A DNA stretch of 64,000 nucleotides from Methylophilaceae bacterium (GTDB lineage: Bacteria; Pseudomonadota; Gammaproteobacteria; Burkholderiales; Methylophilaceae). The notes under the pieces are model-generated. The model made no database searches and was not told the origin of the DNA. It saw only the letters and a program-made list of their open reading frames with translations. Below, piece after piece: positions 1 to 64,000 of the stretch. The stretch is from assembly GCA_028823485.1 (NCBI GenBank), contig JAPKBG010000002.1, positions 62,001-126,000 of the forward strand. Direction: 5' to 3'. The stretch's first letter is position 1. Every line of letters starts with the position of its first letter. Made by a program: the position numbers and the translations under genes.

Positions 1-2
1 TT

Positions 3-188
3 ATTGTGCTCAAGGAAAATAGGTGTGCTTATTTGCAAGTAGCAAAAGGTGAGGTTTTGTTTGATGGAAAAGCACTGTCAGCCGGTGATGCTGCCATGGT
101 CGATGCTGGGTATCATCAACTTACTGCGCAACAAGCAGCCGAGTTAATTCTTTTTGATTTGCCTGTAGTGGAGACGGGCAATCAGTAA
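3..188 (+). CDS. Pirin family protein, C-terminal end (cut by window edge)
   Basis: This is the 3' end of a gene that begins before the window; the frame is open to the left edge, so the GTG at position 6 is not its start. The visible 60 residues resemble the C-terminal cupin half of pirin-family proteins, for example AYLQVAKGEVLFDG followed by LSAGDAAMV and a final LILFDLP strand. Pirins are bicupin proteins; the E. coli member YhhW has quercetin 2,3-dioxygenase activity. The metal-binding N-terminal cupin is outside the window, so activity cannot be judged. YceI follows 29 nt downstream on the same strand, probably co-transcribed. Confidence 0.7.
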   Translation: MVLKENRCAYLQVAKGEVLFDGKALSAGDAAMVDAGYHQLTAQQAAELILFDLPVVETGNQ

Positions 189-217
189 TGTTTGTCATGT
201 AAATTAAAGGAGTAAAA

Positions 218-793
218 ATGAAAAAGTTATTTTTAGCGTTGGGCTTAGTGGCCTTTACAAGCTTGGCTTCGGCTGAGGTGGAGCAATACACTATTGATAG
301 TAAGCATAGTTTTGCAAATTTCAGTGTCCGCCATGTGGTGGCTAAAACATCGGGTAGTTTTAGTGATGTGACTGGCATGATTAAAATCGATCATGATAAT
401 CTAGCCAATTCCAGTGTACATGCCACCATAAAAGTAGCGAGTGTGAATACAAACTTGGCTAAACGAGATGAGCATATACAAAAACCTGAATATTTGGATG
501 CGCTGAACTTTGGTGAAATCACCTTTGTGAGTAAAAAAATTGTAGCGAAGTCAGCGACACAAGGCTTGATGACAGGTGACTTTACAATGCATGGTGTGAC
601 AAAAACAATCATCATCCCTTTTGAAATCTTAGGTTTTGGTGCTGACCCATGGGGAGGGAAACGTTCTGGTTTTGAAGCAGCGACAGTGATTAAAGCGTCT
701 GATTATGGGTTTGCTTGGATGAAAAAAGCCAATGCGCCAGTTGGGGATGATATTGAGGTTACCTTATTAATTGAAGGCATTAAAGCGAAATAA
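218..793 (+). CDS. YceI family periplasmic protein
   Basis: A secreted 191-residue protein. Residues 1-19 form a signal peptide ending ASA before Glu20. The mature part begins YTIDSKHSFANFSVRHV, the opening strand of the YceI lipocalin-like beta barrel, and keeps the family pattern through FTMHGVTK and the closing DIEVTLLIEG strand. YceI proteins are extracytoplasmic and bind long hydrophobic isoprenoid-type ligands in homologues of known structure; the role in this organism is not established. An AAAGGAG ribosome-binding site sits just before the ATG. The next gene follows 16 nt later with its own RBS, which suggests a small operon. Confidence 0.92.
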   Translation: MKKLFLALGLVAFTSLASAEVEQYTIDSKHSFANFSVRHVVAKTSGSFSDVTGMIKIDHDNLANSSVHATIKVASVNTNLAKRDEHIQKPEYLDALNFGEITFVSKKIVAKSATQGLMTGDFTMHGVTKTIIIPFEILGFGADPWGGKRSGFEAATVIKASDYGFAWMKKANAPVGDDIEVTLLIEGIKAK

Positions 794-809
794 CATAAAG
801 GGGTTGGCA

Positions 810-1877
810 ATGGATTTATTTTCAGCAGGAAAGCTCGGCAGTATTGCACTAACTAATAGAGTGGTGATGGCGCCATTGACACGTAATCGCGCAGGTGAGG
901 CCGGCATACCACAAGACATGAATGCCACTTATTATGCACAACGGGCAAGTGCAGGTTTGATTGTGACGGAGGCGACACCAATTTCAGCAATGGCGCACGG
1001 TTATCCTGCACTGCCTGGCATTTATACCGATGCGCAAATCGCTGGCTGGAAAAAAGTGACTGATGCCGTGCATGCTAAAGGAGGCAAGGTCGTGATTCAA
1101 TTATGGCATGTTGGCCGTATTTCACATCCTAGTTTATTGCCTGATAGTACTTTGCCTGTTGCCCCATCTTCGATTAAACCTGCCGGACAAGCTTTTACCT
1201 ATGAAGGCTTGCAAGATTATGTAGAGCCACGTGCCTTGGGTGCTGATGAGCTACCTGTAATTGTGCAAGATTACGTGCATGCTGCGAAGTCTGCTATCGC
1301 AGCTGGTTTTGATGGTGTGGAAATTCATGCTGCGAATGGTTATCTACTTGATCAGTTTTTACGTAATGGTAGTAATCAACGAGCCGATGCTTATGGTGGT
1401 AGCTTCGAGAATCGTGCGCGCTTATTAATGGAAGTGACGCAGGCAGTGGTTGATACCATTGGCTTAAATCGGACGGGTGTTCGTCTATCGCCTGTTAATC
1501 CATTTAATGATATGAATGACAGCGACCCACAAGCTCTGTTTAATTATGTCGCGACTGAGTTGAATCAATTTGATTTGGCTTATTTGCATGTGGTTGAAGG
1601 CGGCATACACGGCCGTGGTGAAGCTGGTCCGTTTGATTTTAATACCTTTAGGAAGTTATTTAAGGGTGCTTATATGGCTAATTTGTCTTATGATAAAGCC
1701 CGTGGCAATGCTGCCATTGCATGCGGACATGCGGATTTTGTCGCCTATGGCGTCCCCTTTATTGCCAACCCAGATTTGGTAGCACGTTTTAAAGCAGATG
1801 CGCCGCTGAATGAAGCTGATAGCAATACGTTTTATGGCGGTAGTGAACAAGGCTATACGGACTATCCATTTTTATAA
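810..1877 (+). CDS. Old Yellow Enzyme family NADH:flavin oxidoreductase (NemA-like)
   Basis: A 355-residue FMN flavoprotein of the Old Yellow Enzyme family, which reduces activated alkenes such as enones and maleimides, or nitro compounds, with NAD(P)H. The start is placed at the ATG at 810, behind an AAAGGGG ribosome-binding site; an upstream in-frame start at 771 would lie inside yceI. Substrate-binding His173 and Asn176 are present in EIHAANGYL, the flavin motif QLWHVGR at 97-103 is intact, and the C-terminal FMN phosphate region reads VAYGVPFIANPDL. Length matches NemA-type enzymes. The physiological substrate cannot be read from sequence. A nitroreductase follows, giving a small redox-detoxification group. 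Confidence 0.92.
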   Translation: MDLFSAGKLGSIALTNRVVMAPLTRNRAGEAGIPQDMNATYYAQRASAGLIVTEATPISAMAHGYPALPGIYTDAQIAGWKKVTDAVHAKGGKVVIQLWHVGRISHPSLLPDSTLPVAPSSIKPAGQAFTYEGLQDYVEPRALGADELPVIVQDYVHAAKSAIAAGFDGVEIHAANGYLLDQFLRNGSNQRADAYGGSFENRARLLMEVTQAVVDTIGLNRTGVRLSPVNPFNDMNDSDPQALFNYVATELNQFDLAYLHVVEGGIHGRGEAGPFDFNTFRKLFKGAYMANLSYDKARGNAAIACGHADFVAYGVPFIANPDLVARFKADAPLNEADSNTFYGGSEQGYTDYPFL

Positions 1878-1918
1878 AATTATATTATTTGCAACATAGA
1901 TTACATTGGAATAAACAC

Positions 1919-2518
1919 ATGAAAAAACCAGCAACAACACAAGCACCTGTTCACGACATCATTGCTAACCGTTGGAGCCCTAGAGCTTATGATGCGAGTA
2001 AGCCAGTGAGCCAAGCACAAATTATAAGTATGCTAGAAGCCGCACGTTGGGCGCCCTCTTGTTTTGGTGATGAGCCTTGGCGCTTTATTGTATGGGATAA
2101 AAATAAAGATGCGGCGGCTTGGGAAAAAGCATTTGATTGTATCGTGCAAGGCAACCAAGGTTGGGCAAAGGATGCGCCAGTGTTTGTCTTGATTTGTGCC
2201 GGTACTTTATTTGAACAGAATCAAAAGCCGAATCGCTGGGGTGCTTACGATACAGGTGCCGCCGCCGTTAGTTTGTCATTGCAAGCAACGAGCATGGGTT
2301 TAGTGACCCATCAGATGGGAGGTTTTGATGGTGAAAAAACACGTGCTGCATTTAATATTCCTGAGCAATTTGAAATGATGTCCATGATGGCGGTTGGTTA
2401 TATTGCCGATGTGGATGCACTGCCTGAAGAAGCGAAAGAACATACCTTAGCACCAAGAAAGCGTAAGCCGCTGGGTGAACTCTTTTACGAAGGCGTGTGG
2501 AATCAATCCATCATCTGA
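1919..2518 (+). CDS. Nitroreductase family protein
   Basis: A 199-residue FMN-dependent nitroreductase-fold protein. The N-terminus has the family pattern RWSPRAYDASKPVS (FMN phosphate contact), followed by LEAARWAPSCFGDEPWRF, and the C-terminus has APRKRKPLGELFY. Such enzymes reduce nitroaromatics, quinones or other electrophiles with NAD(P)H, usually as homodimers in the cytoplasm. The ATG at 1919 starts the conserved part; a TTG 30 nt upstream would add residues with no family likeness. It lies 41 nt after the Old Yellow Enzyme gene and 37 nt before a thioredoxin-like gene, all on the same strand. Confidence 0.9.
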   Translation: MKKPATTQAPVHDIIANRWSPRAYDASKPVSQAQIISMLEAARWAPSCFGDEPWRFIVWDKNKDAAAWEKAFDCIVQGNQGWAKDAPVFVLICAGTLFEQNQKPNRWGAYDTGAAAVSLSLQATSMGLVTHQMGGFDGEKTRAAFNIPEQFEMMSMMAVGYIADVDALPEEAKEHTLAPRKRKPLGELFYEGVWNQSII

Positions 2519-2555
2519 TAAAATAATGTTTTTATTTATTTCATAGGAATACCCC

Positions 2556-2924
2556 ATGGCGGTTGTTACACTGACTAAAGAGAATTTTAAAGAGACGATT
2601 ACGAATAATGATTTTGTGATTATTGATTTTTGGGCACCTTGGTGTGACCCTTGTGTTGCCTTTACGCCTACATTTGAAGCGGCAGCGGAAAAAAATGCTG
2701 ACATCGTATTTGGCATGGTCGATACGGAAAAAGACCCAGAAATTGCTGAGTATTTTGACGTGAATAAAATCCCAGGTATTTTGGTGGTTCGTGAGCAAGC
2801 GGGTATTCATGCACAGCAAGGTGAAATTGGTGCACCAGCATTTGATGAAATTATTAAATGGGCACGTGATTATGATATGAAAACTGTGCGTCAATATTAT
2901 AAAGATGAAGCTGGAAAAAGCTGA
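2556..2924 (+). CDS. Thioredoxin family protein with a CDPC active site
   Basis: A 122-residue cytoplasmic thioredoxin-fold protein with no signal peptide. The redox motif is WCDPC (Cys30 and Cys33) instead of the usual WCGPC, and the cis-proline loop is KIPGILV with Pro73. The Gly-to-Asp change between the cysteines should alter redox potential or partner choice compared with classical thioredoxin. The C-terminal 20 residues are charged and extend past the normal fold. It ends a plus-strand run of redox genes and is followed at once by a strong bidirectional terminator. A general thiol-disulfide role is likely; a specific partner is unknown. Confidence 0.88.
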   Translation: MAVVTLTKENFKETITNNDFVIIDFWAPWCDPCVAFTPTFEAAAEKNADIVFGMVDTEKDPEIAEYFDVNKIPGILVVREQAGIHAQQGEIGAPAFDEIIKWARDYDMKTVRQYYKDEAGKS

Positions 2925-2945
2925 TCATTAGTCATCATATTAGAC

Positions 2946-2980
2946 AAATAAAAAAGTCGACTTATACGGCTTTTTTATTT
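2946..2980. terminator. Bidirectional rho-independent terminator
   Basis: Arms of 14 bp (2946-2959 and 2967-2980) pair with a single G-U wobble, with A-rich and T-rich outer ends. It sits between the thioredoxin-like gene and a minus-strand gene that converges on it, and can serve both. Confidence 0.85.
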
Positions 2981-3354
2981 TAAATCAATCGATTATGTTT
3001 AATTTGTTTTAGAGGCCACCAGTCATTGTTAGCCGGAAAGCATAATAGGTGTCGACTAGCACCATGATATACATCGGGAGGTTGCAACTCTTTTTTTTTC
3101 GTTTTACTTGGTGTGCTAATCCACCGGTTAAGCAACCAGAGCGCGAAGAGAATTAGCGGAATCAGCAGCATCGATTGTATTGATTGGAATAAGTAAGAGA
3201 ATGCCTGCCCAAATAAACCATTGCCATAAAAAAATTTTAAAGCGATACCAACAATCCCAAGTACCATTAGCAACATAGGGGTGACTGAGGTAATGGTTTT
3301 CAATAGCGATTCTGGACGAATATTCTCGTTTTGCTTGTACTTATTTGGATGCAT
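2980..3354 (-). CDS. Small membrane protein of unknown function
   Basis: A 124-residue protein I do not recognise. It has two hydrophobic helices, roughly residues 24-42 (MLLMVLGIVGIALKFF) and 60-80 (MLLIPLILFALWLLNRW), then a lysine-rich stretch and a soluble tail. An inner-membrane location is likely, with the basic segment after helix two on the cytoplasmic side. It lies 50 nt downstream of nlpD on the same strand and could be the last gene of the purB-nlpD run. Its stop codon touches the shared terminator. The composition is that of a normal coding gene, but no function can be assigned. Confidence 0.65.
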   Translation of the reverse strand: MHPNKYKQNENIRPESLLKTITSVTPMLLMVLGIVGIALKFFYGNGLFGQAFSYLFQSIQSMLLIPLILFALWLLNRWISTPSKTKKKELQPPDVYHGASRHLLCFPANNDWWPLKQIKHNRLI

Positions 3355-3404
3355 AACGGTTTGTCTTTCAGGTTTTACTATTAGTCATTAACAGCGTGCA
3401 GGTA

Positions 3405-4325
3405 TTAGCTTTTTGGCAAGAATTGCTCTGGGTCAACTGATTTACCTTTTTGACGGATTTCAAAATGTAATTTCACTTTGTCAGTATCCGTGTCTCCCAT
3501 TTCTGCAATTTTTTGGCCTGCTTTTATAATTTGGCCTTCTTTTACGTTAATTTTACTATTATGCGCATAAACAGATAGTAATGTTTTACTGTGTTTGATA
3601 ATAACGAGTTTTCCATAACCGCGTAAATCAGCACCTGTATAAATAATCTTTCCTGCTGAGGCCGCTGTGATGGCTTGCCCTTCTTTGCCTGTAATATTAA
3701 TACCTTTGTTGCTAGCGGCATTGAATCTTGCGCTGACTTTTCCCTGTGTGGGCCAAGACCATGCGACACCTTCTACAACAGCTGGTTTAGCTTTGGTTGG
3801 TGCTGCGACTTTGGTCGGTGGTGCAGGCGCTGGTGATATGCGATTTAATGCTTCTAAGCTATATGGTTCGCGAATCGCTTTAGGTTCAGTGAGTACTGGA
3901 GTTGCCGCTGGGTCTGCAGCGATTGGTGAAGCTGTTTTTGTAGGTGGCGTTATTTCTGAATTGGACTGAACCTCATCCTCTGTGTCTACTGCGGAGACAA
4001 TGACGTCGTCTTCATTTTCATATGTGCTTGGTTTCGCGCCATCTGTCAAATCTTTAGTGTTTAAGCTGGAAAAGTTGAGCTTTTGCCCAATTCGAATCCT
4101 AAAAGGGGAGTAGATATGATTAGCAGCAGCAATTTCTCTATAATCATAACCATGCTCCAAGCCGATACTATATAAAGTATCCCCTTTTCTGACGGTATAT
4201 GTGTTTGGACGCCAATCGTTAGTGCTACTCGCTTGCGGTGAGCGGTTGATAACAGGGGCAGGGGTATGGCTTGCACAGCCAGCAAAGAAAATAGCGATAA
4301 GGGTTATTAACCATATGTGTTTCAC
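3405..4325 (-). CDS. nlpD: NlpD-like lipoprotein (LysM plus degenerate M23 domain)
   Basis: An envelope lipoprotein of 306 residues. A lipobox ending at Cys17 (FFAGC) marks it for lipidation. A LysM peptidoglycan-binding domain follows at about 43-85 (YTVRKGDTLYSIG), then a Pro/Ala/Thr-rich linker, then a C-terminal M23/LytM domain. The LytM zinc site is incomplete: the usual HxxxD region reads GINITGKEGQ, and only AHNS and LHFEIR remain of the later motifs. This fits the NlpD/EnvC class, which activates cell-division amidases and has no hydrolase activity of its own. The start is GTG and overlaps the pcm stop by one base. The surE-pcm-nlpD order is the classical one. Confidence 0.93.
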   Translation of the reverse strand: MKHIWLITLIAIFFAGCASHTPAPVINRSPQASSTNDWRPNTYTVRKGDTLYSIGLEHGYDYREIAAANHIYSPFRIRIGQKLNFSSLNTKDLTDGAKPSTYENEDDVIVSAVDTEDEVQSNSEITPPTKTASPIAADPAATPVLTEPKAIREPYSLEALNRISPAPAPPTKVAAPTKAKPAVVEGVAWSWPTQGKVSARFNAASNKGINITGKEGQAITAASAGKIIYTGADLRGYGKLVIIKHSKTLLSVYAHNSKINVKEGQIIKAGQKIAEMGDTDTDKVKLHFEIRQKGKSVDPEQFLPKS

Positions 4326-4993
4326 TATTCCACCCCTCCTAATAAAGGGACAAATTTAACTGCTTCTAGTTCTGTTTTTTTGAACTCACCATGTTGTCGC
4401 TCTATCAAATACAAAGTTTGTGTATCTGATCCAACTGGAATCACCATTCTGCCACCTTCGGCTAATTGAGCGAGTAGGTCTTCTGGTATATGGCTCGCTG
4501 CAGCGGTAACGATAATGCCATCAAATGGTGCGTAGTCTTCCAAGCCATTACTACCATCCGCATGGTCGAGTTTTACATTGATACATTTAAGCGTACGCAA
4601 GTTGTCACGTGCTTTTAATACCAATGGGCGTATCCGCTCAACGGATAAGACTTCTTTAGCAACACGCGATAAAACAGCGGTTTGATAGCCGCAACCAGTA
4701 CCGACTTCAAGTACTTTATTTAACGGCGAGCCGTCACGCAAAACCTCTGTCATTCTTGCAACTATGTACGGTTGTGAAATGGTTTGGCCATAACCAATCG
4801 GCAAAGAAACATCTTCATAAGCACGGGCGGATAAGGCTTCATCGACGAAAATATGACGCTGAATATCACTCATCGCCGATAACGTTATTTCGTCTTTAAT
4901 GCCTTGTTCACGTAAACGGTTTAACATGCGATCACGTGTCCGTGATGAGGTCATGCCAATACCAGGTTTTCTATTGAGATTACTGAGTGCCAT
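4325..4993 (-). CDS. pcm: Protein-L-isoaspartate O-methyltransferase
   Basis: A cytoplasmic repair enzyme of 222 residues that methylates L-isoaspartyl residues in aged proteins using S-adenosylmethionine, starting their return to aspartate. The family's [13 protein letters not shown] segment and SAM-binding motif [15 protein letters not shown] are both present, with [17 protein letters not shown] as the next conserved block. Length is normal for bacterial Pcm. It begins 3 nt after surE and overlaps nlpD by one base, so translation of the three is probably coupled. This pairing with surE is widespread in proteobacteria and is linked to stationary-phase survival. Confidence 0.96.
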
Positions 4994-4996
4994 TAA

Positions 4997-5737
4997 TTAT
5001 TTGAGCCAATTCTGTATTGCGTCAAGTTGCTCATGTTTCGTTAAGTCTGCATGAACAGGGGTGATAGATACTTGGTAGTTTGCAATAGCATAAAAATCTG
5101 TCCCTTCACCACCATCATTGGGCTTACCTGCTGCGCCGATCCAATAAATCTTTTCACCACGTGGTGTGCGCTCTTGAATCACTGGTTCTGCTTTATGTCG
5201 TTTGCCTAAGCGCGTCACAACGCGACCTCTTAGCTCGGCGTAAGGCACGTCTGGTACATTCACATTCAATAATACAGCGCCCTTTAAAGGGTTCTTGATG
5301 TAATGCTGTACTAGTTCCACAGCGACTTTCGCCGCAGTTTCAAAATGTGTTGCATCATGTTGGGACATGGAAATGGCGATGGATGGAATGTTAAGTAAAT
5401 AGCCTTCCATTGCCGCCGCAACTGTACCGCTATAAATCGTATCATCGCCCATATTGGCACCATCATTAATACCAGAAATGACTAAGTCAGGCATTTCGGC
5501 AATCAAACCTGTGAGAGCGATATGGACGCAGTCGGTTGGTGTGCCGTTAATGTAGAAGAAACCATTTCTTGCTTCTCTAACTGATAAAGGCCTATCTAAG
5601 GTGAGGGAGTTGCTTGCGCCGCTACGATTGCGTTCTGGCGCGACCACGGTAATGTCAGCGATCTCACTTAGGTGGGCAGCCAGTGTGGCAATGCCTTCTG
5701 ATAGATAGCCGTCATCATTAGATATTAAAATATGCAT
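4997..5737 (-). CDS. surE: 5'-nucleotidase SurE
   Basis: A metal-dependent nucleoside monophosphatase of 246 residues, also active on exopolyphosphate in characterised homologues. The N-terminal [14 protein letters not shown] carries the metal-binding Asp pair (Asp8, Asp9). The conserved [14 protein letters not shown] loop and the later [18 protein letters not shown] block with metal-binding Asn are intact, as is the NVNVP strand. It acts in the cytoplasm in nucleotide salvage and stress survival. It lies between a DUF2069 membrane protein (17 nt upstream) and pcm (3 nt downstream). Confidence 0.96.
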
Positions 5738-5754
5738 AACGTTATTATAAGTGA

Positions 5755-6105
5755 CTAGCTTGCTTTACGCGTATGGCGCGCGTAAAAAATTGTACAGGTG
5801 AAGAAGGCCACGCTGAGTGCAATTTCTATCGCCGCTAACTGGGCTGAAAGCCCTTGGTCAGACCAAGTGCGTACAACGCCTTCAATAAAGTAAAGCAGAA
5901 TAAGCATGCTTGCCCATTGGTAAGTGTAGCGTTTGCCTTTCAGAATACCAAAGAGTGGGGCTAATAAAGGTAATGCTTTTAAAAATAGCAATGAGCCATT
6001 TTCGTTTAAAGGTGCGAGGAATATTTCCCAGGCTAAGCATAAGAGAGTCAGCGCAATCAAGCTAAAGGATGCGCCCAGTTGTAGTTTTTTAACTAGCTTC
6101 GACAT
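5755..6105 (-). CDS. DUF2069 family membrane protein
   Basis: A small integral membrane protein of 116 residues with about four hydrophobic segments (near residues 13-30, 41-54, 64-78 and 88-107). The conserved signature of the DUF2069 family is visible as [14 protein letters not shown]. Members are found in beta- and gammaproteobacteria, often beside wrbA, and have no known biochemical function. Its start overlaps the end of the upstream HugZ-like gene by 13 bp, so translational coupling is likely. wrbA also lies nearby in this run, which agrees with the usual neighbourhood. Confidence 0.85.
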
Positions 6106-6815
6106 ATTTTTGCCATTTGTACTAAGGCAACCCGCGCCTCTTGCGCCGTGGTCACGGCTTCTTCAAATGCAAATCGTAAAGTCTTTGGCTCGTCTGATTG
6201 ATCAGCTGTGTGCCACACACGCACATCAAAGCCTAGACTATCAATGCCGATCATTTCGGCTGAAGCCGACGCGACTTGATGGTAATGTAGACAATAAGCC
6301 GTTAAATTCTCAATGTGATCTTGATTCATATGCGTCAAAATATCTGGCTCTTCTGTCATCAGTGGATAAGTTTGAATTTGCATATCAACGGCTTCAACCC
6401 AGCCCATTTTGCCAAACCCAGAGATATAGCGCGCTTGGGTAATATAGAGGGTGTAAAACGTAAAATCATGTGCATCAAAGTAGGTTTCTGCTTGCGGGAT
6501 ATAACGCAAGTAACGGGCGCGCATTAAGACGTTATCTTTATCCGTTTGCTCTGCCTTGGCCAGTAAAGTAAGTCGTGCACTGGCTTGCAGGTCATCTTCA
6601 TTAGTAAAGACCAGTAATGAAACGTTGCTGTTTTGAATGATGTTTTTGGTATGCTGCGCTAAGCTGCTAATTAGTATCCCAGGCATGCCTTGATGATTCA
6701 AGACAAAGGGCGTTACCGAGCCGAAAGGGTAGCCTTCAAATTTGGCCGAATGTGTGGAGAGCACACCTTTTTGTGTGCTGAATAAAAACTGCTGCGCTTC
6801 AAGATTTAAATTCAT
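6093..6815 (-). CDS. HugZ-like split-barrel flavin/heme-binding protein
   Basis: A cytoplasmic protein of 240 residues made of an N-terminal pyridoxamine-phosphate-oxidase-like split barrel (about 1-155) and a C-terminal DUF2470-type domain (about 160-240) beginning HMNQDHIENLTAYC. This arrangement is that of the HugZ family, in which some members degrade heme and others bind FMN or heme without known activity. The barrel shows GVLSTHSAKFEGYPFGSV and the segment KTLRFAFEE closes the second domain. No heme uptake genes are nearby, so a role in iron release is only a possibility. It sits 25 nt after wrbA in the operon. Confidence 0.82.
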   Translation of the reverse strand: MNLNLEAQQFLFSTQKGVLSTHSAKFEGYPFGSVTPFVLNHQGMPGILISSLAQHTKNIIQNSNVSLLVFTNEDDLQASARLTLLAKAEQTDKDNVLMRARYLRYIPQAETYFDAHDFTFYTLYITQARYISGFGKMGWVEAVDMQIQTYPLMTEEPDILTHMNQDHIENLTAYCLHYHQVASASAEMIGIDSLGFDVRVWHTADQSDEPKTLRFAFEEAVTTAQEARVALVQMAKICRS

Positions 6816-6840
6816 AGGATTAAATGCATCTATGCAAGCC

Positions 6841-8831
<1,991 letters not shown>

Positions 8832-8982
8832 TTAAAATAAAGCAATATTTTACCCTAGACCGCCCACTGAAAGCAGCTTTTATCGATTAAGTTAATGAGG
8901 GAGATGATTAAACTTTTTATTTTGAGTGCCGAGTGTTAAGTTATGACACATTAATTTTTTAATCATGGTTTAGCTGGGTTGA

Positions 8983-9444
8983 ATGATGCAAAAAGAGAAG
9001 AGCAGTCGTGCAGTGCTAGCGAAAAATCGTAATCAATTGATCGATTTAATGTTTAGCTCGAAATTAAAACGTGCAAATGAGGTTAAAGTCTATAAAGAGT
9101 TTGCTAGTGTGGTTACGTTTGTTGACCGTAAAAATAATGAACAAGCATTGATGGGTACCCTCATCCTCACAGACAAAGTGCTTGATGAAAGCGTAAAAGA
9201 TAAGCCAAGTAAAACGACTTCATTGCCTATTGGCAATGAGGATGGCAGTAACGAGATTAATAGTAGCCAAGTTACCGTTGAATTAGATGATGAGCCAGAT
9301 GAAAAATGGAAAAGTAATTATTGGGATAAGGTATATTTGATAAAGCTAAGAGTGTTACTTCAACCTTCGTGGAAGGTGGTAGTAATCATTGATTTAATTA
9401 ACGGCAAGCATATCCGTAAATTGTTGTACTGGTGTAGCTTCTAA
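8983..9444 (+). CDS. Hypothetical protein, C-terminus possibly altered by a deletion
   Basis: An open frame of 153 codons that I do not recognise. Its first two thirds are hydrophilic and lysine-rich (for example FSSKLKRANEVKVYKEF), with an acidic stretch ELDDEPDEKWKS near residue 105. The last 17 codons run antisense through the 3' end of the prpD remnant, so the natural C-terminus was probably lost at the rearrangement junction and replaced by read-through sequence. No ribosome-binding site is obvious before the ATG pair at 8983. It may be a real small gene, a fragment or a chance frame. Confidence 0.35.
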   Translation: MMQKEKSSRAVLAKNRNQLIDLMFSSKLKRANEVKVYKEFASVVTFVDRKNNEQALMGTLILTDKVLDESVKDKPSKTTSLPIGNEDGSNEINSSQVTVELDDEPDEKWKSNYWDKVYLIKLRVLLQPSWKVVVIIDLINGKHIRKLLYWCSF

Positions 9445-9903
9445 TTGTTTTTGATCTAAACATAGCGCCAATACATCTTTTTGTGTGCGCTCGTTAAAGC
9501 GCCTAGCTAAGTTTGTTTTGAATTTTTTCACCAGTTCAGGAATGCCTTCATCACGACGACGACGATGACCGATTGGGTATTCTACGGCAACCAGACTAGA
9601 GCTTGTTCCATCGGTGAAGAAGATTTGAATGGCATTGGCTATTGAGCGTTTTTCTGGATTGAGATAATCGGCAGTGTATTCCACCTTCTCTACACAAATC
9701 ATTTTTTCACGAATGGCATCAATTCTGGGGTCCGCAGCTGAAGCATCCTCATAATCAAGTGCTGTTAACTTGCCTTTTAGTAAACCAGTTGCCGATATAT
9801 ATTGGAGGCAATGGTCGCGGTCAGCGGGGTTATCTAACGGACCAGCTTTATCAATAATGCGAATGGCGGACTCATGTGTCGTCATCACGATTTTATCTAT
9901 ATC
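9394..9903 (-). pseudogene. prpD: 2-methylcitrate dehydratase prpD, 5'-truncated remnant
   Basis: About 170 residues match the C-terminal third of PrpD, which dehydrates 2-methylcitrate in the propionate-degrading methylcitrate cycle. Family blocks THESAIRIIDKAGPLDNP, RDHCLQYI, DPRIDAIREKM, YTADYLNPEKRSIANAI and VEYPIGHRRRRDEGIP are all present in order and in frame. Likeness continues a few codons upstream of the first ATG (DIDKIV) and then stops near 9903, with an in-frame stop at 9916-9918. PrpD is normally close to 480 residues, so about two thirds including the active-site region is missing. The C-terminus ends normally. The fragment cannot be an active enzyme. Confidence 0.88.
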
Positions 9904-9977
9904 CCATAAGTATACTCAGTTAGAAAATGTAAGTTATAGGGTGATTATATAAAGGCCCTTCTTGAGCTGTAAACATT

Positions 9978-10000
9978 TATCTTATGTCTTATATAAGATA
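9978..10000. promoter_or_regulatory. Inverted repeat upstream of the GntR gene, possible operator
   Basis: Eight-base arms TATCTTAT and ATAAGATA flank a 7-nt spacer, and a perfect 12-bp palindrome TCTTATATAAGA (9987-9998) lies inside. It sits 90 bp before the GntR-family start, between it and the truncated prpD, where a regulator of a divergent prp operon would bind. Function is inferred from position and symmetry only. Confidence 0.4.
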
Positions 10001-10091
10001 TAAAATACTAGGTTACTTTATTTTGCTATGTTTAAATAGTTTTGCCTGAAAGAATAATGGCATTAAAGATGGAATTAAGGATAAAAATGTG

Positions 10092-10823
10092 ATGGTAGAT
10101 ATAAGTTCACCTAATTACAGACCGCTATACGAGCAAATAAAGGTACTGTTAACGCAGAGCTTGATTGGGGGTGAGTGGCGTCCGGGCGACGTGATTCCTA
10201 GTGAGATTGATTTGGCTGGCCGCTATAAAGTGAGTCAAGGGACGGTGCGTAAGGCAATTGACAGTCTTGCCGGTGAAAATATTTTAATTCGCAGGCAAGG
10301 AAAAGGAACTTATGTTGCTACGCATAATGAAGAAGGTGTTAAGTTAAGGTTTCTGCGACTAACAGCAGCTAGCGGACAAAAAGAGGTCCTTAATAGTGAG
10401 CAGGTTGGCTATAAAAAAGTAAAAGCAGATGCACATAAGGCGGGTATTTTGCAAATAAAAGCAGGTTCTATATTAATAGAGGTAAAGCGGTTGTTAACGT
10501 TTTCTGGAAGGCCGTTAATTTACGATCATATTGCGATTCCTGCAGCGCCATTTAAGGGCTTGAATGCGGCGCGAATAGAAGAGAATAATGGCTCAATGTA
10601 TAGCATGTATGAAACGGAGTACGGTGTTCGTATGATTCGTGCGGAAGAACGATTGACTGCTATAGCGGCTTCTGCGGAGGTGGCTGAGGCGCTGCACCTG
10701 GAATTGGGTGCACCCCTGTTAAGTATTGAGCGTGTTTCATATACGTATGGGGATAAGCCAATGGAATGGCGTTTGGGTTTGTGCTTGACGGATGACCATC
10801 ATTATATGAGTGAACTTGAGTAG
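10092..10823 (+). CDS. GntR/HutC family transcriptional regulator
   Basis: A 243-residue repressor-type regulator. The N-terminal winged helix (about 1-70) shows PLYEQIKVLL, PGDVIPSEIDLAGRYKVS and the recognition helix QGTVRKAIDSLAGENI followed by RRQGKGTYV. The C-terminal UTRA ligand domain (about 90-240) has the usual IYDHIAIP and LSIERVSYTYGDKPMEWR blocks. HutC-type regulators sense a pathway metabolite. Here the first downstream gene is a malic enzyme 20 nt away, and a prpD remnant lies divergently upstream, so control of a propionate/C4-acid locus is a reasonable inference. A GTG three bases before the chosen ATG is an alternative start. Confidence 0.9.
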   Translation: MVDISSPNYRPLYEQIKVLLTQSLIGGEWRPGDVIPSEIDLAGRYKVSQGTVRKAIDSLAGENILIRRQGKGTYVATHNEEGVKLRFLRLTAASGQKEVLNSEQVGYKKVKADAHKAGILQIKAGSILIEVKRLLTFSGRPLIYDHIAIPAAPFKGLNAARIEENNGSMYSMYETEYGVRMIRAEERLTAIAASAEVAEALHLELGAPLLSIERVSYTYGDKPMEWRLGLCLTDDHHYMSELE

Positions 10824-10843
10824 GGTAATCGAAAGGCTAAACA

Positions 10844-12043
10844 ATGGATGATTTAAAAAAACGCGCGCTTGATTACCACCAATTTCCGATACCGGGAAAG
10901 TTAAGTGTGGAATCTAGAAAGCCCTGTGAGACGCAAGATGATTTGTCGTTAGCCTACTCACCTGGCGTCGCTGCACCTGTACGTGAGATTCATGACAACC
11001 CAGAGAATGCCTATAAATATACTAATAAAGGCAATTTGGTGGCAGTGATTACTGATGGAACTGCTGTTTTGGGTCTGGGAAACATGGGTCCGCTTGCTAG
11101 CAAGCCTGTCATGGAAGGTAAAGCCGTTTTGTTTAAGCATTTTTCGGGTATTGATGTGTTTGATATTGAAATCAATGCGAAAACGCCAGATGAGTTTATT
11201 CAAACAGTGGTCAATATCGCGCCCACATTTGGTGGTATTAATTTAGAAGATATTGCCGCTCCACACTGTTTTTATATTGAAAATGAATTGAAAAAAAGAT
11301 TAGATATTCCTGTATTTCATGATGATCAGCATGGCACGGCAGTGATTGTTGCAGGCGCGTTATTGAATGCACTTGAAGTACAAGGGAAAACGTTACCAAC
11401 CGCAAAAATTGTATTTTTAGGAGCAGGTGCTGCTGGTTGCTCATGTGCGAAATTACTCAAACTAATGGGCGCAACCAACATCACTATGGTCGATAGAATG
11501 GGTGTGCTGGATACTGATCGTAAAGAATTACATGACAATAATCGTGAGTTGGCGATTCAGTCAACAGATTCAAAAACACTGGCAGATGTCATGCCTCAAG
11601 CGGATGTGTTTATTGGCGTATCAGCTAAAAATGCATTGAACCCAGCGTTGGTAAAAGAAATGGCTAAGAATCCAATTATTTTTGCCTTAGCTAATCCCGA
11701 TCCTGAAATTTTACCTAGCGTAGCGCATGGTATTCGAGATGATGTTTTGATGGCGACAGGGCGTAGTGATTTCCCTAACCAAGTGAATAACGTTTTGTGC
11801 TTTCCCTATTTATTTAGAGGTGCGTTGGATGCAAAAGCGACAAAAATTACCGAAAAAATGAAAATGGCTGCAGCTTATGCATTGAGTGAGTTAGCACGCG
11901 AGCCTGTACCAGCCGATGTTCTGAAAGCGTATAACTTGAAAGCACTAGCCTTTGGTAAAGACTATATTATCCCCAAGCCTATTGATAAGCGTTTATTAGA
12001 CAAAGTTGCAGGTGCTGTTGCGGAGGCAGCGGGAGCGGAATGA
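10844..12043 (+). CDS. Malic enzyme, short form
   Basis: An oxaloacetate-decarboxylating malate dehydrogenase of 399 residues converting malate to pyruvate, CO2 and NAD(P)H. It has the N-terminal malic domain ([24 protein letters not shown] with the metal site) and the NAD-binding domain ([17 protein letters not shown]). It lacks the C-terminal phosphotransacetylase-like extension of long MaeB proteins. The nucleotide motif suggests NAD or NADP but does not decide between them. With succinate dehydrogenase and fumarase downstream it completes a route succinate-fumarate-malate-pyruvate. Its stop overlaps the sdhC start by four bases. Confidence 0.95.
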
Positions 12044-12420
12044 TGCAAAGAAAACGGCCTGTTAAAAACCTTGATTTATTCACCATTCGCTTACCCATTA
12101 ATGCGGTAGTGTCGATTATGCATCGAGCAGCAGGCATTGTTTTATTTTTGTTGTTGCCTCTGATGTTAATCGCATTTCAACAGTCATTGGCATCCGAAGC
12201 TAGCTACTTGGCGTTGCAGCAGCTATTTAGCCATTGGCTGATTAAACTATTTTTTATTGCTAGTTCTTGGGCTTTTTTCCATCATTTTTATGCGGGTATT
12301 CGTCATTTTCTACAAGACGTTCACTGGATGAGTAGCCTAGAAAAGGCACGATTGACTGGCCGTGTTGTGTTGGTGCTGGTTGGGTTATCTATTTTGTTGT
12401 TTGCATGGAGTATTTTTTAA
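12040..12420 (+). CDS. sdhC: Succinate dehydrogenase cytochrome b556 subunit
   Basis: A membrane anchor subunit of complex II, 126 residues with three transmembrane helices (about 27-47, 67-85 and 104-124). The opening RPVKNLDLFTIRLPINAVVS and HRAAGIVLFL are the SdhC signature, and the heme-ligand histidine lies in HHFYAGIRHFLQD. With SdhD it holds heme b and the quinone site in the cytoplasmic membrane. Two adjacent ATG codons (12040, 12043) follow a GGGAG; the second has the better spacing. Expression is probably coupled to the malic enzyme gene through the four-base overlap. Confidence 0.94.
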   Translation: MMQRKRPVKNLDLFTIRLPINAVVSIMHRAAGIVLFLLLPLMLIAFQQSLASEASYLALQQLFSHWLIKLFFIASSWAFFHHFYAGIRHFLQDVHWMSSLEKARLTGRVVLVLVGLSILLFAWSIF

Positions 12421-12465
12421 TATGTATTTAGCCTCCTTACATTTGGCTATTAAACAAGGCTGTAA

Positions 12466-12813
12466 ATGATTATTGAATTGTTAACGAGCAAGTATCCAGG
12501 CATGCGTATATGGTTGTCGCAACGGATAACGGCAGTCGTGATGGCCGTCTACAGTGTGCTGCTTATTGTTGCTTTATTGATAGTTAGTCCAGATGGCTAT
12601 GCTGCATGGTCTGATTTTGCCAGTAGTTTTCTATTTAGGATCAGTACTTTTTTATTTTTTATTTGTCTGAGTGTGCATGCTTGGATCGGTGTGAGGGATG
12701 TGTTGCGCGATTACATTTTCAATCAAACTTTACGCACCTATCTGCAAGTCATGGTTGATTTGTTGCTGGTGATCTATGTGGTTTGGCTTTCAATTATTCT
12801 TTGGGGTTTATAA
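12466..12813 (+). CDS. sdhD: Succinate dehydrogenase hydrophobic anchor subunit
   Basis: The second membrane anchor of complex II, 115 residues with three transmembrane helices (about 18-38, 52-70 and 92-113). The conserved GMRIWLSQRITAVVMAVY segment forms the N-terminal quinone-side region, and HAWIGVRDVLRDYIF carries the heme-ligand histidine and a conserved Arg-Asp pair. It works with SdhC to bind ubiquinone and anchor SdhA and SdhB. The gene lies 45 nt after sdhC, and its stop codon is immediately followed by the sdhA start, giving the standard C-D-A-B order. Confidence 0.93.
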   Translation: MIIELLTSKYPGMRIWLSQRITAVVMAVYSVLLIVALLIVSPDGYAAWSDFASSFLFRISTFLFFICLSVHAWIGVRDVLRDYIFNQTLRTYLQVMVDLLLVIYVVWLSIILWGL

Positions 12814-14571
12814 ATGGCATTAGAACAACATCAGTTTGATACCGTTATTGTCGGCGGCGGTGGCGCTGGATTGCGTGCTGCTTTAGAGTTGGCAGAATCT
12901 GGTGCGGAAGTGGCTGTGCTTTCCAAGTTGTTTCCTACACGCTCACATACCGTGGCGGCACAAGGCGGTATTGCAGCATCGCTAGGCAATGTGGCTGAAG
13001 ATAAGTGGATTTGGCACATGTATGACACCATTAAGGGTTCGGACTTTTTAGGCGACCAAGATGCGATTGAATTCATGTGTAAAAATGCCGCAAAAGCCAT
13101 TATTGAGTTGGAGCATTTTGGGATGCCTTTTGACCGTTTAGAGAACGGTAAAATATTTCAGCGGCCATTTGGTGGTATGACGAAAAACTTCGGCGAATCA
13201 GAGATTTCACGCACCTGTGCGGTAGCTGACCGAACAGGTCATGCCATGTTGCATACCCTTTATCAGCGTAACGTAAAAGCTAAAACAAACTTCTTTGTGG
13301 AGTGGTATGCCTTAGATTTAATTCGCAATCCAGAGGGTGATGTGGTCGGTGTGCTTGCCTTGCAAATTGAAACAGGCGAGATTCATATTTTCCAAGCAAA
13401 AACAACTTTACTAGCAACGGGCGGCGCAGGCCGGATTTTTCAAGCGAGTACGAATGCATATGCGTGTACTGGCGATGGTTTAGGCATGGCAGCACGTGCT
13501 GGGATACCGTTGCAAGACATGGAGTTTTGGCAGTTTCACCCAACTGGCGTATTGCATGCAGGTGTACTGGTTACGGAGGGTGTGCGTGGTGAAGGTGGTT
13601 ACTTGGTTAACAGTGAAGGTGAGCGCTTTATGGAGCGTTATGCGCCAACCGCAAAGGACTTGGCTAGTCGCGACGTCGTTTCACGCGCATCAGCTACTGA
13701 AATTAAAGAGGGGCGAGGCGTCGGTAAAAATAAAGACGCCGTGTATTTAAAACTCGACCATCTAGGCGCTGAAATTATTGATCAGCGTTTACCTGGCATA
13801 CGAGAAATTGCGAAAAAATTTGCGAATGTTGACCCTGTTAAAGACCCTATTCCTGTCGTGCCAACAGCGCATTACATGATGGGTGGTTTGCCAACCAATA
13901 TTAATGGACAAGTCGTGGTACCTGATGGCAATGGTGAAAAGGTTGTGAACGGGTTATATGCAGTGGGCGAGTGCGCTTGTATATCGGTGCATGGCGCTAA
14001 CCGGCTTGGATCTAACTCATTGCTAGATTTGGTGGTGTTCGGCAAACAAGCTGGCAACCATATTGCAGCATTTGTTAAAACCAATAAAACGCATCAACCG
14101 CTGCCAAAAGACGTTGGTGAGGCGACTTTGCAAAGAGTGAATCGCTTCCATAAGGCTGAAGGTGAAAATATGATGCAAACACGGGTTGATATGCGTAAAA
14201 CCATGCAAAGTAATTGTGGTGTCTTTCGCTTCCCAGACTTGTTAGCTAAAGGTGTGGCAGAAATTGATACCATCGCTAAACGAGTAGAAAGCCTTGTGAT
14301 TAACGATAAAAGCAAAGTGTTTAATACGGCTCTGGTAGAGGCATTGGAACTCGACAATATGATTGAGGTTGCGGTAGCCACAATGCATACAGCACACAAT
14401 CGCACAGAAAGCCGCGGCGCACATGCGCGGGAAGACTTTGAAACACGCGATGATAAAAACTGGCTGACCCATTCGCTTTATTATAAATATGGTCAAAAAA
14501 TCAGCTATAAGCCTGTGCGCTTGCAACCACTCACTGTTGCGTCATTTGAACCCAAAGCGAGAGTTTACTGA
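12814..14571 (+). CDS. sdhA: Succinate dehydrogenase flavoprotein subunit
   Basis: The catalytic subunit of complex II, 585 residues, oxidising succinate to fumarate with covalently bound FAD. The FAD dinucleotide fold is [17 protein letters not shown], and the flavin-attachment histidine is in [15 protein letters not shown]. The dicarboxylate site blocks [10 protein letters not shown] and [18 protein letters not shown] are complete, as is the C-terminal RGAHAREDF. It resembles proteobacterial SdhA throughout and has normal length. The next gene is sdhB, one base after the stop codon. Confidence 0.97.
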
Positions 14572-14572
14572 T

Positions 14573-15334
14573 ATGAAACTATCTATTTATCGGTTTGACC
14601 CTGATGTTGATGAAAAACCCTATATGCAAGATTACGAAGTCGAGTTGCAAGAAGGCGATAACATGCTATTGGATGCATTGTTACGTGTGAAGCATCAAGA
14701 TGATTCGATGAGCTTGCGTAAATCTTGTCGTGAAGGTGTTTGTGGCAGTGATGCGATGAATATTAATGGTAAAAATGGTTTGGCTTGTATTACCAGAATC
14801 GCAGATTTAACGGAGCCAGTAATCGTCAGGCCATTACCAGGGTTGCCAGTGATACGTGACCTTGTAGTCGACATGACGCAATTTTATGAACATTTTAATT
14901 CGGTTGACCCATATCTTAAGAACGATGACTCTCTGCCAGAAACTGAACGCTTACAAAGCCCAGAAGATAGGGCGAAGTTGGATGGCTTGTACGAGTGTGT
15001 TCTGTGTGGTGCTTGCACGACTTCATGCCCTAGCTTTTGGTGGAATCCAGATAAGTTTGTTGGCCCTGCTGCGCTGTTACAAGCCTATCGATTTATTGTT
15101 GATTCAAGAGACCATGCAGAAGCTGAGCGTTTAGAGAATCTAGAAGATCCTTATCGTTTATATCGTTGTCATAACATTATGAATTGCGTTGAGGTTTGCC
15201 CTAAAAAGTTAAGTCCTAATGCAGCAATTGTTGCGATTAAAGATTTGAAAATCGAACTCTCAAAAGAGCGTGGTGAAGATAAGCCAGCAAAAAAATATTT
15301 GGAATTAAGTTGGGTTGAATATGAAAAACGCTGA
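14573..15334 (+). CDS. sdhB: Succinate dehydrogenase iron-sulfur subunit
   Basis: The electron-transfer subunit of complex II, 253 residues, passing electrons from FAD to ubiquinone through three clusters. The [2Fe-2S] ligands lie in SCREGVCGSDAM and the following Cys of GLACI; the [4Fe-4S] and [3Fe-4S] ligands lie in CVLCGACTTSCPSFWW and CHNIMNCVEVCPK. The start is the ATG at 14573, matching the usual N-terminus; an upstream in-frame start would lie inside sdhA. Its last 14 bases overlap sdhE. Confidence 0.97.
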   Translation: MKLSIYRFDPDVDEKPYMQDYEVELQEGDNMLLDALLRVKHQDDSMSLRKSCREGVCGSDAMNINGKNGLACITRIADLTEPVIVRPLPGLPVIRDLVVDMTQFYEHFNSVDPYLKNDDSLPETERLQSPEDRAKLDGLYECVLCGACTTSCPSFWWNPDKFVGPAALLQAYRFIVDSRDHAEAERLENLEDPYRLYRCHNIMNCVEVCPKKLSPNAAIVAIKDLKIELSKERGEDKPAKKYLELSWVEYEKR

Positions 15335-15593
15335 AAGTATCAAAGACGCTGAACAGCGACGTCTAGCTTGGCGTTGTAGGCGAGGTATGTTGGAAATCGA
15401 TATCGTTTTACAGAAATTTGTTACTACTTATTTTAATGAACTCACATTAACGGAGTTAGAATCATTTGATGAGTTGTTAGCCATGACGGACAAAGATCTT
15501 TGGAATGTTCTCAGCATGAAAAATCTACATTTAAAAAGTGAACTGCAGCAATCAATTGTTGATAAGTTGCAGCATTTACAAACGGTTGATTAA
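15321..15593 (+). CDS. sdhE: FAD assembly factor SdhE
   Basis: A small cytoplasmic chaperone of 90 residues that promotes covalent attachment of FAD to SdhA. The signature RRGMLEIDIVL, an RGxxE motif, is intact, and the remaining helices match the YgfY/SdhE fold (LTELESFDELLAMTDKDLW). It overlaps the end of sdhB by 14 bp, so the two are coupled. The ATG at 15321 is preferred to a TTG six bases upstream. Its stop codon lies inside a perfect 9-bp inverted repeat. Confidence 0.93.
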   Translation: MKNAESIKDAEQRRLAWRCRRGMLEIDIVLQKFVTTYFNELTLTELESFDELLAMTDKDLWNVLSMKNLHLKSELQQSIVDKLQHLQTVD

Positions 15594-15614
15594 TGAGCAA
15601 GTTCTTCATTAATC
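15588..15614. repeat. Inverted repeat at the end of sdhE
   Basis: Nine-base perfect arms GATTAATGA and TCATTAATC with a 9-nt loop overlap the sdhE stop. There is no T-run after it, so it is more likely a transcript-stabilising or partial attenuating hairpin than a full terminator. Confidence 0.45.
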
Positions 15615-15635
15615 AATAACTAGAGAGAGTATTTT

Positions 15636-16455
15636 ATGAGTGAAAATAAAAGAAAGGGTAATGCAAATTTAGGCGATTATTGGCCAGGTATTCAGCTGTA
15701 TTATCCACCTGTAAAATATGCCCCAAGTTTAGGTATTTATGAGGATATGAAGCAAGCGGCTGCTAGAATGGTTAGGCATGCGTACTATAGGCCATACACT
15801 TATTTTTGACTTGGAAGATGGTTGTCGCCAAAAAGAAATGAGTGAGTTTTCCTACTATTTAAGCCAAAGCCAATATCGACCAATACGGCCAGGATCGGCA
15901 GGCTTTCCACAGCTCGGACACTATATTAAATTGCTTAATCCTGATACCTTGGAAGAAGTCGAAATAGGTGTTGAGGGAATGATTAGTGTGCCATTAGACG
16001 ATCCAGGTATCTTTTTAAATTACTGGAATATGCCAGAAGAGACTGCTAAATATAAGCATGATGGCTACTTCTTTACAGGAGATTATGTAAAATACGATGA
16101 TGAAGGCTATATTTGGTTTTTAGGTCGAAAAGATGACATTATTAAAAGCTTTGGTTATCGTGTTTCGCCTTATGAAATTGAGCGCGTTTACAAAGGGCAT
16201 GCTGACGTTGCAGATTGTGCTGCCATTGGCGAGGAAATTGAAAAAGACAAGTTGCTAGTGGTCATTTATGTGATTCTAAAACCAGAAGCAAAAACAACAC
16301 CTGATGAATTGCAGGCTTATGGCAAACAGCATTTAGCCGCATATAAATCGCCTAAAACGGTTTATTTGGCTAACGATTTTCCATGTACAAAAAATGGTAA
16401 AATCTTGCGTAAAGACATTAACCCTGAAATGGCGACTGCAAAATCCTCAAGATGA
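15636..16455 (+). pseudogene. Composite pseudogene: CitE-like lyase 5' end joined to acyl-CoA synthetase 3' end
   Basis: The first part (ATG at 15636) encodes a CitE/HpcH-type CoA-ester lyase N-terminus (NLGDYWPGIQLYYPPVKYAP). A frameshift near 15775 moves the reading to another frame, which continues with the lyase motif LIFDLEDGCRQKEMS. At about 15840 the protein switches without a stop to the C-terminal third of an acyl-CoA synthetase: FSYYLSQSQYRPIRPGSAGF, YFFTGDYVKYDDEGYIWF, GRKDDIIKSFGYRVSPYEIE and the A10 lysine motif NGKILRKDI. The ATP-binding core of the synthetase and the lyase barrel are both missing. The stop overlaps the fumarase start (ATGA), so downstream coupling survives. It is most simply a deletion scar between two former genes. 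Confidence 0.85.
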
Positions 16456-17975
16456 CGACAATTAAACAATCAGACTTTATTCAAAGTATCGCAGACGCAC
16501 TGCAATACATTTCCTACTATCACCCTAAAGACTATATTGATGCCTTGGGTGATGCTTATGAGCGAGAAGAATCAACAGCGGCAAAAGATGCGATTGCGCA
16601 GATTTTGACCAACTCGCGAATGTGTGCGGAAGGTAAGCGACCAATATGCCAAGACACTGGCATTGTTGTTGCTTTTGTCAAAGTAGGTATGGACGTTCAA
16701 TGGGATGCTATCTTAGATATTGAGCAAATGGTGAATGAGGGTGTGAGACGCGCTTACTTATTACCAGAAAATAAATTACGCGCCTCTATCGTTAATAATC
16801 CTGCGGGAAAGCGTGTCAATACGGGTGATAATACACCAGCAGTGGTGCATGTGAGCTTGGTTGCAGGTGATCGCGTAGAAATCAAAATTGCTGCCAAAGG
16901 TGGCGGTTCTGAGAATAAAGCCAAATTCGCGATGCTCAATCCGTATGACAGCATCGTGGATTGGGTGTTAGACGTTGTGCCTCAGATGGGTGCAGGCTGG
17001 TGCCCTCCGGGAATGTTGGGTATCGGTATCGGAGGTAGTGCAGAAAAAGCCATGTTGATGGCAAAAGAATCGTTAATGGAGCCGATTGATATACAGGTGT
17101 TGAAAGAAAAAGGTGCGAGTAACCGTATTGAAGAGTTGCGGCTGGAGTTGTACGAAAAAGTGAATAATTTAGGTATAGGCGCACAAGGATTGGGCGGATT
17201 AACGACCGTATTGGATGTGAAAATAATGGATTACCCAACCCATGTCGCTAGTTTACCTGTGGCAATTATTCCGAATTGTGCGGCTACTCGGCATGTGGAA
17301 TTTACGTTAGATGGCACAGGTGTTGCTGCATTAACACCGCCAAGTTTGGATGATTACCCCAAGGTGAATTGGGCGCCGAGTGCAGAGGCAAAACGAGTGG
17401 ATTTGAATACGGTCACAAAAGCCGAAACGCAAACATGGCAAACTGGGCAGACCTTGTTGCTAAGTGGGCAATTATTAACAGGACGTGATGCTGCACATAA
17501 ACGCATTGCAGATATGATTGCCAAGGGTGAAACGTTGCCAGTGGATTTTAATAATCGATTTATTTACTATGTTGGCCCTGTTGATGCAGTAGGTGATGAA
17601 GCGGTTGGCCCTGCTGGGCCGACAACAGCAACCAGAATGGATAGCTATAGCGATATGATGCTAGATGCTGGTTTGTTAGGCTCAGTCGGCAAGGCGGAGC
17701 GAGGTGACGCGACATTGGCTTCAATAGCGAACCATCAATCAGTGTATCTAATGGCTGTTGGCGGTGCTGCGTATTTGGTCAGCAAAGCGATTAAACAGGC
17801 TAAAGTGCTGGCGTTTGCAGATTTAGGCATGGAAGCGATTTATGAGTTTGATGTGGTGGATATGCCAGTGACAGTTGCAGTGAATGCAACAGGTGAGTCA
17901 GTGCATCAATCTGGGCCCGCATTTTGGAAAGAAAAAATTGCACAACAGACCATTGATATTAAGCCAGTTGATTGA
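16452..17975 (+). CDS. Fumarate hydratase, class I (iron-sulfur)
   Basis: A 507-residue oxygen-sensitive [4Fe-4S] hydro-lyase interconverting fumarate and malate. The three expected cysteines are visible in KRPICQDTGIV, GAGWCPPGMLGIGIGG and IPNCAATRHVEF. The N-terminal alpha and C-terminal beta halves are fused in one chain, and the C-terminal GPAGPTTATRMDSYSD block is intact. It shares no likeness with class II FumC. Placed between the sdh genes and aconitase, it supplies the middle step of the succinate-to-malate branch. Its ATG overlaps the stop of the upstream composite pseudogene. Confidence 0.95.
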   Translation: MTTIKQSDFIQSIADALQYISYYHPKDYIDALGDAYEREESTAAKDAIAQILTNSRMCAEGKRPICQDTGIVVAFVKVGMDVQWDAILDIEQMVNEGVRRAYLLPENKLRASIVNNPAGKRVNTGDNTPAVVHVSLVAGDRVEIKIAAKGGGSENKAKFAMLNPYDSIVDWVLDVVPQMGAGWCPPGMLGIGIGGSAEKAMLMAKESLMEPIDIQVLKEKGASNRIEELRLELYEKVNNLGIGAQGLGGLTTVLDVKIMDYPTHVASLPVAIIPNCAATRHVEFTLDGTGVAALTPPSLDDYPKVNWAPSAEAKRVDLNTVTKAETQTWQTGQTLLLSGQLLTGRDAAHKRIADMIAKGETLPVDFNNRFIYYVGPVDAVGDEAVGPAGPTTATRMDSYSDMMLDAGLLGSVGKAERGDATLASIANHQSVYLMAVGGAAYLVSKAIKQAKVLAFADLGMEAIYEFDVVDMPVTVAVNATGESVHQSGPAFWKEKIAQQTIDIKPVD

Positions 17976-17983
17976 GTCAAGCG

Positions 17984-18013
17984 CAATGTGCCTAAGGTCA
18001 CATTGATTAGGCA
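17984..18013 (+). promoter_or_regulatory. Two overlapping, mutually exclusive hairpins after fumarase
   Basis: CAATGTG (17984-17990) pairs with CACATTG (17999-18005), while TGCCTAA (17989-17995) pairs with TTAGGCA (18007-18013). The two stems share bases and cannot form together. No T-run follows. This could be a processing site or a simple attenuator before the EF-hand and aconitase genes; the role is unproven. Confidence 0.35.
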
Positions 18014-18063
18014 CTAAATGGATTAATCTCAGTCAAAATGGTAGTATGAATTGAGGTGAAAAT

Positions 18064-18366
18064 ATGAATAATTTAGCGAAACTATGGTTGCTGTTGGCTT
18101 TGTTGATGAGCGTATCGTTCGGGCATGCTATTGAGATGCTGGATTACTTAACTGATGCTGATGGAAAGTATGCTGGCCCTAGTGTGGAAGACAATATTGC
18201 CAAAATGGATACCGACCATAACGGCTTTGCAGATGTAGCGGAAGTGCGTGCTTTTTTAGAGCTTAAACACGGAGCGGGTTATCAAAAATCATTGCTAGAT
18301 AGGTGGGAAGTAGCTGCCAATACGACAAGTTGCGGCACATCATTTGCCAAAGAATTAATTGAATAG
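18064..18366 (+). CDS. Secreted EF-hand-like protein
   Basis: A 100-residue protein with a signal peptide (about 1-22, ending FGHA) and one clear calcium-loop motif DTDHNGFADVAEV at about 49-61, with Asp, Asp, Asn and Glu-type spacing of an EF-hand. A lone Cys lies near residue 91 (TSCGTSF). It is probably periplasmic and may bind calcium. No specific function is known to me. It sits between fumarase and aconitase on the same strand but is not an obvious member of that pathway. Confidence 0.8.
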   Translation: MNNLAKLWLLLALLMSVSFGHAIEMLDYLTDADGKYAGPSVEDNIAKMDTDHNGFADVAEVRAFLELKHGAGYQKSLLDRWEVAANTTSCGTSFAKELIE

Positions 18367-18419
18367 AAACCATAGAAAAACCATTTTAGAAACCTAGTGT
18401 AGGAAAAGAAATAAACCTT

Positions 18420-18536
18420 ATGATTGAAGTATATCAAGACCATGTATTAGCGCGCGAAGCACACAATTTACCATCATTGTTAACTGTTCATTTTGCTAAT
18501 AGCCAAGTGAACATTGAAATCGAGATGTGGCAATGA
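18420..18536 (+). CDS. Possible 38-residue leader or aconitase-like N-terminal scrap
   Basis: A short frame starting ATG at 18420 ends TGA at 18534-18536, overlapping the aconitase ATG at 18533 (ATGA). Its beginning, MIEVYQDHVLAREA, faintly resembles the N-terminus of ordinary AcnB (M-L-E-x-Y-x-x-H-V). It could be the stub of a lost aconitase copy or a translated leader that couples translation to acnB. The resemblance is short and may be chance. Confidence 0.3.
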   Translation: MIEVYQDHVLAREAHNLPSLLTVHFANSQVNIEIEMWQ

Positions 18537-21331
18537 GTTTATATCAAGCATACTTAGATGAAATAGCAGCCCGCAAAAGCGAAGGCTTAAATCCTAAGCC
18601 GATTGATACCGCTGAGTTATTGGCCGAAATCATTACGCAGATTAAAGAGCCAGCGCACAAACACCGTGAAGATTCACTCAAGTTTTTTATCTATAACACC
18701 TTGCCTGGTACGACGAGTGCCGCAGCAGGTAAAGCCGCATTTTTAAAAGATATTATTCAGGGTAAATCTGTTGTTGAAGAAATCACGCCAACCTTTGCGT
18801 TTGAGCTGTTATCACATATGAAAGGTGGGCCTTCTGTTAATGTGTTGCTGGACTTAGCTTTGTCTGATGACCAATCAGTGGCAAACCCTGCGGCAGATGT
18901 ACTTAAAATGCAGGTGTTCTTATACGAAGCTGATACCGAGCGACTAGAAACTGCTTATAAAGCGGGCAATATGATTGCCAAAGCCATTTTAGAAAGTTAT
19001 GCCAAAGGCGAGTTTTTCACCAAATTACCTGATATCCCAGAAGAAGTTCAAGTGGTGACTTATGTTGCTGGCGAAGGTGATATTTCGACTGATTTGCTTT
19101 CTCCAGGCAATCAAGCGCACTCGCGTTCCGACCGTGAGCTGCATGGAAAATGCATGATCTCCCCAGCAGGGCAGCAGGAAATCATAGATTTAAAGGCGCA
19201 ACATCCGGGTAAAAAAGTGATGTTGATTGCTGAAAAAGGCACGATGGGCGTGGGTTCATCGCGCATGTCTGGTGTGAATAATGTTGCATTGTGGGCAGGT
19301 GAACCAGCGAGCCCTTATGTGCCGTTTGTGAACTTCGCACCGGTTGTAGCGGGGACAAATGGTATTTCTCCTATCTTCTTGACGACTGTTGACGTGACGG
19401 GTGGTATTGGTCTTGATTTGAAAAACTGGGTGAAAAAGATCGATGCACAAGGTAATACCGTTAAAGATGGAGGTGGTGACCCTGTCTTAGAGCAGGCCTA
19501 TTCAGTCGATACAGGCACGGTATTGACCATCAACACGAAAGAGAAAAAACTTTATAACGGGAATAAAAAATTGGCTGATATTTCTTCAGCCTTTACGCCA
19601 CAAAAAGTGGAGTTTATGAAAGCCGGTAGCTCTTATGCCATTGTCTTTGGTAAAAAGCTACAAACACTTGCTGCGACAATCTTAGGCGTTGAACTGCAAT
19701 CTGTTTACGCACCTGCTAAAGAAATCTCGAATGCAGACCAAGGTCTCACTGCTGTTGAAAAAATCTTCAACAAAAATGCCGTGGGCGTTAACTCTGATGC
19801 ACCTTTGCATGCAGGCTCTGATGTGCGTGTGAGCGTGAACATTGTTGGCTCACAAGACACGACAGGCTTGATGACCTCGCAAGAATTAGAATCAATGGCG
19901 GCAACCGTTATTTCACCAACCGTGGATGGTGCTTATCAATCTGGCTGTCATACGGCATCTGTTTGGGATAATAAAGCGCAAGCGAATATCCCAAGGCTAA
20001 TGAAGTTTATGAATGACTTTGGTTTGATTACCGCTCGCGACCCTAAAGGTGTTTATCCGCCATTAACTGATGTGATTCACAAAGTATTGAATGACCTGAC
20101 GATTGATGACTGGGCAATTATTATTGGTGGCGACTCGCATACCAGAATGTCAAAAGGAGTCGCTTTCGGAGCGGACTCTGGTACGGTTGCGCTAGCGTTA
20201 GCAACAGGTGAGGCGACCATGCCGATTCCTGAATCTGTCAAAGTGACGTTTAAAGGTGAGATGAAGTCTTACATGGACTTCCGCGATGTGGTGCATGCGA
20301 CCCAATCACAGATGTTAAAAACCTTTGGTGACAATGTGTTCCAAGGTCGTGTGATTGAGGTGCATATCGGTACATTATTAGCCGACCAGGCCTTCACCTT
20401 TACCGACTGGACGGCTGAAATGAAAGCCAAAGCCTCTATCTGCATTTCTGAGGATGCGACCTTAATTGCATCATTGCAACTGTCTAAAAGCCGTATTCAG
20501 ATCATGATTGATAAAGGTATGGACAATGCCATACAAACACTGCAAGGTCTGATTGACTTGGCAGACAAACGTATTGCAGAAATTAACTCGGGTGAAAAAC
20601 GGGCTTTGGCACCAGATAACAATGCCAAATATGCCGCTGAAGTTGTGATCGACTTGGATCAAATTGATGAGCCAATGATTGCTGACCCAGATGTTTATAA
20701 CGAAGATGTTTCTAAACGCTACACGCATGACACCATCAGACCGATTTCTTACTACGGTGGTACAAAAGCCATTGATCTGGCTTTCGTCGGCTCTTGCATG
20801 GTGCATAAAGGCGATATGAAAATCATCTCGCAAATGCTACAAAACCTTGAAGACCAAAACGGTAAGGTTGAATTTAAAGCGCCATTGGTGATTGCGCCGC
20901 CAACCTACAATATCGTTGATGAGCTTAAAGCAGAAGGCGACTGGGATATTTTAACTAAATACTCAGGCTTTGAATTTGATGATGAAGCGCCTAAACAAGA
21001 AGCCCGCACCCAATATCAAAACATGATGTATCTTGAGCGTCCAGGCTGTAACTTATGTATGGGTAATCAGGAAAAGGCTGAAAAAGGCGATACTGTGATG
21101 GCAACATCAACGCGCCTTTTCCAAGGCCGTGTTGTAGAAGACTCTAACGAGAAAAAAGGCGAGTCATTATTGGCTTCTACCCCTGTGGTCGTGTTGTCAG
21201 CGATACTCGGCCGTACGCCAACTATGGGTGAGTACAAATCAGCAGTTAAAGGTATTAACTTGACTGACTTTGCACCACCAGTTGAAGCGATGACGACTGA
21301 GCCTAGTGTTAACGCGATACAAATTCATTAG
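18533..21331 (+). CDS. acnB: Aconitate hydratase B / 2-methylisocitrate dehydratase, long form
   Basis: A [4Fe-4S] dehydratase of 932 residues interconverting citrate and isocitrate; AcnB enzymes also hydrate 2-methyl-cis-aconitate in the methylcitrate cycle. Iron-sulfur ligands appear in SGCHTASVWD, GSCMVHKGDM and RPGCNLCMGNQEK, and substrate or backbone motifs in IIGGDSHTRMSKG and STRLFQGRV. It is about 65 residues longer than E. coli AcnB and clearly divergent from it (N-terminus MSLYQAYLDEIAARK). The ATG at 18533 fits that N-terminus better than a GTG six bases earlier. A strong terminator follows, closing the cluster that begins with the GntR gene. Confidence 0.94.
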   Translation: MSLYQAYLDEIAARKSEGLNPKPIDTAELLAEIITQIKEPAHKHREDSLKFFIYNTLPGTTSAAAGKAAFLKDIIQGKSVVEEITPTFAFELLSHMKGGPSVNVLLDLALSDDQSVANPAADVLKMQVFLYEADTERLETAYKAGNMIAKAILESYAKGEFFTKLPDIPEEVQVVTYVAGEGDISTDLLSPGNQAHSRSDRELHGKCMISPAGQQEIIDLKAQHPGKKVMLIAEKGTMGVGSSRMSGVNNVALWAGEPASPYVPFVNFAPVVAGTNGISPIFLTTVDVTGGIGLDLKNWVKKIDAQGNTVKDGGGDPVLEQAYSVDTGTVLTINTKEKKLYNGNKKLADISSAFTPQKVEFMKAGSSYAIVFGKKLQTLAATILGVELQSVYAPAKEISNADQGLTAVEKIFNKNAVGVNSDAPLHAGSDVRVSVNIVGSQDTTGLMTSQELESMAATVISPTVDGAYQSGCHTASVWDNKAQANIPRLMKFMNDFGLITARDPKGVYPPLTDVIHKVLNDLTIDDWAIIIGGDSHTRMSKGVAFGADSGTVALALATGEATMPIPESVKVTFKGEMKSYMDFRDVVHATQSQMLKTFGDNVFQGRVIEVHIGTLLADQAFTFTDWTAEMKAKASICISEDATLIASLQLSKSRIQIMIDKGMDNAIQTLQGLIDLADKRIAEINSGEKRALAPDNNAKYAAEVVIDLDQIDEPMIADPDVYNEDVSKRYTHDTIRPISYYGGTKAIDLAFVGSCMVHKGDMKIISQMLQNLEDQNGKVEFKAPLVIAPPTYNIVDELKAEGDWDILTKYSGFEFDDEAPKQEARTQYQNMMYLERPGCNLCMGNQEKAEKGDTVMATSTRLFQGRVVEDSNEKKGESLLASTPVVVLSAILGRTPTMGEYKSAVKGINLTDFAPPVEAMTTEPSVNAIQIH

Positions 21332-21357
21332 CGACATTGATTAGTACCAATAACATA

Positions 21358-21382
21358 AGCCGCAATTGCGGCTTTTGTTTTT
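21358..21382 (+). terminator. Rho-independent terminator after acnB
   Basis: A perfect hairpin with arms AGCCGC and GCGGCT and loop AATT is followed by TTTGTTTTT. It ends the aconitase transcript just before the methyltransferase gene. Confidence 0.88.
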
Positions 21383-21399
21383 AATAAAGAGGATGTTTC

Positions 21400-22434
21400 A
21401 TGGAACCAGATTTTTGGCATAAAAAATGGGAAGATAATGTGATTGGTTTTCACAAAAGTGAAGTGAATCATTTATTGGTGAATCACTTTTCGCTATTAGC
21501 TTTACCAAAAGTGGGGCGCGTGTTTGTGCCGCTATGTGGTAAAACGCTGGATATTGACTGGCTGTTAGAAAGTGGGCATGGTGTGGTTGGTGTTGAACTA
21601 AGCGAAATCGCTGTTAAGCAACTTTTTGCCGAGCTCAATTTAACGCCCATCATTACTCAGAAAGACGCACTTATTCATTACAGTGCAGACGATATTGATA
21701 TTTACGTTGGGGATATTTTTCACCTCACAAAAGCATTATTAGGCCCTATTGATGTTGTTTATGATAGAGCCGCGTATATCGCTTTACCTTGGGAAATGCG
21801 CCAACGCTATAGTCAGCATCTCATTGCCATCACAGGCAATGCAACACAGCTACTCATTACATTAGCATACGATCAAAGCCTACAACAAGGCCCGCCATTT
21901 TCCATTAGCAATCCAGAGCTAAACCAACAATATCAGCAAATTTATGATATTACATTGCTATCGAGCCAAGCGTTGGAAGATGGTTTGAAAGGACAATACC
22001 CAGCTGTGGAAAATGTTTGGATGTTGAAAAAGGCACTTAAAAATCAGATCTTTGATAACAAAGCCATTCAGCCGCCGATGCGCGGCAAGTGGAAAGTGAT
22101 GTTACCCGTACTTATTTTATTCGGAGCGGCTGCTTTCTTAGTTTACCAATACAACGTAGACGTGAGGTTGGCGACCGCTGGTGCTGTTTTGGCTGGCTTT
22201 TATACAGGCTTAATTACATGGCTACTCGGCGTGATTACCTTGGTGCCTATCATCGGTCCGCTATTGATTAAAGTGCTCACCATGTCGTTCATATGGCTGC
22301 TCAATGCCGTTGGTTACTTGGTCGCTTACATTGCTATTAAGCGAGGTTACTCTAAAGATGTGCTCACCTACCGAGGCATTACCATCGCATTAATTATCGG
22401 CTTAGTGATTGGCTATGTCTTAGGTAGCCTATAA
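21400..22434 (+). CDS. TPMT-like S-methyltransferase fused to a membrane domain
   Basis: A 344-residue two-part protein. Residues 1 to about 212 match the thiopurine S-methyltransferase family: FWHKKWEDNVIGFH at the start, the SAM site RVFVPLCGKTLDIDWL (40-55), GVELSEIAV, and YDRAAYIALPWEMRQRY. Relatives methylate thiols, selenium or tellurium species and are normally about 220 residues. Here the frame continues after a short linker into roughly 115 hydrophobic residues with about four predicted membrane helices (about 233-249, 258-275, 278-310, 326-343). The fusion would tether the enzyme to the inner membrane. There is no stop or internal RBS between the parts. The second domain is not one I can name. 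Confidence 0.82.
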   Translation: MEPDFWHKKWEDNVIGFHKSEVNHLLVNHFSLLALPKVGRVFVPLCGKTLDIDWLLESGHGVVGVELSEIAVKQLFAELNLTPIITQKDALIHYSADDIDIYVGDIFHLTKALLGPIDVVYDRAAYIALPWEMRQRYSQHLIAITGNATQLLITLAYDQSLQQGPPFSISNPELNQQYQQIYDITLLSSQALEDGLKGQYPAVENVWMLKKALKNQIFDNKAIQPPMRGKWKVMLPVLILFGAAAFLVYQYNVDVRLATAGAVLAGFYTGLITWLLGVITLVPIIGPLLIKVLTMSFIWLLNAVGYLVAYIAIKRGYSKDVLTYRGITIALIIGLVIGYVLGSL

Positions 22435-22472
22435 TAGCCATCAAGATTTTAATATAGTAAAGAAGCATTAGT

Positions 22473-23450
22473 ATGTTGTTATCAATAATGATGATTGTCA
22501 TTGGTCTTGCCATACTCGTATGGAGTGCAGATATGTTTGTGGATGGTGCCGCAGGTGTCGCGCGTAGCCTTGGCATGTCTACGCTACTGGTTGGGATGAT
22601 TGTCGTTGGTTTTGGTACATCAGCGCCAGAGATGTCCGTCTCGGTCTTGTCTGCCTTACAAGGCAACCCTGGTATCGCGTTAGGCAACGCTTATGGCTCT
22701 AATATTGCCAATATTGCATTGATTCTTGGTGTGACGGCTTTAATTAGCCCTGTGATGATCCGTTCGCAAGTGTTGAGAAAAGAGCTCCCTATTTTATTAG
22801 GCGTCACCTTCTTAGCCTTTGCACACTTATATGATGGTCAAATTACCCGCATAGAAGGCATTGTCGAGCTTGTGGTCTTAGTCTGTGTTTTTACTTGGAT
22901 GACCTTGCAGAGCCGCAAACAAACACCTGATGGCGATGTATTTATAGAGGATGTTAAAGATGAGTTAGAAGACATTAATCCTACTAAAGCATGGCTATTA
23001 CTGATTGCAGGATTAGTCTTATTGGTCGTGAGTTCAAGGATGTTAGTGGTCGGTGCCGTTAATATTGCCCATGGCTTTGGTGTGAGTGATTTAATTATTG
23101 GCTTAACGGTGATTGCGATTGGCACATCACTGCCAGAGCTAGCAGCCTCTATCGCCGCCGCACGTAAAGGGGAGCACGATTTGGCAGTAGGCAATGTTAT
23201 CGGATCAAACTTGTTTAATACTTTGGCTGTCGTTGGTGTAGCGGGCGCTATTCATCCTATGCAAATTCCAACAGAAGTGTTAACCCGTGATTGGGTTGTG
23301 ATGCTAGGGCTGACCTTATTGCTATTCGTGCTGGGCTATACGCGTAAATCATTAGGCGAACATAATATCAACCGATGGGGTGGCGCATTCTTGGCTGCGA
23401 TTTATATTGGCTATACGCTTTATCTGATTACCGGTGTGGTTAAAGCGTAA
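22473..23450 (+). CDS. Calcium/sodium antiporter, YrbG-like
   Basis: An inner-membrane cation exchanger of 325 residues from the CaCA superfamily, with about ten hydrophobic segments in two inverted halves. The alpha-repeat ion-binding motifs are GFGTSAPEMSVSVLSAL (first half) and AIGTSLPELAASIAAA (second half), followed by GNVIGSNLFNTLAVVG. A soluble acidic loop (EDVKDELEDINP) joins the halves. It exchanges Ca2+ for Na+ or H+; direction and exact ions cannot be told from sequence. It lies 38 nt after the methyltransferase fusion gene on the same strand and converges on the NYN-domain gene. Confidence 0.92.
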   Translation: MLLSIMMIVIGLAILVWSADMFVDGAAGVARSLGMSTLLVGMIVVGFGTSAPEMSVSVLSALQGNPGIALGNAYGSNIANIALILGVTALISPVMIRSQVLRKELPILLGVTFLAFAHLYDGQITRIEGIVELVVLVCVFTWMTLQSRKQTPDGDVFIEDVKDELEDINPTKAWLLLIAGLVLLVVSSRMLVVGAVNIAHGFGVSDLIIGLTVIAIGTSLPELAASIAAARKGEHDLAVGNVIGSNLFNTLAVVGVAGAIHPMQIPTEVLTRDWVVMLGLTLLLFVLGYTRKSLGEHNINRWGGAFLAAIYIGYTLYLITGVVKA

Positions 23451-23454
23451 GATT

Positions 23455-23928
23455 TTATAGCAACAAATCCTTATCAATGGGGTGAAACACATTCGCTGCA
23501 TTGATGAGCGAAGCCGCAGTCAGTTTCGGCACACCATACACCTCAACTTTACATGCATACTGCGCCCGCATCTTTTGCGCTAACAAATCAAAGTCACCAT
23601 CACCCGTGACTAAAATTACCGTATCACTTTGCGCCGCAAACTCAATCGCATCTAAAGTAATCCCCACATCCCAATCACCTTTAGCAGAGCCGTCAGTACG
23701 CTGAATAAATGGCTTTAACTTCACATGAAACCCAATCGCCCTTAGGATATTTTGAAATTGCTGCTGCTTCTCATCACCCCGATCAACCGCATAAGCTACG
23801 GCATTCACAACATCTCGGCCATGCGTCACTTTGGCCCAAAACTGATTGTAATCAAAGTTGCGTTTGTAAGCGGATTTGGTGGTGTAATAGACGTTTTGTA
23901 CGTCGACTAAGATTGAGATAGTTTCCAT
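23455..23928 (-). CDS. NYN domain (LabA/DUF88) putative ribonuclease
   Basis: A 157-residue cytoplasmic protein of the NYN/PIN-like nuclease group. Acidic metal-site residues are visible in ISILVDVQNVYY near the start, in KGDWDVGITLDAIE, and in LVTGDGDFDLLAQKMR. The final block VEVYGVPKLTAASLINAANVF is typical of LabA-like members. Such proteins are predicted single-metal RNases, but few have known substrates. It is convergent with the antiporter gene (4-nt gap) and lies 48 nt downstream of the Y-family polymerase gene on the same strand, which could place both in one transcript. Confidence 0.87.
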   Translation of the reverse strand: METISILVDVQNVYYTTKSAYKRNFDYNQFWAKVTHGRDVVNAVAYAVDRGDEKQQQFQNILRAIGFHVKLKPFIQRTDGSAKGDWDVGITLDAIEFAAQSDTVILVTGDGDFDLLAQKMRAQYACKVEVYGVPKLTAASLINAANVFHPIDKDLLL

Positions 23929-23976
23929 GGGCTTTTATATCATAAGCAATCGCAATTGCGAGTACAAACTCTTTTA

Positions 23977-25203
23977 TTAATCATCACTTTCAATAACCAA
24001 GCTTGGAACATGGTTAAATGCAATCCGCATTGGTGCATCTTTTAGCGCGTCATGTGCACCGCCTAAATACACGGTATTTTTGCCATATTTTAGATTGAGC
24101 TTATCTAATGCGGCATTGAGCTTTTGTTGAGCGGCAGATGGCTTCTCGATAAACAAATCTTGCGCCACTTCTTGAGCATGGAGTAAGCCGGTAAAGTTAA
24201 CGCCAATAGAGATGGGTGCATCTTGATGTTTCGGATATTGCTTCCATAAGGTTTCGAGCGCACTGGTGAGTGTGATGGTGTCGTCTGTTGGTGAGATGTG
24301 GCTGGCGGCATTGAAGCTGGGGTGATCTCTAAACTTCACCTTAATGCTTACACTAGATGCGAGCAGTTCGTAACTGCGTAAGCGCATGGTGGCTTTTTGT
24401 AGTAAGCGATGTAAAACCGCTTTCGCACCAGCAAGATTGCGCTGCGCTGGCGGCAGGACATGGCTGTGGCCTAAGCTGCTGCGTGCACTCTTCACATAGT
24501 GGGGTTCTAAGCCTCGTAACTTGTCATACATGCGTTCGCCTTCGACGCTGCCCCATGCCGTGCGTAGTTGGTCTTTATTGGCTGCGTAGAGGTCTTTTAC
24601 TGTTGCAATCCTGTAACGGTTGAGCCTTGCTTCCATTTGGCGCCCTACGCCGTTTAAATCGCGCAACTTAAGCCTAAACAGTTTTTCAGGCACTTCATGT
24701 TGTTCAATGACAATGCAACCATCCGGTTTTTGCATATTGGAGGCGACTTTGGATAGGAATGTATTCGGTGCAATCCCAATTGAACATTTGATATACGGAT
24801 ACTGTTTGTGCATCTCATGTTTGATTTTAGCCGCTAGCTTGAGTGCATTATCGGTTTTTTGTTGGCTACCTGTGAGTCTGCACACCATTTCATCAATCGA
24901 GCGTACTTCTTCTACTGGGGTACAGCTTTCGACAATGGCGATGAGCTTGTGATGCATTTCCACATACAGAGGAGGGCGCGCCTCGACAAAGACTATGTCT
25001 TTACACAACTTACGTGCATCGCGTACGATGGTGCCAGTGCCCACGCCAAATGCTTTCGCCTCATAACTCGCCGCAATGCAGCATGTCGTTTCTGCCATCA
25101 CAGGCAGCACGCCAACCGGTTTGCCGCGCAGTTCTGGTACTAGCTGCTGTTCGACAGAGGCGAAGTAGGAGTTGAAATCGACGTATAAAGCGTTCAGTGA
25201 CAT
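23977..25203 (-). CDS. Y-family DNA polymerase, divergent DinB/UmuC-like
   Basis: A translesion DNA polymerase of 408 residues. Palm motifs are present: YVDFNSYFASVEQQL with Asp9, and RSIDEMVCRL with catalytic Asp104 and Glu105. The second motif departs from the usual SLDEAYLD of DinB. Helix-hairpin-helix LRDLNGVGRQMEARL and a little-finger domain (about 240-370) complete the fold. I see no clear C-terminal clamp-binding QxxLF motif. It resembles the impB/mucB/samB group more than E. coli DinB, so the DinB name is withheld. No LexA box was found by eye before the start. Confidence 0.88.
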   Translation of the reverse strand: MSLNALYVDFNSYFASVEQQLVPELRGKPVGVLPVMAETTCCIAASYEAKAFGVGTGTIVRDARKLCKDIVFVEARPPLYVEMHHKLIAIVESCTPVEEVRSIDEMVCRLTGSQQKTDNALKLAAKIKHEMHKQYPYIKCSIGIAPNTFLSKVASNMQKPDGCIVIEQHEVPEKLFRLKLRDLNGVGRQMEARLNRYRIATVKDLYAANKDQLRTAWGSVEGERMYDKLRGLEPHYVKSARSSLGHSHVLPPAQRNLAGAKAVLHRLLQKATMRLRSYELLASSVSIKVKFRDHPSFNAASHISPTDDTITLTSALETLWKQYPKHQDAPISIGVNFTGLLHAQEVAQDLFIEKPSAAQQKLNAALDKLNLKYGKNTVYLGGAHDALKDAPMRIAFNHVPSLVIESDD

Positions 25204-25308
25204 AGTTGTATGGCGTGGGTTTTCTTTTAGAGGTGGCGTAGAATAACTGTAATGAATTACTTATAATACAGACTAAAGTGTAGTTTCAATTTTAAAGGTA
25301 AACGCATC

Positions 25309-25848
25309 ATGAGTAACGAACAAATTGCAATTTTGGCAGGTGGATGCTTCTGGTGCACCGAACCTGTTTTCACACAGCTCAAAGGCGTCATTAAAGTCGA
25401 ATCTGGTTACGTTGGTGGGCACACTGAAAACCCAACGTATAAAACCATTTCTAATGGTGATACAGGGCATGCAGAAGCGGTGCGTATTACCTTTGATGCC
25501 GAGATGATTAGTTTTGAAAGCTTACTAGAAGTGTTCTTAGTCGCACACGATCCAACCACGCCAAACCGTCAAGGCAATGACATTGGTACACAATACCGCT
25601 CAGCGGTGTTTTGCCAAAATGAGGCGCAACGAGCAGTGACCGTAAGCATGATTGCCAAGTTTAACCAAGATGGTGTTTACGATGTACCTATCGTGACTGA
25701 AGTGAATGACGCTGGTACATTTTATTCTGGTGAAGACTATCACCAGTATTACTTTGCTAAGAATCCGAGCAATCCATACTGCATGGCAGTGGCTGCGCCT
25801 AAAGCGGCTAAAATACGAGCCAAGTACGCTCAGCTGATTAAAAGCTAA
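25309..25848 (+). CDS. msrA: Peptide-methionine (S)-S-oxide reductase
   Basis: A repair enzyme of 179 residues that reduces methionine-S-sulfoxide in proteins. The active-site motif is GGCFWCTEPVF with catalytic Cys13. Other conserved parts are GYVGGHTENPTY, GHAEAVRITFD, HDPTTPNRQGNDIGTQYRS and YHQYYFAKNP. It has no signal peptide, so it acts in the cytoplasm. The resolving cysteine is probably Cys16 or the Cys of the NPSNPYCM tail. A purine-rich AAAGGTAAACGCATC stretch precedes the ATG. The gene stands alone, convergent with the toxin-like fragment. Confidence 0.96.
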   Translation: MSNEQIAILAGGCFWCTEPVFTQLKGVIKVESGYVGGHTENPTYKTISNGDTGHAEAVRITFDAEMISFESLLEVFLVAHDPTTPNRQGNDIGTQYRSAVFCQNEAQRAVTVSMIAKFNQDGVYDVPIVTEVNDAGTFYSGEDYHQYYFAKNPSNPYCMAVAAPKAAKIRAKYAQLIKS

Positions 25849-25876
25849 TTCTCTTTTCTTTTATGGGGGGGTGGAG

Positions 25877-26143
25877 CTATTCCACTTCAAGATGACTAAA
25901 TAACGGCGTCGACAGATAACACTCACCGCAGGACGGAATAATCACCACGATGAGTTTCCCTTTGTTCTTTGGGCGGCTACCCATTTCCTTGGCTGCCCAA
26001 GCTTCTGGATGCATGGTGATCAGCTTAACTGCGGATTTGATTTCTTGGTTAAGCTGTTTTCCTAGGCTTTTTTGACAATCTTCGTAATAAAAAATCGCGT
26101 CTTCTAGCTCTAGTACAGCATCTGGGCGGGAGCTAAGTTTCAT
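25877..26143 (-). pseudogene. Chimeric fragment: ParE-type toxin 5' end joined to cysteine synthase 3' end
   Basis: The first 49 codons are a RelE/ParE-type toxin N-terminus (VLELEDAIFYYEDCQKSLGK, then ITMHPEAW). The rest is the C-terminus of a cysteine synthase (CysK): KEMGSRPKNKGKLIVVIIPS followed by YLSTPLF, the well-known end of that enzyme. The switch lies near 25985-25997. The toxin lacks its C-terminal catalytic strands, and the synthase lacks its whole PLP core, so neither activity is possible. The ATG overlaps the stop of the antitoxin remnant, as in an intact pair. A deletion joining a TA module to cysK is the simplest reading. Confidence 0.85.
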
Positions 26144-26362
26144 GCACCTAAGGGTTTATTAACTTGGTCAAAAACAGTTTCAGCCGCAACGGGTTGCACT
26201 TGGCCTGTGCTGATTTCAGTCAGACGCTGTTGCGCTAATTTCTCCCATGATTGCTCGGTACTTTGTTGAGTTGGGTTTAATGATTGCAATAGGCTATCTG
26301 CAATCAATGCACGCTCATCTGTTGGCGTTTGCTAGCTGGGAAATAATTTCTGATGTTTTCAC
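26140..26362 (-). pseudogene. Antitoxin remnant (addiction module component family), frameshifted
   Basis: The minus strand encodes TDERALIADSLLQSLNPTQQ and then a WEKLAQQRLTEISTGQVQPV tail, the pattern of PF09720-type antitoxins paired with ParE toxins. The frame has no start codon and meets a stop at 26332-26334. In a neighbouring frame a plausible start (GTG at 26362) reads VKTSEIISQLAN, so a one-base shift near 26320 separates the N-terminus from the rest. It overlaps the toxin fragment ATGA-style. This accounts for the gene-free space between the toxin fragment and glnS. Confidence 0.7.
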
Positions 26363-26408
26363 TTTTCATTTCCCATCGATGTGTGAGTGTTTATCATGTC
26401 ACTTTTTA

Positions 26409-28187
26409 TTACTTCTGCCAAGCATCCCGCAACGTAACCGTCCGATTAAACACCGGCTTACCTTTAACACTATCCACTCTATCTGCCACAAAGTAACCAT
26501 GACGCTCAAACTGGAAGGTGTCGCCTGCACTCACGTCTTGCAAGCTGGCTTCTAGTTGTGCTGTGATGGTGTGGATGGAGTCTTGGTTGATGTCGTCTAG
26601 GAAGTCGCGACCGCCGCTGCCCGGATACTGTGTTTTAAACAGTCTATCGTACATGCGGATATCCGCTTCGTATGCATGGTTGGCGCTAATCCAATGGATA
26701 TTGCCTTTGACTTTGACGCTGTTTGAGCCGTCTGTGCCTGATTTGGTGTCTGGTAGATAGTTGCAATGGACTACAGTGACGTTGCCGTCTACATCTTTTT
26801 CACAGCCTGTACATTCAATGACATAGCCATAACGTAGGCGAGCCATGTTGCCTGGGAATAGTCTGAAGTATTTCTCGACAGGGACTTCCATAAAGTCTTC
26901 GCGTTCTATCCACAGCTCTTTAGACAGTTGTACGGTGCGTTTGCCTAGTTCATCTTTTAGTGGATGATTCGGTGCGAAGCAGTCTTCTGATTTACCATCT
27001 TCGTAGTTATCAATCACCAGTTTAATTGGGTCTAATACGGCGATACGGCGTTCAACATCTTGGTTGAGCACTTCGCGCATGCAGTCTTCTAGGGTGATGT
27101 ATTCTATCCATGAGTCGGCTTTGCTAACGCCGATTCTATCGGTAAAGAGTTTGAAGCCTGCTGGTGTGTAACCGCGGCGGCGTGCGCCTGCTAGCGTTGG
27201 TAAGCGTGGGTCATCCCAGCCTGCGACGTGTTTTTCTTCGACTAATTGAATGAGTTTACGTTTTGATAACACCACGTAAGTGAGGTTTAAACGTGCAAAT
27301 TCGGTTTGTTTTGGTGCTGGTTGTTTGAGCATGCCAGTTTCGACCAGCTTCTTCATCAGCCAATCGTAGAAAGGGCGTTGATCTTCAAACTCTAATGTAC
27401 ACAATGAGTGGGTAATGCGTTCTAGCGCATCTTCAATCGGGTGGGCGAAGGTGTACATCGGGTAGATGCACCATTTGTCGCCCGTATTGTGATGATGCAC
27501 ATGGCGAATACGGTAAATCGCAGGGTCGCGTAGATTGAAGTTCGGCGATGCCATATTGATTTTAGCGCGGACAATGTGGCTGCCCTCTGGGTGTTTGCCA
27601 TCGCGCATTTCGCGGAATAGTGTTAAATTTTCTTCAACGGTACGGTCGCGGAACGGTGAGTTTGTACCCGGCTCTGTCATGGTGCCGCGGGTTTCGCGCA
27701 TTTCTTCAGCCGTTTGCGAATCGACATAAGCATGGCCGTTTTCAATCAGCAACTCTGCTGCACGATACATGTCATCGAAATAGTTAGAGGCAAAATACAG
27801 GTTGTTCTCATCCTGATTTGGACCATTTTTATCCCAGCTAAAACCTAACCAGCTTACTATTTCAGTGATACTGTCAACGTATTCTTGGCTTTCTTTTTCT
27901 GGGTTGGTATCGTCAAAACGTAGATGACAAACCCCATCGTAATCGTTGGCTAGACCAAAGTTGATGAAGATACTTTTAGCATGCCCAATGTGTAAGTAGC
28001 CATTTGGCTCAGGCGGGAAGCGGGTGCGAATTTTCGCGATATCGACTTGTCCTGTTTCTTGATGCGCTGCATCACCTGGGCTACCTGCCCATTTCTTTTC
28101 AGAAAATTTATTGGCCGCTAATTCACGCTCGATAATGCCGCGAACAAAGTTAGAGCCAGGAGGTAGTGGTGTTTTTTGTTTTTCCAT
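26409..28187 (-). CDS. glnS: Glutaminyl-tRNA synthetase
   Basis: A class I aminoacyl-tRNA synthetase of 592 residues charging tRNA-Gln. The HIGH motif is NGYLHIGHAKSI and the KMSKS equivalent is VLSKRKL. The N-terminal RTRFPPEPNG block, LRFDDTNPEKE and YPMYTFAHPIEDALERITHS are typical of GlnS and distinguish it from GltX. The C-terminal beta-barrel anticodon-binding region is complete, ending RNVTL-like FNRTVTLRDAWQK. It is slightly longer than the E. coli enzyme owing to the N-terminal lead. It diverges from birA. Confidence 0.97.
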   Translation of the reverse strand: MEKQKTPLPPGSNFVRGIIERELAANKFSEKKWAGSPGDAAHQETGQVDIAKIRTRFPPEPNGYLHIGHAKSIFINFGLANDYDGVCHLRFDDTNPEKESQEYVDSITEIVSWLGFSWDKNGPNQDENNLYFASNYFDDMYRAAELLIENGHAYVDSQTAEEMRETRGTMTEPGTNSPFRDRTVEENLTLFREMRDGKHPEGSHIVRAKINMASPNFNLRDPAIYRIRHVHHHNTGDKWCIYPMYTFAHPIEDALERITHSLCTLEFEDQRPFYDWLMKKLVETGMLKQPAPKQTEFARLNLTYVVLSKRKLIQLVEEKHVAGWDDPRLPTLAGARRRGYTPAGFKLFTDRIGVSKADSWIEYITLEDCMREVLNQDVERRIAVLDPIKLVIDNYEDGKSEDCFAPNHPLKDELGKRTVQLSKELWIEREDFMEVPVEKYFRLFPGNMARLRYGYVIECTGCEKDVDGNVTVVHCNYLPDTKSGTDGSNSVKVKGNIHWISANHAYEADIRMYDRLFKTQYPGSGGRDFLDDINQDSIHTITAQLEASLQDVSAGDTFQFERHGYFVADRVDSVKGKPVFNRTVTLRDAWQK

Positions 28188-28281
28188 GTTGTTTTGCCAT
28201 GCTACTTTTACAATTGAGTTAGGCGTATTTTACACTAGCTAGGCAGTGCTGGCGCTAGCCTATGATAAACTTAGTTGGCTC

Positions 28282-29274
28282 ATGAATACCTTAACTTTTC
28301 CTATTTTACGTCTGCTCGCCGATGGTCAATTTCACTCTGGTGAAACCTTAGCCACGAAGTTTGGCGTGACGCGTGCAACCATCTGGAATGCAGTGCAACA
28401 TGCACAGCACTTGGGTGTTGAAGTGTTTAGCGTCCGTGGGCGTGGTTACAAGTTGCCGAAGCCAATTGATTGGTTAGATAAAGAGGCCGTATTGCAAGCG
28501 ATTGGCGCAGAGCGTGAATGGTTTCAAGTGGAAGTGCTCGATGAAGTGGCTTCAACCAATACTTATTTAATGCAAGCGGCGGCTAAAGGTGCGCCACATG
28601 TAAGTTGTGCTGTGGCGCATATTCAAACAGGAGGAAGAGGGAGGCGTGGCCGAACGTGGATTTCTCACCTTGGTGCGAGTTTGACATTTTCATTGCTGTG
28701 GCGATTTGATTGTGGCGCAGCGGCACTTTCAGGTTTGAGTTTAGCCATCGGTGTAGCGTTGATGCGTGCATTGAATGCGTTGGATATAAAGTCTGCCAAA
28801 CTAAAGTGGCCGAATGATGTGTTGGTCGACGGTAAAAAATTGGCTGGTATCTTGATTGATTTGCACGGTGATTTAGATGGGCCTAGTGCCGCAGTAATTG
28901 GTGCTGGGATTAATTTGGATTTGCCCAAGCAAGTATTTGAAAGTATCGACCAACCTGCCACTGATATTAAACATGCTAGCCATGTCGATGTAAATCATAC
29001 TGGTATGAATCAAAGTATCTTATTGGGCACAGTGTTAAAACACCTTGCCGAGGTGTTGCGCCATTTTGAACAACATGGCTTTATGGGTGTGCGAGATGAG
29101 TGGTTAAGCTACCATGCTTATCATAACCAGTCAGTCCGTATGTTAATGCCTGATGGGCGCGATGTTGAGGGTGTGGTGACAGGCATTGCTGAAGATGGTA
29201 TTTTGTTAGTAGAAACAGCGTTAGGCTTGCAGCGTTTTTCCGCAGGTGAAATTTCTTTAAGAAGCATCAATTGA
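28282..29274 (+). CDS. birA: Biotin-protein ligase with N-terminal helix-turn-helix (BirA)
   Basis: A 330-residue bifunctional protein. Residues 1-65 form a winged helix (FHSGETLATKFGVTRATIWNA split over two helices), the rest the biotin ligase: SVRGRGYKL linker, EVASTNTYLMQ, the nucleotide loop GGRGRRGRTW and the catalytic KLKWPNDVLVDGKKLAGIL, plus a small C-terminal SH3-like domain. It makes biotinyl-AMP, biotinylates the acetyl-CoA carboxylase carrier protein, and may repress biotin genes. The start is the ATG at 28282; a TTG 36 nt earlier lacks homologous sequence. coaX follows 17 nt downstream, the usual order in betaproteobacteria. Confidence 0.95.
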   Translation: MNTLTFPILRLLADGQFHSGETLATKFGVTRATIWNAVQHAQHLGVEVFSVRGRGYKLPKPIDWLDKEAVLQAIGAEREWFQVEVLDEVASTNTYLMQAAAKGAPHVSCAVAHIQTGGRGRRGRTWISHLGASLTFSLLWRFDCGAAALSGLSLAIGVALMRALNALDIKSAKLKWPNDVLVDGKKLAGILIDLHGDLDGPSAAVIGAGINLDLPKQVFESIDQPATDIKHASHVDVNHTGMNQSILLGTVLKHLAEVLRHFEQHGFMGVRDEWLSYHAYHNQSVRMLMPDGRDVEGVVTGIAEDGILLVETALGLQRFSAGEISLRSIN

Positions 29275-29291
29275 GGACACGTTAAACCAGC

Positions 29292-30071
29292 ATGTTGATT
29301 GTGATTGATATAGGTAATACACGCACGAAATGGGCGGCCCTCAACAGTAATGGGCGTTTAAGCGAGATGCAGATGACGCCTAACAAGATGCTTGCGCAAT
29401 CAGCATTAAAAAAACAATTGGCAGAAGCTGAAAAAGTGATCATTGCGAATGTGGCAGGTGATGCCATGGCTGGTAAATTGCTCGACATCATCCCTAAGCA
29501 TGTGACAGTGACCTTCGTGAAGGCAACAAGTGAAGCTTGTCATGTGATTAATCGTTATGATAGTACAAAGCTAGGTGTTGATCGCTGGGCAGCCGCTGTC
29601 GCCACATGGAATCAATTACAGCAACCAGCTGTTGTGGTGAGTGCGGGTACAGCGATTACCATTGATAGTATTGCTGTTGATTCTCCATTTAAGTTGACGG
29701 TATTAAATCGCCTTGTATCAAAAAAAGGCGTTTATCTTGGCGGCACGATTATGCCAGGCTTACATGCGATGCAGCAGGCTTTAGATGACTATACGGCTAA
29801 CCTTTCATCCGCTGCAAAAGGTGTTGTGACAACATTTCCGACTAATACAGGCGATGCGATGCAAACAGGGTGTATGAATGCGGTGATGGGCACGATACTG
29901 TTACAGGTTAAGCAATTGGAAAAACATTGTGCTTTCCTCCCTAAAGTAGTGATTACTGGCGGTGATGCTGTTAAAATTGCACATGCGTTAAGAATCCATG
30001 TAAAACGTGTTGTGATTGCTGAGGATTTAGTACTACAAGGCTTGGCATTATTGGAGAAAGAACAAGAATGA
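29292..30071 (+). CDS. coaX: Type III pantothenate kinase
   Basis: A 259-residue enzyme that phosphorylates pantothenate in the first step of coenzyme A synthesis. ATP-binding phosphate loop IDIGNTRTKWA lies at the N-terminus, GVDRWAAAVATWN and the second phosphate motif VVVSAGTAITIDSI in the middle, and GGTIMPGLHAM and VITGGDAVKIA toward the end. Type III enzymes need a monovalent cation and are not inhibited by CoA. The stop overlaps the start of the next gene by four bases, giving a birA-coaX-SPOR operon. Confidence 0.95.
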   Translation: MLIVIDIGNTRTKWAALNSNGRLSEMQMTPNKMLAQSALKKQLAEAEKVIIANVAGDAMAGKLLDIIPKHVTVTFVKATSEACHVINRYDSTKLGVDRWAAAVATWNQLQQPAVVVSAGTAITIDSIAVDSPFKLTVLNRLVSKKGVYLGGTIMPGLHAMQQALDDYTANLSSAAKGVVTTFPTNTGDAMQTGCMNAVMGTILLQVKQLEKHCAFLPKVVITGGDAVKIAHALRIHVKRVVIAEDLVLQGLALLEKEQE

Positions 30072-30712
30072 GAATGTTTATATTGTTATTAGTGTTGGTG
30101 AATGTTGCACTGTTCGCTTACTTTAATATGGATAAGGTGCTGCCTAAAAAAGCGCTCACCTATAAAGAGCTCAACCCAGGAAAGTTAAAGTTATTGATGG
30201 ATGAGGATTTTGGTGGCCTTGAGAAAAAAAAATTATCAGCTAGGCCATTGAATTATTGTTATAAATGGGGTGGCTTTACGGACGCTAACTTAGCGGCTGC
30301 TCAAGAGGTGATGGCACGTCTAGGCTTGGAGGCTGACTTGGTGCAAGAAAGCGGTGTTAAGCAAGAGAGACGTTTCTGGATTTACTATCCGCCACTAGCT
30401 ACGACTGAGAAAGCACAAGCCAAGGTAGAGGAAATTAAAAAGTTAGGTGTGGATGAGTTATATATTGTGCAAGATTCAAAATGGCGCAATGCAATATCAT
30501 TCGGCTTGTTTAGTGAAGAGCCATTAGCCAATAACTTATTAAAAAACTTGAGAGCTAAAGGCGTCAACCATGCAGTGAAGTCGCTACGTAATCAAGGTAA
30601 TGCAACCAGTAGTTTGGTGGCTAAATCAGTTAGCGCAGAATCTGCTGTAGAACTGTATAAAATTCGACCTGAGTTTGTTGGGTCTGAAGTCACGCCAGTT
30701 GCTTGTCGGTAA
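30068..30712 (+). CDS. SPOR-like single-pass membrane protein
   Basis: A 214-residue protein with one N-terminal membrane helix (about 1-20, MFILLLVLVNVALFAYF) and a periplasmic C-terminal portion. Residues about 55-190 contain two weak alpha/beta units resembling SPOR domains (YCYKWGGF, then ERRFWIYYPPLATTEKAQAK and AISFGLFSEEPLANNLLKNL). SPOR domains bind denuded glycan strands at septa, so a cell-envelope role is likely. It overlaps coaX by four bases, and such proteins commonly follow coaX in this group. The final 30 residues are unstructured. Confidence 0.78.
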   Translation: MRMFILLLVLVNVALFAYFNMDKVLPKKALTYKELNPGKLKLLMDEDFGGLEKKKLSARPLNYCYKWGGFTDANLAAAQEVMARLGLEADLVQESGVKQERRFWIYYPPLATTEKAQAKVEEIKKLGVDELYIVQDSKWRNAISFGLFSEEPLANNLLKNLRAKGVNHAVKSLRNQGNATSSLVAKSVSAESAVELYKIRPEFVGSEVTPVACR

Positions 30713-30740
30713 ACCGAATGTTTAAGAGGTGAAATAGAGT

Positions 30741-30775
30741 AATAAAAAAGCCAGCTAATTGCTGGCTTTTTTATT
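30741..30775. terminator. Strong bidirectional terminator
   Basis: Perfect 15-bp arms (30741-30755, 30761-30775) with the core AAGCCAGC-TAATT-GCTGGCTT and flanking A and T runs. It lies between the convergent SPOR-like gene and lpdA and can end both. Confidence 0.93.
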
Positions 30776-30812
30776 ACTGATATTGAACTACATCTTGATT
30801 TTCAAATAACCC

Positions 30813-32591
30813 TTAGCGTTTCTTCGGCGGCATCATATCGGTAATAGTGCCTTCTTTCAGCTCTGCGGCAAAGCAGATGGTTTCTGAAAGGGTAGGGTGC
30901 GCATGAATTGTTAAGCCTAAATCATGCGCATCAGCGCCCATTTCGATTGCTAGGCAAGCTTCAGCCAGTAATTCACCTGCATTCACCCCAACAATACCTG
31001 CACCAATCAAACGATGTGTTGTTTTATCAAAAATGAGTTTAGTCGCGCCTTCTGTCCGTGCAACTGCAATTGCACGGCCACTCGCAGCCCAAGGGAATGA
31101 AGCTTTATCCACATCCATGCCTTTTTCTTTAGCTTCAGTTTCGGTCACACCAACCCATGCGATTTCAGGATCGGTATAAGCTACGCTAGGAATCACACTA
31201 GCCACAAATTCTACTTTGTGGCCTGCAATCACTTCGGCGGCTACTTTTGCTTCATGTGTGGCTTTATGCGCGAGCATTGGTTGGCCGACAATGTCGCCAA
31301 TCGCAAAGATATGCGGTACGTTGGTTCGCTGTTGTTTGTCTACGTCAATAAAGCCGTAGTCATTAACAGCAACGCCAGCATTTTCTGCGCCAATGTTTTT
31401 ACCATTAGGACGACGTCCAATTGAAACTAATACGCGGTCATAGACGACGGTGCCTTCAGGTGCATTTTCGCCTTCAAAACTGACATGAATGCCATCTTTT
31501 TTAGCTGCCATGCTAGCCACTTTAGTTGAAAGCATAATGCTTTCAAAGCGCTTGCTCATGCGTTTTTGTAATGGGCGAACTAAGTCACGGTCGCAACCAG
31601 TGATCAAGCTATCCATGAATTCAACAACACTCACTTTAGTACCCATAGCATCGTAAACCGTCCCCATTTCTAGGCCGATAATACCGCCACCGATGACCAA
31701 CATGCTTTTTGGAATACCTTCTAGTGCTAATGCGCCAGTCGAGTCCATGATGCGTAGATCATTCGCTGTGGCTTCATCTAAGCCAGGGAATTTAGTCGCT
31801 TGTGAACCTGCTGCGATAATTGCATTTTCAAAACCGATTTTAGTGGTCTTGCCATCTTCTGCTGTTACAATCATTTGATTAGCGCCACTAAAGCTACCAA
31901 CGCCATTCACAACCGTCACACCACGGCCTTTAGCCATTTGCGCTAAACCACCAGTGAGTTTACCAACCACATCATCAGACTTCCATTTACGGAGCTTGTC
32001 TAAATCAATATTCGGTTTGCCGAAGCTTAAGCCGTGCGTTTCAGTTTCTTCAGCCTCTGTAATCACTTTAGCCATGTGTAATAAGGCTTTTGATGGGATG
32101 CAGCCTACGTTTAAGCAAACGCCGCCTAGTGTGGAATAGCGTTCAATTAAGACCACTTTTAAACCTAAGTCAGCTGCGCGGAAAGCGGCTGTGTAGCCAC
32201 CAGGGCCTGAACCTAGAACGACGACCTGTATGTCGGTGTCATTATCGCCTGTTGGCCTTGCAGTGGTTGGTGCTGGCGCAGCAGCATGAGCCTCTTTAGC
32301 AGGTTCTGCTTTTGGCGCTTCAGCTTTGGCTGGTTCCGCTGCCGCGTTTGCCGCGGCTTCAATCATTAATAGCAAATTGCCTTGGGCAATTTTATCGCCG
32401 AGGCTGACTTTGATCTCTTTCACAACGCCTGCGTGTGAAGAAGGAATATCCATAGAGGCTTTGTCAGACTCAACCGTGACCAGTGAATCATCGACTTCAA
32501 TACTGTCGCCAACGTTCACTAAGACTTCAATGATGTCTACTGAATCAAAATCACCAATATCTGGCACTAATACTTCTATTAAATTACTCAT
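30813..32591 (-). CDS. lpdA: Dihydrolipoyl dehydrogenase with N-terminal lipoyl domain (E3)
   Basis: The E3 component of pyruvate dehydrogenase, 592 residues, reoxidising dihydrolipoamide with NAD+. Residues 1-78 are a lipoyl domain with the lipoylated lysine in VESDKASMDIP, followed by an Ala/Pro/Glu linker. The FAD domain begins VVLGSGPGGYTAAFRAA and contains the redox disulfide GGVCLNVGCIPSKAL. The C-terminal HAHPTLSE carries the catalytic His-Glu pair. The lipoyl extension is common in Neisseria and betaproteobacteria. The ATG at 32591 is preferred to a TTG nine bases upstream. It follows aceF by 14 nt. Confidence 0.96.
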   Translation of the reverse strand: MSNLIEVLVPDIGDFDSVDIIEVLVNVGDSIEVDDSLVTVESDKASMDIPSSHAGVVKEIKVSLGDKIAQGNLLLMIEAAANAAAEPAKAEAPKAEPAKEAHAAAPAPTTARPTGDNDTDIQVVVLGSGPGGYTAAFRAADLGLKVVLIERYSTLGGVCLNVGCIPSKALLHMAKVITEAEETETHGLSFGKPNIDLDKLRKWKSDDVVGKLTGGLAQMAKGRGVTVVNGVGSFSGANQMIVTAEDGKTTKIGFENAIIAAGSQATKFPGLDEATANDLRIMDSTGALALEGIPKSMLVIGGGIIGLEMGTVYDAMGTKVSVVEFMDSLITGCDRDLVRPLQKRMSKRFESIMLSTKVASMAAKKDGIHVSFEGENAPEGTVVYDRVLVSIGRRPNGKNIGAENAGVAVNDYGFIDVDKQQRTNVPHIFAIGDIVGQPMLAHKATHEAKVAAEVIAGHKVEFVASVIPSVAYTDPEIAWVGVTETEAKEKGMDVDKASFPWAASGRAIAVARTEGATKLIFDKTTHRLIGAGIVGVNAGELLAEACLAIEMGADAHDLGLTIHAHPTLSETICFAAELKEGTITDMMPPKKR

Positions 32592-32605
32592 ATTCAACAA
32601 TCCTG

Positions 32606-33940
32606 TTACAGCAACAAACGACGTACATCGGAAAGCATCATGCGCATATGGCTAGTAAAGCGAGCGCCATCAGCGCCATCAACCACACGGTGGTCGTAAG
32701 ACAGTGACATTGGCAACATCAAACGCGGCTCGAACTCACCAGTTGCTTTGTTGTAGATGGGTTTTATGCTGGCACGCGACACACCTAGAATGCCTACTTC
32801 TGGGCAGTTAATGATTGGTGTAAATTGCGTTCCGCCGATACCGCCTAGGCTAGAAATGGTAAAGCAGCCACCTTGCATCTCTTCTACTTTTAATTTACGT
32901 TCACGCGCTTTGCCAGACAGGTCCATTAAGTCGGCTGCAATGGCGAGTACGTCTTTATTTTGTACATCTTTTACCACTGGGACGACTAAGCCGTCTGGTG
33001 TGTCACATGCAAAACCTACGTTGTAGTAGTTTTTCATTATTAACGTATCACCATCAACTGAGAGTGATGCGTTGAAGTTTGGATAGGCTTTTAGTGCATT
33101 CACTGACGCTTTGATTAAGAAAGCTAATAATGTGAGTTTGACGCCACGTTTTTCAGCTTCCGCTTTCATGTCTTTACGGAATGCTTCTAAATCCGTAATG
33201 TCTGCATCATCAAACTGCGTAACGTGTGGTGCTGTTACCCAGTTACGGTGCAAGTTTGCCCCTGATAATTTTTTAATACGTGAAAGCGGTTTAGTTTGAA
33301 TATCACCAAACTTAGTGAAGTCAATCACTGGCATGGCTAACGTACTTAATGCATTACCACCTGAAGCCATGCTGTCAGAACGTGGTTTAGCAAGCTCGCC
33401 CTTGACAAAGTTTTGCACATCGTTTTGTAGGATGCGGTTCTTTTTACCTGAACCCTGAACCAATTTAAGGTCAACACCTAACTCGCGGGCAAACTTGCGA
33501 ATCGATGGACTCGCATGTGATTTCACTTCTCGATTAGTATCGATATGTGCGCCTACCGGAGCAGGTTTAGCTGCTGGTTGTACTTGTTTTGGTGGTTCTG
33601 GCGCAGGGCGTGTTGGCTCTGGAATAGCAACTTTCGGTGCTTCTCCTTTCACTGGTTCTACTGCCTTAGTAGGCACCTCTGCTGGCGCAGCTTCAGTCGC
33701 GGTATCCACTTCAAGTGTAATCAGTAAATGACCTTCTGCAATTTGGTCGCCTACTTTCACTTTTACTTCTTTTACGACACCTGCTTCAGAAGCGGGAATG
33801 TCCATAGAAGCTTTGTCAGACTCAACTGTCACTAACGAATCATCAACGGCAATGATATCGCCAGGTGAGACTAGAACATCAATAATATCGACGGAATCAA
33901 AATCGCCAATATCAGGTACAAAAATATCTTTTACACTCAT
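32606..33940 (-). CDS. aceF: Pyruvate dehydrogenase dihydrolipoyl acetyltransferase (E2)
   Basis: The core E2 subunit, 444 residues, transferring the acetyl group from lipoamide to CoA. It has one lipoyl domain (1-78, VESDKASMDIPA), a Pro/Ala-rich hinge, a peripheral-subunit-binding domain (SPSIRKFARELGVDL), and a catalytic domain with SYDHRVVDGADGARF at the C-terminus. Only one lipoyl domain is present, compared with three in E. coli. The lipoyl domain is nearly identical to that of the neighbouring lpdA, suggesting duplication or gene conversion. It lies between aceE and lpdA on the minus strand. Confidence 0.96.
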   Translation of the reverse strand: MSVKDIFVPDIGDFDSVDIIDVLVSPGDIIAVDDSLVTVESDKASMDIPASEAGVVKEVKVKVGDQIAEGHLLITLEVDTATEAAPAEVPTKAVEPVKGEAPKVAIPEPTRPAPEPPKQVQPAAKPAPVGAHIDTNREVKSHASPSIRKFARELGVDLKLVQGSGKKNRILQNDVQNFVKGELAKPRSDSMASGGNALSTLAMPVIDFTKFGDIQTKPLSRIKKLSGANLHRNWVTAPHVTQFDDADITDLEAFRKDMKAEAEKRGVKLTLLAFLIKASVNALKAYPNFNASLSVDGDTLIMKNYYNVGFACDTPDGLVVPVVKDVQNKDVLAIAADLMDLSGKARERKLKVEEMQGGCFTISSLGGIGGTQFTPIINCPEVGILGVSRASIKPIYNKATGEFEPRLMLPMSLSYDHRVVDGADGARFTSHMRMMLSDVRRLLL

Positions 33941-33961
33941 TTTTTTACTCCGAGCCAGTGA

Positions 33962-36631
33962 CTAAATCGTCACTGGGTTTGGTTTGTTTGGATTAAGCTT
34001 GTATTTTTTCACTGCTTCAGCCAATTTAGCCGCTGGCACTTTACCTTCTTCACTTAATGCAGTTAATGCAGTTAGCACGATGTAGTTTCTATCGATTTCG
34101 AAGAAGTCACGTAGTGCTTCACGACTGTCTGAACGACCGTAACCATCAGTGCCTAGTGCAACAAATTTATTCGGCACAAAGCGTTGAATTTGCTCAGCGA
34201 AGCTTCTCATATAGTCAGTAGAAACAACGACTGGACCTTCAGTATCTTTCAAGCATTCTGCCACATAACTCACACGTTTCTTTTTGCCTGGATTCAATAA
34301 ATTCCAGCGTTCACAATCGATGCCTTCGCGACGTAGCTCTGTAAAGCTCGGTACGCTCCAAACATCAGCAGAGATACCCCAGTCTTTGGCCAGCATTTGA
34401 GCAGCAGCAATCACTTCACGCAAAATCACACCGCTACCCATCAGCTGTACTTTTTCACCTTTGGATTGAGATTTGCTAAAGCTGTACATGCCTTTAAGGA
34501 TGCCTTCTTCAGCGCCTTTAGGCATTTCTGGGTGGCTGTAGTTTTCATTCATCAAGGTGATGTAGTAATAAACATCCTCTTGATTTTGATTCATGCGTCG
34601 TAAGCCTTCTTGAATGATGACGGTCAATTCGTAAGAAAACGTAGGGTCGTATGAAACACAATTAGGAATCATCGCTGACATCAAGTGGCTATGACCATCT
34701 TCATGTTGCAAGCCTTCACCATTCAACGTTGTTCTACCAGCAGTAGCGCCGAGTAAGAAGCCACGAGCACGGCTATCGCCAGCTGCCCATGCAAAGTCAC
34801 CAATACGTTGGAAGCCAAACATTGAATAGTAGATGTAGAACGGAATCATTTGCGTACCAGTGACACTATATGACGTTGCAGCAGCCATCCAGCTAGAGAA
34901 TGCACCAGCCTCGTTAATCCCTTCTTCTAGAATCTGACCCGTCTTCATTTCTTTGTAATACATCATTTGCTCAGAATCTTGTGGCTCATACAATTGGCCG
35001 ATAGAAGAGTAGATGCCCAATTGACGGAACATACCTTCCATACCAAAAGTGCGTGCTTCATCTGGCACGATAGGCACGACATATTTGCCGACTTCTTTAT
35101 CGCGTAATAATGTAGAAAGGATACGCACGAATGCCATCGTGGTTGAAATCTCACGATCACCTGTTGCTTTCATGGTGCTTTCGAAAGCAGCTAGTTTCGG
35201 TACCGTTAATTCGTTACCTTTTCTTCTACGTGCTGGCACATGACCACCCATGGCAGCGTTACGCTTAGCCATGTATTTCATTTCTGGGCTGTCTGCGTCT
35301 GGCTTGTAGTAAGAAAGGTTTTCTACTTGCTCATCTGTTAATGGTAAGTCAAAGCGATCACGGAATTTTTTCAGCGATTCTATATCCATACTCTTCTGTT
35401 GGTGAGTCGTATTTTGACCTTCACCAGCATCGCCCATGCCGTAACCTTTAACGGTTTTAGCTAAAATAACCGTTGGCTGACCTTTGTGGTTCACCGCAGA
35501 GTTGTACGCTGCATAAACTTTGTGAGGATCATGGCCGCCACGATTTAAACGCCAGATGTCATCATCAGACATCGCTGCGACCATTTCTTTTAGCTCTGGG
35601 TATTTACCAAAGAAGTGCTCACGTGTGTACGCGCCACCTTTTTGTTTAAAGTTCTGATACTCGCCGTCCACACACTCAAGCATGCGTTTTTTTAGCAAGC
35701 CTTCTTTGTCCATGGCTAGCAATGGATCCCAATAAGAACCCCAAACCACTTTCAATGCATTCCAACCAGCACCGCGGAAATTTGATTCTAGTTCTTGGAT
35801 GATTTTACCGTTACCACGCACAGGGCCATCAAGGCGCTGTAAGTTACAGTTAATCACGAAAATAAGGTTATCTAAGTTTTCACGAGCCGCTAATGAAATC
35901 GCGCCTTGTGACTCAGGCTCATCCATCTCGCCATCACCACAGAATACCCAAACTTTGCGATCGCTAGTATCAACAATGCCGCGGTCGTGTAGGTATTTCA
36001 AGAACCGTGCTTGGTAAATACCAGCTAAAGGGCCAATACCCATTGACACCGTTGGGAATTGCCAGAAATCAGGCATTAACCATGGGTGAGGGTAGCTCGA
36101 CAAGCCGTTACCGCCCGTTTCTTGACGGAAGTTATCCATTTGTTCTTCGGTAAAGCGGCCTTCCAAGAAAGCACGTGCGTAAACGCCCGGTGAAGAGTGA
36201 CCTTGGAAGTAAATGCAATCGCCGCCAAAGTCTTCATTCGCTGCGCGGAAAAAGTGATTGAAGCCAACATCATATAAAGTTGCCGCTGATTGGAAGCTTG
36301 CAATATGACCACCAACACCTGGTGATTTTTCGTTAGCACGTAGCACCGTCATAATCGCATTCCAGCGAATGAGTGCACGAATACGGCGTTCCATACCAGA
36401 GTCGCCTGGCATCTTCGCTTGTAAATGAGTAGGGATGGTGTTTACGTAAGCGGTGGTAGCGTTATAAGGCAAACTAGTGCCTGAACGTCGCGCTTGATCA
36501 ATCATCGACTCTAACAAGAAGTGGGCGCGCTCTGGGCCTTCGTTCTCAATAACAGAGGATAGAGCGTCTAGCCATTCTTGGGTTTCTTGTGGGTCTGTTT
36601 CAGTCAAGCCCGTTTGTGAGTTTGTTGCCAT
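33962..36631 (-). CDS. aceE: Pyruvate dehydrogenase E1, homodimeric type
   Basis: The thiamine-diphosphate-dependent E1 component, 889 residues, decarboxylating pyruvate and acetylating lipoamide on E2. The TPP-magnesium motif is WVFCGDGEMDEPES through NLIFVINCNLQRLDG. The N-terminal TEWLDAL-type start (TQEWLDALSSVIENEG) and catalytic-loop region YTREHFFGKYPELKEMV are those of the single-chain AceE family. It is the first gene of aceE-aceF-lpdA, which links glycolysis-level pyruvate to acetyl-CoA. In organisms with an incomplete TCA cycle this mainly serves biosynthesis; that is inference here. Confidence 0.97.
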   Translation of the reverse strand: MATNSQTGLTETDPQETQEWLDALSSVIENEGPERAHFLLESMIDQARRSGTSLPYNATTAYVNTIPTHLQAKMPGDSGMERRIRALIRWNAIMTVLRANEKSPGVGGHIASFQSAATLYDVGFNHFFRAANEDFGGDCIYFQGHSSPGVYARAFLEGRFTEEQMDNFRQETGGNGLSSYPHPWLMPDFWQFPTVSMGIGPLAGIYQARFLKYLHDRGIVDTSDRKVWVFCGDGEMDEPESQGAISLAARENLDNLIFVINCNLQRLDGPVRGNGKIIQELESNFRGAGWNALKVVWGSYWDPLLAMDKEGLLKKRMLECVDGEYQNFKQKGGAYTREHFFGKYPELKEMVAAMSDDDIWRLNRGGHDPHKVYAAYNSAVNHKGQPTVILAKTVKGYGMGDAGEGQNTTHQQKSMDIESLKKFRDRFDLPLTDEQVENLSYYKPDADSPEMKYMAKRNAAMGGHVPARRRKGNELTVPKLAAFESTMKATGDREISTTMAFVRILSTLLRDKEVGKYVVPIVPDEARTFGMEGMFRQLGIYSSIGQLYEPQDSEQMMYYKEMKTGQILEEGINEAGAFSSWMAAATSYSVTGTQMIPFYIYYSMFGFQRIGDFAWAAGDSRARGFLLGATAGRTTLNGEGLQHEDGHSHLMSAMIPNCVSYDPTFSYELTVIIQEGLRRMNQNQEDVYYYITLMNENYSHPEMPKGAEEGILKGMYSFSKSQSKGEKVQLMGSGVILREVIAAAQMLAKDWGISADVWSVPSFTELRREGIDCERWNLLNPGKKKRVSYVAECLKDTEGPVVVSTDYMRSFAEQIQRFVPNKFVALGTDGYGRSDSREALRDFFEIDRNYIVLTALTALSEEGKVPAAKLAEAVKKYKLNPNKPNPVTI

Positions 36632-36936
36632 GCTTTGAGGTTTCTCCGTGTTGCAGTAGTGCGCTTATAATCTTTTTGAGATGCAGCACGACTAAACGTG
36701 AATAGAGTTGAACGTGTAAATATAACAGTTTCGCTTTATTCAGCTTTTTGGTCAAGTTAAAACATGGTCAGGTATGCGTTAGAAACTACACCGGAAGAAG
36801 TGGGTTGATGAGGATTGTGTTGGCTTTTTGTTTTTATTGGTAGCTAAGTTGCCTTAAAATCAGTTAACTTTCCGCTAAGTGATGTTAATAACGTTAATTG
36901 ATACTATTTTAATGTGGACTTTCTTCGGGAGGTGTC
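36632..36936. other. Intergenic region upstream of aceE, no gene
   Basis: This 305-bp stretch has no credible reading frame. It should hold the minus-strand aceE promoter near 36640-36760 and the end of the TauE transcript on the left side of the next locus. A short AT-rich symmetric element TTAATAACGTTAA lies near 36885-36898; I can assign no factor to it. Confidence 0.5.
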
Positions 36937-37694
36937 TTAGCTTGCTATGCTGATTGCTAGGTGGGTGGCTGCAACGAGGCAGAGTAGCGAAAATACTTTT
37001 TCGCTACTCTGTTTTGGTATCTTGCTTGTTAGCATTTCAGTTGTAACTAACATGGCTAACGCTGTTCCTGAGGCAGAAGGGATGGCGATATGCCAATCCA
37101 TCGTATTAGCGTGTATATGGCTGCTGATAGTGCTTGCGCTGATTAAGGCAATCGTTGCGAGTGTTGTAGTAACTACCGTTGCTGGATTGAAGTTGCTGAC
37201 TTTGTTTAAGCTGGGCACGATGACGAAGCCGCCACCAACTCCTAGTAATCCAGATAAAAACCCTGCGATAGCGCCTATACTGATGAGTCGTTTGGTGCAA
37301 GAGGCTGTCCAGAATAATTGAGAAGTGGCAGGGTTAACCATGCAAGCGGGTGGAGATGAATGACTATTGTCTATACTGTGCTGTCGTGCCTGATGCCAAC
37401 TAAGTATGCCAACAAAAAGTAAAATGCCTACAAGGCCGATGCTTAATAATTGGTTTGGGGTGTTTTGCGCTAACTTAACGCCTAATGGTGCGAGTAGCAT
37501 GCCAATGGCCGCAATTAATATGGTGGATTTATAGCGTACAGTTGCCTTGTAATGCACCGATGCTAGAGGCTGTAAAAACGGCGATCAGGGCAATCGGCGC
37601 GGCTTGATACACACTGAGGTCAAAGGCAAAAACAAGGAGGGGGATGGATAATGTGGCGCCACCTGCAAGCGCTAATGATTTCTATTTCTAGCAT
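36937..37694 (-). pseudogene. TauE/SafE sulfite-exporter family gene, frameshifted
   Basis: The longest frame (36937-37557) gives 206 residues with membrane helices and the TauE/SafE half-repeat GFLSGLLGVGGGFVIVPSL. Upstream, another frame encodes the missing N-terminal half (LALAGGATLSIPLLVFAFD, then IALIAVFTASSIGAL) and meets a stop shortly after. A third frame supplies an MLEIEII start at 37694. At least two frameshifts, near 37550 and 37675, are therefore needed to join them, and part of the first glycine-rich motif seems deleted. In BigR-type loci this family exports sulfite or related sulfur anions. In this form it is very unlikely to work. Confidence 0.75.
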
Positions 37695-37706
37695 GTGGTT
37701 CTTTTG

Positions 37707-38159
37707 TTATTTAGCCGTTAATTTTCGGCACAGTTTCGTTATTAAGCATTTGTTTCTAAAAAAATAACTTAGCTTACTCATTAGCCAGTTTTGTTTGTTA
37801 GTGCTTGTGTTCGGATTGATGGCCTGTTGAGCTGATCTATGCAGGCTCGTTGCACGCATGCCAGACTTGCAGAAGCCTAGTATAGGCGTTGGCGCCCCTG
37901 CGACAAAATTAGCACAAGCTTCAATATCGGTTGGTTGGATGTTGTTGGGTACAACAGGAATATGCACGTAATGTAAGCCTGCTTTTTCTGCCGCTAATTG
38001 AATGCTGCTGCTTGAAGGCTGGTCGCTACCGCCTTCGTTATCTGGGCGTGCATTAATCACGGTTTTAAACCCTAATGCCGCGATTTCTACCATATCTTCA
38101 GGGCTGATTTGTTGTGTGCTACTGAATGCTTCGGAATGTTTGGTTATGGTCAAAGACAT
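37707..38159 (-). CDS. TIGR01244/DUF442 phosphatase-like protein (sulfur locus)
   Basis: A 150-residue protein with the dual-specificity-phosphatase-like domain found in Blh-type proteins of BigR operons. The conserved ISPEDMVEIAALGFKTVINA start, RPDNEGGSDQPSS and the Cys-Arg loop GFCKSGMRATSL are present. Related domains are linked to sulfide oxidation, with rhodanese- or phosphatase-like chemistry suggested. After the active loop the tail departs from family pattern and is basic (YFFRNKCLITKLCRKL), so the C-terminus may be altered. The ATG at 38159 has a GGAAATAAC lead. It lies just downstream of the ArsR regulator gene, overlapping only if an earlier start is used. Confidence 0.75.
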   Translation of the reverse strand: MSLTITKHSEAFSSTQQISPEDMVEIAALGFKTVINARPDNEGGSDQPSSSSIQLAAEKAGLHYVHIPVVPNNIQPTDIEACANFVAGAPTPILGFCKSGMRATSLHRSAQQAINPNTSTNKQNWLMSKLSYFFRNKCLITKLCRKLTAK

Positions 38160-38170
38160 GTTATTTCCTT

Positions 38171-38485
38171 CTATTGGTTGAGTTTGCAAAGTTGTTCAGC
38201 CAGTACATTGATAATGGCGAGCGCGGCTTTGCTCGAGACGCTGTAGTAAATATTTTTACCTTTGCGTCTGGTTTCTACGACTTTTTTTTCGCGTAATACG
38301 GTTAATTGTTGCGAGAGTGTTGGTTGTTGAATGCCTGTCAGAACAGCTAACTCACCAACAGATTTTTCGCCTTGAGATAACTGGCAGAGCAACAATAGCC
38401 TGTCGGGGTTGGCCAGCACCTTCATCAAAGCAGTGGCTAAATCTGCGGACTCACGAAGCACTTCAATATTGTTTGGTTTTGTCAT
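38171..38485 (-). CDS. ArsR family repressor, BigR/SqrR-like persulfide sensor
   Basis: A 104-residue winged-helix repressor. DNA-binding helices are KSVGELAVLTGIQQPTLSQQ and LTVLREKKVVETRRKGKNIYY. Two cysteines stand where BigR and SqrR have their sulfide-sensing pair: one in the early helix LLLLCQLS and one in the last helix AEQLCKLNQ. In those proteins, persulfides link the cysteines and release DNA. The ArsR arsenic motif (ELCVCDL) is absent. The ATG at 38485 is preferred to a GTG nine bases upstream. It is divergent from the persulfide dioxygenase-like gene across a perfect inverted repeat, and upstream of the TauE family pseudogene. Confidence 0.86.
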   Translation of the reverse strand: MTKPNNIEVLRESADLATALMKVLANPDRLLLLCQLSQGEKSVGELAVLTGIQQPTLSQQLTVLREKKVVETRRKGKNIYYSVSSKAALAIINVLAEQLCKLNQ

Positions 38486-38500
38486 CAGCGGCACAAATAG

Positions 38501-38531
38501 ATAATGTATATTATGTAATAATATACATTAT
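38501..38531. promoter_or_regulatory. Perfect 13-bp inverted repeat, likely BigR-type operator
   Basis: ATAATGTATATTA (38501-38513) and its exact reverse complement (38519-38531) flank TGTAA. It is centred between the divergent ArsR regulator and the persulfide dioxygenase-like gene, so one dimer could shut both promoters. AT-rich dyads of this kind are known BigR sites; binding here is inferred. Confidence 0.75.
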
Positions 38532-38579
38532 TATATAATATAATTATACCAATATTTTAATGAGCAGCGGGAGATGACC

Positions 38580-39275
38580 ATGTTTAAGCAGTTATATGAT
38601 GAAATTTCTTCCACTTTAACGTATGTGTTAATTGATGATGAGAGTAGGCAAGCGGTCATTATTGACCCTGTTGATCATCACCTCGATGATTACATTGTAT
38701 TAAGTGAGCAGCTGAATATTCAATTAAAATATGCTCTAGAAACACATTTGCATGCAGACCATATTACTGCGGGTGGGCAATTGAGAAAAGTATTGGGCGT
38801 ACAAACGGCTGTTAGTGAGCAATGTTGGACTGATAGTGCTGACTGGCAACTAAATGATGGTGATGAGATCACATTTGGGCAAGAGGGTATAAAGGTGATT
38901 GCAACGCATGGGCATACCTCAGGCAGTTTGTCGTATTTATGGCAAGATAAATTATTTACAGGCTACGCCTTGTTAATCAACGGTTGCGGTCGAACCGATT
39001 TTCAAGGTGGTGATGCAGGTGTTTTGTTTGACAGTATTACACAGCGTATTTTTACATTGCCTAGTGAAACATTGATTTACCCAGGACATGACTACCAAGG
39101 ACGGCGGGTGAGTAACGTTGCACAAGAGAAGTTGATTAATTCAAGGTTAGCCAAACAATCACGCGAGGGTTTTATAGCGACGATGGCAGCGTTGAATTTA
39201 CCTAACCCAAAAATGATTGATGTGGCTGTACCAGCGAATCGTAAATGTGGAGTTGATGAGACAACGGCTTTGTAG
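38580..39275 (+). CDS. ETHE1-like persulfide dioxygenase, metal-ligand Asp replaced by Tyr
   Basis: A 231-residue metallo-beta-lactamase-fold protein of the ETHE1 group, which oxidises glutathione persulfide to sulfite. The first metal motif THLHADHITAGG, the second His in GHTSGS, and the later PGHDYQGR are present. The third iron ligand, an Asp in FTGDALLI-type motifs (Asp154 of human ETHE1), is Tyr here: FTGYALLINGCGRTDFQGG. A single G-to-T change from GAC to TAC explains it. Loss of this ligand should abolish or greatly lower iron binding. The ATG at 38580 is chosen because GGGAG stands 6 nt before it; another ATG at 38574 directly abuts that RBS. Confidence 0.85.
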   Translation: MFKQLYDEISSTLTYVLIDDESRQAVIIDPVDHHLDDYIVLSEQLNIQLKYALETHLHADHITAGGQLRKVLGVQTAVSEQCWTDSADWQLNDGDEITFGQEGIKVIATHGHTSGSLSYLWQDKLFTGYALLINGCGRTDFQGGDAGVLFDSITQRIFTLPSETLIYPGHDYQGRRVSNVAQEKLINSRLAKQSREGFIATMAALNLPNPKMIDVAVPANRKCGVDETTAL

Positions 39276-39384
39276 GGTTAATGTCGCGTTATAGATTTTA
39301 GCGTTACAATTGTTTCAAGGCCAAAAACAAACGTATTTAAATGCGTAAAAAAATTGATAAAGCCTAATATTGAGGAGGTCAGAG

Positions 39385-40053
39385 ATGCAAACGAAAGTAA
39401 AAGACTTGGATTGGCTAAGTGCCTTTCCTGATTTGGCTGGGCTAGAAAGTACTGCTAAGGCATTGCTCTTAAATAACGCACGGATTGTCGAAGCGTCAGT
39501 TGGTACGGTTGGCTATCGAGAGGGCGGCCCTTGTGGCGCTTACGTCATGCGCCTAGCAGGACAGTCGCGCGTATTTAAAATGTCAGCCAGTGGCCGTGAG
39601 ATTTTACTCTACCGCGTGAATGCAGGTGAAACCTGTGTGATTACCACGACTTGTTTATTGGGCAATAGTGAATATCCAGCCTCTACGGTGGTAGAGGAGG
39701 CAATTAAAGATGTGATTGTTCCTTTTGCTGCGTTTAATCAACTGATGATTGATTCGAAAGTGTTCCGTACTTTTGTGATGACGAATTACGGAGTATTAAT
39801 TAGTGATTTAATTGTATTGTTAGATGAAGTCGCCTTTCATAGCATTGATGCCAGATTAGCGAAATTATTATTAGAGGCTGGTTCTGATAGTGTGCAACGG
39901 ACGCATCAACAAATTGCTGATGAATTGGGGACAGCACGCGAAGTGATAAGCCGACAAGTGAAGCGTTTTGAACAAAAAAAGTGGGTTGCTCTGGGTCGCG
40001 GTCAAGTGGACATACTGGACCGCGCCGCTTTAACGCAATTGGCTAAAAGCTAG
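39385..40053 (+). CDS. Crp/Fnr family transcriptional regulator
   Basis: A 222-residue regulator with an N-terminal cyclic-nucleotide-binding-like barrel (about 20-135) and a C-terminal helix-turn-helix (about 145-222, QRTHQQIADELGTAREVISR then QVKRFEQKKWVAL). It lacks the four-cysteine N-terminal cluster of Fnr; cysteines occur at GPCGAY and ETCVITTTC. A GAGGAGG ribosome-binding site precedes the ATG at 39385. It lies 109 nt after the persulfide dioxygenase-like gene on the same strand, and similar regulators accompany sulfide-oxidation genes elsewhere, so a redox or sulfur signal is plausible. Confidence 0.88.
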   Translation: MQTKVKDLDWLSAFPDLAGLESTAKALLLNNARIVEASVGTVGYREGGPCGAYVMRLAGQSRVFKMSASGREILLYRVNAGETCVITTTCLLGNSEYPASTVVEEAIKDVIVPFAAFNQLMIDSKVFRTFVMTNYGVLISDLIVLLDEVAFHSIDARLAKLLLEAGSDSVQRTHQQIADELGTAREVISRQVKRFEQKKWVALGRGQVDILDRAALTQLAKS

Positions 40054-40096
40054 CAACTGATATTTGCTTGGATTGCTTTTAGTTACATTGTTTTAG

Positions 40097-41143
40097 TTAC
40101 ATCGTACAGCCAGGCCCTTTTGGGCCTGTGCCATTGACAGCTTCAGCTTGTTCAGCACTAATAACGCAGTTGTTGCATTGGCCTTTTACGCCGCTAAAGC
40201 CTTTGGCTGAACTTAAGCCTTTTGCCTCTTTAAAGTTGGCATTGTCCACATCGGCATCAGTTAAATCAGAACCTGTTAAATCTGCACCAGTTAAGTCAGC
40301 AGAAACCAAATCTGCACGGTATAAATTCGTATTTCGTAAGTTTGCACCACGTAGATTACCAAAGGTAAATGCCGCTATATTTAAATCAGCACCTTCAAAA
40401 TTCGCACCTTCAAAATTACCGCCAACCGAATCAAACTTCATTTGACCCATCGGCTGGTTGCCAACATCTAAACCAAAGCGACCATTACGTGCATCAATGC
40501 CACTCATATCAACTTTGCCTAAAGTGCCAATCACACGGGCGTTAACCATTTTTGCGCCCTTAAAAATCGTTTTGTCAAAAATTGGTTGAAAGATAATTGC
40601 ATTCGTTAGGTCGGCATTGCTAAAGTTAGCATTTTCAATCCGCGCGAGGTTCAAGTAAGCACTACGCAGATTCGCGCCAATCAATTTTGCACCTTTCAGC
40701 TCGGCACCAAAGAAACTTACGTTTTGCATATTACAATGGCTTAAATCCATGCCATTAAAAATCAAATAACCCGCATCGCGGTTGCTTAAATCACAAGCCT
40801 TACTATTGATTTGCGCTAGTGCATCTTTTTGGCTAATTTTGGTGCGGGCCACTTCTGATGTATTTTCATAAAACTTCTTCGCCTTGCTGATCATCTCATC
40901 TTGCTCAAATAAGAACGCATCTTTAGATGAGTTCAATGCAAAGCAATACTTTTGTCCTTTATACACTTCGTTAATAGAACAATCGGTTTTCTTATATACG
41001 CCTTTGGATAGCGCATAAGTACAGTAGTTATCAAAAGCGCCACGCGTTAATTTTACAGACTTTACGCTTCCAGTCTCGGCAGTATAAGAAGTCATGCTAA
41101 ATAACAACACAACGATTGTCGCTAGAATCTTAAAAGTATGCAT
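40097..41143 (-). CDS. Secreted pentapeptide-repeat protein
   Basis: A 348-residue exported protein with a signal peptide (about 1-21, ending TSYTA). From about residue 130 to 310 it has runs of A(D/N)LxG-type pentapeptides, for example ANLRSAYLNLARIENANF and ADLTGADLTGSDLTDADV, which fold as a right-handed quadrilateral beta helix. The N-terminal third is non-repetitive with several cysteines. The end carries CNNC and a final Cys-Thr-Met. It is likely periplasmic or surface-located. Function is unknown; the helix is a protein-interaction scaffold in other families. It is divergent from the glycine-zipper gene. Confidence 0.85.
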   Translation of the reverse strand: MHTFKILATIVVLLFSMTSYTAETGSVKSVKLTRGAFDNYCTYALSKGVYKKTDCSINEVYKGQKYCFALNSSKDAFLFEQDEMISKAKKFYENTSEVARTKISQKDALAQINSKACDLSNRDAGYLIFNGMDLSHCNMQNVSFFGAELKGAKLIGANLRSAYLNLARIENANFSNADLTNAIIFQPIFDKTIFKGAKMVNARVIGTLGKVDMSGIDARNGRFGLDVGNQPMGQMKFDSVGGNFEGANFEGADLNIAAFTFGNLRGANLRNTNLYRADLVSADLTGADLTGSDLTDADVDNANFKEAKGLSSAKGFSGVKGQCNNCVISAEQAEAVNGTGPKGPGCTM

Positions 41144-41242
41144 GCTAGTTCTCCAGTCAGTCCTATTGATGAAACTTATAACTAAGTATAGGCTTAAAAG
41201 GGCGGAATACTATAACCATAGTCACAAAGAGGATTGACTGAA

Positions 41243-41263
41243 ATGATTGTTAATGACAATCAT
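41243..41263. promoter_or_regulatory. Fur-like inverted repeat between divergent genes
   Basis: Arms ATGATTGT and ACAATCAT flank TAATG in the space between the pentapeptide gene and the glycine-zipper gene. AT-rich NAT-type dyads like this resemble Fur boxes, but the match to the consensus is only partial and neither neighbour is a typical iron gene. Confidence 0.3.
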
Positions 41264-41367
41264 GAATCTAGCTTAATTCATGCAATGCAAGTCAGCTGAC
41301 GATTAGTTCGAGCGTTAAACCTGTACCTGCAAATGATTAGCAGAAAGAGTCTAAAAAGGAGAAGTAA

Positions 41368-41984
41368 ATGTTTAGTAAAAAATCAAGTCAAACGCTATTA
41401 GTTGGTTTAGTGTTCGCAGGTGTTTCAATGGCTGCTTCGGCAGGACATGACGCCAATGAAGACCGCGGGCGCGTGATTTCAGTAACACCACAAGTAGAGC
41501 GTGTCAATGTCCCTGTGCAAGAGTGCCGCACTGAATATGTACGCGAGAGCTATTATGAAAATAATCAGCGCTCAAGTGGTGGTGGTATTATCGGCGCGAT
41601 TGCTGGCGGTGTGATTGGTAGTCGTTTCGGCGGCGGCAATGGTCGCTTAATCGCAACCGCGTTTGGTACTGGCTTAGGTGCGGTCATTGGTGATAGGCAT
41701 AGCAATACAACAATAAACTACGGCAAAGGATAGAGACACGGCCTGTCGAACGATGTGTTAGTGTTGACCGTTGGGAAACGGCCGATCGTGGCTACTTGGT
41801 TGACTACGAATACAATGGCCGTCGTTACACCACAAAAACGCTAGACCGTCCGGGTAAATTCATCACGGTTGATGTGTCAGTACAGCCTCGTGGTTACATC
41901 GATGATATTGATTATCAATATAACAATCGCGGTAAAAAACATTACCGTAAACATGAGAGTGGGTCATATCGCCGCCACTTATAA
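41368..41984 (+). pseudogene. Glycine-zipper 2TM surface protein, one frameshift
   Basis: The first frame (41368-41733) gives a signal peptide (to about residue 25, AASAG), VERVNVPVQECRTEYVRES and the glycine zipper GGGIIGAIAGGVIGSRFGGG followed by GTGLGAVIGD. It stops at 41731-41733. The continuation of this known family, RPVERCVSVDRWE and DYEYNGRRYTTKTLDRPGKF, lies at once downstream in another frame and runs to 41984. One inserted or missing base near 41725-41740 would restore a 205-residue outer-membrane-associated protein. Either a true recent mutation or a sequencing error is possible. The good AAAAAGGAG RBS is intact. Confidence 0.8.
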
Positions 41985-42001
41985 TTAGTTAATGTTGTAT
42001 T

Positions 42002-42030
42002 TAAAAAAGCCTCTTTTAGCGGCTTTTTTA
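42002..42030 (+). terminator. Rho-independent terminator after the glycine-zipper gene
   Basis: Ten-base perfect arms TAAAAAAGCC and GGCTTTTTTA with a 9-nt loop; the T-run gives a normal terminator, and the A-run makes it usable in both directions. Confidence 0.82.
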
Positions 42031-42173
42031 TCTTGTACGATAAATGTAAGTTGGTTGTGTGTATATTTAGCGAAGCAGTTTTTCGTCAACCCACTCAATT
42101 GTGTTGGTTTCTATGTTTATATGTAACAAAATTAGGTTGCCTGGAGGCTTTGTGGTTGAGGTGTCCCGGTGTC

Positions 42174-42335
42174 TTATAAAGACCTTGTTCCTGAATGGAA
42201 GTCATTAAGAAAATCTAAAAATACATCAATAATCAAAGAATAAGCTTCTGTTTCGCGCGCCTTAAGAATTAATAGTTTAAAGCGGCTGCCAGCATATGCT
42301 TCTTCACTATGAAATGTGAAGTTAAGATTAATCAT
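42174..42335 (-). CDS. Uncertain short ORF upstream of the RpfE-like gene
   Basis: The only notable frame between the terminator and the RpfE-like gene. It reads MINLNFTFHSEEAYAGSRFK and then a hydrophobic helix SLIIDVFLDFLND. The frame stays open upstream to 42443, overlapping the next gene. I do not recognise it, no ribosome-binding site is clear, and it may be a fragment or chance. The remaining sequence from 42040 to 42422 shows no other gene. Confidence 0.25.
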   Translation of the reverse strand: MINLNFTFHSEEAYAGSRFKLLILKARETEAYSLIIDVFLDFLNDFHSGTRSL

Positions 42336-42422
42336 ATGGGGCGCTAATAATGAAGTCAATAGTACTGTTGGTATCAATACCTGATCTATAATCCCAGTCT
42401 GTGTAATTAATAGGAAACACCA

Positions 42423-42941
42423 TTGTTTAAAGCGATCTATCAAAGACTAAGTGCAGTACTTTCCAAACCTGAAATCAATGCCGCACAAGCTTGGCAGACT
42501 GAAGGCGGTGATGCTAAGCATGCCTTTTGGTTGTTTGCAGCGCCAGTAACGATGCTGCCGAGTCAGGATAGTTTTTATATGGGCGACCCAGCGCCTGCAG
42601 AGATTTTGCAGGAAGAAAGTGTGGCGCTGATGGCTGGTTTGAATCAGCTTTTTACTGACGATGGCTATCATTTTTATTTGGTGAATCATATCTGGTTTTT
42701 GGGTTTGGATGCTGACCCTCAAATCACAACTACGCCTATTGCAGACGTGGTCAATAAAAATGTTGCGCTCTATTTACCACAAGGTGAGGGCGCTTCTACT
42801 TGGAATAAGGCGCAAACTGAAATTCAAATGCTGTTGTTTGCGCACCCTGTGAATCAAGCGCGCGAGGCGGAGGGGCAGCCAATGATTAATAGTTTGTGGT
42901 GTTATGGCCTAGGCGCTTCTGAATTAGGAACTTCTGAATAA
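42423..42941 (+). CDS. RpfE-like protein (COG4255), probably N-terminally shortened
   Basis: A 172-residue protein matching the C-terminal half of the RpfE-type family, which sits next to recJ in many beta- and gammaproteobacteria. Typical blocks are FWLFAAPVTMLPSQDSFYM, DDGYHFYLVN, LPQGEGASTWNKAQTEIQML and HPVNQAREAEGQPMINSLW. Family members I recall are near 300 residues or more, so about 120 N-terminal residues appear missing. The start is TTG at 42423, the first codon after an in-frame stop at 42411, with AGGAAA upstream. Biochemical function is unknown. Its stop overlaps the recJ ATG by one base. Confidence 0.75.
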   Translation: MFKAIYQRLSAVLSKPEINAAQAWQTEGGDAKHAFWLFAAPVTMLPSQDSFYMGDPAPAEILQEESVALMAGLNQLFTDDGYHFYLVNHIWFLGLDADPQITTTPIADVVNKNVALYLPQGEGASTWNKAQTEIQMLLFAHPVNQAREAEGQPMINSLWCYGLGASELGTSE

Positions 42942-44626
42942 TGCAAAAAAAAATCATACAAAGACAAGTCGATGATGCGGTAGTGACTCGCTTGGTGGCA
43001 TCAGGTGTATCACCTTTGTTAGCGCGACTCTATTCAGCGCGAGGTGTAGAAGATGAGGCGGGATTATCCGTTTCATTGAATCAAATTATTCCACCGAGTC
43101 AGTTAACCAATAGCACGACCATGGCGAAGTTGCTAGCTGATGCGATTGCAGAACAAAAGAAAATACTAATCGTCGGGGATTATGATGCCGATGGCGCTAC
43201 GGCGACGGCAGTAGCAGTTAAAGGCTTGCTGAGCATGGGTGCTCAAGTGGATTTTTTGGTGCCGAATCGCTTTGAATATGGATATGGCTTAACGCCTAAA
43301 ATTGTGCAACTGGCAGCAACGATGACGCCTGACGTTATCGTGACAGTCGATAATGGTATTGCTAGTGTTGCTGGTGTTGCTGAAGCGAATAAGTTAGGTA
43401 TGCAAGTCTTCATCACCGATCACCATTTGCCGGGTGATGAAACGCCACAAGCCGCTTGCATTGTGAATCCGAATCAAAGAGGCTGTGATTTTGAGAGCAA
43501 GAATTTAGCGGGTGTTGGGGTGATGTTTTATGTGTTGCTCGCTTTGCGCGCAGAGTTGCGAGAGCGAGGTGCATTTTCTGAAAAGCAGGAACCGAATTTG
43601 ACTGAATTATTAGATTTGGTCGCATTAGGTACGGTCGCAGATCTGGTGAAACTCGATGCAAATAATCGCATTTTGGTTGAGCAAGGTTTACGCCGTATTC
43701 GCGCAGGGGCATGTTGTGCAGGCATTAGTGCCTTATTAAAAGTGGCTGGGCGCGACCAGTCGCAAGTCAACGCACAAGATTTAGGCTTTTATGTTGGACC
43801 TAGACTGAATGCAGCAGGACGTTTAGATGATATGCGGTTAGGCATTCAATGTTTATTAGCAGGCGAAGCAGAGGCGATGACCATTGCGCAATCGCTACAT
43901 GATTTAAACACCGAGCGCCGTAGCATTGAGTCCAGTATGCAGGATGAAGCCTTGGCGAGTTTAGACAATATTACGGTTGGCAATCAGTATAGTATTAGCC
44001 TATTTGAACCCAGCTGGCATCAAGGTGTGGTCGGTATTTTAGCGTCGCGCATCAAAGAGCAATATAACCGCCCTGTGATTGCATTTGCGGAAGTGGATGA
44101 TGGCTTACTCAAAGGCTCTGGCCGTTCGATTTCAGGCTTACATTTGCGCGATGCGCTAGACATGGTGACAAAACGCGACCCTAGCTTAATAGTGACGTTT
44201 GGCGGCCATGCTATGGCCGCCGGTTTGAGTATTCCACAAGATCGGCTTTTAGCTTTCCAGAAAGCTTTTGAGGAGGTGGTGCGTGAATTGTTAACGCCTG
44301 CTGATTTGCAGGCAGTGATTCAAACTGACGGGGGCTTTGAAGCGGAAGAGATGTCTCTACTTAATGCGCAAGCTTTGGCTAAGCAAGTGTGGGGGCAGGG
44401 TTTTGCACCACCCTTGTTTAGTGATGAATTCTCTGTGGTTAATCAGCGTATTGTCGGCAATAAGCATTTGAAAATTCTGTTAGAAAAACAAAGCAAACGC
44501 TTTGATGCGATTTATTTTGGACAAACGGAATCGCTGCCAGAAAAAGTGGAAGTCGCTTACCAGTTGCAAGTGAATACTTATAAGGGTGTGCAATCGGTTC
44601 AATTGCAACTAGTGCATGCTAGTTAG
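42941..44626 (+). CDS. recJ: Single-stranded-DNA-specific exonuclease RecJ
   Basis: A 5'-3' single-strand exonuclease of 561 residues used in RecF-pathway recombination and mismatch repair. DHH-phosphoesterase motifs are IVGDYDADGATATAVAV, VTVDNGIAS and FITDHHLPG. The DHHA1 domain has the GGHAMAAGLSI motif, and the C-terminal OB-like domain is complete. Length is normal. The start overlaps the RpfE-like stop by one base, so the pair is translationally coupled. tpiA begins 52 nt downstream and probably has its own promoter. Confidence 0.96.
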   Translation: MQKKIIQRQVDDAVVTRLVASGVSPLLARLYSARGVEDEAGLSVSLNQIIPPSQLTNSTTMAKLLADAIAEQKKILIVGDYDADGATATAVAVKGLLSMGAQVDFLVPNRFEYGYGLTPKIVQLAATMTPDVIVTVDNGIASVAGVAEANKLGMQVFITDHHLPGDETPQAACIVNPNQRGCDFESKNLAGVGVMFYVLLALRAELRERGAFSEKQEPNLTELLDLVALGTVADLVKLDANNRILVEQGLRRIRAGACCAGISALLKVAGRDQSQVNAQDLGFYVGPRLNAAGRLDDMRLGIQCLLAGEAEAMTIAQSLHDLNTERRSIESSMQDEALASLDNITVGNQYSISLFEPSWHQGVVGILASRIKEQYNRPVIAFAEVDDGLLKGSGRSISGLHLRDALDMVTKRDPSLIVTFGGHAMAAGLSIPQDRLLAFQKAFEEVVRELLTPADLQAVIQTDGGFEAEEMSLLNAQALAKQVWGQGFAPPLFSDEFSVVNQRIVGNKHLKILLEKQSKRFDAIYFGQTESLPEKVEVAYQLQVNTYKGVQSVQLQLVHAS

Positions 44627-44678
44627 CGCACCAATCTTGGCGCATAAATGTTAACGACTGCTATATAATGTCGTTTCT

Positions 44679-45464
44679 ATGAATGAAGCCATAAAAAAAA
44701 CCGCTAAAAAATTCGTGATTGCCAATTGGAAGATGCATGGTAGCCTCGAACAAAACCATGCTTTGTTAGAATCGTATGTCAGCACACTAGATAACCTGAA
44801 AGATACTCAGGTCGTAGTTTGTGTGCCCTACCCCTATTTGGCGCAGGTGCAAAGCTTGTTACAAGGCTCGGGTATTGCTTGGGGTGCGCAGAATTTGGCT
44901 AAGAATGAAAATGGACCATTCACGGGTGAAGTCAGTGCACAAATGTTGCGAGATTTTGGTTGTGAGTATGTGATTTTGGGTCACTCCGAGCGTGCGACTG
45001 CCTATTGTGAATCCGATGGGAATATTGCTGAAAAGTTCATGGTGGCAATGCAGCATGGGATTACGCCGATTTTATGTGTTGGTGAAACCTTGATTGAGCG
45101 TGAGGCCGGTGTGATGGAATTAAAGGTTGGTAAGCAGCTGGATACGATCATTGATTTGTATGGCGCAGATGTTTTTGATGGTGTGGTTGTGTCGTATGAG
45201 CCAATATGGGCGATTGGTACTGGTCTGGCAGCGACGCCAGAGCAGGCTGGAGCCATGCACAAGTTTATTTTTGACAAGTTATCACAACCCAACGAAGCGC
45301 AAAAAAAACCAGTAAAAATCCTCTACGGAGGAAGCGTAAATCCGCAAAATGCGGTACAATTATTCGAAGTTGAAAATATTGATGGTGGGTTGATTGGAAA
45401 GTGTTCGCTTAACCCTCAAGAATTTGAAGGTATCTGTCAAGCAGCGGAGTCATCTGTTGGTTGA
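44679..45464 (+). CDS. tpiA: Triosephosphate isomerase
   Basis: A glycolytic TIM-barrel enzyme of 261 residues interconverting dihydroxyacetone phosphate and glyceraldehyde 3-phosphate. The catalytic lysine is in VIANWKMHG, the electrophilic histidine in ILGHSERAT, and the general base Glu in VSYEPIWAIGTG. The phosphate-binding ILYGGSVNPQNA and GGLIGKCSL are present. A short N-terminal extension (MNEAIKKTAKKF) precedes the conserved start. secG follows 37 nt later, the usual betaproteobacterial order before tRNA-Leu and the nuo operon. Confidence 0.97.
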   Translation: MNEAIKKTAKKFVIANWKMHGSLEQNHALLESYVSTLDNLKDTQVVVCVPYPYLAQVQSLLQGSGIAWGAQNLAKNENGPFTGEVSAQMLRDFGCEYVILGHSERATAYCESDGNIAEKFMVAMQHGITPILCVGETLIEREAGVMELKVGKQLDTIIDLYGADVFDGVVVSYEPIWAIGTGLAATPEQAGAMHKFIFDKLSQPNEAQKKPVKILYGGSVNPQNAVQLFEVENIDGGLIGKCSLNPQEFEGICQAAESSVG

Positions 45465-45501
45465 TTTTTTTATGTTCGGCAGAAAATTTTATAGGTAGAA
45501 T

Positions 45502-45876
45502 ATGGAAAATATAATTACAGTCGTGCATGTATTAGCTGCGGCAAGTTTGATTGGTTTGATTTTAATACAGCACGGTAAAGGTGCCGATATGGGCGCTGCT
45601 TTTGGTAGTGGTGCATCAGGTAGTTTGTTTGGCGTAAGCGGATCATCGAATTTTTTAAGTCGTGCGACATCGCTGAGTGTTATCGTGTTCTTTGCAACGA
45701 GTTTAACGTTGGCTTACATTGCTAGCCACCGGTCGGGTGCTAGTAGCGTTATTCAGCTGCCGACAACAGCAGCTGAAACAAGTACAGAAACGCCTGCTTC
45801 TGCAGCATTGGGCGCAGAATCTGTGCCAACTGAAACATTACCAGTTGCCGGCACTGCGGAAGATGTTCCTAACTAG
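45502..45876 (+). CDS. secG: Preprotein translocase subunit SecG
   Basis: A membrane component of the SecYEG channel, 124 residues with two transmembrane helices (about 3-22 and 54-73). The conserved cytoplasmic loop IQHGKGADMGAAFGSGASGS, SLFGVSGSSNFLSRAT follows helix one. The C-terminal 40 residues are an Ala/Thr/Glu-rich tail seen in many proteobacterial SecG proteins. It aids cycling of SecA and protein export. It lies between tpiA and tRNA-Leu(GAG). Confidence 0.95.
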   Translation: MENIITVVHVLAAASLIGLILIQHGKGADMGAAFGSGASGSLFGVSGSSNFLSRATSLSVIVFFATSLTLAYIASHRSGASSVIQLPTTAAETSTETPASAALGAESVPTETLPVAGTAEDVPN

Positions 45877-45902
45877 ATTTAGGTAATTGCCTAAACAAAC
45901 AT

Positions 45903-45987
45903 GCCGTCGTGGTGGAATTGGTAGACACGCTATCTTGAGGGGGTAGTGACGCAAGTCGTGAGAGTTCGAGTCTCTCCGTCGGCACCA
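45903..45987 (+). tRNA. tRNA-Leu (GAG anticodon)
   Basis: An 85-nt type II tRNA with encoded CCA. The anticodon stem-loop CTATC-TTGAGGG-GGTAG gives anticodon GAG. The D-arm GGTGGAATTGGTAGACAC, a long variable arm, and the T-arm GAGAG-TTCGAGT-CTCTC are all present. The acceptor stem GCCGTCG/CGTCGGC has one T-T mismatch at its fifth pair. The gene's 3' end is the integration site of the adjacent element, so its last bases were supplied by that element. Confidence 0.95.
45965..45981 (+). repeat. attL core (direct repeat copy 1)
   Basis: The sequence TTCGAGTCTCTCCGTCG forms the T-arm and acceptor 3' strand of tRNA-Leu and recurs at 54437-54453. It is the left attachment site left by integrase-mediated crossover. 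Confidence 0.88.
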
Positions 45988-46100
45988 GCTAGTAGTTTCA
46001 AACAGTATCATATCGTATCAAACTCCAATAAATACAATGATTTAGCTCAATTACACACCTCATAGCGTGTTTTGTCGTTTCATAATGTCTCTTTGCATTT

Positions 46101-46146
46101 GGTATAAAAAAAGGTATAAAGGCTTACCCTTATAAATTTTTATACC
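46101..46146 (+). repeat. Left cluster of GGTATAAA motifs, probable integrase arm sites
   Basis: GGTATAAA occurs at 46101 and 46113 (12 bp apart), and its reverse complement is at 46139-46146, just before the integrase ATG. The same pair with the same 12-bp spacing is found near the right end of the element. Placement within 150 bp of both att sites fits arm-type binding sites of a tyrosine recombinase, possibly also repressing its own gene. Confidence 0.6.
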
Positions 46147-46151
46147 TTTTT

Positions 46152-47393
46152 ATGGCAAAGCTAAATGCTGATTTACTAGACGACCTTACAATCAAAGCGG
46201 CTAAGTATGGTGATAAGCCAAACCCTCTTAGAGACGGTAGAGGGTTGTTTCTTCTTCTTCATGAAAATGGTAGTAAATACTTTCAGCTAAGAACTACACT
46301 ACACGGCAAACGTAAACTTATGCAATTAGGTGTTTATCCTCAATTGACATTAAGTGAGGCGCGAGAACTAGCACGCCAAAAGTTAAAGCAAGTAAAGGTT
46401 GAGCATAAAGACCCTGTGCTTGAGGCAAAGCTAGTAAAACAGCAAAAAGCTAAAGATGCTGGTAATACCTTTCAGAAAGTTGCAGAGGATTGGCTGGCAA
46501 TAAAAGAGCGCACGTTAGCACCAACAACACACTTAAAAATCAAACAGACTTTTAGCGCTAATGTTTATGGCGTGATTGGTAAACACCCCATTAGTGAAAT
46601 TGATAACCAGCTAGTGCGTAAATGTTTATTGATAATGCAAAAACGCGGTGCCTTAGAGTTTATGGAAAAAACACGAGGTTGGATTAAAAACGTGTTTGAT
46701 TTTGCATTGAGTGACAAGCTCATATCAGAAAACCCAATACCACTAAAAGACGAACGCCTCATTAAACACGTTGGCGGTAAGTTTCCTTACTTAGAGTCAA
46801 TGGCAGATGCTGGCAAACTATTACGCAACCTAGTTGAATATGCTGGCAGTTTTGAGGTGGCTTCATGCGTTTATTTACAATTAAGTTTAGCACAACGACC
46901 AAGTGAGCTAAGGTGTGCTAAATGGGTAGAGTTTGATTTAGATAATGCAATATGGACATTACCATTAGATCGATCTAAAACACGTAAGCACATGACCAAG
47001 CCTCACACCATCATGCTCTCAAAACAAGCCATAGGCACGTTAAAACAGTTAAAGCTATATACAGGTCACAGTGAGTATTTATTTACAGGTAGGCTAGCCA
47101 GCAAGCCTGTTTCTGATAAAGCAATTAGCAATGCTTACGATGCTGTATTTGATGATTACCATATCGTGCCACATGGTTGCCGTCACTTTTTCAGTACGCA
47201 AGCCAATGAAAGCGGATTGTTTAGAAAAGAAGCCATTGACTCATTTTTGCAGCATAAAGATAAAAATGCCATTAGTGCCATTTATAACCAAGCCACTTAT
47301 GACAGCGAGCGTAAGCAATTAGCACAATGGTGGAGTGACCAATTAGATATTGCTAGAGATAGTGCAAAGGTATTGCCATTCAAGCAAGCCTAA
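46152..47393 (+). CDS. Tyrosine recombinase, P4-type integrase
   Basis: A site-specific recombinase of 413 residues that inserts and excises the element at tRNA-Leu. The N-terminal DUF4102-type arm-binding domain is recognisable (PLRDGRGLFLLLHENGSKYF and LMQLGVYPQLTLSEAREL). Catalytic residues are visible: Arg in LAQRPSELRCAKW, the HGCRHFFST box (His-x-x-Arg), a further His in FLQHKDKN, and the Tyr nucleophile near the AIYNQATY end. Length is standard for the family, and the frame is intact. It is transcribed away from the tRNA, the usual arrangement. Confidence 0.95.
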   Translation: MAKLNADLLDDLTIKAAKYGDKPNPLRDGRGLFLLLHENGSKYFQLRTTLHGKRKLMQLGVYPQLTLSEARELARQKLKQVKVEHKDPVLEAKLVKQQKAKDAGNTFQKVAEDWLAIKERTLAPTTHLKIKQTFSANVYGVIGKHPISEIDNQLVRKCLLIMQKRGALEFMEKTRGWIKNVFDFALSDKLISENPIPLKDERLIKHVGGKFPYLESMADAGKLLRNLVEYAGSFEVASCVYLQLSLAQRPSELRCAKWVEFDLDNAIWTLPLDRSKTRKHMTKPHTIMLSKQAIGTLKQLKLYTGHSEYLFTGRLASKPVSDKAISNAYDAVFDDYHIVPHGCRHFFSTQANESGLFRKEAIDSFLQHKDKNAISAIYNQATYDSERKQLAQWWSDQLDIARDSAKVLPFKQA

Positions 47394-47565
47394 AGCCCAT
47401 TTAACGCGATTTAAGCCATCATTTAATGCTGGTTATGGAAAGCAAAAGATTTAGATTAAACCAGTTTAACCACACCTAGCACGGGCTTAATTACCTCATG
47501 CGAAAACTAAGCAATCCTAACTTAGCTGGTGTGATTTCTTATTTAGGGGGCGTAAAGGGGTGTGT

Positions 47566-48324
47566 ATGGCGATAGAGCAATATAATAACAAGAGTTGCAA
47601 TGCGTTAGAAAAGCCTTATTACAAGCCAATCGAGGTTGCATTACGCTGGTGTAATCTAATTGAATATGAAGTGGAGATATTACAAAAGTGTGGCACGTCT
47701 ATTATCCCTGATATTGTTGCTTTTCAACAGTGGCCATGTCTTCGTGTAAATGTCGAAAAAGTCTATCATGCTGCCTTGAATGGCGAATTGCCCCATGGAC
47801 GCGATGGGCGAACCATAGGTGATGGTGATCATGTTGCGCCACATAGAATAACAGTTAGACACACCGACTTGAAGACGTGGATGGCAACGTATTACCCTGA
47901 CCAAAAGCCGAAGTTTCTCTTTGATGAAATTGAGCGTACTACCCACGCGGCAATCAATATCGAAACTTTTCAGGCTTTGCAAGCAGAACGTAATGGTCTA
48001 AAGGCAAAACTTGATAAAGCACTAATTGCTCACAATGATTTACAGCGAGAAAATAAAATAATTGAAACAAACAACGATGCTAGAGACCCTGATATAAATA
48101 CAAGTAGGCGCGCGCAACAACATGAAATTATTTTAGCGGTTATAGCTGCGCTAGAATTTATTCCATTAGAAATACCCGATGGCGGAAAAGCTAGAATTAA
48201 AGCAGTATGTTTAACTCGCAAGAGCCTTTTTACTGATGATGGCTTCAAAAAAGCATGGCAAGAAGGACTTGATAAAGGCTTATTCAAACTTATCAATTCT
48301 GATAAATTCTCACAAAATCAATAG
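47566..48324 (+). CDS. Mobile-element protein with C-terminal coiled coil, unknown function
   Basis: A 252-residue protein of a type often seen after integrases in proteobacterial integrative elements; I cannot give it a function. The N-terminal part includes VALRWCNLIEYEVEI and an aromatic block ATYYPDQKPKFLFDEIE. A predicted coiled coil spans about 135-165 (LQAERNGLKAKLDKALIAHN). The last 70 residues form a separate helical region (HEIILAVIAALEFIPLEIPD) resembling a small DNA- or protein-binding module. The ATG at 47566 has AAAGGGG six bases before it; a GTG at 47560 is less likely. Confidence 0.75.
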   Translation: MAIEQYNNKSCNALEKPYYKPIEVALRWCNLIEYEVEILQKCGTSIIPDIVAFQQWPCLRVNVEKVYHAALNGELPHGRDGRTIGDGDHVAPHRITVRHTDLKTWMATYYPDQKPKFLFDEIERTTHAAINIETFQALQAERNGLKAKLDKALIAHNDLQRENKIIETNNDARDPDINTSRRAQQHEIILAVIAALEFIPLEIPDGGKARIKAVCLTRKSLFTDDGFKKAWQEGLDKGLFKLINSDKFSQNQ

Positions 48325-48328
48325 GTAA

Positions 48329-48360
48329 AATGTGGGTAGTGAAAAATGCCCACCTGCCCA
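48329..48360 (+). terminator. Hairpin after the coiled-coil protein gene
   Basis: TGTGGGTAG pairs with CTGCCCACA with one G-U wobble, just downstream of the stop codon. The T-run is missing, so it may be a weak terminator or processing site. A second small dyad, CAACG and CGTTG, lies at about 48403-48420 before the AlpA-like gene. Confidence 0.4.
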
Positions 48361-48440
48361 CATAGACAGCCCACTAGGGGTCAGGCATAAAGTTCATATC
48401 CAGCAACGTAATAACGCGTTGTTTTATGGAGTGAATTATT

Positions 48441-48668
48441 ATGCAACAATCAACCAGTATCGACCCAGTATTACGCGACTTTGACCAATTAGCAGATAGT
48501 GTGCAAGTCCGTTTGCCAGTAGTGAAAGCATTATTAGGCGTAAGTGGTGCAACCGTTTGGCGACTTGTAAAAAGTAAGAAGCTATCGACTTATAAACTCA
48601 CAGAGCGCACAACCACATTTAACGTGGGTGAGTTAAAAAAGTTTCTAGCATTGAAAGCGAGCGTTTAA
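48441..48668 (+). CDS. AlpA-like helix-turn-helix regulator
   Basis: A 75-residue DNA-binding protein. It contains a MerR/AlpA-like helix-turn-helix, LPVVKALLGVSGATVWRLVK, followed by a short wing (KLSTYKLTERTTTFN) and a helix (VGELKKFLALKAS). AlpA-type proteins in P4-like elements act as regulators of integrase or excision functions. It precedes two replication-type genes and follows the coiled-coil protein; the three may form one transcript with 2-nt and 4-nt junctions downstream. Confidence 0.83.
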   Translation: MQQSTSIDPVLRDFDQLADSVQVRLPVVKALLGVSGATVWRLVKSKKLSTYKLTERTTTFNVGELKKFLALKASV

Positions 48669-48670
48669 CC

Positions 48671-49006
48671 ATGATACTCGCACATCACCCAGTCTTAACA
48701 CCCACTTACACCAAGCCCGAACATTGCCCCAAGTATCAATCGTGCAATGCACCAATATGCCCTTTGGATGCAAAACGGCATAAGCGAGTTAATACAAGCG
48801 ATGATGCAACTTGTTTTTATCTGCTTGAATCAGTAAAACATGGCGCTAAAGCGCATTTCCAAGTAGCCCTGCTGGGGGAATTGTATGGAGTCATAGTGCG
48901 AGCTAAGGCAGACATAGCAACAAGCCATAAACGCATAGCTGCAAAGCTAGAATCTGCCAAAAAGACAGGTTCTAGAATGGCGAGAAAGTTTAGAGGCGAA
49001 GAATGA
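48671..49006 (+). CDS. Mobile-element protein with cysteine-rich N-terminus
   Basis: A 111-residue protein I recognise only as a type common in phage-like integrative elements. A cluster of cysteines, HCPKYQSCNAPICPLD, followed by a further Cys in DDATCFYL, could bind zinc. The C-terminal half is helical and basic (RIAAKLESAKKTGSRMARKF). It starts 2 nt after the AlpA-like gene and overlaps the next start ATGA-style, so the three are coupled. A nucleic-acid-binding role is plausible but unproven. Confidence 0.7.
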   Translation: MILAHHPVLTPTYTKPEHCPKYQSCNAPICPLDAKRHKRVNTSDDATCFYLLESVKHGAKAHFQVALLGELYGVIVRAKADIATSHKRIAAKLESAKKTGSRMARKFRGEE

Positions 49007-49500
49007 CACAGAATCGCAATCCCCCTGCCTATCAGGAATATGCTGCAAGCATGTTAGCCAGCAAGGAATTCAGGCTAATGACGCTTGAACAAAGAGGCTT
49101 CTTGTACACACTTAAACTAGAGTGTTGGGAAAACCAGCAAGTCCCTAGCGAACATGAAGAGTTGGCTAAGTATCTTGGGGTACAGGTAGATGAAATTAAT
49201 AGAGCCTTCACCCCATCACAATATAAGTTCTTCTCACAGTATGCTGATTTCATTTTATGTCCAGAGCTTGAGGACTATAGACAGCACTTGAATGGAATTA
49301 GAGAAGCCAAAAGCAAAGGTGGTAAGAAAAGCGCATCAAATCGTGCAAGCAAGCTAAAGGTTGAAGAGTCAACTAACTTGCAAGTATCTTCCAACTCCTT
49401 AGTAAAGTTAAATTCAGTAAAGACAAGTCAAGCCCAGTCTTTAGAGAGCGGTAATACTACTGAATGGGTAAATGCTTATGATCGCGCTTCTGATGGCTAG
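49003..49500 (+). CDS. DUF1376-like putative replication protein
   Basis: A 165-residue protein resembling DUF1376/YdaU proteins of phage and element replication modules. The N-terminus reads PAYQEYAASMLASKEFRLMT then LEQRGFLYTLKLECWE, the winged-helix part that opens the family, with an ELAKYLGVQVDEI helix. The C-terminal half is low-complexity and basic or serine-rich (SKGGKKSASNRASK). Family members usually continue with more helical sequence, so it may be shortened. It is the last intact gene before the decayed stretch and overlaps the preceding gene by four bases. Confidence 0.75.
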   Translation: MTQNRNPPAYQEYAASMLASKEFRLMTLEQRGFLYTLKLECWENQQVPSEHEELAKYLGVQVDEINRAFTPSQYKFFSQYADFILCPELEDYRQHLNGIREAKSKGGKKSASNRASKLKVEESTNLQVSSNSLVKLNSVKTSQAQSLESGNTTEWVNAYDRASDG

Positions 49501-49893
49501 TTAGTCCAATTTGAAGATAGATGAGGTGGTTTAGTATTATGAAGTTGCAAACACTGGCAGATTTAATCAGGAAGCATAAACAGAGTTAATCAAGATATTA
49601 TTAAAAAGCGAGATTATCAATGGAGACTAAAGACAATCTGCCTGTAGCCATTGACGGTATAACGAGGAAGCTTGACCCTACCGATGGAAATCCACTTAAA
49701 GACGGTTGATAACGTGCGCTTAGAGAGGGCTTATTAAATTACGCAAAGCCGAATTAATTAAAATGGTTTAACTAACCAAGAACCCCTTTCGCTAGGGTTT
49801 TTTCAGTCATTAGAAGCCACATTAGCGCAAGCTTATAAAAGTTTAATCGACAGCCTTGATGATTTTATTGCATGCAAGCGTAGTGTTGCCTCC
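49501..49893. other. Decayed stretch of the element
   Basis: No complete gene is visible in these 393 bp. Short plus-strand frames (for example METKDNLPVAIDGITRK near 49621-49710) look like scraps of element proteins. The stretch ends with a terminator-like hairpin at 49780-49803 and sequence with no coding signal. Confidence 0.5.
49780..49803 (+). terminator. Rho-independent terminator of the replication gene cluster
   Basis: AACCC and GGGTT arms around a short CTTTCGCTA loop, followed by a T-run. It would end the AlpA-to-DUF1376 transcript. Confidence 0.7.
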
Positions 49894-50275
49894 CTAATAG
49901 TAGTAGGGAAATCCAAATGAAGAAACCTCATTTATAGAACCATCAATTATATTGAAAGAGATATATCGCCATTCTTTATCCTTCAATCCATTACTGCAAT
50001 AGACAGTATCTAACCATAACAAGTGACTCCGCTTATCAAAAGAACACTGCGAAAGCTTGTACTCATTCAGAGTATATCTAACGCCACCAAAGTATTTGTT
50101 AACTGTCACATAAACTTTAGTATAACGGCCGCTAGTATTTATAAACGGACAATCAAAGTATGTTTTAGATGGGAAAAAATAGATAGACAAAGCATACCAA
50201 AACTAAAGTTGAGATCACTAATATAAGTTTATATTTGTATGATTTGAAATTGAAGTAACTGAGTAGCTTTTGCAT
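49894..50275 (-). pseudogene. Small membrane-anchored protein, frameshift in a T6 tract
   Basis: The main frame (49894-50190) gives 98 residues including YFDCPFINTSGRYTKVYVTV and KEWRYISFNIIDGSINEVS. A second frame starts with an ATG at 50273-50275 and encodes a membrane helix, YKLILVISTLVLVCFVYLFF, then stops just past a run of six T. If one base is added or removed at that run, the two join smoothly as a protein of about 125 residues with one N-terminal helix and an extracytoplasmic domain. The protein family is not known to me. Confidence 0.55.
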
Positions 50276-51005
50276 AAACTTTCCAATACAGAAAATATTA
50301 AACAATCATATAATTTGATTGTAACTAAATCGTCCCCCACTCTAGTCTAATAGATGCCTAGCATCCACAGAATGATTGTGTAGCGCTATTGCTCACACCA
50401 TGATGACGGATGCCACTATTTAAGACAAAACATATGATGAGTTAACCCCTATAAGGTTGCCAATACACTTTAAAGAAAAAAGATGATTGAGCTAGTATCA
50501 ATCAAAGATACACGGCTCACTACTGAGGATGCTTTACTAGATGGAAGTGGCTTCATTATCTACGCAGTAATCACTGGGCTTGTTATTTACACCTTGCCTA
50601 TACCATCTCAACCCAACTATTTAAACTAACCGTAGAGTAGCATTATTTGCGAGTAATTCGACTCTAAGCCTCGGCATGGGTGTACCTGGCTAGTAATAAT
50701 AGTTGATGCCAGTGTGCGGAGATTAGTGATTGACCTGGTGCGTGGTAGGAAACGACCTTTATCCCCTCCGCCCCTCACCCCACCGATAGGGGGGTCTGTC
50801 TAAACTTTTCGCTGATATTTCAGTTTGATTAGTTAGGCTTTCTACAAATACACTGATAATACCCATCACATATGAACCTAGTTAGCCCAACAAAACTTTA
50901 TCAAAAAAACACCTAGTATTGATACAATTAACTATTAAAATCAACACGCACCCGCGCACGCAGGGGAAGCTATAAATCAACCAACCGAACTATTAGAGGC
51001 TAATA
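50276..51005. other. Gene-free 0.7-kb stretch of the element with a possible oriT-like motif
   Basis: No credible gene is seen. A GC-rich island at about 50763-50800 breaks the AT-rich background and contains CCCCACCGATAGGGGGG, an inverted CCCC/GGGG pair; similar short islands lie near transfer origins in some mobilisable elements. With a relaxase remnant further right, an oriT is possible but unproven. Confidence 0.4.
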
Positions 51006-51134
51006 ATGGCAGCAAGAAAATGGACACCAGCACAGCGGAAAGTACAAAGCGAAAAGATAAGGCAATGGCAACCGTGGGAAAGTAGCACAGGTGCTAAAAC
51101 AGTAGAGGGTAAGGCAAAGTCGTCTCGAAGATAG
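51006..51134 (+). CDS. Small conserved element protein with STG-x-EGKA motif
   Basis: A 42-residue frame reading KWTPAQRKVQSEKIRQWQPW followed by STGAKTVEGKAKSSRR. This matches a short basic protein motif repeatedly seen in phage- and plasmid-derived regions, W-x-P-W-x-x-STG-x-x-T-x-EGKA-x-SSRN. The copy here ends soon after the motif, so it may be a shortened version. It is basic and could bind nucleic acid. There is an AGAGG about 6 nt before the ATG. Confidence 0.55.
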   Translation: MAARKWTPAQRKVQSEKIRQWQPWESSTGAKTVEGKAKSSRR

Positions 51135-51278
51135 ATTATGTCAGCCAGATAAACTATGAAAAACGATTATTAAGAATTAAGAAAGCCGCTTAACTGGGTT
51201 GTATGAAATTAGTTGACTAGATTGCAGTTGTCTGCACGAAATATCAATGCTAATATCAATTTCAACAGAGGGGAACTT

Positions 51279-53336
51279 ATGTATTTCGAATGTCCCTCCT
51301 TATTTTATATATATATATATAGGAATTTAGTAGTTATGAGAAACGCTAATATTAAAATATTAAAAAAAGCAGTGTACACAGCTTGCCTAACACTTGCATC
51401 CTCGAACATTTATGCAACGGATTTAAATATAACTTCACCCAGGACTACTGTGGCAATCTTCAGTGGAACTGAAAGTCATACCCTGGATATGGACGCCAAC
51501 TGGACTGTGGGCGCGAGTATTATGCTTTATATATCCGGAACAGCAATTAATTTTACAGGGGATATTGCCGCAGGGACCACAATGCAAAATACCAGTGGAT
51601 ATGGGATTTATGCACCCTCTATGACAGGTGATTTTATTTTAATCAACAATGGAACTACAACTTCAAACAAAAGCAATGTTTATATCCCAAGTTCTGATGT
51701 GGGTGATATTACAATTATCAATAACGCTGGGGCTACAATGGCCAACACAGGCGCCAGCTCTGAAGTATTGTATTTCCCCATGAGTGGTGCTCACAATGTA
51801 TCAATAACCAATGCAGGTACAATGACTGCGGTAGATGAAGTGCTTTACTTACCAGCTTATACGACTGATCTCGTTATAAATAATTCCGGAACCATGCAAG
51901 TCACAGGCACGGATGACCAAATTATGTACTTACTTCCCAATACATACAACATAACTAACTCAGGAGCCATGCAAGTCACTGGTGGTAGTGGTGATGGGCT
52001 TGATATTAGGCGTGGTTCAGGGACTCTAACCAATACCGGGCTGATAAAAGCCCTTGGTTCAGGCAAATACGATATTTTTAATACTTCGACTATGACACTG
52101 AATAATGATCAGGGGGGGTCTGATGCCCTTACTTTTAGTGGAGTACTGCCGACTAACTACAACATCATTATTAACAGTATGAGTGACTACGGTAAACTTG
52201 CTGTAACTTCTGGGACAGGAGCCACAACTTTTGGCATACATCCATCCTCCACGGCAACTTATGGACATACCTATAGCTCGGTATTGACTGGTGTTTCAGC
52301 AAGTAAACTAACAGCCACATCTGGAACGTATTCTCAAGGTGGTATAACATCTGGATTCACATTATCCTCCAGCGATGACAGTGCATGGGACTTGGTTTGG
52401 GGCGCCAATGTTACAGATACAAAATTGGCATTAAGAAAATACGCAAGATCTATTGGTGCGATATTCAGTCAATCAATTATTGCCTCAAATTATGCGCACA
52501 TGAATACTTATGACTGTAATGTATATGGGGAGGATGGGGCTTGCTTTTCTGTTGGATCAAGAACAACGCGTGTAGATGACCCCGACACGAATAGTACATC
52601 AGGTGTTTTAAATTTTGGACACAAGCTATCTTCAAGTTGGAGGTTGGGTGCCTTCATGGACCAAACTATCAATAACAGTGCTGCTTCGGGTATTAAAGTC
52701 GATAACAAAGGGCCGATGGTTGGATTAATGGCAGTTTGGAATCAAAATCCTGATACTAATGGGTTGCAATTGAGGCTTGGAAATACCTATCAAAGCAAAG
52801 ATGTAGGAATTACAAGAGAAATTATAGGTTCTGCAGAGCCTGGTAAAGGTAAAACAACCATTGAAACACAAAGTTACCTTGCTGAATTACAGTACAGATT
52901 TATGGTCAATGATAAAACGATGATTCAGCCTTATGCAGCAATAAGAAGAACTACCGTTGAACAAGATGGTTATACTGAAGAAGCTACTGTTGGAACGCCA
53001 TTAACTTTTGCAAAACTTGAGGATAAAACTTCGACAGTAATTGCTGGAATAAAGACTAGGCATAGATTAAAAAATATGACATATCTTAAAGGAGCCTTGG
53101 GTATAGAGCATGATGTAAGTCACACCAAACATAACATACGAGCTTCAGGTTTGGCTGGCTTAACAGACGAAAGTTTTAATAATGCTGAGGACAAAAATAG
53201 GGTCGTAGCTACTGTTGGCGTAGATCATTACTTATCAAAGAATAAAGTGATTTCTGCAAACCTTCACTATCAACAGTTAGGTTTTAAATCGACTGACTCG
53301 ACAAGCCTTTACCTTAATTACAATATCGGGTTCTAA
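51279..53336 (+). CDS. Autotransporter with beta-helix passenger and C-terminal barrel
   Basis: A large surface protein. The strong SD AGAGGGG precedes the ATG at 51279, giving 685 residues; a second ATG at 51336 begins a more standard signal peptide (KILKKAVYTACLTLASSNIYA, cleavage near IYA). Between the two starts, a (TA)8 run encodes FYIYIYR. The passenger (about residues 45-400) has repeats such as VINNSGTMQVTG and ITNSGAMQVTG, which form a beta helix. The last 270 residues are the type V barrel, ending SLYLNYNIGF with the terminal Phe needed for BAM insertion. It has no close functional assignment and may be an adhesin or cell-surface factor. The frame is intact, unlike its neighbours. 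Confidence 0.85.
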   Translation: MYFECPSLFYIYIYRNLVVMRNANIKILKKAVYTACLTLASSNIYATDLNITSPRTTVAIFSGTESHTLDMDANWTVGASIMLYISGTAINFTGDIAAGTTMQNTSGYGIYAPSMTGDFILINNGTTTSNKSNVYIPSSDVGDITIINNAGATMANTGASSEVLYFPMSGAHNVSITNAGTMTAVDEVLYLPAYTTDLVINNSGTMQVTGTDDQIMYLLPNTYNITNSGAMQVTGGSGDGLDIRRGSGTLTNTGLIKALGSGKYDIFNTSTMTLNNDQGGSDALTFSGVLPTNYNIIINSMSDYGKLAVTSGTGATTFGIHPSSTATYGHTYSSVLTGVSASKLTATSGTYSQGGITSGFTLSSSDDSAWDLVWGANVTDTKLALRKYARSIGAIFSQSIIASNYAHMNTYDCNVYGEDGACFSVGSRTTRVDDPDTNSTSGVLNFGHKLSSSWRLGAFMDQTINNSAASGIKVDNKGPMVGLMAVWNQNPDTNGLQLRLGNTYQSKDVGITREIIGSAEPGKGKTTIETQSYLAELQYRFMVNDKTMIQPYAAIRRTTVEQDGYTEEATVGTPLTFAKLEDKTSTVIAGIKTRHRLKNMTYLKGALGIEHDVSHTKHNIRASGLAGLTDESFNNAEDKNRVVATVGVDHYLSKNKVISANLHYQQLGFKSTDSTSLYLNYNIGF
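51306..51321 (+). repeat. (TA)8 dinucleotide tract in the 5' coding end of the autotransporter
   Basis: Eight uninterrupted TA units lie 27 nt inside the frame that starts at the well-placed ATG 51279. Gain or loss of a unit would shift that frame, while the downstream ATG at 51336 would be untouched. The tract could equally alter promoter or leader spacing. Confidence 0.9.
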
Positions 53337-53767
53337 TTATATAGCTTAGGGATGGGGCTGCTTACCTTGAAACAACTAACTATCTATGCTGACGGAGCGG
53401 GCTGTACCTCACTACATGCCCGTGTATGCCTCTAGGAAGCTCTTAACGGCATTTTAATTGAAATACATAGATACCCACCAATTTATTAAAACGTCCCATA
53501 CAGCCTTAAATAGATGCTGGTGGCGGTATACAATACCTTTAGTAACATACACTCCGTGAGTTAAAGAAAGTCTTTCCCATATAAATTGAGTTGATATATA
53601 TTGGTAATAACTGATGTCTAATTAGAATAACAAATCAAATGAGAGCACTACAAACGATAGGCTTGCGATGTAAGCTGGTATGTCTAGGTCTACTACAAGC
53701 ATAGATAAATGTCAGGAAATTACTAGATGAATCTCATTCTAAAGATTAAAAATAACAAGCTAATAAG
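53337..53767. other. Gene-free stretch of the element
   Basis: I see no gene in these 431 bp. Many stops occur in all frames, and the base composition is AT-rich. Part of it may be the lost 5' portion of the relaxase gene that resumes at 53768. Confidence 0.5.
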
Positions 53768-54004
53768 CCTTACGTGGCTTACTCTGTATTCAAATTCATT
53801 ACCGATTGTCTTAACTGGATAAAGAGAACCTTTGCTGGTGAGTTGCTATAGTTTGATGTACACCTGGACGAAAGGGAACCACATGCCCACGCGGTTATAT
53901 TGCCATTGATTGACGGCAAAATGCAGAGGCGCGACATGGTGGGCAGTACAGGCAATTTAATGCGACTGATAAGCAAGTTTCATCACGAGTTAAACAATAA
54001 TTGA
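53768..54004 (+). pseudogene. MobV/Pre-type relaxase remnant
   Basis: The frame encodes FKFITDCLNWIKRTFAGELL, an in-frame TAG at 53849-53851, then FDVHLDEREPHAHAVILPLI and DGKMQRRDMVGSTGNLMRL. The HLDExxPHxH motif is the metal-binding triad of Pre/Mob (MobV) relaxases, which nick plasmid or element DNA at oriT. Only about 80 residues remain of a protein normally well over 300, and the stop codon splits even these. It shows that the element, or one it recombined with, once could be mobilised. Confidence 0.8.
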
Positions 54005-54436
54005 GTTTTCGGAGCCCCTAAAGAAGCTAATTTTTTTTGTAAAAAAGGTAGTTTCTTTGGAACCTAAAGAGATTAATTTTGTCAATAATACACACGGACA
54101 CGCGAGCTAGTCACATCACATAAGTAAGAGCCAATAAAAGCATGAATTAGCAAAAATAATCAACGTCTCAACCGCCACATTGTGTTAAAATTTATGCCTA
54201 GTTAAACTTTATTTTAGCTAGCGCTGTAAGGGTTTGTGGGTGTATGGCGGTGCAAAAATACAGGTTTTTTTTCGCCTTACTACTGTTCTCTACCAACCGC
54301 CCTCATAAATTGCCTAAAAAAATGTATTTATTGACCCAATAAAAATGGTAAGCCAACAATAATAGGTATAAAAATAGGTATAAACGCAATATTAGAATTT
54401 ATAGAACTTAGTAAATACGAGGCTTACAAGGCGATA
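54005..54436. other. Right end of the element, no gene
   Basis: This 432-bp stretch has no credible gene. It contains the paired GGTATAAA motifs listed separately and ends at attR. Two similar GGAGCCCCTAAAGAAG / GGAACCTAAAGAGAT phrases near 54017 and 54058 form an imperfect short direct repeat. Confidence 0.5.
54365..54384 (+). repeat. Right pair of GGTATAAA motifs, probable integrase arm sites
   Basis: GGTATAAA at 54365 and 54377, the same 12-bp spacing as the left pair at 46101 and 46113, about 55 bp from attR. This repetition at both ends supports a recombinase-binding role. Confidence 0.6.
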
Positions 54437-54453
54437 TTCGAGTCTCTCCGTCG
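54437..54453 (+). repeat. attR core (direct repeat copy 2)
   Basis: Exact 17-bp copy of TTCGAGTCTCTCCGTCG from tRNA-Leu. The next bases read CACCA instead of GCACCA, so one G has been lost since insertion. It marks the right junction with the ancestral sequence before nuoA. Confidence 0.88.
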
Positions 54454-54619
54454 CACCATTAATGATTGTTGGTGTAAAGCTTGGTTTTAAGCTGAGTGAT
54501 TAAGTAATGAATTGAAGTGTAAAGTTAAAGCAGTTCAAAAGACTGCAAACTGATTAATGTGTAAAACTATTCACGTGTCAGGTTTTTATTTGATGTAAGA
54601 CAGCTAAGGGTTAGGACTT

Positions 54620-54976
54620 TTGCTAGAAAATTATTTTCCAATATTGATGTTCATTTTAGTGGGCTTAGGGGTCGGTATAGGGCCTCTCATTCTCGGTAAG
54701 CTTGTCTCTCCTCATAAGCCAGACGCTGAAAAAAACTCTCCTTACGAATGTGGCTTTGAAGCCTTTGAAGACGCGCGGATGAAATTTGATGTGCGCTACT
54801 ACCTTGTCGCCATTCTGTTTATCCTCTTTGATTTAGAAATCGCATTTTTATTCCCTTGGGCAGTTGTCTTGCCAGATATTGGCCTGTTTGGCTTTCTTGC
54901 CATGATGGTGTTCTTGTTTATTCTGGTTGTTGGCTTTATCTATGAGTGGAAAAAAGGCGCGCTAGAATGGGATTAA
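54620..54976 (+). CDS. nuoA: NADH-quinone oxidoreductase subunit A
   Basis: A small membrane subunit of complex I, 118 residues with three transmembrane helices (about 5-27, 62-80 and 88-108). The signature [20 protein letters not shown], with the conserved Cys-Gly in the loop, and [18 protein letters not shown] are intact. It lies at the junction of membrane and peripheral arms, near the quinone site. The start is TTG at 54620, with TTAGGA upstream. It is the first gene of the nuo operon, and its promoter must lie in the 160 bp between attR and the start; the insertion of the element may have changed upstream control. Confidence 0.94.
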
Positions 54977-55032
54977 CAGCAAGCTGCGATTTCGGAATGA
55001 ATGAATTTAATTTTTTATTGGAACTCGTTTAA

Positions 55033-55509
55033 GTGAGTATCGAAGGCGTTTTAGAAAAAGGGTTTGTCACCACGTCACTGGATACGGTGATTAATTACAC
55101 GCGTACAGGTTCTATGTGGCCGATGACATTTGGCTTGGCTTGTTGTGCTGTTGAAATGATGCATGCAGGTGCAGCGCGATATGACCTTGACCGTTTTGGT
55201 ATTGTGTTTCGTCCCAGCCCACGTCAATCCGATGTGATGATTGTGGCAGGTACGCTGGTGAATAAAATGGCGCCTGCCTTGCGTAAAGTTTACGATCAGA
55301 TGGCAGAACCGCGTTGGGTGATTTCCATGGGGAGTTGCGCCAATGGTGGTGGTTATTACCATTACTCTTATGCGGTTGTACGAGGTTGTGATCGCATTGT
55401 ACCAGTCGATGTTTATGTGCCCGGTTGTCCGCCGACAGCAGAAGCCTTGTTGTTTGGCATTATTCAATTGCAGAAAAAAATCAAACGTACTAATACGATA
55501 GCGCGTTAA
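55033..55509 (+). CDS. nuoB: NADH-quinone oxidoreductase subunit B
   Basis: The peripheral-arm subunit carrying the terminal [4Fe-4S] cluster N2, 158 residues. Ligand cysteines appear as the tandem pair in [10 protein letters not shown], in [10 protein letters not shown] and in [12 protein letters not shown]. It passes electrons to ubiquinone at the junction with NuoD and NuoH. The start is GTG at 55033, matching the usual MSIEGVL N-terminus. It follows nuoA by 56 nt and precedes nuoC by 25 nt. Confidence 0.96.
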
Positions 55510-55534
55510 AAAAAGACCGTTAAATATAGATTAT

Positions 55535-56128
55535 ATGACACCTAGAATAGAAGCATTATCAGCACAATTAAAGTTGGCCTTAAATGCAGGGTTGGTTAAG
55601 TTAACTGAAGATTTGAATGAGCTGACCATTGAGTGTAAAGCCGAAGACTTTATTGAAGTTTGTATTAAGTTGCGCGATCACGGTGAGTTGAAGTTTGAGC
55701 AGTTAATTGACTTGTGCGGTGTTGACTACAGTGAATATAACGACGGCTTGTGGGAAGGTCCGCGCTATGCTGTGGTATTACACTTGTTATCGGTTTCTTT
55801 AAATCAGCGTGTGCGCTTACGTGTGTTTGCGACCGATGATCATTTTCCAGTATTGCCTACTTTGATCGATGTATGGCCGGTGGCGAATTGGTTTGAACGT
55901 GAAGCGTTTGATTTGTTTGGCATTATGTTCGAAAACCATCCTGACTTACGTCGCATTCTGACTGACTATGGCTTTGTTGGGCATCCGTTCCGTAAAGACT
56001 TCCCGATGATTGGTAATGTAGAAATGCGTTATGACCCTGAACAACGGCGTGTTGTGTATCAGCCTGTTTCGATTGAGCTGCGCAACAATGTGCCGCGTGT
56101 GATTCGTGATGAAGGGCGGCACTCCTAA
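55535..56128 (+). CDS. nuoC: NADH-quinone oxidoreductase subunit C
   Basis: A peripheral-arm subunit of 197 residues without a cofactor. The conserved [55 protein letters not shown] and [15 protein letters not shown] blocks are complete. It is a separate chain, not fused to NuoD as in E. coli, which agrees with betaproteobacterial operons. Its stop and the nuoD ATG overlap by one base. Confidence 0.96.
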
Positions 56129-57381
56129 TGGCAGAGATTCATAATTACACGATGAACTTTGGTCCGCAGCATCCTGCGGCGCATGGTGTGCTACGCTTGG
56201 TTCTTGAGCTGGATGGTGAAGTCATTCAGCGCGCAGATCCGCATATTGGTTTGTTGCATCGTGGAACAGAAAAGTTAGCCGAGAATCGTACTTACCTACA
56301 ATCTATACCTTATATGGATAGACTCGATTATGTATCGATGATGTCGAATGAGCACGCGTATGTGATGACGATTGAGAAGATGCTCGGATTAGAAGTGCCA
56401 ATTCGTGCGCAATATATCCGTGTCATGTTTGATGAGATTACCCGCATTCTGAATCACTTGCTTTGGATTGGTGCGCATGGAATTGATTTGGGTGCGATGA
56501 CGATGTTTATCTACGCCTTCCGTGAGCGTGAAGATTTGTTCGATATTTATGAGGCAGTATCTGGTGCGCGTATGCATGCGGCTTACTACCGTCCAGGAGG
56601 TGTCTATCGTGATTTGCCGGATAAAATGCCGCAACACGAAACAACCAAATTCCGTAGTAAAGCACAAATTAATAAACTCAATGAAAACCGCCAAGGTTCG
56701 CTATTAGACTTTATTGAAGACTTTACTAATCGCTTTCCTAGGCATGTGGATGAGTATGAAACACTGTTAACAGATAACCGTATTTGGAAACAGCGCACGG
56801 TTGGCATTGGTGTGGTTTCGCCAGAGCGTGCATTAGCGCTAGGCTTTACTGGCCCGATGTTGCGTGGTTCAGGTGTTGAGTGGGATCTACGCCGTAAACA
56901 ACCTTATGAAGTTTACGATAAGCTTGATTTTGATATTCCAGTCGGTGTGAACGGCGATAGCTATGACCGTTATTTGGTACGGATGGAAGAGTTCCGCCAA
57001 TCGAACCGCATTATTAAGCAATGTGTAGATTGGTTGCGCAAGAACCCAGGCCCAGTGATTACGAGTGATAACAAAATCGCACCACCAAACCGTGAAGGCA
57101 TGAAAACCAACATGGAAGACATGATCCATCACTTTAAACTGTTTACAGAAGGTTTTCATGTGCCAGTAGGCGAGGCTTATGCGGCCGTGGAACACCCTAA
57201 AGGTGAGTTTGGTATTTACATGATTTCAGATGGGGCGAATAAGCCTTATCGTTTAAAGATTAGAGCGCCAGGTTTTGCACATATTTCTGCGATGGATGAA
57301 ATGGTGCGCGGTCATATGTTGGCTGATTTGGTCGCGGTGATTGGTACACAAGATATTGTTTTCGGTGAAATTGATCGCTAA
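56128..57381 (+). CDS. nuoD: NADH-quinone oxidoreductase subunit D
   Basis: The 49-kDa-type subunit of 417 residues, forming most of the quinone-binding cavity with Nuo[20 protein letters not shown] is the conserved N-terminal loop with the His that contacts quinone, and [16 protein letters not shown] and [17 protein letters not shown] follow. The C-terminal [19 protein letters not shown](I)DR is intact. It evolved from hydrogenase large subunits but lacks the nickel cysteines. nuoE follows after 44 nt. Confidence 0.97.
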
Positions 57382-57425
57382 ACAGCTTGATTAATATAGA
57401 TAATTTTAAAATTGAGATTTAAGGC

Positions 57426-57899
57426 ATGTTAAGCGAAGAAGCCATAAAGAAAATCGATTACGAGCTCACAAAGTATCCTGATGACAAACGTCAGGCGGCG
57501 GTGATGTCTGCATTGCGTATTGCGCAATCGGAGAATGGCTGGTTGTCACCCGAATGCATCAGTGATATTGCAGGTTACTTGGGGATTCCTAAAATTGCAG
57601 CGCTCGAAGTGGCTACTTTTTACAATATGTATGACTTAGAACCTGTCGGCAAACACAAAATTACCGTGTGTACGAATATTTCTTGTATGTTACGTGATAG
57701 CGATGCCATTGTTGATCATTTGCAAGAGAAGTTGGGTATTGGCTTTAATGAAGTGACTGAAGACGGTAAATTCTGCCTTAAAGAGGGTGAGTGCATGGGC
57801 GCCTGTGGTGGCGCACCGTTGATGAGCGTTAATAATACCAAAATGCATGAGTTTTTAACCCCTGAAAAAGTGGATGCTATTTTGAAGGAGCTGAAATAA
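57426..57899 (+). CDS. nuoE: NADH-quinone oxidoreductase subunit E
   Basis: The thioredoxin-like 24-kDa-type subunit, 157 residues, carrying [2Fe-2S] cluster N1a. Ligands are in [11 protein letters not shown] and [17 protein letters not shown]. The N-terminal helical part ([20 protein letters not shown]) is normal. It pairs with NuoF in the NADH-oxidising tip. Its stop codon TAA and the nuoF ATG overlap by one base (TAATG), indicating translational coupling. Confidence 0.96.
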
Positions 57900-59218
57900 T
57901 GGCTGCTGCAAAAGTAGTGAATCCAGTGATGACAGACTTAAAGGGTCAGACCCTAGTCACGCTGCGCACACTAAAAGAAAAAAATCCAGCTTCATTAGCA
58001 ACATACGAAAACTTGGGTGGCTATGCGGAATTAAAGCGTATTGTGACGGAAAAAGTAAAAGCGATTGATATTATCAATCAGGTCAAAGTGTCTGGTTTGC
58101 GTGGTCGCGGCGGGGCAGGTTTCCCAACAGGGCTTAAGTGGAGCTTTATGCCACGTTACTTCGATGGTACTAAATATTTGGTCTGTAATAGCGACGAAGG
58201 TGAGCCAGGTACATTTAAAGACAGAGATATTATCCGTTACAACCCGCATCAGTTGATTGAAGGTATGGCGATTGCCGCCTATACTTTAGGTGCAGGCGTT
58301 GGGTACAACTATATCCATGGTGAAATTTGGGCTGAATACGAGATTTTTGAGGCAGCCTTACAGGAAGCTAGGGATGCAGGCTATATAGGTGAAAATCTAT
58401 TTGGTACTAATTTCAGATTTAACTTGTATGCAGTGCATGGTTATGGCGCGTATATTTGTGGCGAAGAAACAGCATTAATCGAATCGATTGAAGGCAAAAA
58501 AGGCCAGCCAAGATTTAAACCGCCTTTCCCGGCCAGTTATGGCGTGTTTGGCAAGCCAACGAACGTCAATAATACGGAAAGTTTTGCCAGTATTCCTTGG
58601 ATTTTACAACATGGTGGTCAAGCGTTTGCTAATTTAGGCGTTGCAGGTTCAGGCGGCAGTAAATTGTTCTCAGTATCCGGACATGTAGAAAAGCCAGGTA
58701 ATTATGAAGTGAATATGGGCATGCCATTTACTGAGCTGTTGGCAATGGCAGGCGGCATCTGGAAAGGCCGGAATCTGAAAGCAGTTATCCCTGGAGGCCC
58801 TTCGACTGCAGTGATGCCAGCGGCAGCAATTTTAGAAGCGACAATGGATTACAACGGTTTAGGAAAAGCAGGCTCTAGCTTGGGCGCTGGCTCCATGATA
58901 GTGATGGATGAGACCACATGTATGGTGAAAGCGCTTAAGCGTTTGAGCTATTTCTTTTATGAAGAAAGCTGTGGTCAATGTACGCCTTGTCGTGAAGGCA
59001 CTGGCTGGGTATACCGCGTGATTAAGCGTATTACTGATGGTGAAGGCAAGATGGAAGATTTGGATTTGCTCACGGATATCAGTAACAATATTTCAGGCCG
59101 CACTATTTGTGCACTTGGCGATGCGGCAGCAACGCCTGTCTTGAGTTTTATTAAGCATTTTCGTCCAGAGTTTGAATACTACATTCAGTATGGCAAAAGT
59201 ATGATTGATGGTAAATAG
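57899..59218 (+). CDS. nuoF: NADH-quinone oxidoreductase subunit F
   Basis: The NADH-oxidising subunit of 439 residues binding FMN and [4Fe-4S] cluster N3. NADH/FMN site [31 protein letters not shown] and [13 protein letters not shown]-like [16 protein letters not shown] are present. Cluster ligands are in [15 protein letters not shown] plus the later Cys of [14 protein letters not shown]. nuoG begins 3 nt after the stop. Length is normal for the family. Confidence 0.97.
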
Positions 59219-59221
59219 CAT

Positions 59222-61657
59222 ATGTTAAAAATTGAAATTGATGGCAAGCCGGTAGAAGTCGACCACGGGACGACCATTATCGACGCCGCTGATAAGCTAG
59301 GCGTTACAATACCGCGTTTCTGCTACCACAAAAAATTATCAGTCGCGGCCAATTGCCGTATGTGTTTGGTGGAAGTTGAAAAGTTTGGCAAACCATTGCC
59401 CGCCTGTGCAACGCCAGTAGCCGAGGGCATGAAAATCTTTACACGCAGTAAGGCTGCAGTTGAAGCCCAGCAAAGTGTAATGGAATTCTTACTCATTAAC
59501 CATCCTTTGGATTGCCCAATTTGCGATCAGGGTGGTGAATGTGATTTGCAAGATATTGCTGTTGCTTACGGTACAAGCGGCTCACGCTATACTGAACAAA
59601 AGCGTGTCGTCTTTAATAAAAATATCGGTCCTTTAATTAGCACAGATATGACACGTTGCATTCAATGTACACGCTGTGTACGATTCCTCAAGGAAGTTGG
59701 CGGCATGCAGGAGCTTGGCATGGTTGGTCGTGGTGAGCATGCAGAGATTACGGCTTATGTCGATCAAAGTGTGAACTCGGAACTGTCAGGCAATATCATT
59801 GATTTATGTCCAGTTGGCGCGTTAACCAACAAACCATTTAGATACTCAGCTAGAAGCTGGGAGTTGGTTCGTCGTCCATCGATTGCACCGCATGATAGCT
59901 TAGGCTCTCATATTGAAGTGCATGTGAAAAACGACAAAGTCATGCGTGTATTACCGCGTGAAAAAGAAAGTATTAATGAGTGCTGGTTGTCAGATCGTGA
60001 TCGTTATTCTTATGAAGGTTTAAATAGCCCCGACCGTCTTAAAGTGCCGATGATTAAGCATGGTGATGAGTGGCAAGAAACGGACTGGAAAACAGCGTTA
60101 GAGTTCGCTGCTAGTCAAATCAAAGATATTACCAATGAACATGGTAGTGACGCACTGGGTGCATTGGTTTCGCCGAATAGCACTATGGAAGAAGGCTATT
60201 TAATCAAAGAGTTAGTGCATGGTTTAGGTTGTGGGAATGTTGATTATCGTTTGCGCCAAACAGACTTTAGGTTAGATGGTAAGCGTGTTGGCACCCCATG
60301 GATGGGTTGTAATATTGACGAGTTAGAAAACCTGGATCGCATTTTGGTGATTGGATCTAACTTAAGAAATGAACATCCGTTGCTAGCGCAGCGCTTCCGT
60401 AAAGCGGTCGCCAATGGTGCGGAACTGTCGATTATTAGCCCACTGGATAATAATCCTTTAATGGATATCGCCCATAAAATTATTTGTACGCCAAATGATA
60501 TTGTGAATGTGCTGGCTCAGATATTAAAATCAATGTCACAGTTACAACGCTTATCTTTATGTTTGCCAACATCTCTCAGCGAGTTGTTAGAACAGATTCG
60601 TGTGCGTCCTAATACAGAAGCTATGGCTGAAAGCTTGGCTGGCTTAGGCAAGAGCTTTAACTTAATTGCGCCTAGGGTTGGTATTTTCTTAGGCAATATG
60701 GCTCTAAGCGCACCAAGGTTTACTGAAATGTATAGTTTGGCAGAAGCCATTGGAGGCGTTTCTGGTGCAAAAGGCGGTATTTTACCTGCAGCAGCGAACA
60801 GCACAGGGATGCACTTGGTTGGCGTCATGCCTACTGCGACAGGCATGCATGCGAGAGCGATGTTAGAAGTGCCTCGCAAAGCTTATTTATTGCTCAATAT
60901 TGAGCCTGAATTAGATTGTCAGCATGCTGCTTTAGCAAGCGCAGCGATGAAGCAGGCGGAATGTGTTGTGGCACTCACCGCTTATAAATCCAAAGCTTTA
61001 GACAATGCTAACGTGTTGTTACCGATTGCCCCATTTACTGAGACCTCTGGTACCTTTATGAGCATGGAAGGCCGTATTCAAAGCTTTAAAGCTGTGGTCA
61101 AACCATTTGGTGAGTGCCGCCCAGCCTGGAAAGTATTGCGCGTACTGGCTAATACTTTAGGCTTGCACGGGTTTGATTTTGAAAGCAGTGAAGATGTTAA
61201 AAATAAGATTTTTAATGGTGAAAAACCTTCTGACTTTGCAAGAAGTCGCTTAAATAACAATATGAAAGAGTTGGTTGATATTGAGGCGAAAATTAAGTCT
61301 CATGGATTGCAGCGTGTTGGCGAAGTGCCACAGTATGAAGCAGACCCTATCGTGCGTCGATCCGAGCCTTTAAGAAAAACCAAGTACAACATTAAACGTC
61401 TTGTTCGTTTACACCCTGATGAGATGCGTGCTTATAGTTTAGTTGAAGGTGACCTTGTATTGGTTAAACAAGATCAAGGCAGCACCATTTTACCTGTGAG
61501 GCCTGATATTCATGTTGCGCCTGGTTGTGTGCGGGTTGCAGCAGCGCATGAAGATACGCTTGGGTTGGGCGATTTGATGGGCGATATTTCCATTGAAAAA
61601 ATAACTGCAGAGCAGGTTGCAGCGATTAAAGCCAAAGAAACGGAAGCGCAAAACTAA
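59222..61657 (+). CDS. nuoG: NADH-quinone oxidoreductase subunit G
   Basis: The largest peripheral subunit, 811 residues, wiring several iron-sulfur clusters. N-terminal ligands: [19 protein letters not shown] (N1b), [18 protein letters not shown] (His-Cys3 cluster N5), and [10 protein letters not shown] plus [15 protein letters not shown] (N4). A molybdopterin-oxidoreductase-like domain follows (about 220-800) without an active cofactor. The extra N7 cluster motif seen in E. coli is not obvious. The stop and nuoH ATG overlap by one base. Confidence 0.96.
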
Positions 61658-62685
61658 TGGAATGGTTAGCTAAATTATTCGGTAGTTACTGGCTCAATGT
61701 TGAGTTGGCCGGTTGGACGTTAATCAAAATTGTCGCCATCGTCGGCCCATTGATGATTGCTGTTGCTTACCTTACTTATGCAGAACGTAAAGTCATTGGT
61801 TATATGCAGGTGCGTATTGGGCCAAATCGTGTTGGCCTCTTTGGATTGCTTCAACCAATGGCAGATGGTATTAAGCTGCTATTTAAAGAAATTATTCTGC
61901 CGACAGCTTCTAATAAAGCGCTGTTTTTATTAGGCCCAGTACTGACCATTGCACCAGCTTTTGCTGCATGGGCGGTCATTCCGTTTGATGGAACTAAAGT
62001 ATTAGCGAATATTGATGCAGGTTTGCTATATGTCTTGGCGATGACCTCTATAGCCGTTTATGGTGTGATTATCGCCGGTTGGGCATCGAACTCTAAATAT
62101 GCATTCTTGGGTAGTTTACGTTCAGCAGCGCAGATTGTTTCTTACGAAATTGCCATGGGATTCTCATTGGTCGGTGTGTTGATGTGTGCGAATAGCTTGA
62201 ATCTCGGTAATATTGTCTTAGGACAAGAGGGCGGCTTCTGGCATTGGTATTTCATCCCGCTATTCCCATTATTTATTGTTTACTTCATTAGTGCTGTTGC
62301 TGAAACAAACCGTGCGCCATTTGACGTGGCTGAAGGTGAGTCTGAAATTGTCGCTGGTTTCCACGTTGAGTATTCAGGCATGGCATTTGCGGTATTTTTC
62401 TTAGCTGAGTATGCGAATATTTGGTTAGTCTGCACATTGGCAGCATTGATGTTTATGGGCGGTTGGTTATCACCACTTCCGTTCTTGCCAGACAGTATCT
62501 TATGGTTGTTTGCCAAAATGGCATTTTTGGTATTCTTCTTCCTGTGGTTCAGAGCAACATTTCCAAGATACCGTTATGATCAAATCATGCGATTAGGTTG
62601 GAAAGTGTTTATCCCTATTACAATCGTCTGGATCGTGTTTGTTGGTGCGATGATGCAGACTAAATTTGACTACTTGTTTCACTAG
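61657..62685 (+). CDS. nuoH: NADH-quinone oxidoreductase subunit H
   Basis: A membrane subunit of 342 residues with about eight helices, forming the entrance to the quinone chamber and the first proton path. [51 protein letters not shown] and [18 protein letters not shown] are the conserved Glu- and Arg-rich stretches. The C-terminal helix with [18 protein letters not shown] is complete. It overlaps nuoG by one base and lies 17 nt upstream of nuoI. Confidence 0.97.
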
Positions 62686-62702
62686 GGTATTTGGCAAAGA
62701 TT

Positions 62703-63194
62703 ATGTTTAAACAAATTAAAAATATACTCGGTAGTTTGATGTTGATTGAACTGCTAAAAGGGATGGCTGTTACAGGCCGTTACTTTTTCGCACGCAAAAT
62801 CACCATTCAATACCCAGAAGAGCGCACACCGCAGTCGAATCGATTCCGTGGTTTGCATGCGTTACGACGTTATCCAAATGGTGAAGAGCGTTGCATTGCT
62901 TGTAAACTCTGTGAAGCGGTTTGTCCTGCGATGGCGATTACGATTGAATCAGAACAGCGTGAAGACAATACGCGCAGAACAACTCAATATGATATTGATT
63001 TAACCAAGTGTATTTTCTGCGGGTTATGTGAAGAGTCGTGTCCAGTGGATTCGATTGTAGAGACGCGCGTGTTTGATTATCACGGCGAACAACGTGGTGA
63101 TTTGCTTTACACCAAAGACATGTTGCTAGCAGTTGGTGATAAGCATGAAAAACAAATTGCGGCAGACCGTGCGCAAGATAAAAATTATAGATAA
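62703..63194 (+). CDS. nuoI: NADH-quinone oxidoreductase subunit I
   Basis: The ferredoxin-like subunit of 163 residues holding clusters N6a and N6b. Ligand sets are [18 protein letters not shown] and [20 protein letters not shown]. The N-terminal amphipathic helix ([18 protein letters not shown]) anchors it at the membrane face. ATG at 62703 is preferred; a TTG twelve bases earlier is also possible. nuoJ follows 15 nt downstream. Confidence 0.96.
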
Positions 63195-63209
63195 CGCTTA
63201 AAAAAGTTA

Positions 63210-63851
63210 ATGACGAATATGGTATTTACCGATTTTATATTTTATGTGCTAGCCACCATTTTGCTGCTTTCAGCAACGCAGGTTATTACAGCTAAAAACC
63301 CTGTGCAAGCAGCGCTATTCTTGGTGCTTTCATTCTTTACCGCATCTGGTATTTGGTTGTTATTACAGGCTGAGTTTTTAGCGATTGTATTAGTGCTGGT
63401 TTATGTCGGCGCTGTGATGGTGTTGTTCTTATTTGTTGTGATGATGCTAGACATTAACATTGACAAATTACGAGAAGGCTTTTGGAGCTACTTACCGTTA
63501 GCAGCTTTGATTGGCGTATTGATGGCAGTTGAAATGGTGATGATTTTAAGCAATAAATATTTCATTGCTGCACAAAGTGTCAGCCATCCAGTGGGTTATA
63601 GCGACACTGCAGCATTGGGTCATGTGATGTATACCGAATACCTATTGCCATTCGAATTGGCTGCTATTGTGTTGTTGGTTGCCATTGTTGCGGCCATTGC
63701 CTTAACGCTGAGAGAAAAACGAGAAAGCAAATCAATTAATCCGAGTGAACAGGTGGTTGTGCGTAAAGAAGACCGTCTTCGTATGGTGAATATGAAATCA
63801 GAGACAGAGCCTAAACCCGATGAAAGCAACACCAAAGGAGAAGCCTCATGA
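63210..63851 (+). CDS. nuoJ: NADH-quinone oxidoreductase subunit J
   Basis: A membrane subunit of 213 residues with five helices in the first 165 residues and a charged C-terminal tail. The conserved [36 protein letters not shown] and [15 protein letters not shown] blocks are present. It takes part in the conformational change that couples quinone reduction to proton pumping. The hydrophilic tail ([18 protein letters not shown]) is longer than in E. coli and species-variable. Its stop overlaps nuoK ATGA-style. Confidence 0.95.
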
Positions 63852-64000
63852 CGTTAACGGTAGGGCTTTCTCATTACCTGATATTAGGTGCATTACTATT
63901 TGCGATTAGTATCGTCGGCATCTTTTTAAATCGACGCAATATCATCATTGTGTTGATGGCGATTGAGTTGATGTTGCTAGCAGTTAACTTGAACTTCATT
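63848..64000 (+). CDS. nuoK: NADH-quinone oxidoreductase subunit K (cut by window edge)
   Basis: The first 51 residues are visible: [40 protein letters not shown], then NLNFI at the edge. The conserved membrane Glu of helix two is in [13 protein letters not shown], an essential residue for proton transfer in this MrpC-like antiporter subunit. The ATG overlaps the nuoJ stop (ATGA). The remaining half of the protein and nuoL-N lie beyond the window. Confidence 0.93.

Follow-up and report, generated by a model that had tools for sequence, protein, structure and literature searches.

The methylcitrate cycle (MCC) cluster of the Methylophilaceae bacterium studied here (G000), contained in the analysed stretch of 64,000 nucleotides (the window), has very probably lost its propionyl-CoA module by two deletions and retained its C4 core as a working unit. 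In this family the cluster is ordered purB-prpDCB-cyl2-maoC-cyl1 followed by gntR-malic-sdhCDABE-cyl3-prpE-fum-acnB. G000 is collinear with it except for the two deletions, an exchange of the aconitase gene and extra DNA beside purB; a 153-aa ORF lying between purB and what is left of prpD matched no Pfam family and had no relative among the compared loci. The genes named in the initial annotation (GntR, malic enzyme, sdhCDAB-sdhE, class I fumarase and an AcnB-family aconitase) were all found where it had placed them (Table 1), and gntR with its adjacent conserved site, malic enzyme, sdhCDAB-sdhE and the class I fumarase gene are intact.

Table 1. Features of the reduced cluster, in window positions.
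Feature	Position	Strand	Remark
purB	7437..8813	-	left flank of the cluster, likewise in same-genus relatives (blastn/tblastn of loci)
prpD remnant	9397..9900	-	residues 320-487 of the 487-aa G041 PrpD (tblastn)
deletion 1 junction	9900..9907		inside prpD / cyl1 start codon
conserved palindromic site	9978..10002		TATCTTATGTCTTATATAAGATATA, upstream of gntR
gntR	10089..10823	+	GntR/UTRA regulator
malic enzyme	10844..12043	+
sdhC	12040..12420	+
sdhD	12466..12813	+
sdhA	12814..14571	+
sdhB	14576..15334	+
sdhE	15315..15593	+	Sdh5 family
cyl3 remnant	15636..15843	+	N-terminal part
deletion 2 junction	15838..15843	+	6-bp ATGAGT
prpE remnant	15838..16455	+	residues 344-548 of 548, frame open up to the native stop
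class I fumarase	16452..17975	+
100-aa protein	18064..18366	+	kept between fumarase and aconitase in relatives
classical acnB stub	18420..18478 (about)	+	start of the gene
divergent AcnB	18527..21331	+	934 aa, in place of the classical 863-aa AcnB
TPMT-like gene	21400..22434	+	right flank, likewise in G042 and G043

Two deletions and an exchanged aconitase

The truncated prpD and the deletion scar noticed initially proved to be real: blastn against the loci of three same-genus relatives together with alignments of the junctions resolved them into two deletions and ruled out chance resemblance. These relatives (G041, G042 and G043, 90-99% complete) carry the prp arms intact at the same site, which confirms that prp genes once belonged here; that they were never present at the G000 locus is ruled against by the remnants on both arms.

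Deletion 1, about 6.05 kb when sized by G041, runs from inside prpD to the cyl1 start codon and took with it two thirds of prpD along with cyl1, maoC, cyl2, prpB and prpC. What is left of prpD matches TIGR02330 at positions 299-468 of 468 only and holds the C-terminal Pfam domain without the N-terminal one. A fusion protein at this junction was rejected, as translation from the cyl1 start codon would not be in the prpD frame and would soon run into a stop.

Deletion 2, of about 1.94 kb, fused the beginning of cyl3 with the terminal part of prpE at an ATGAGT repeat which occurs at both sides in G041. The scar at 15636-16455 consists of the 5′ end of an HpcH/HpaI-type lyase gene (cyl3) and codons 344-548 of an acyl-CoA synthetase gene (prpE). 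The frames agree across the junction, but a 5-bp repeat contraction near 15782 shifts the upstream cyl3 part, so a cyl3′-prpE′ product is possible only from an internal start (225-aa ORF, 15778-16455). In G000 the stop of the prpE remnant runs into the fumarase start, and the prpE 3′ end does the same in G160, whose copy carries in-frame stops; no prpE match was obtained at the loci of G163, G077, G120, G105 and G012. Coupling of fumarase translation is a conceivable reason for the persistence of the prpE 3′ end.

Together the deletions removed or broke eight genes at this locus, namely cyl1, maoC, cyl2, prpB, prpC and prpD by the first and cyl3 and prpE by the second. The loss of prpBCD had been recognised beforehand, while its extent had been underestimated by cyl1, maoC, cyl2, cyl3 and prpE. 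Similarly, retention of the C4 genes held up, whereas the aconitase is not the original AcnB: the divergent 934-aa form is a replacement of the ancestral cluster AcnB, is common to G000 and G041, and was acquired before G000 and its closest relative diverged. As a candidate aconitase/2-methylisocitrate dehydratase, it passes NF006690 and not TIGR00117.

Searches of the G000 assembly (30 contigs, 86% complete) covered prpB, prpC and prpD. They returned no match to prpB (2-methylisocitrate lyase), no prpC-type synthase over the cut-off of 421.3 bits and no N-terminal domain of prpD anywhere in the assembly, in line with the loss proposed by the initial annotation. The one citrate synthase match, below the cut-off (C12, 346.7 bits), resembles the second, gltA-type copies of the relatives. 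None of the PrpB, PrpC and full-length PrpD of a functional methylcitrate cycle is thus found in this assembly, and at 86% completeness the chance of a relocated, unassembled prp copy is small. The MCC of G000 is most likely unable to run, and propionate use would be lost.

The ratio of amino-acid changes unique to G000 to those unique to G041 was 20:8 in the two remnants, compared with 95:115 over a set of 11 other genes (Fisher p=0.015); with only 28 remnant changes and saturated dS, this weakly indicates relaxed constraint on prpD and prpE. For the retained C4 genes, change on the G000 branch is not clearly elevated (51:52 as the sum for gntR, malic enzyme and sdhCDAB-sdhE, gntR being compared over only 166 codons). 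Both remnants are still open, the 167 codons compared for prpD and the 205 for prpE being free of stops, which suggests that the loss is recent or that the fragments are of some use; as dS is saturated, the loss carries no date.

Repeated loss across the family

The loss had been regarded as a strain-level event. It is a loss, but its level has to be corrected, since the data comprise one genome per species and the event falls on the branch after the G041 split; nor is it singular, as similar reductions occur in several lineages. Among 187 Methylophilaceae genomes, 113 carry both prp and SDH, 13 only SDH, 4 only prp and 57 neither. The 13 genomes, 7 of them among the 119 of high quality, keep SDH and lack prpB, full prpD, maoC and cyl3; in two (G045, G106) SDH lies in another gene context. 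The genes prpB, maoC and cyl3 are nearly always present or absent together. The prpB set likewise numbers 113 genomes, compared with 110 whose match exceeds the cut-off and 117 at E ≤ 0.001; it includes fragments (G011, G134, G170) and excludes weak prpB matches (G010, G044, G048, G146), and the G000 prpD remnant was not taken as prp. The gntR set comprises 120 genomes (tally 121) and excludes a partial match in G040; the other sets agree in size with their tallies. Presence cut-offs were 1e-100 for SdhA, 1e-50 for GntR, 1e-40 for fumarase, 1e-60 for Cyl3 and 1e-40 for MaoC.

A tree of 90 hand-chosen genomes, enriched for reduced ones, implied that prp presence changed at least 15 times and placed reduced genomes beside intact ones. 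It was built by a quick search with SH-aLRT support only and without G040 and G167; its outgroup does not form one side of a branch, the letter make-up of G012 is unusual and G017, G019 and G021 have under half of the columns filled. About six independent losses leading to SDH without prp are supported, and this intermediate occurs in several genera. Several reduced genomes are incomplete (G021 68%, G017 and G105 81%, G124 84%, G160 87%).

The reduced loci differ in what they keep. The gntR-malic-SDH-fumarase set is retained in G124, G163 and G012; gntR is gone in G160, and gntR and malic enzyme are gone from the locus in G077, G120 and G105, while fumarase adjoins purB in G112, G116, G131 and G137. 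A single fixed order of erosion is contradicted by G017, G019 and G021, which keep gntR-malic-SDH and in which no class I fumarase was found. In group g15, fumarase adjoins aconitase and no SDH was found in three small genomes (G080, G082, G094); G083 of the same group does have prp and SDH.

The retained C4 genes

Malic enzyme, SDH and fumarase, together with GntR and its adjacent site, probably form a unit that would convert succinate via fumarate and malate to pyruvate. The palindromic 25-base site, possibly the GntR operator, is identical in G000 and the reduced G124 and G163. The E1 component of 2-oxoglutarate dehydrogenase, proposed as a check by the initial annotation, was detected in none of the 187 family genomes, G000 included, and in 7 of 14 control genomes. 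In a family without detectable 2-oxoglutarate dehydrogenase, succinate and fumarate would derive from biosynthetic by-products: succinate is released by lysine and methionine synthesis, and fumarate by PurB and ArgH. The retained enzymes may serve C4 salvage. For the class I fumarase, retention may instead be owed to its being the only fumarase found in the G000 assembly, rather than to a C4 route.

The best-surviving alternative, which we consider unlikely, accepts the loss and holds that other roles account for the persistence of fumarase and aconitase, with gntR, malic enzyme and SDH simply next to go. Fumarase occurs in 161 of the 187 genomes, 38 of these without prp and SDH; G112, G116, G128, G131 and G137 lack SDH and keep fumarase, and the loci of G077 and G120 do without gntR and malic enzyme. 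Against this stand the even 51:52 ratio, the identical site upstream of gntR, the occurrence of the intermediate in several genera and the three genomes that kept gntR-malic-SDH though no class I fumarase was found.

A chimeric contig from a population with an intact cluster is suggested by the fragmented, incomplete assembly, and is very improbable. At both junctions, gene order in the flanks and among the retained genes continues as in the relatives. The 6-bp direct repeat at junction 2 is of a kind commonly left by deletions, and the separate frameshifting contraction in the cyl3 remnant is close by. The remnants show somewhat more protein change, and other genomes are similarly reduced, G124 and G160 still carrying pieces of prpE. 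Least credible is an ancestral core to which some lineages added the prp arms at a later stage: the boundaries between arms and core are clean, G163 and G012 show a core with no remnants detected and the tree's change counts give no direction, but truncated prp or cyl pieces at ancestral positions in G000, G124 and G160 and reduced genomes nested beside intact sisters contradict it for G000 and leave it only the remnant-free lineages.

Relation to known clusters and significance

The conserved Methylotenera/Methylophilus cluster is described as prpCBD, cyl1, maoC, cyl2, gntR, mdh, sdhABCD, cyl3, prpE, fum and can (PMC4109929); the remaining G000 genes match it in identity, order and left and right neighbours, and differ by eight deleted or broken genes and the replaced aconitase. 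In ‘Ca. Methylopumilus’ the MCC was lost during genome streamlining (Salcher 2019, PMC6794327). Since this loss in another Methylophilaceae lineage is published, the G000 locus represents a variant of a reductive process already known; however, gntR, malic enzyme and SDH persist in G000, an intermediate not described in the portion of that account consulted. Methylotrophs without 2-oxoglutarate dehydrogenase are reported to have an incomplete TCA cycle (PMC4109929, PMC5120137), and the missing E1 agrees with this, whereas in G000 SDH, fumarase and malic enzyme remain one cluster behind a regulator.

New are the intermediate with both junctions readable, the repeated loss of the prp arms with the C4 core often staying, and the near-perfect co-occurrence of prpB, maoC and cyl3 across 187 genomes. 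Their repeated joint loss provides functional evidence that the poorly understood cyl, maoC and prpE genes act with the MCC, a link which is testable in culturable Methylotenera. The MCC substrate in these bacteria has been described as unknown (PMC3728764). One can speculate, as a doubtful further step, that the eight co-lost genes are not a propionate pathway with adjoining genes but form one pathway, from a C5 dicarboxylate via propionyl-CoA and glyoxylate. A CoA ligase (‘prpE’), a maoC product resembling mesaconyl-CoA hydratase and CitE/malyl-CoA-lyase-like Cyl1-3 would convert mesaconate or a similar compound via beta-methylmalyl-CoA to these products, followed by PrpC, PrpD and PrpB. The core retained with GntR would then be a unit for succinate salvage, selected separately although controlled by the same regulator. 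If true, this route would identify what the Methylotenera MCC acts on.

Two deletions in an ancestral methylcitric-acid cycle cluster

The locus retains, in order, purB, a prpD fragment, a GntR/UTRA regulator, malic enzyme, sdhCDAB-sdhE, a lyase/ligase scar, a class I fumarase, a 100-aa protein, an AcnB-family aconitase and a TPMT-like gene, in a genome (G000) of 1.64 Mb in 30 contigs that is 86% complete. In a same-genus set of six genomes including G000, the relatives G041, G042 and G043 (99%, 98% and 90% complete) carry prpD-prpC-prpB-cyl2-maoC-cyl1 divergent from gntR-malic-sdhCDABE-cyl3-prpE-fumarase-(100-aa)-acnB at this site, adjoined by purB. The TPMT-like gene follows acnB in G042 and G043, and the G041 contig terminates within acnB. 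One short contig of G040 (76% complete), cut at both ends, holds cyl2-maoC-cyl1 and gntR-malic-sdhCD-sdhA; queries with fumarase, SdhA, GntR, MaoC and Cyl3 gave no match in G044 (48% complete). The gene set of these relatives agrees with that of the methylcitric-acid cycle (MCC) cluster listed for Methylophilaceae in a published account (prpCBD, cyl1, maoC, cyl2, gntR, mdh, sdhABCD, cyl3, prpE, fum, can; PMC4109929).

By blastn, the window is collinear with the relatives' loci except for two gaps, sized by G041. Approximately 6.05 kb are absent at the first, where the cyl1 start codon is fused to the prpD interior and PrpD is retained from residue 320 onward; as this junction ends at the cyl1 start codon, the DNA upstream of gntR was retained. 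The initial annotation had described a 5'-deleted prpD and a deletion scar, and both descriptions hold: the fragment matches only positions 299 to 468 of TIGR02330 and contains only the C-terminal Pfam domain, while the scar joins cyl3 and prpE remnants with approximately 1.94 kb missing. This second junction sits on ATGAGT, which G041 carries on both sides, and the cyl3 remnant is also frameshifted by the loss of a single 5-bp repeat unit. The possibility that prp genes never belonged here is contradicted for G000 by these remnants together with the intact loci of its relatives.

Features of the locus and of related stretches (positions in the window unless prefixed with L, a fetched stretch of a relative's genome)
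Feature	Genome	Coordinates	Remark
Whole locus, purB to TPMT-like gene	G000	7437-22434	
Interval between purB and prpD remnant	G000	8817-9450	~630 bp (~85 bp in G042); contains a 153-aa ORF without Pfam match or relative among the compared loci
First gap	G000	9900-9907 (near)	
25-mer TATCTTATGTCTTATATAAGATATA upstream of gntR	G000	9978-10002	second-best place in window matches 18/25
Second gap	G000	15838-15843	
Aconitase region	G000	18420-21331	
TPMT-like methyltransferase	G000	21400-22434	many hydrophobic segments towards the C-terminus; the match at this site is confined to that C-terminal part (~residues 214-344) in several relatives
prpE 3'-end remnant	G124	L053:7899-8111	immediately upstream of fumarase
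prpE 3'-end remnant	G160	L054:11652-11852	immediately upstream of fumarase; in-frame stops
gntR match	G040	L056:2552-3290	split in two with a gap; genome keeps cyl1 and maoC

Amino-acid changes unique to G000 or G041 were counted with G042 and G043 as outgroups. The remnants of prpD and prpE gave a G000:G041 ratio of 20:8, and a set of 11 other genes gave 95:115 (Fisher p=0.015), in a small test with saturated synonymous sites to which gntR contributed 166 codons only. Over the codons compared, no stop interrupted either remnant. The data are most simply read as a loss in G000 that is recent relative to its split from G041.

Genome-wide searches, in part those proposed in the initial annotation, agreed with its reading of prp loss. 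The PrpD N-terminal domain, prpB, MaoC and Cyl3 (at E <= 1e-60) were not found in the 86% complete assembly, and the single citrate synthase match fell under the cit_synth_II cut-off and resembles the relatives' second, gltA-type copies. One class I fumarase was found. No class II fumarase was seen, as the two Lyase_1 proteins of the assembly are PurB and a presumed argininosuccinate lyase. 2-Oxoglutarate dehydrogenase E1 was detected in neither G000 nor the rest of the 187 family genomes searched, while 7 of 14 control genomes matched.

Recurrence of prp loss in the Methylophilaceae

Across the 187 genomes, prp genes and SDH occurred together in 113, SDH without prp in 13 (G000, G012, G017, G019, G021, G045, G077, G105, G106, G120, G124, G160, G163), prp without SDH in four (G079, G107, G130, G157) and neither in 57; the corresponding counts among 119 high-quality genomes were 78, 7, 2 and 32. 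The high-quality prp-only pair, G079 and G157, consists of fragmented assemblies in which the contigs carrying the cluster seem to end beside the missing genes. maoC accompanied prpB in 112 genomes, with 4 further genomes having only maoC and 1 only prpB; for cyl3 the shared count was 110, with 2 genomes having only cyl3 and 3 only prpB. In the small-genome group g15, G083 (54% complete) has prp and SDH, and neither prpB nor prpD was found in the rest of the group; G083 may branch early or may have been binned wrongly.

The degree of reduction, read from tblastn maps, differed between loci. G000, G124, G163 and G012 lost the prp arms and retained gntR-malic-SDH-fumarase; G160 lost gntR as well, and gntR and malic enzyme are absent from the locus in G077, G120 and G105. 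SDH is missing in G112, G116, G131 and G137, where fumarase adjoins purB, and in G128, which kept fumarase in a stretch without purB. A single order of erosion is contradicted by G017, G019 and G021, which keep gntR-malic-SDH and in which class I fumarase was not found. SDH lies in a different gene context in G045 and G106; in the 3.2-Mb genome G045 (stretch L048), sdhA and sdhB are ~3.3 kb apart and the locus has no MCC-cluster neighbours.

On a tree of 90 chosen genomes built from fumarase, SdhA, SdhB and AcnB, prp presence needs at least 15 changes. In this tree no single branch set the outgroup apart, fewer than half of the columns were filled for ten rows (including G017, G019 and G021), and an unusual letter make-up was seen in four. 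Reduced and intact rows mix at SH-aLRT >= 95 in G000/G041, G021/G002, G017+G019/G023 and G160+G163/G171, with G105 inside genome group g16 and with G124 in a 20-row clade of which 18 are intact. Assuming no regain, we read these six neighbourhoods as independent losses of prp. The change count alone gives no direction; for G000, G124 and G160 the remnants mark it as loss.

Aconitase exchange and a putative regulatory site

The initial annotation placed AcnB in the locus. An AcnB-family aconitase is indeed present, but it is a divergent 934-aa replacement rather than the classical cluster type: it reaches 374 bits on TIGR00117, whose cut-off is 1287, and passes NF006690. Among 25 compared stretches, only the window and G041 contain this form; the classical 863-aa AcnB occurs in G042, G043, G077, G103, G120, G124, G160, G163 and G173, and in the other stretches neither form is present or the sequence stops short of it. 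In the window, some 20 codons from the beginning of the classical acnB remain upstream of the new gene. Together with the sharing of the new form by G000 and G041, this indicates an in-place replacement that predates their split. This exchange is separate from the MCC loss because G041 shares the new AcnB yet retains its prp genes.

The 25-mer upstream of gntR is identical in two of seven other reduced loci (G124, G163), the remaining five matching at 18-20 positions, and in six of 11 unreduced loci (G040, G042, G061, G108, G123, G173), the others matching at 18-24. Matches of 18-20 alone mean little, because 200 base shuffles per upstream region reached best scores of 16-19; even so, the TCTTATATAAGA core is intact or almost intact in loci at this level. 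We infer that GntR binds this putative site.

Proposed function of the lost arms and the retained core

Salcher 2019 (PMC6794327) reports that every 'Ca. Methylopumilus' lacks the MCC and that Methylotenera, Methylophilus, 'Ca. M. turicensis' and OM43 have it, and a 2025 paper (PMC11978286) reports it in most of its Methylotenera genomes. A study of an OM43 strain describes SDH as behaving unlike other TCA genes, its place in central metabolism being called unknown (PMC5120137). Among the matches listed, open-access titles and abstract openings described neither a cluster reduced to the gntR-malic-sdh core nor a mesaconate route in Methylophilaceae.

MaoC is a full-length relative of 8hgn (360 bits; deposited as beta-methylmalyl-CoA dehydratase), scores higher against 4e3e (419 bits), a MaoC-domain protein with no assigned function, and matches the Pfam mesaconyl-CoA hydratase family, but its scores on the NCBIfam hydratase models that it hits lie far under their cut-offs. 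The nearest PDB entries are a malyl-CoA/beta-methylmalyl-CoA lyase for Cyl1 (5ugr, 132 bits) and a putative citrate lyase for Cyl2 (3qqw); Cyl3 weakly matches CitE-like lyases, and 'PrpE' passed no curated cut-off among 25 models listed. The joint loss suggests that the lost-arm genes form one pathway into the MCC, and family resemblance permits a guess that its substrate may be a C5 compound.

SDH, fumarase and malic enzyme jointly convert succinate to pyruvate. With no 2-oxoglutarate dehydrogenase E1 detected, we infer that the succinate and fumarate entering this retained core would be supplied mainly by biosynthesis.
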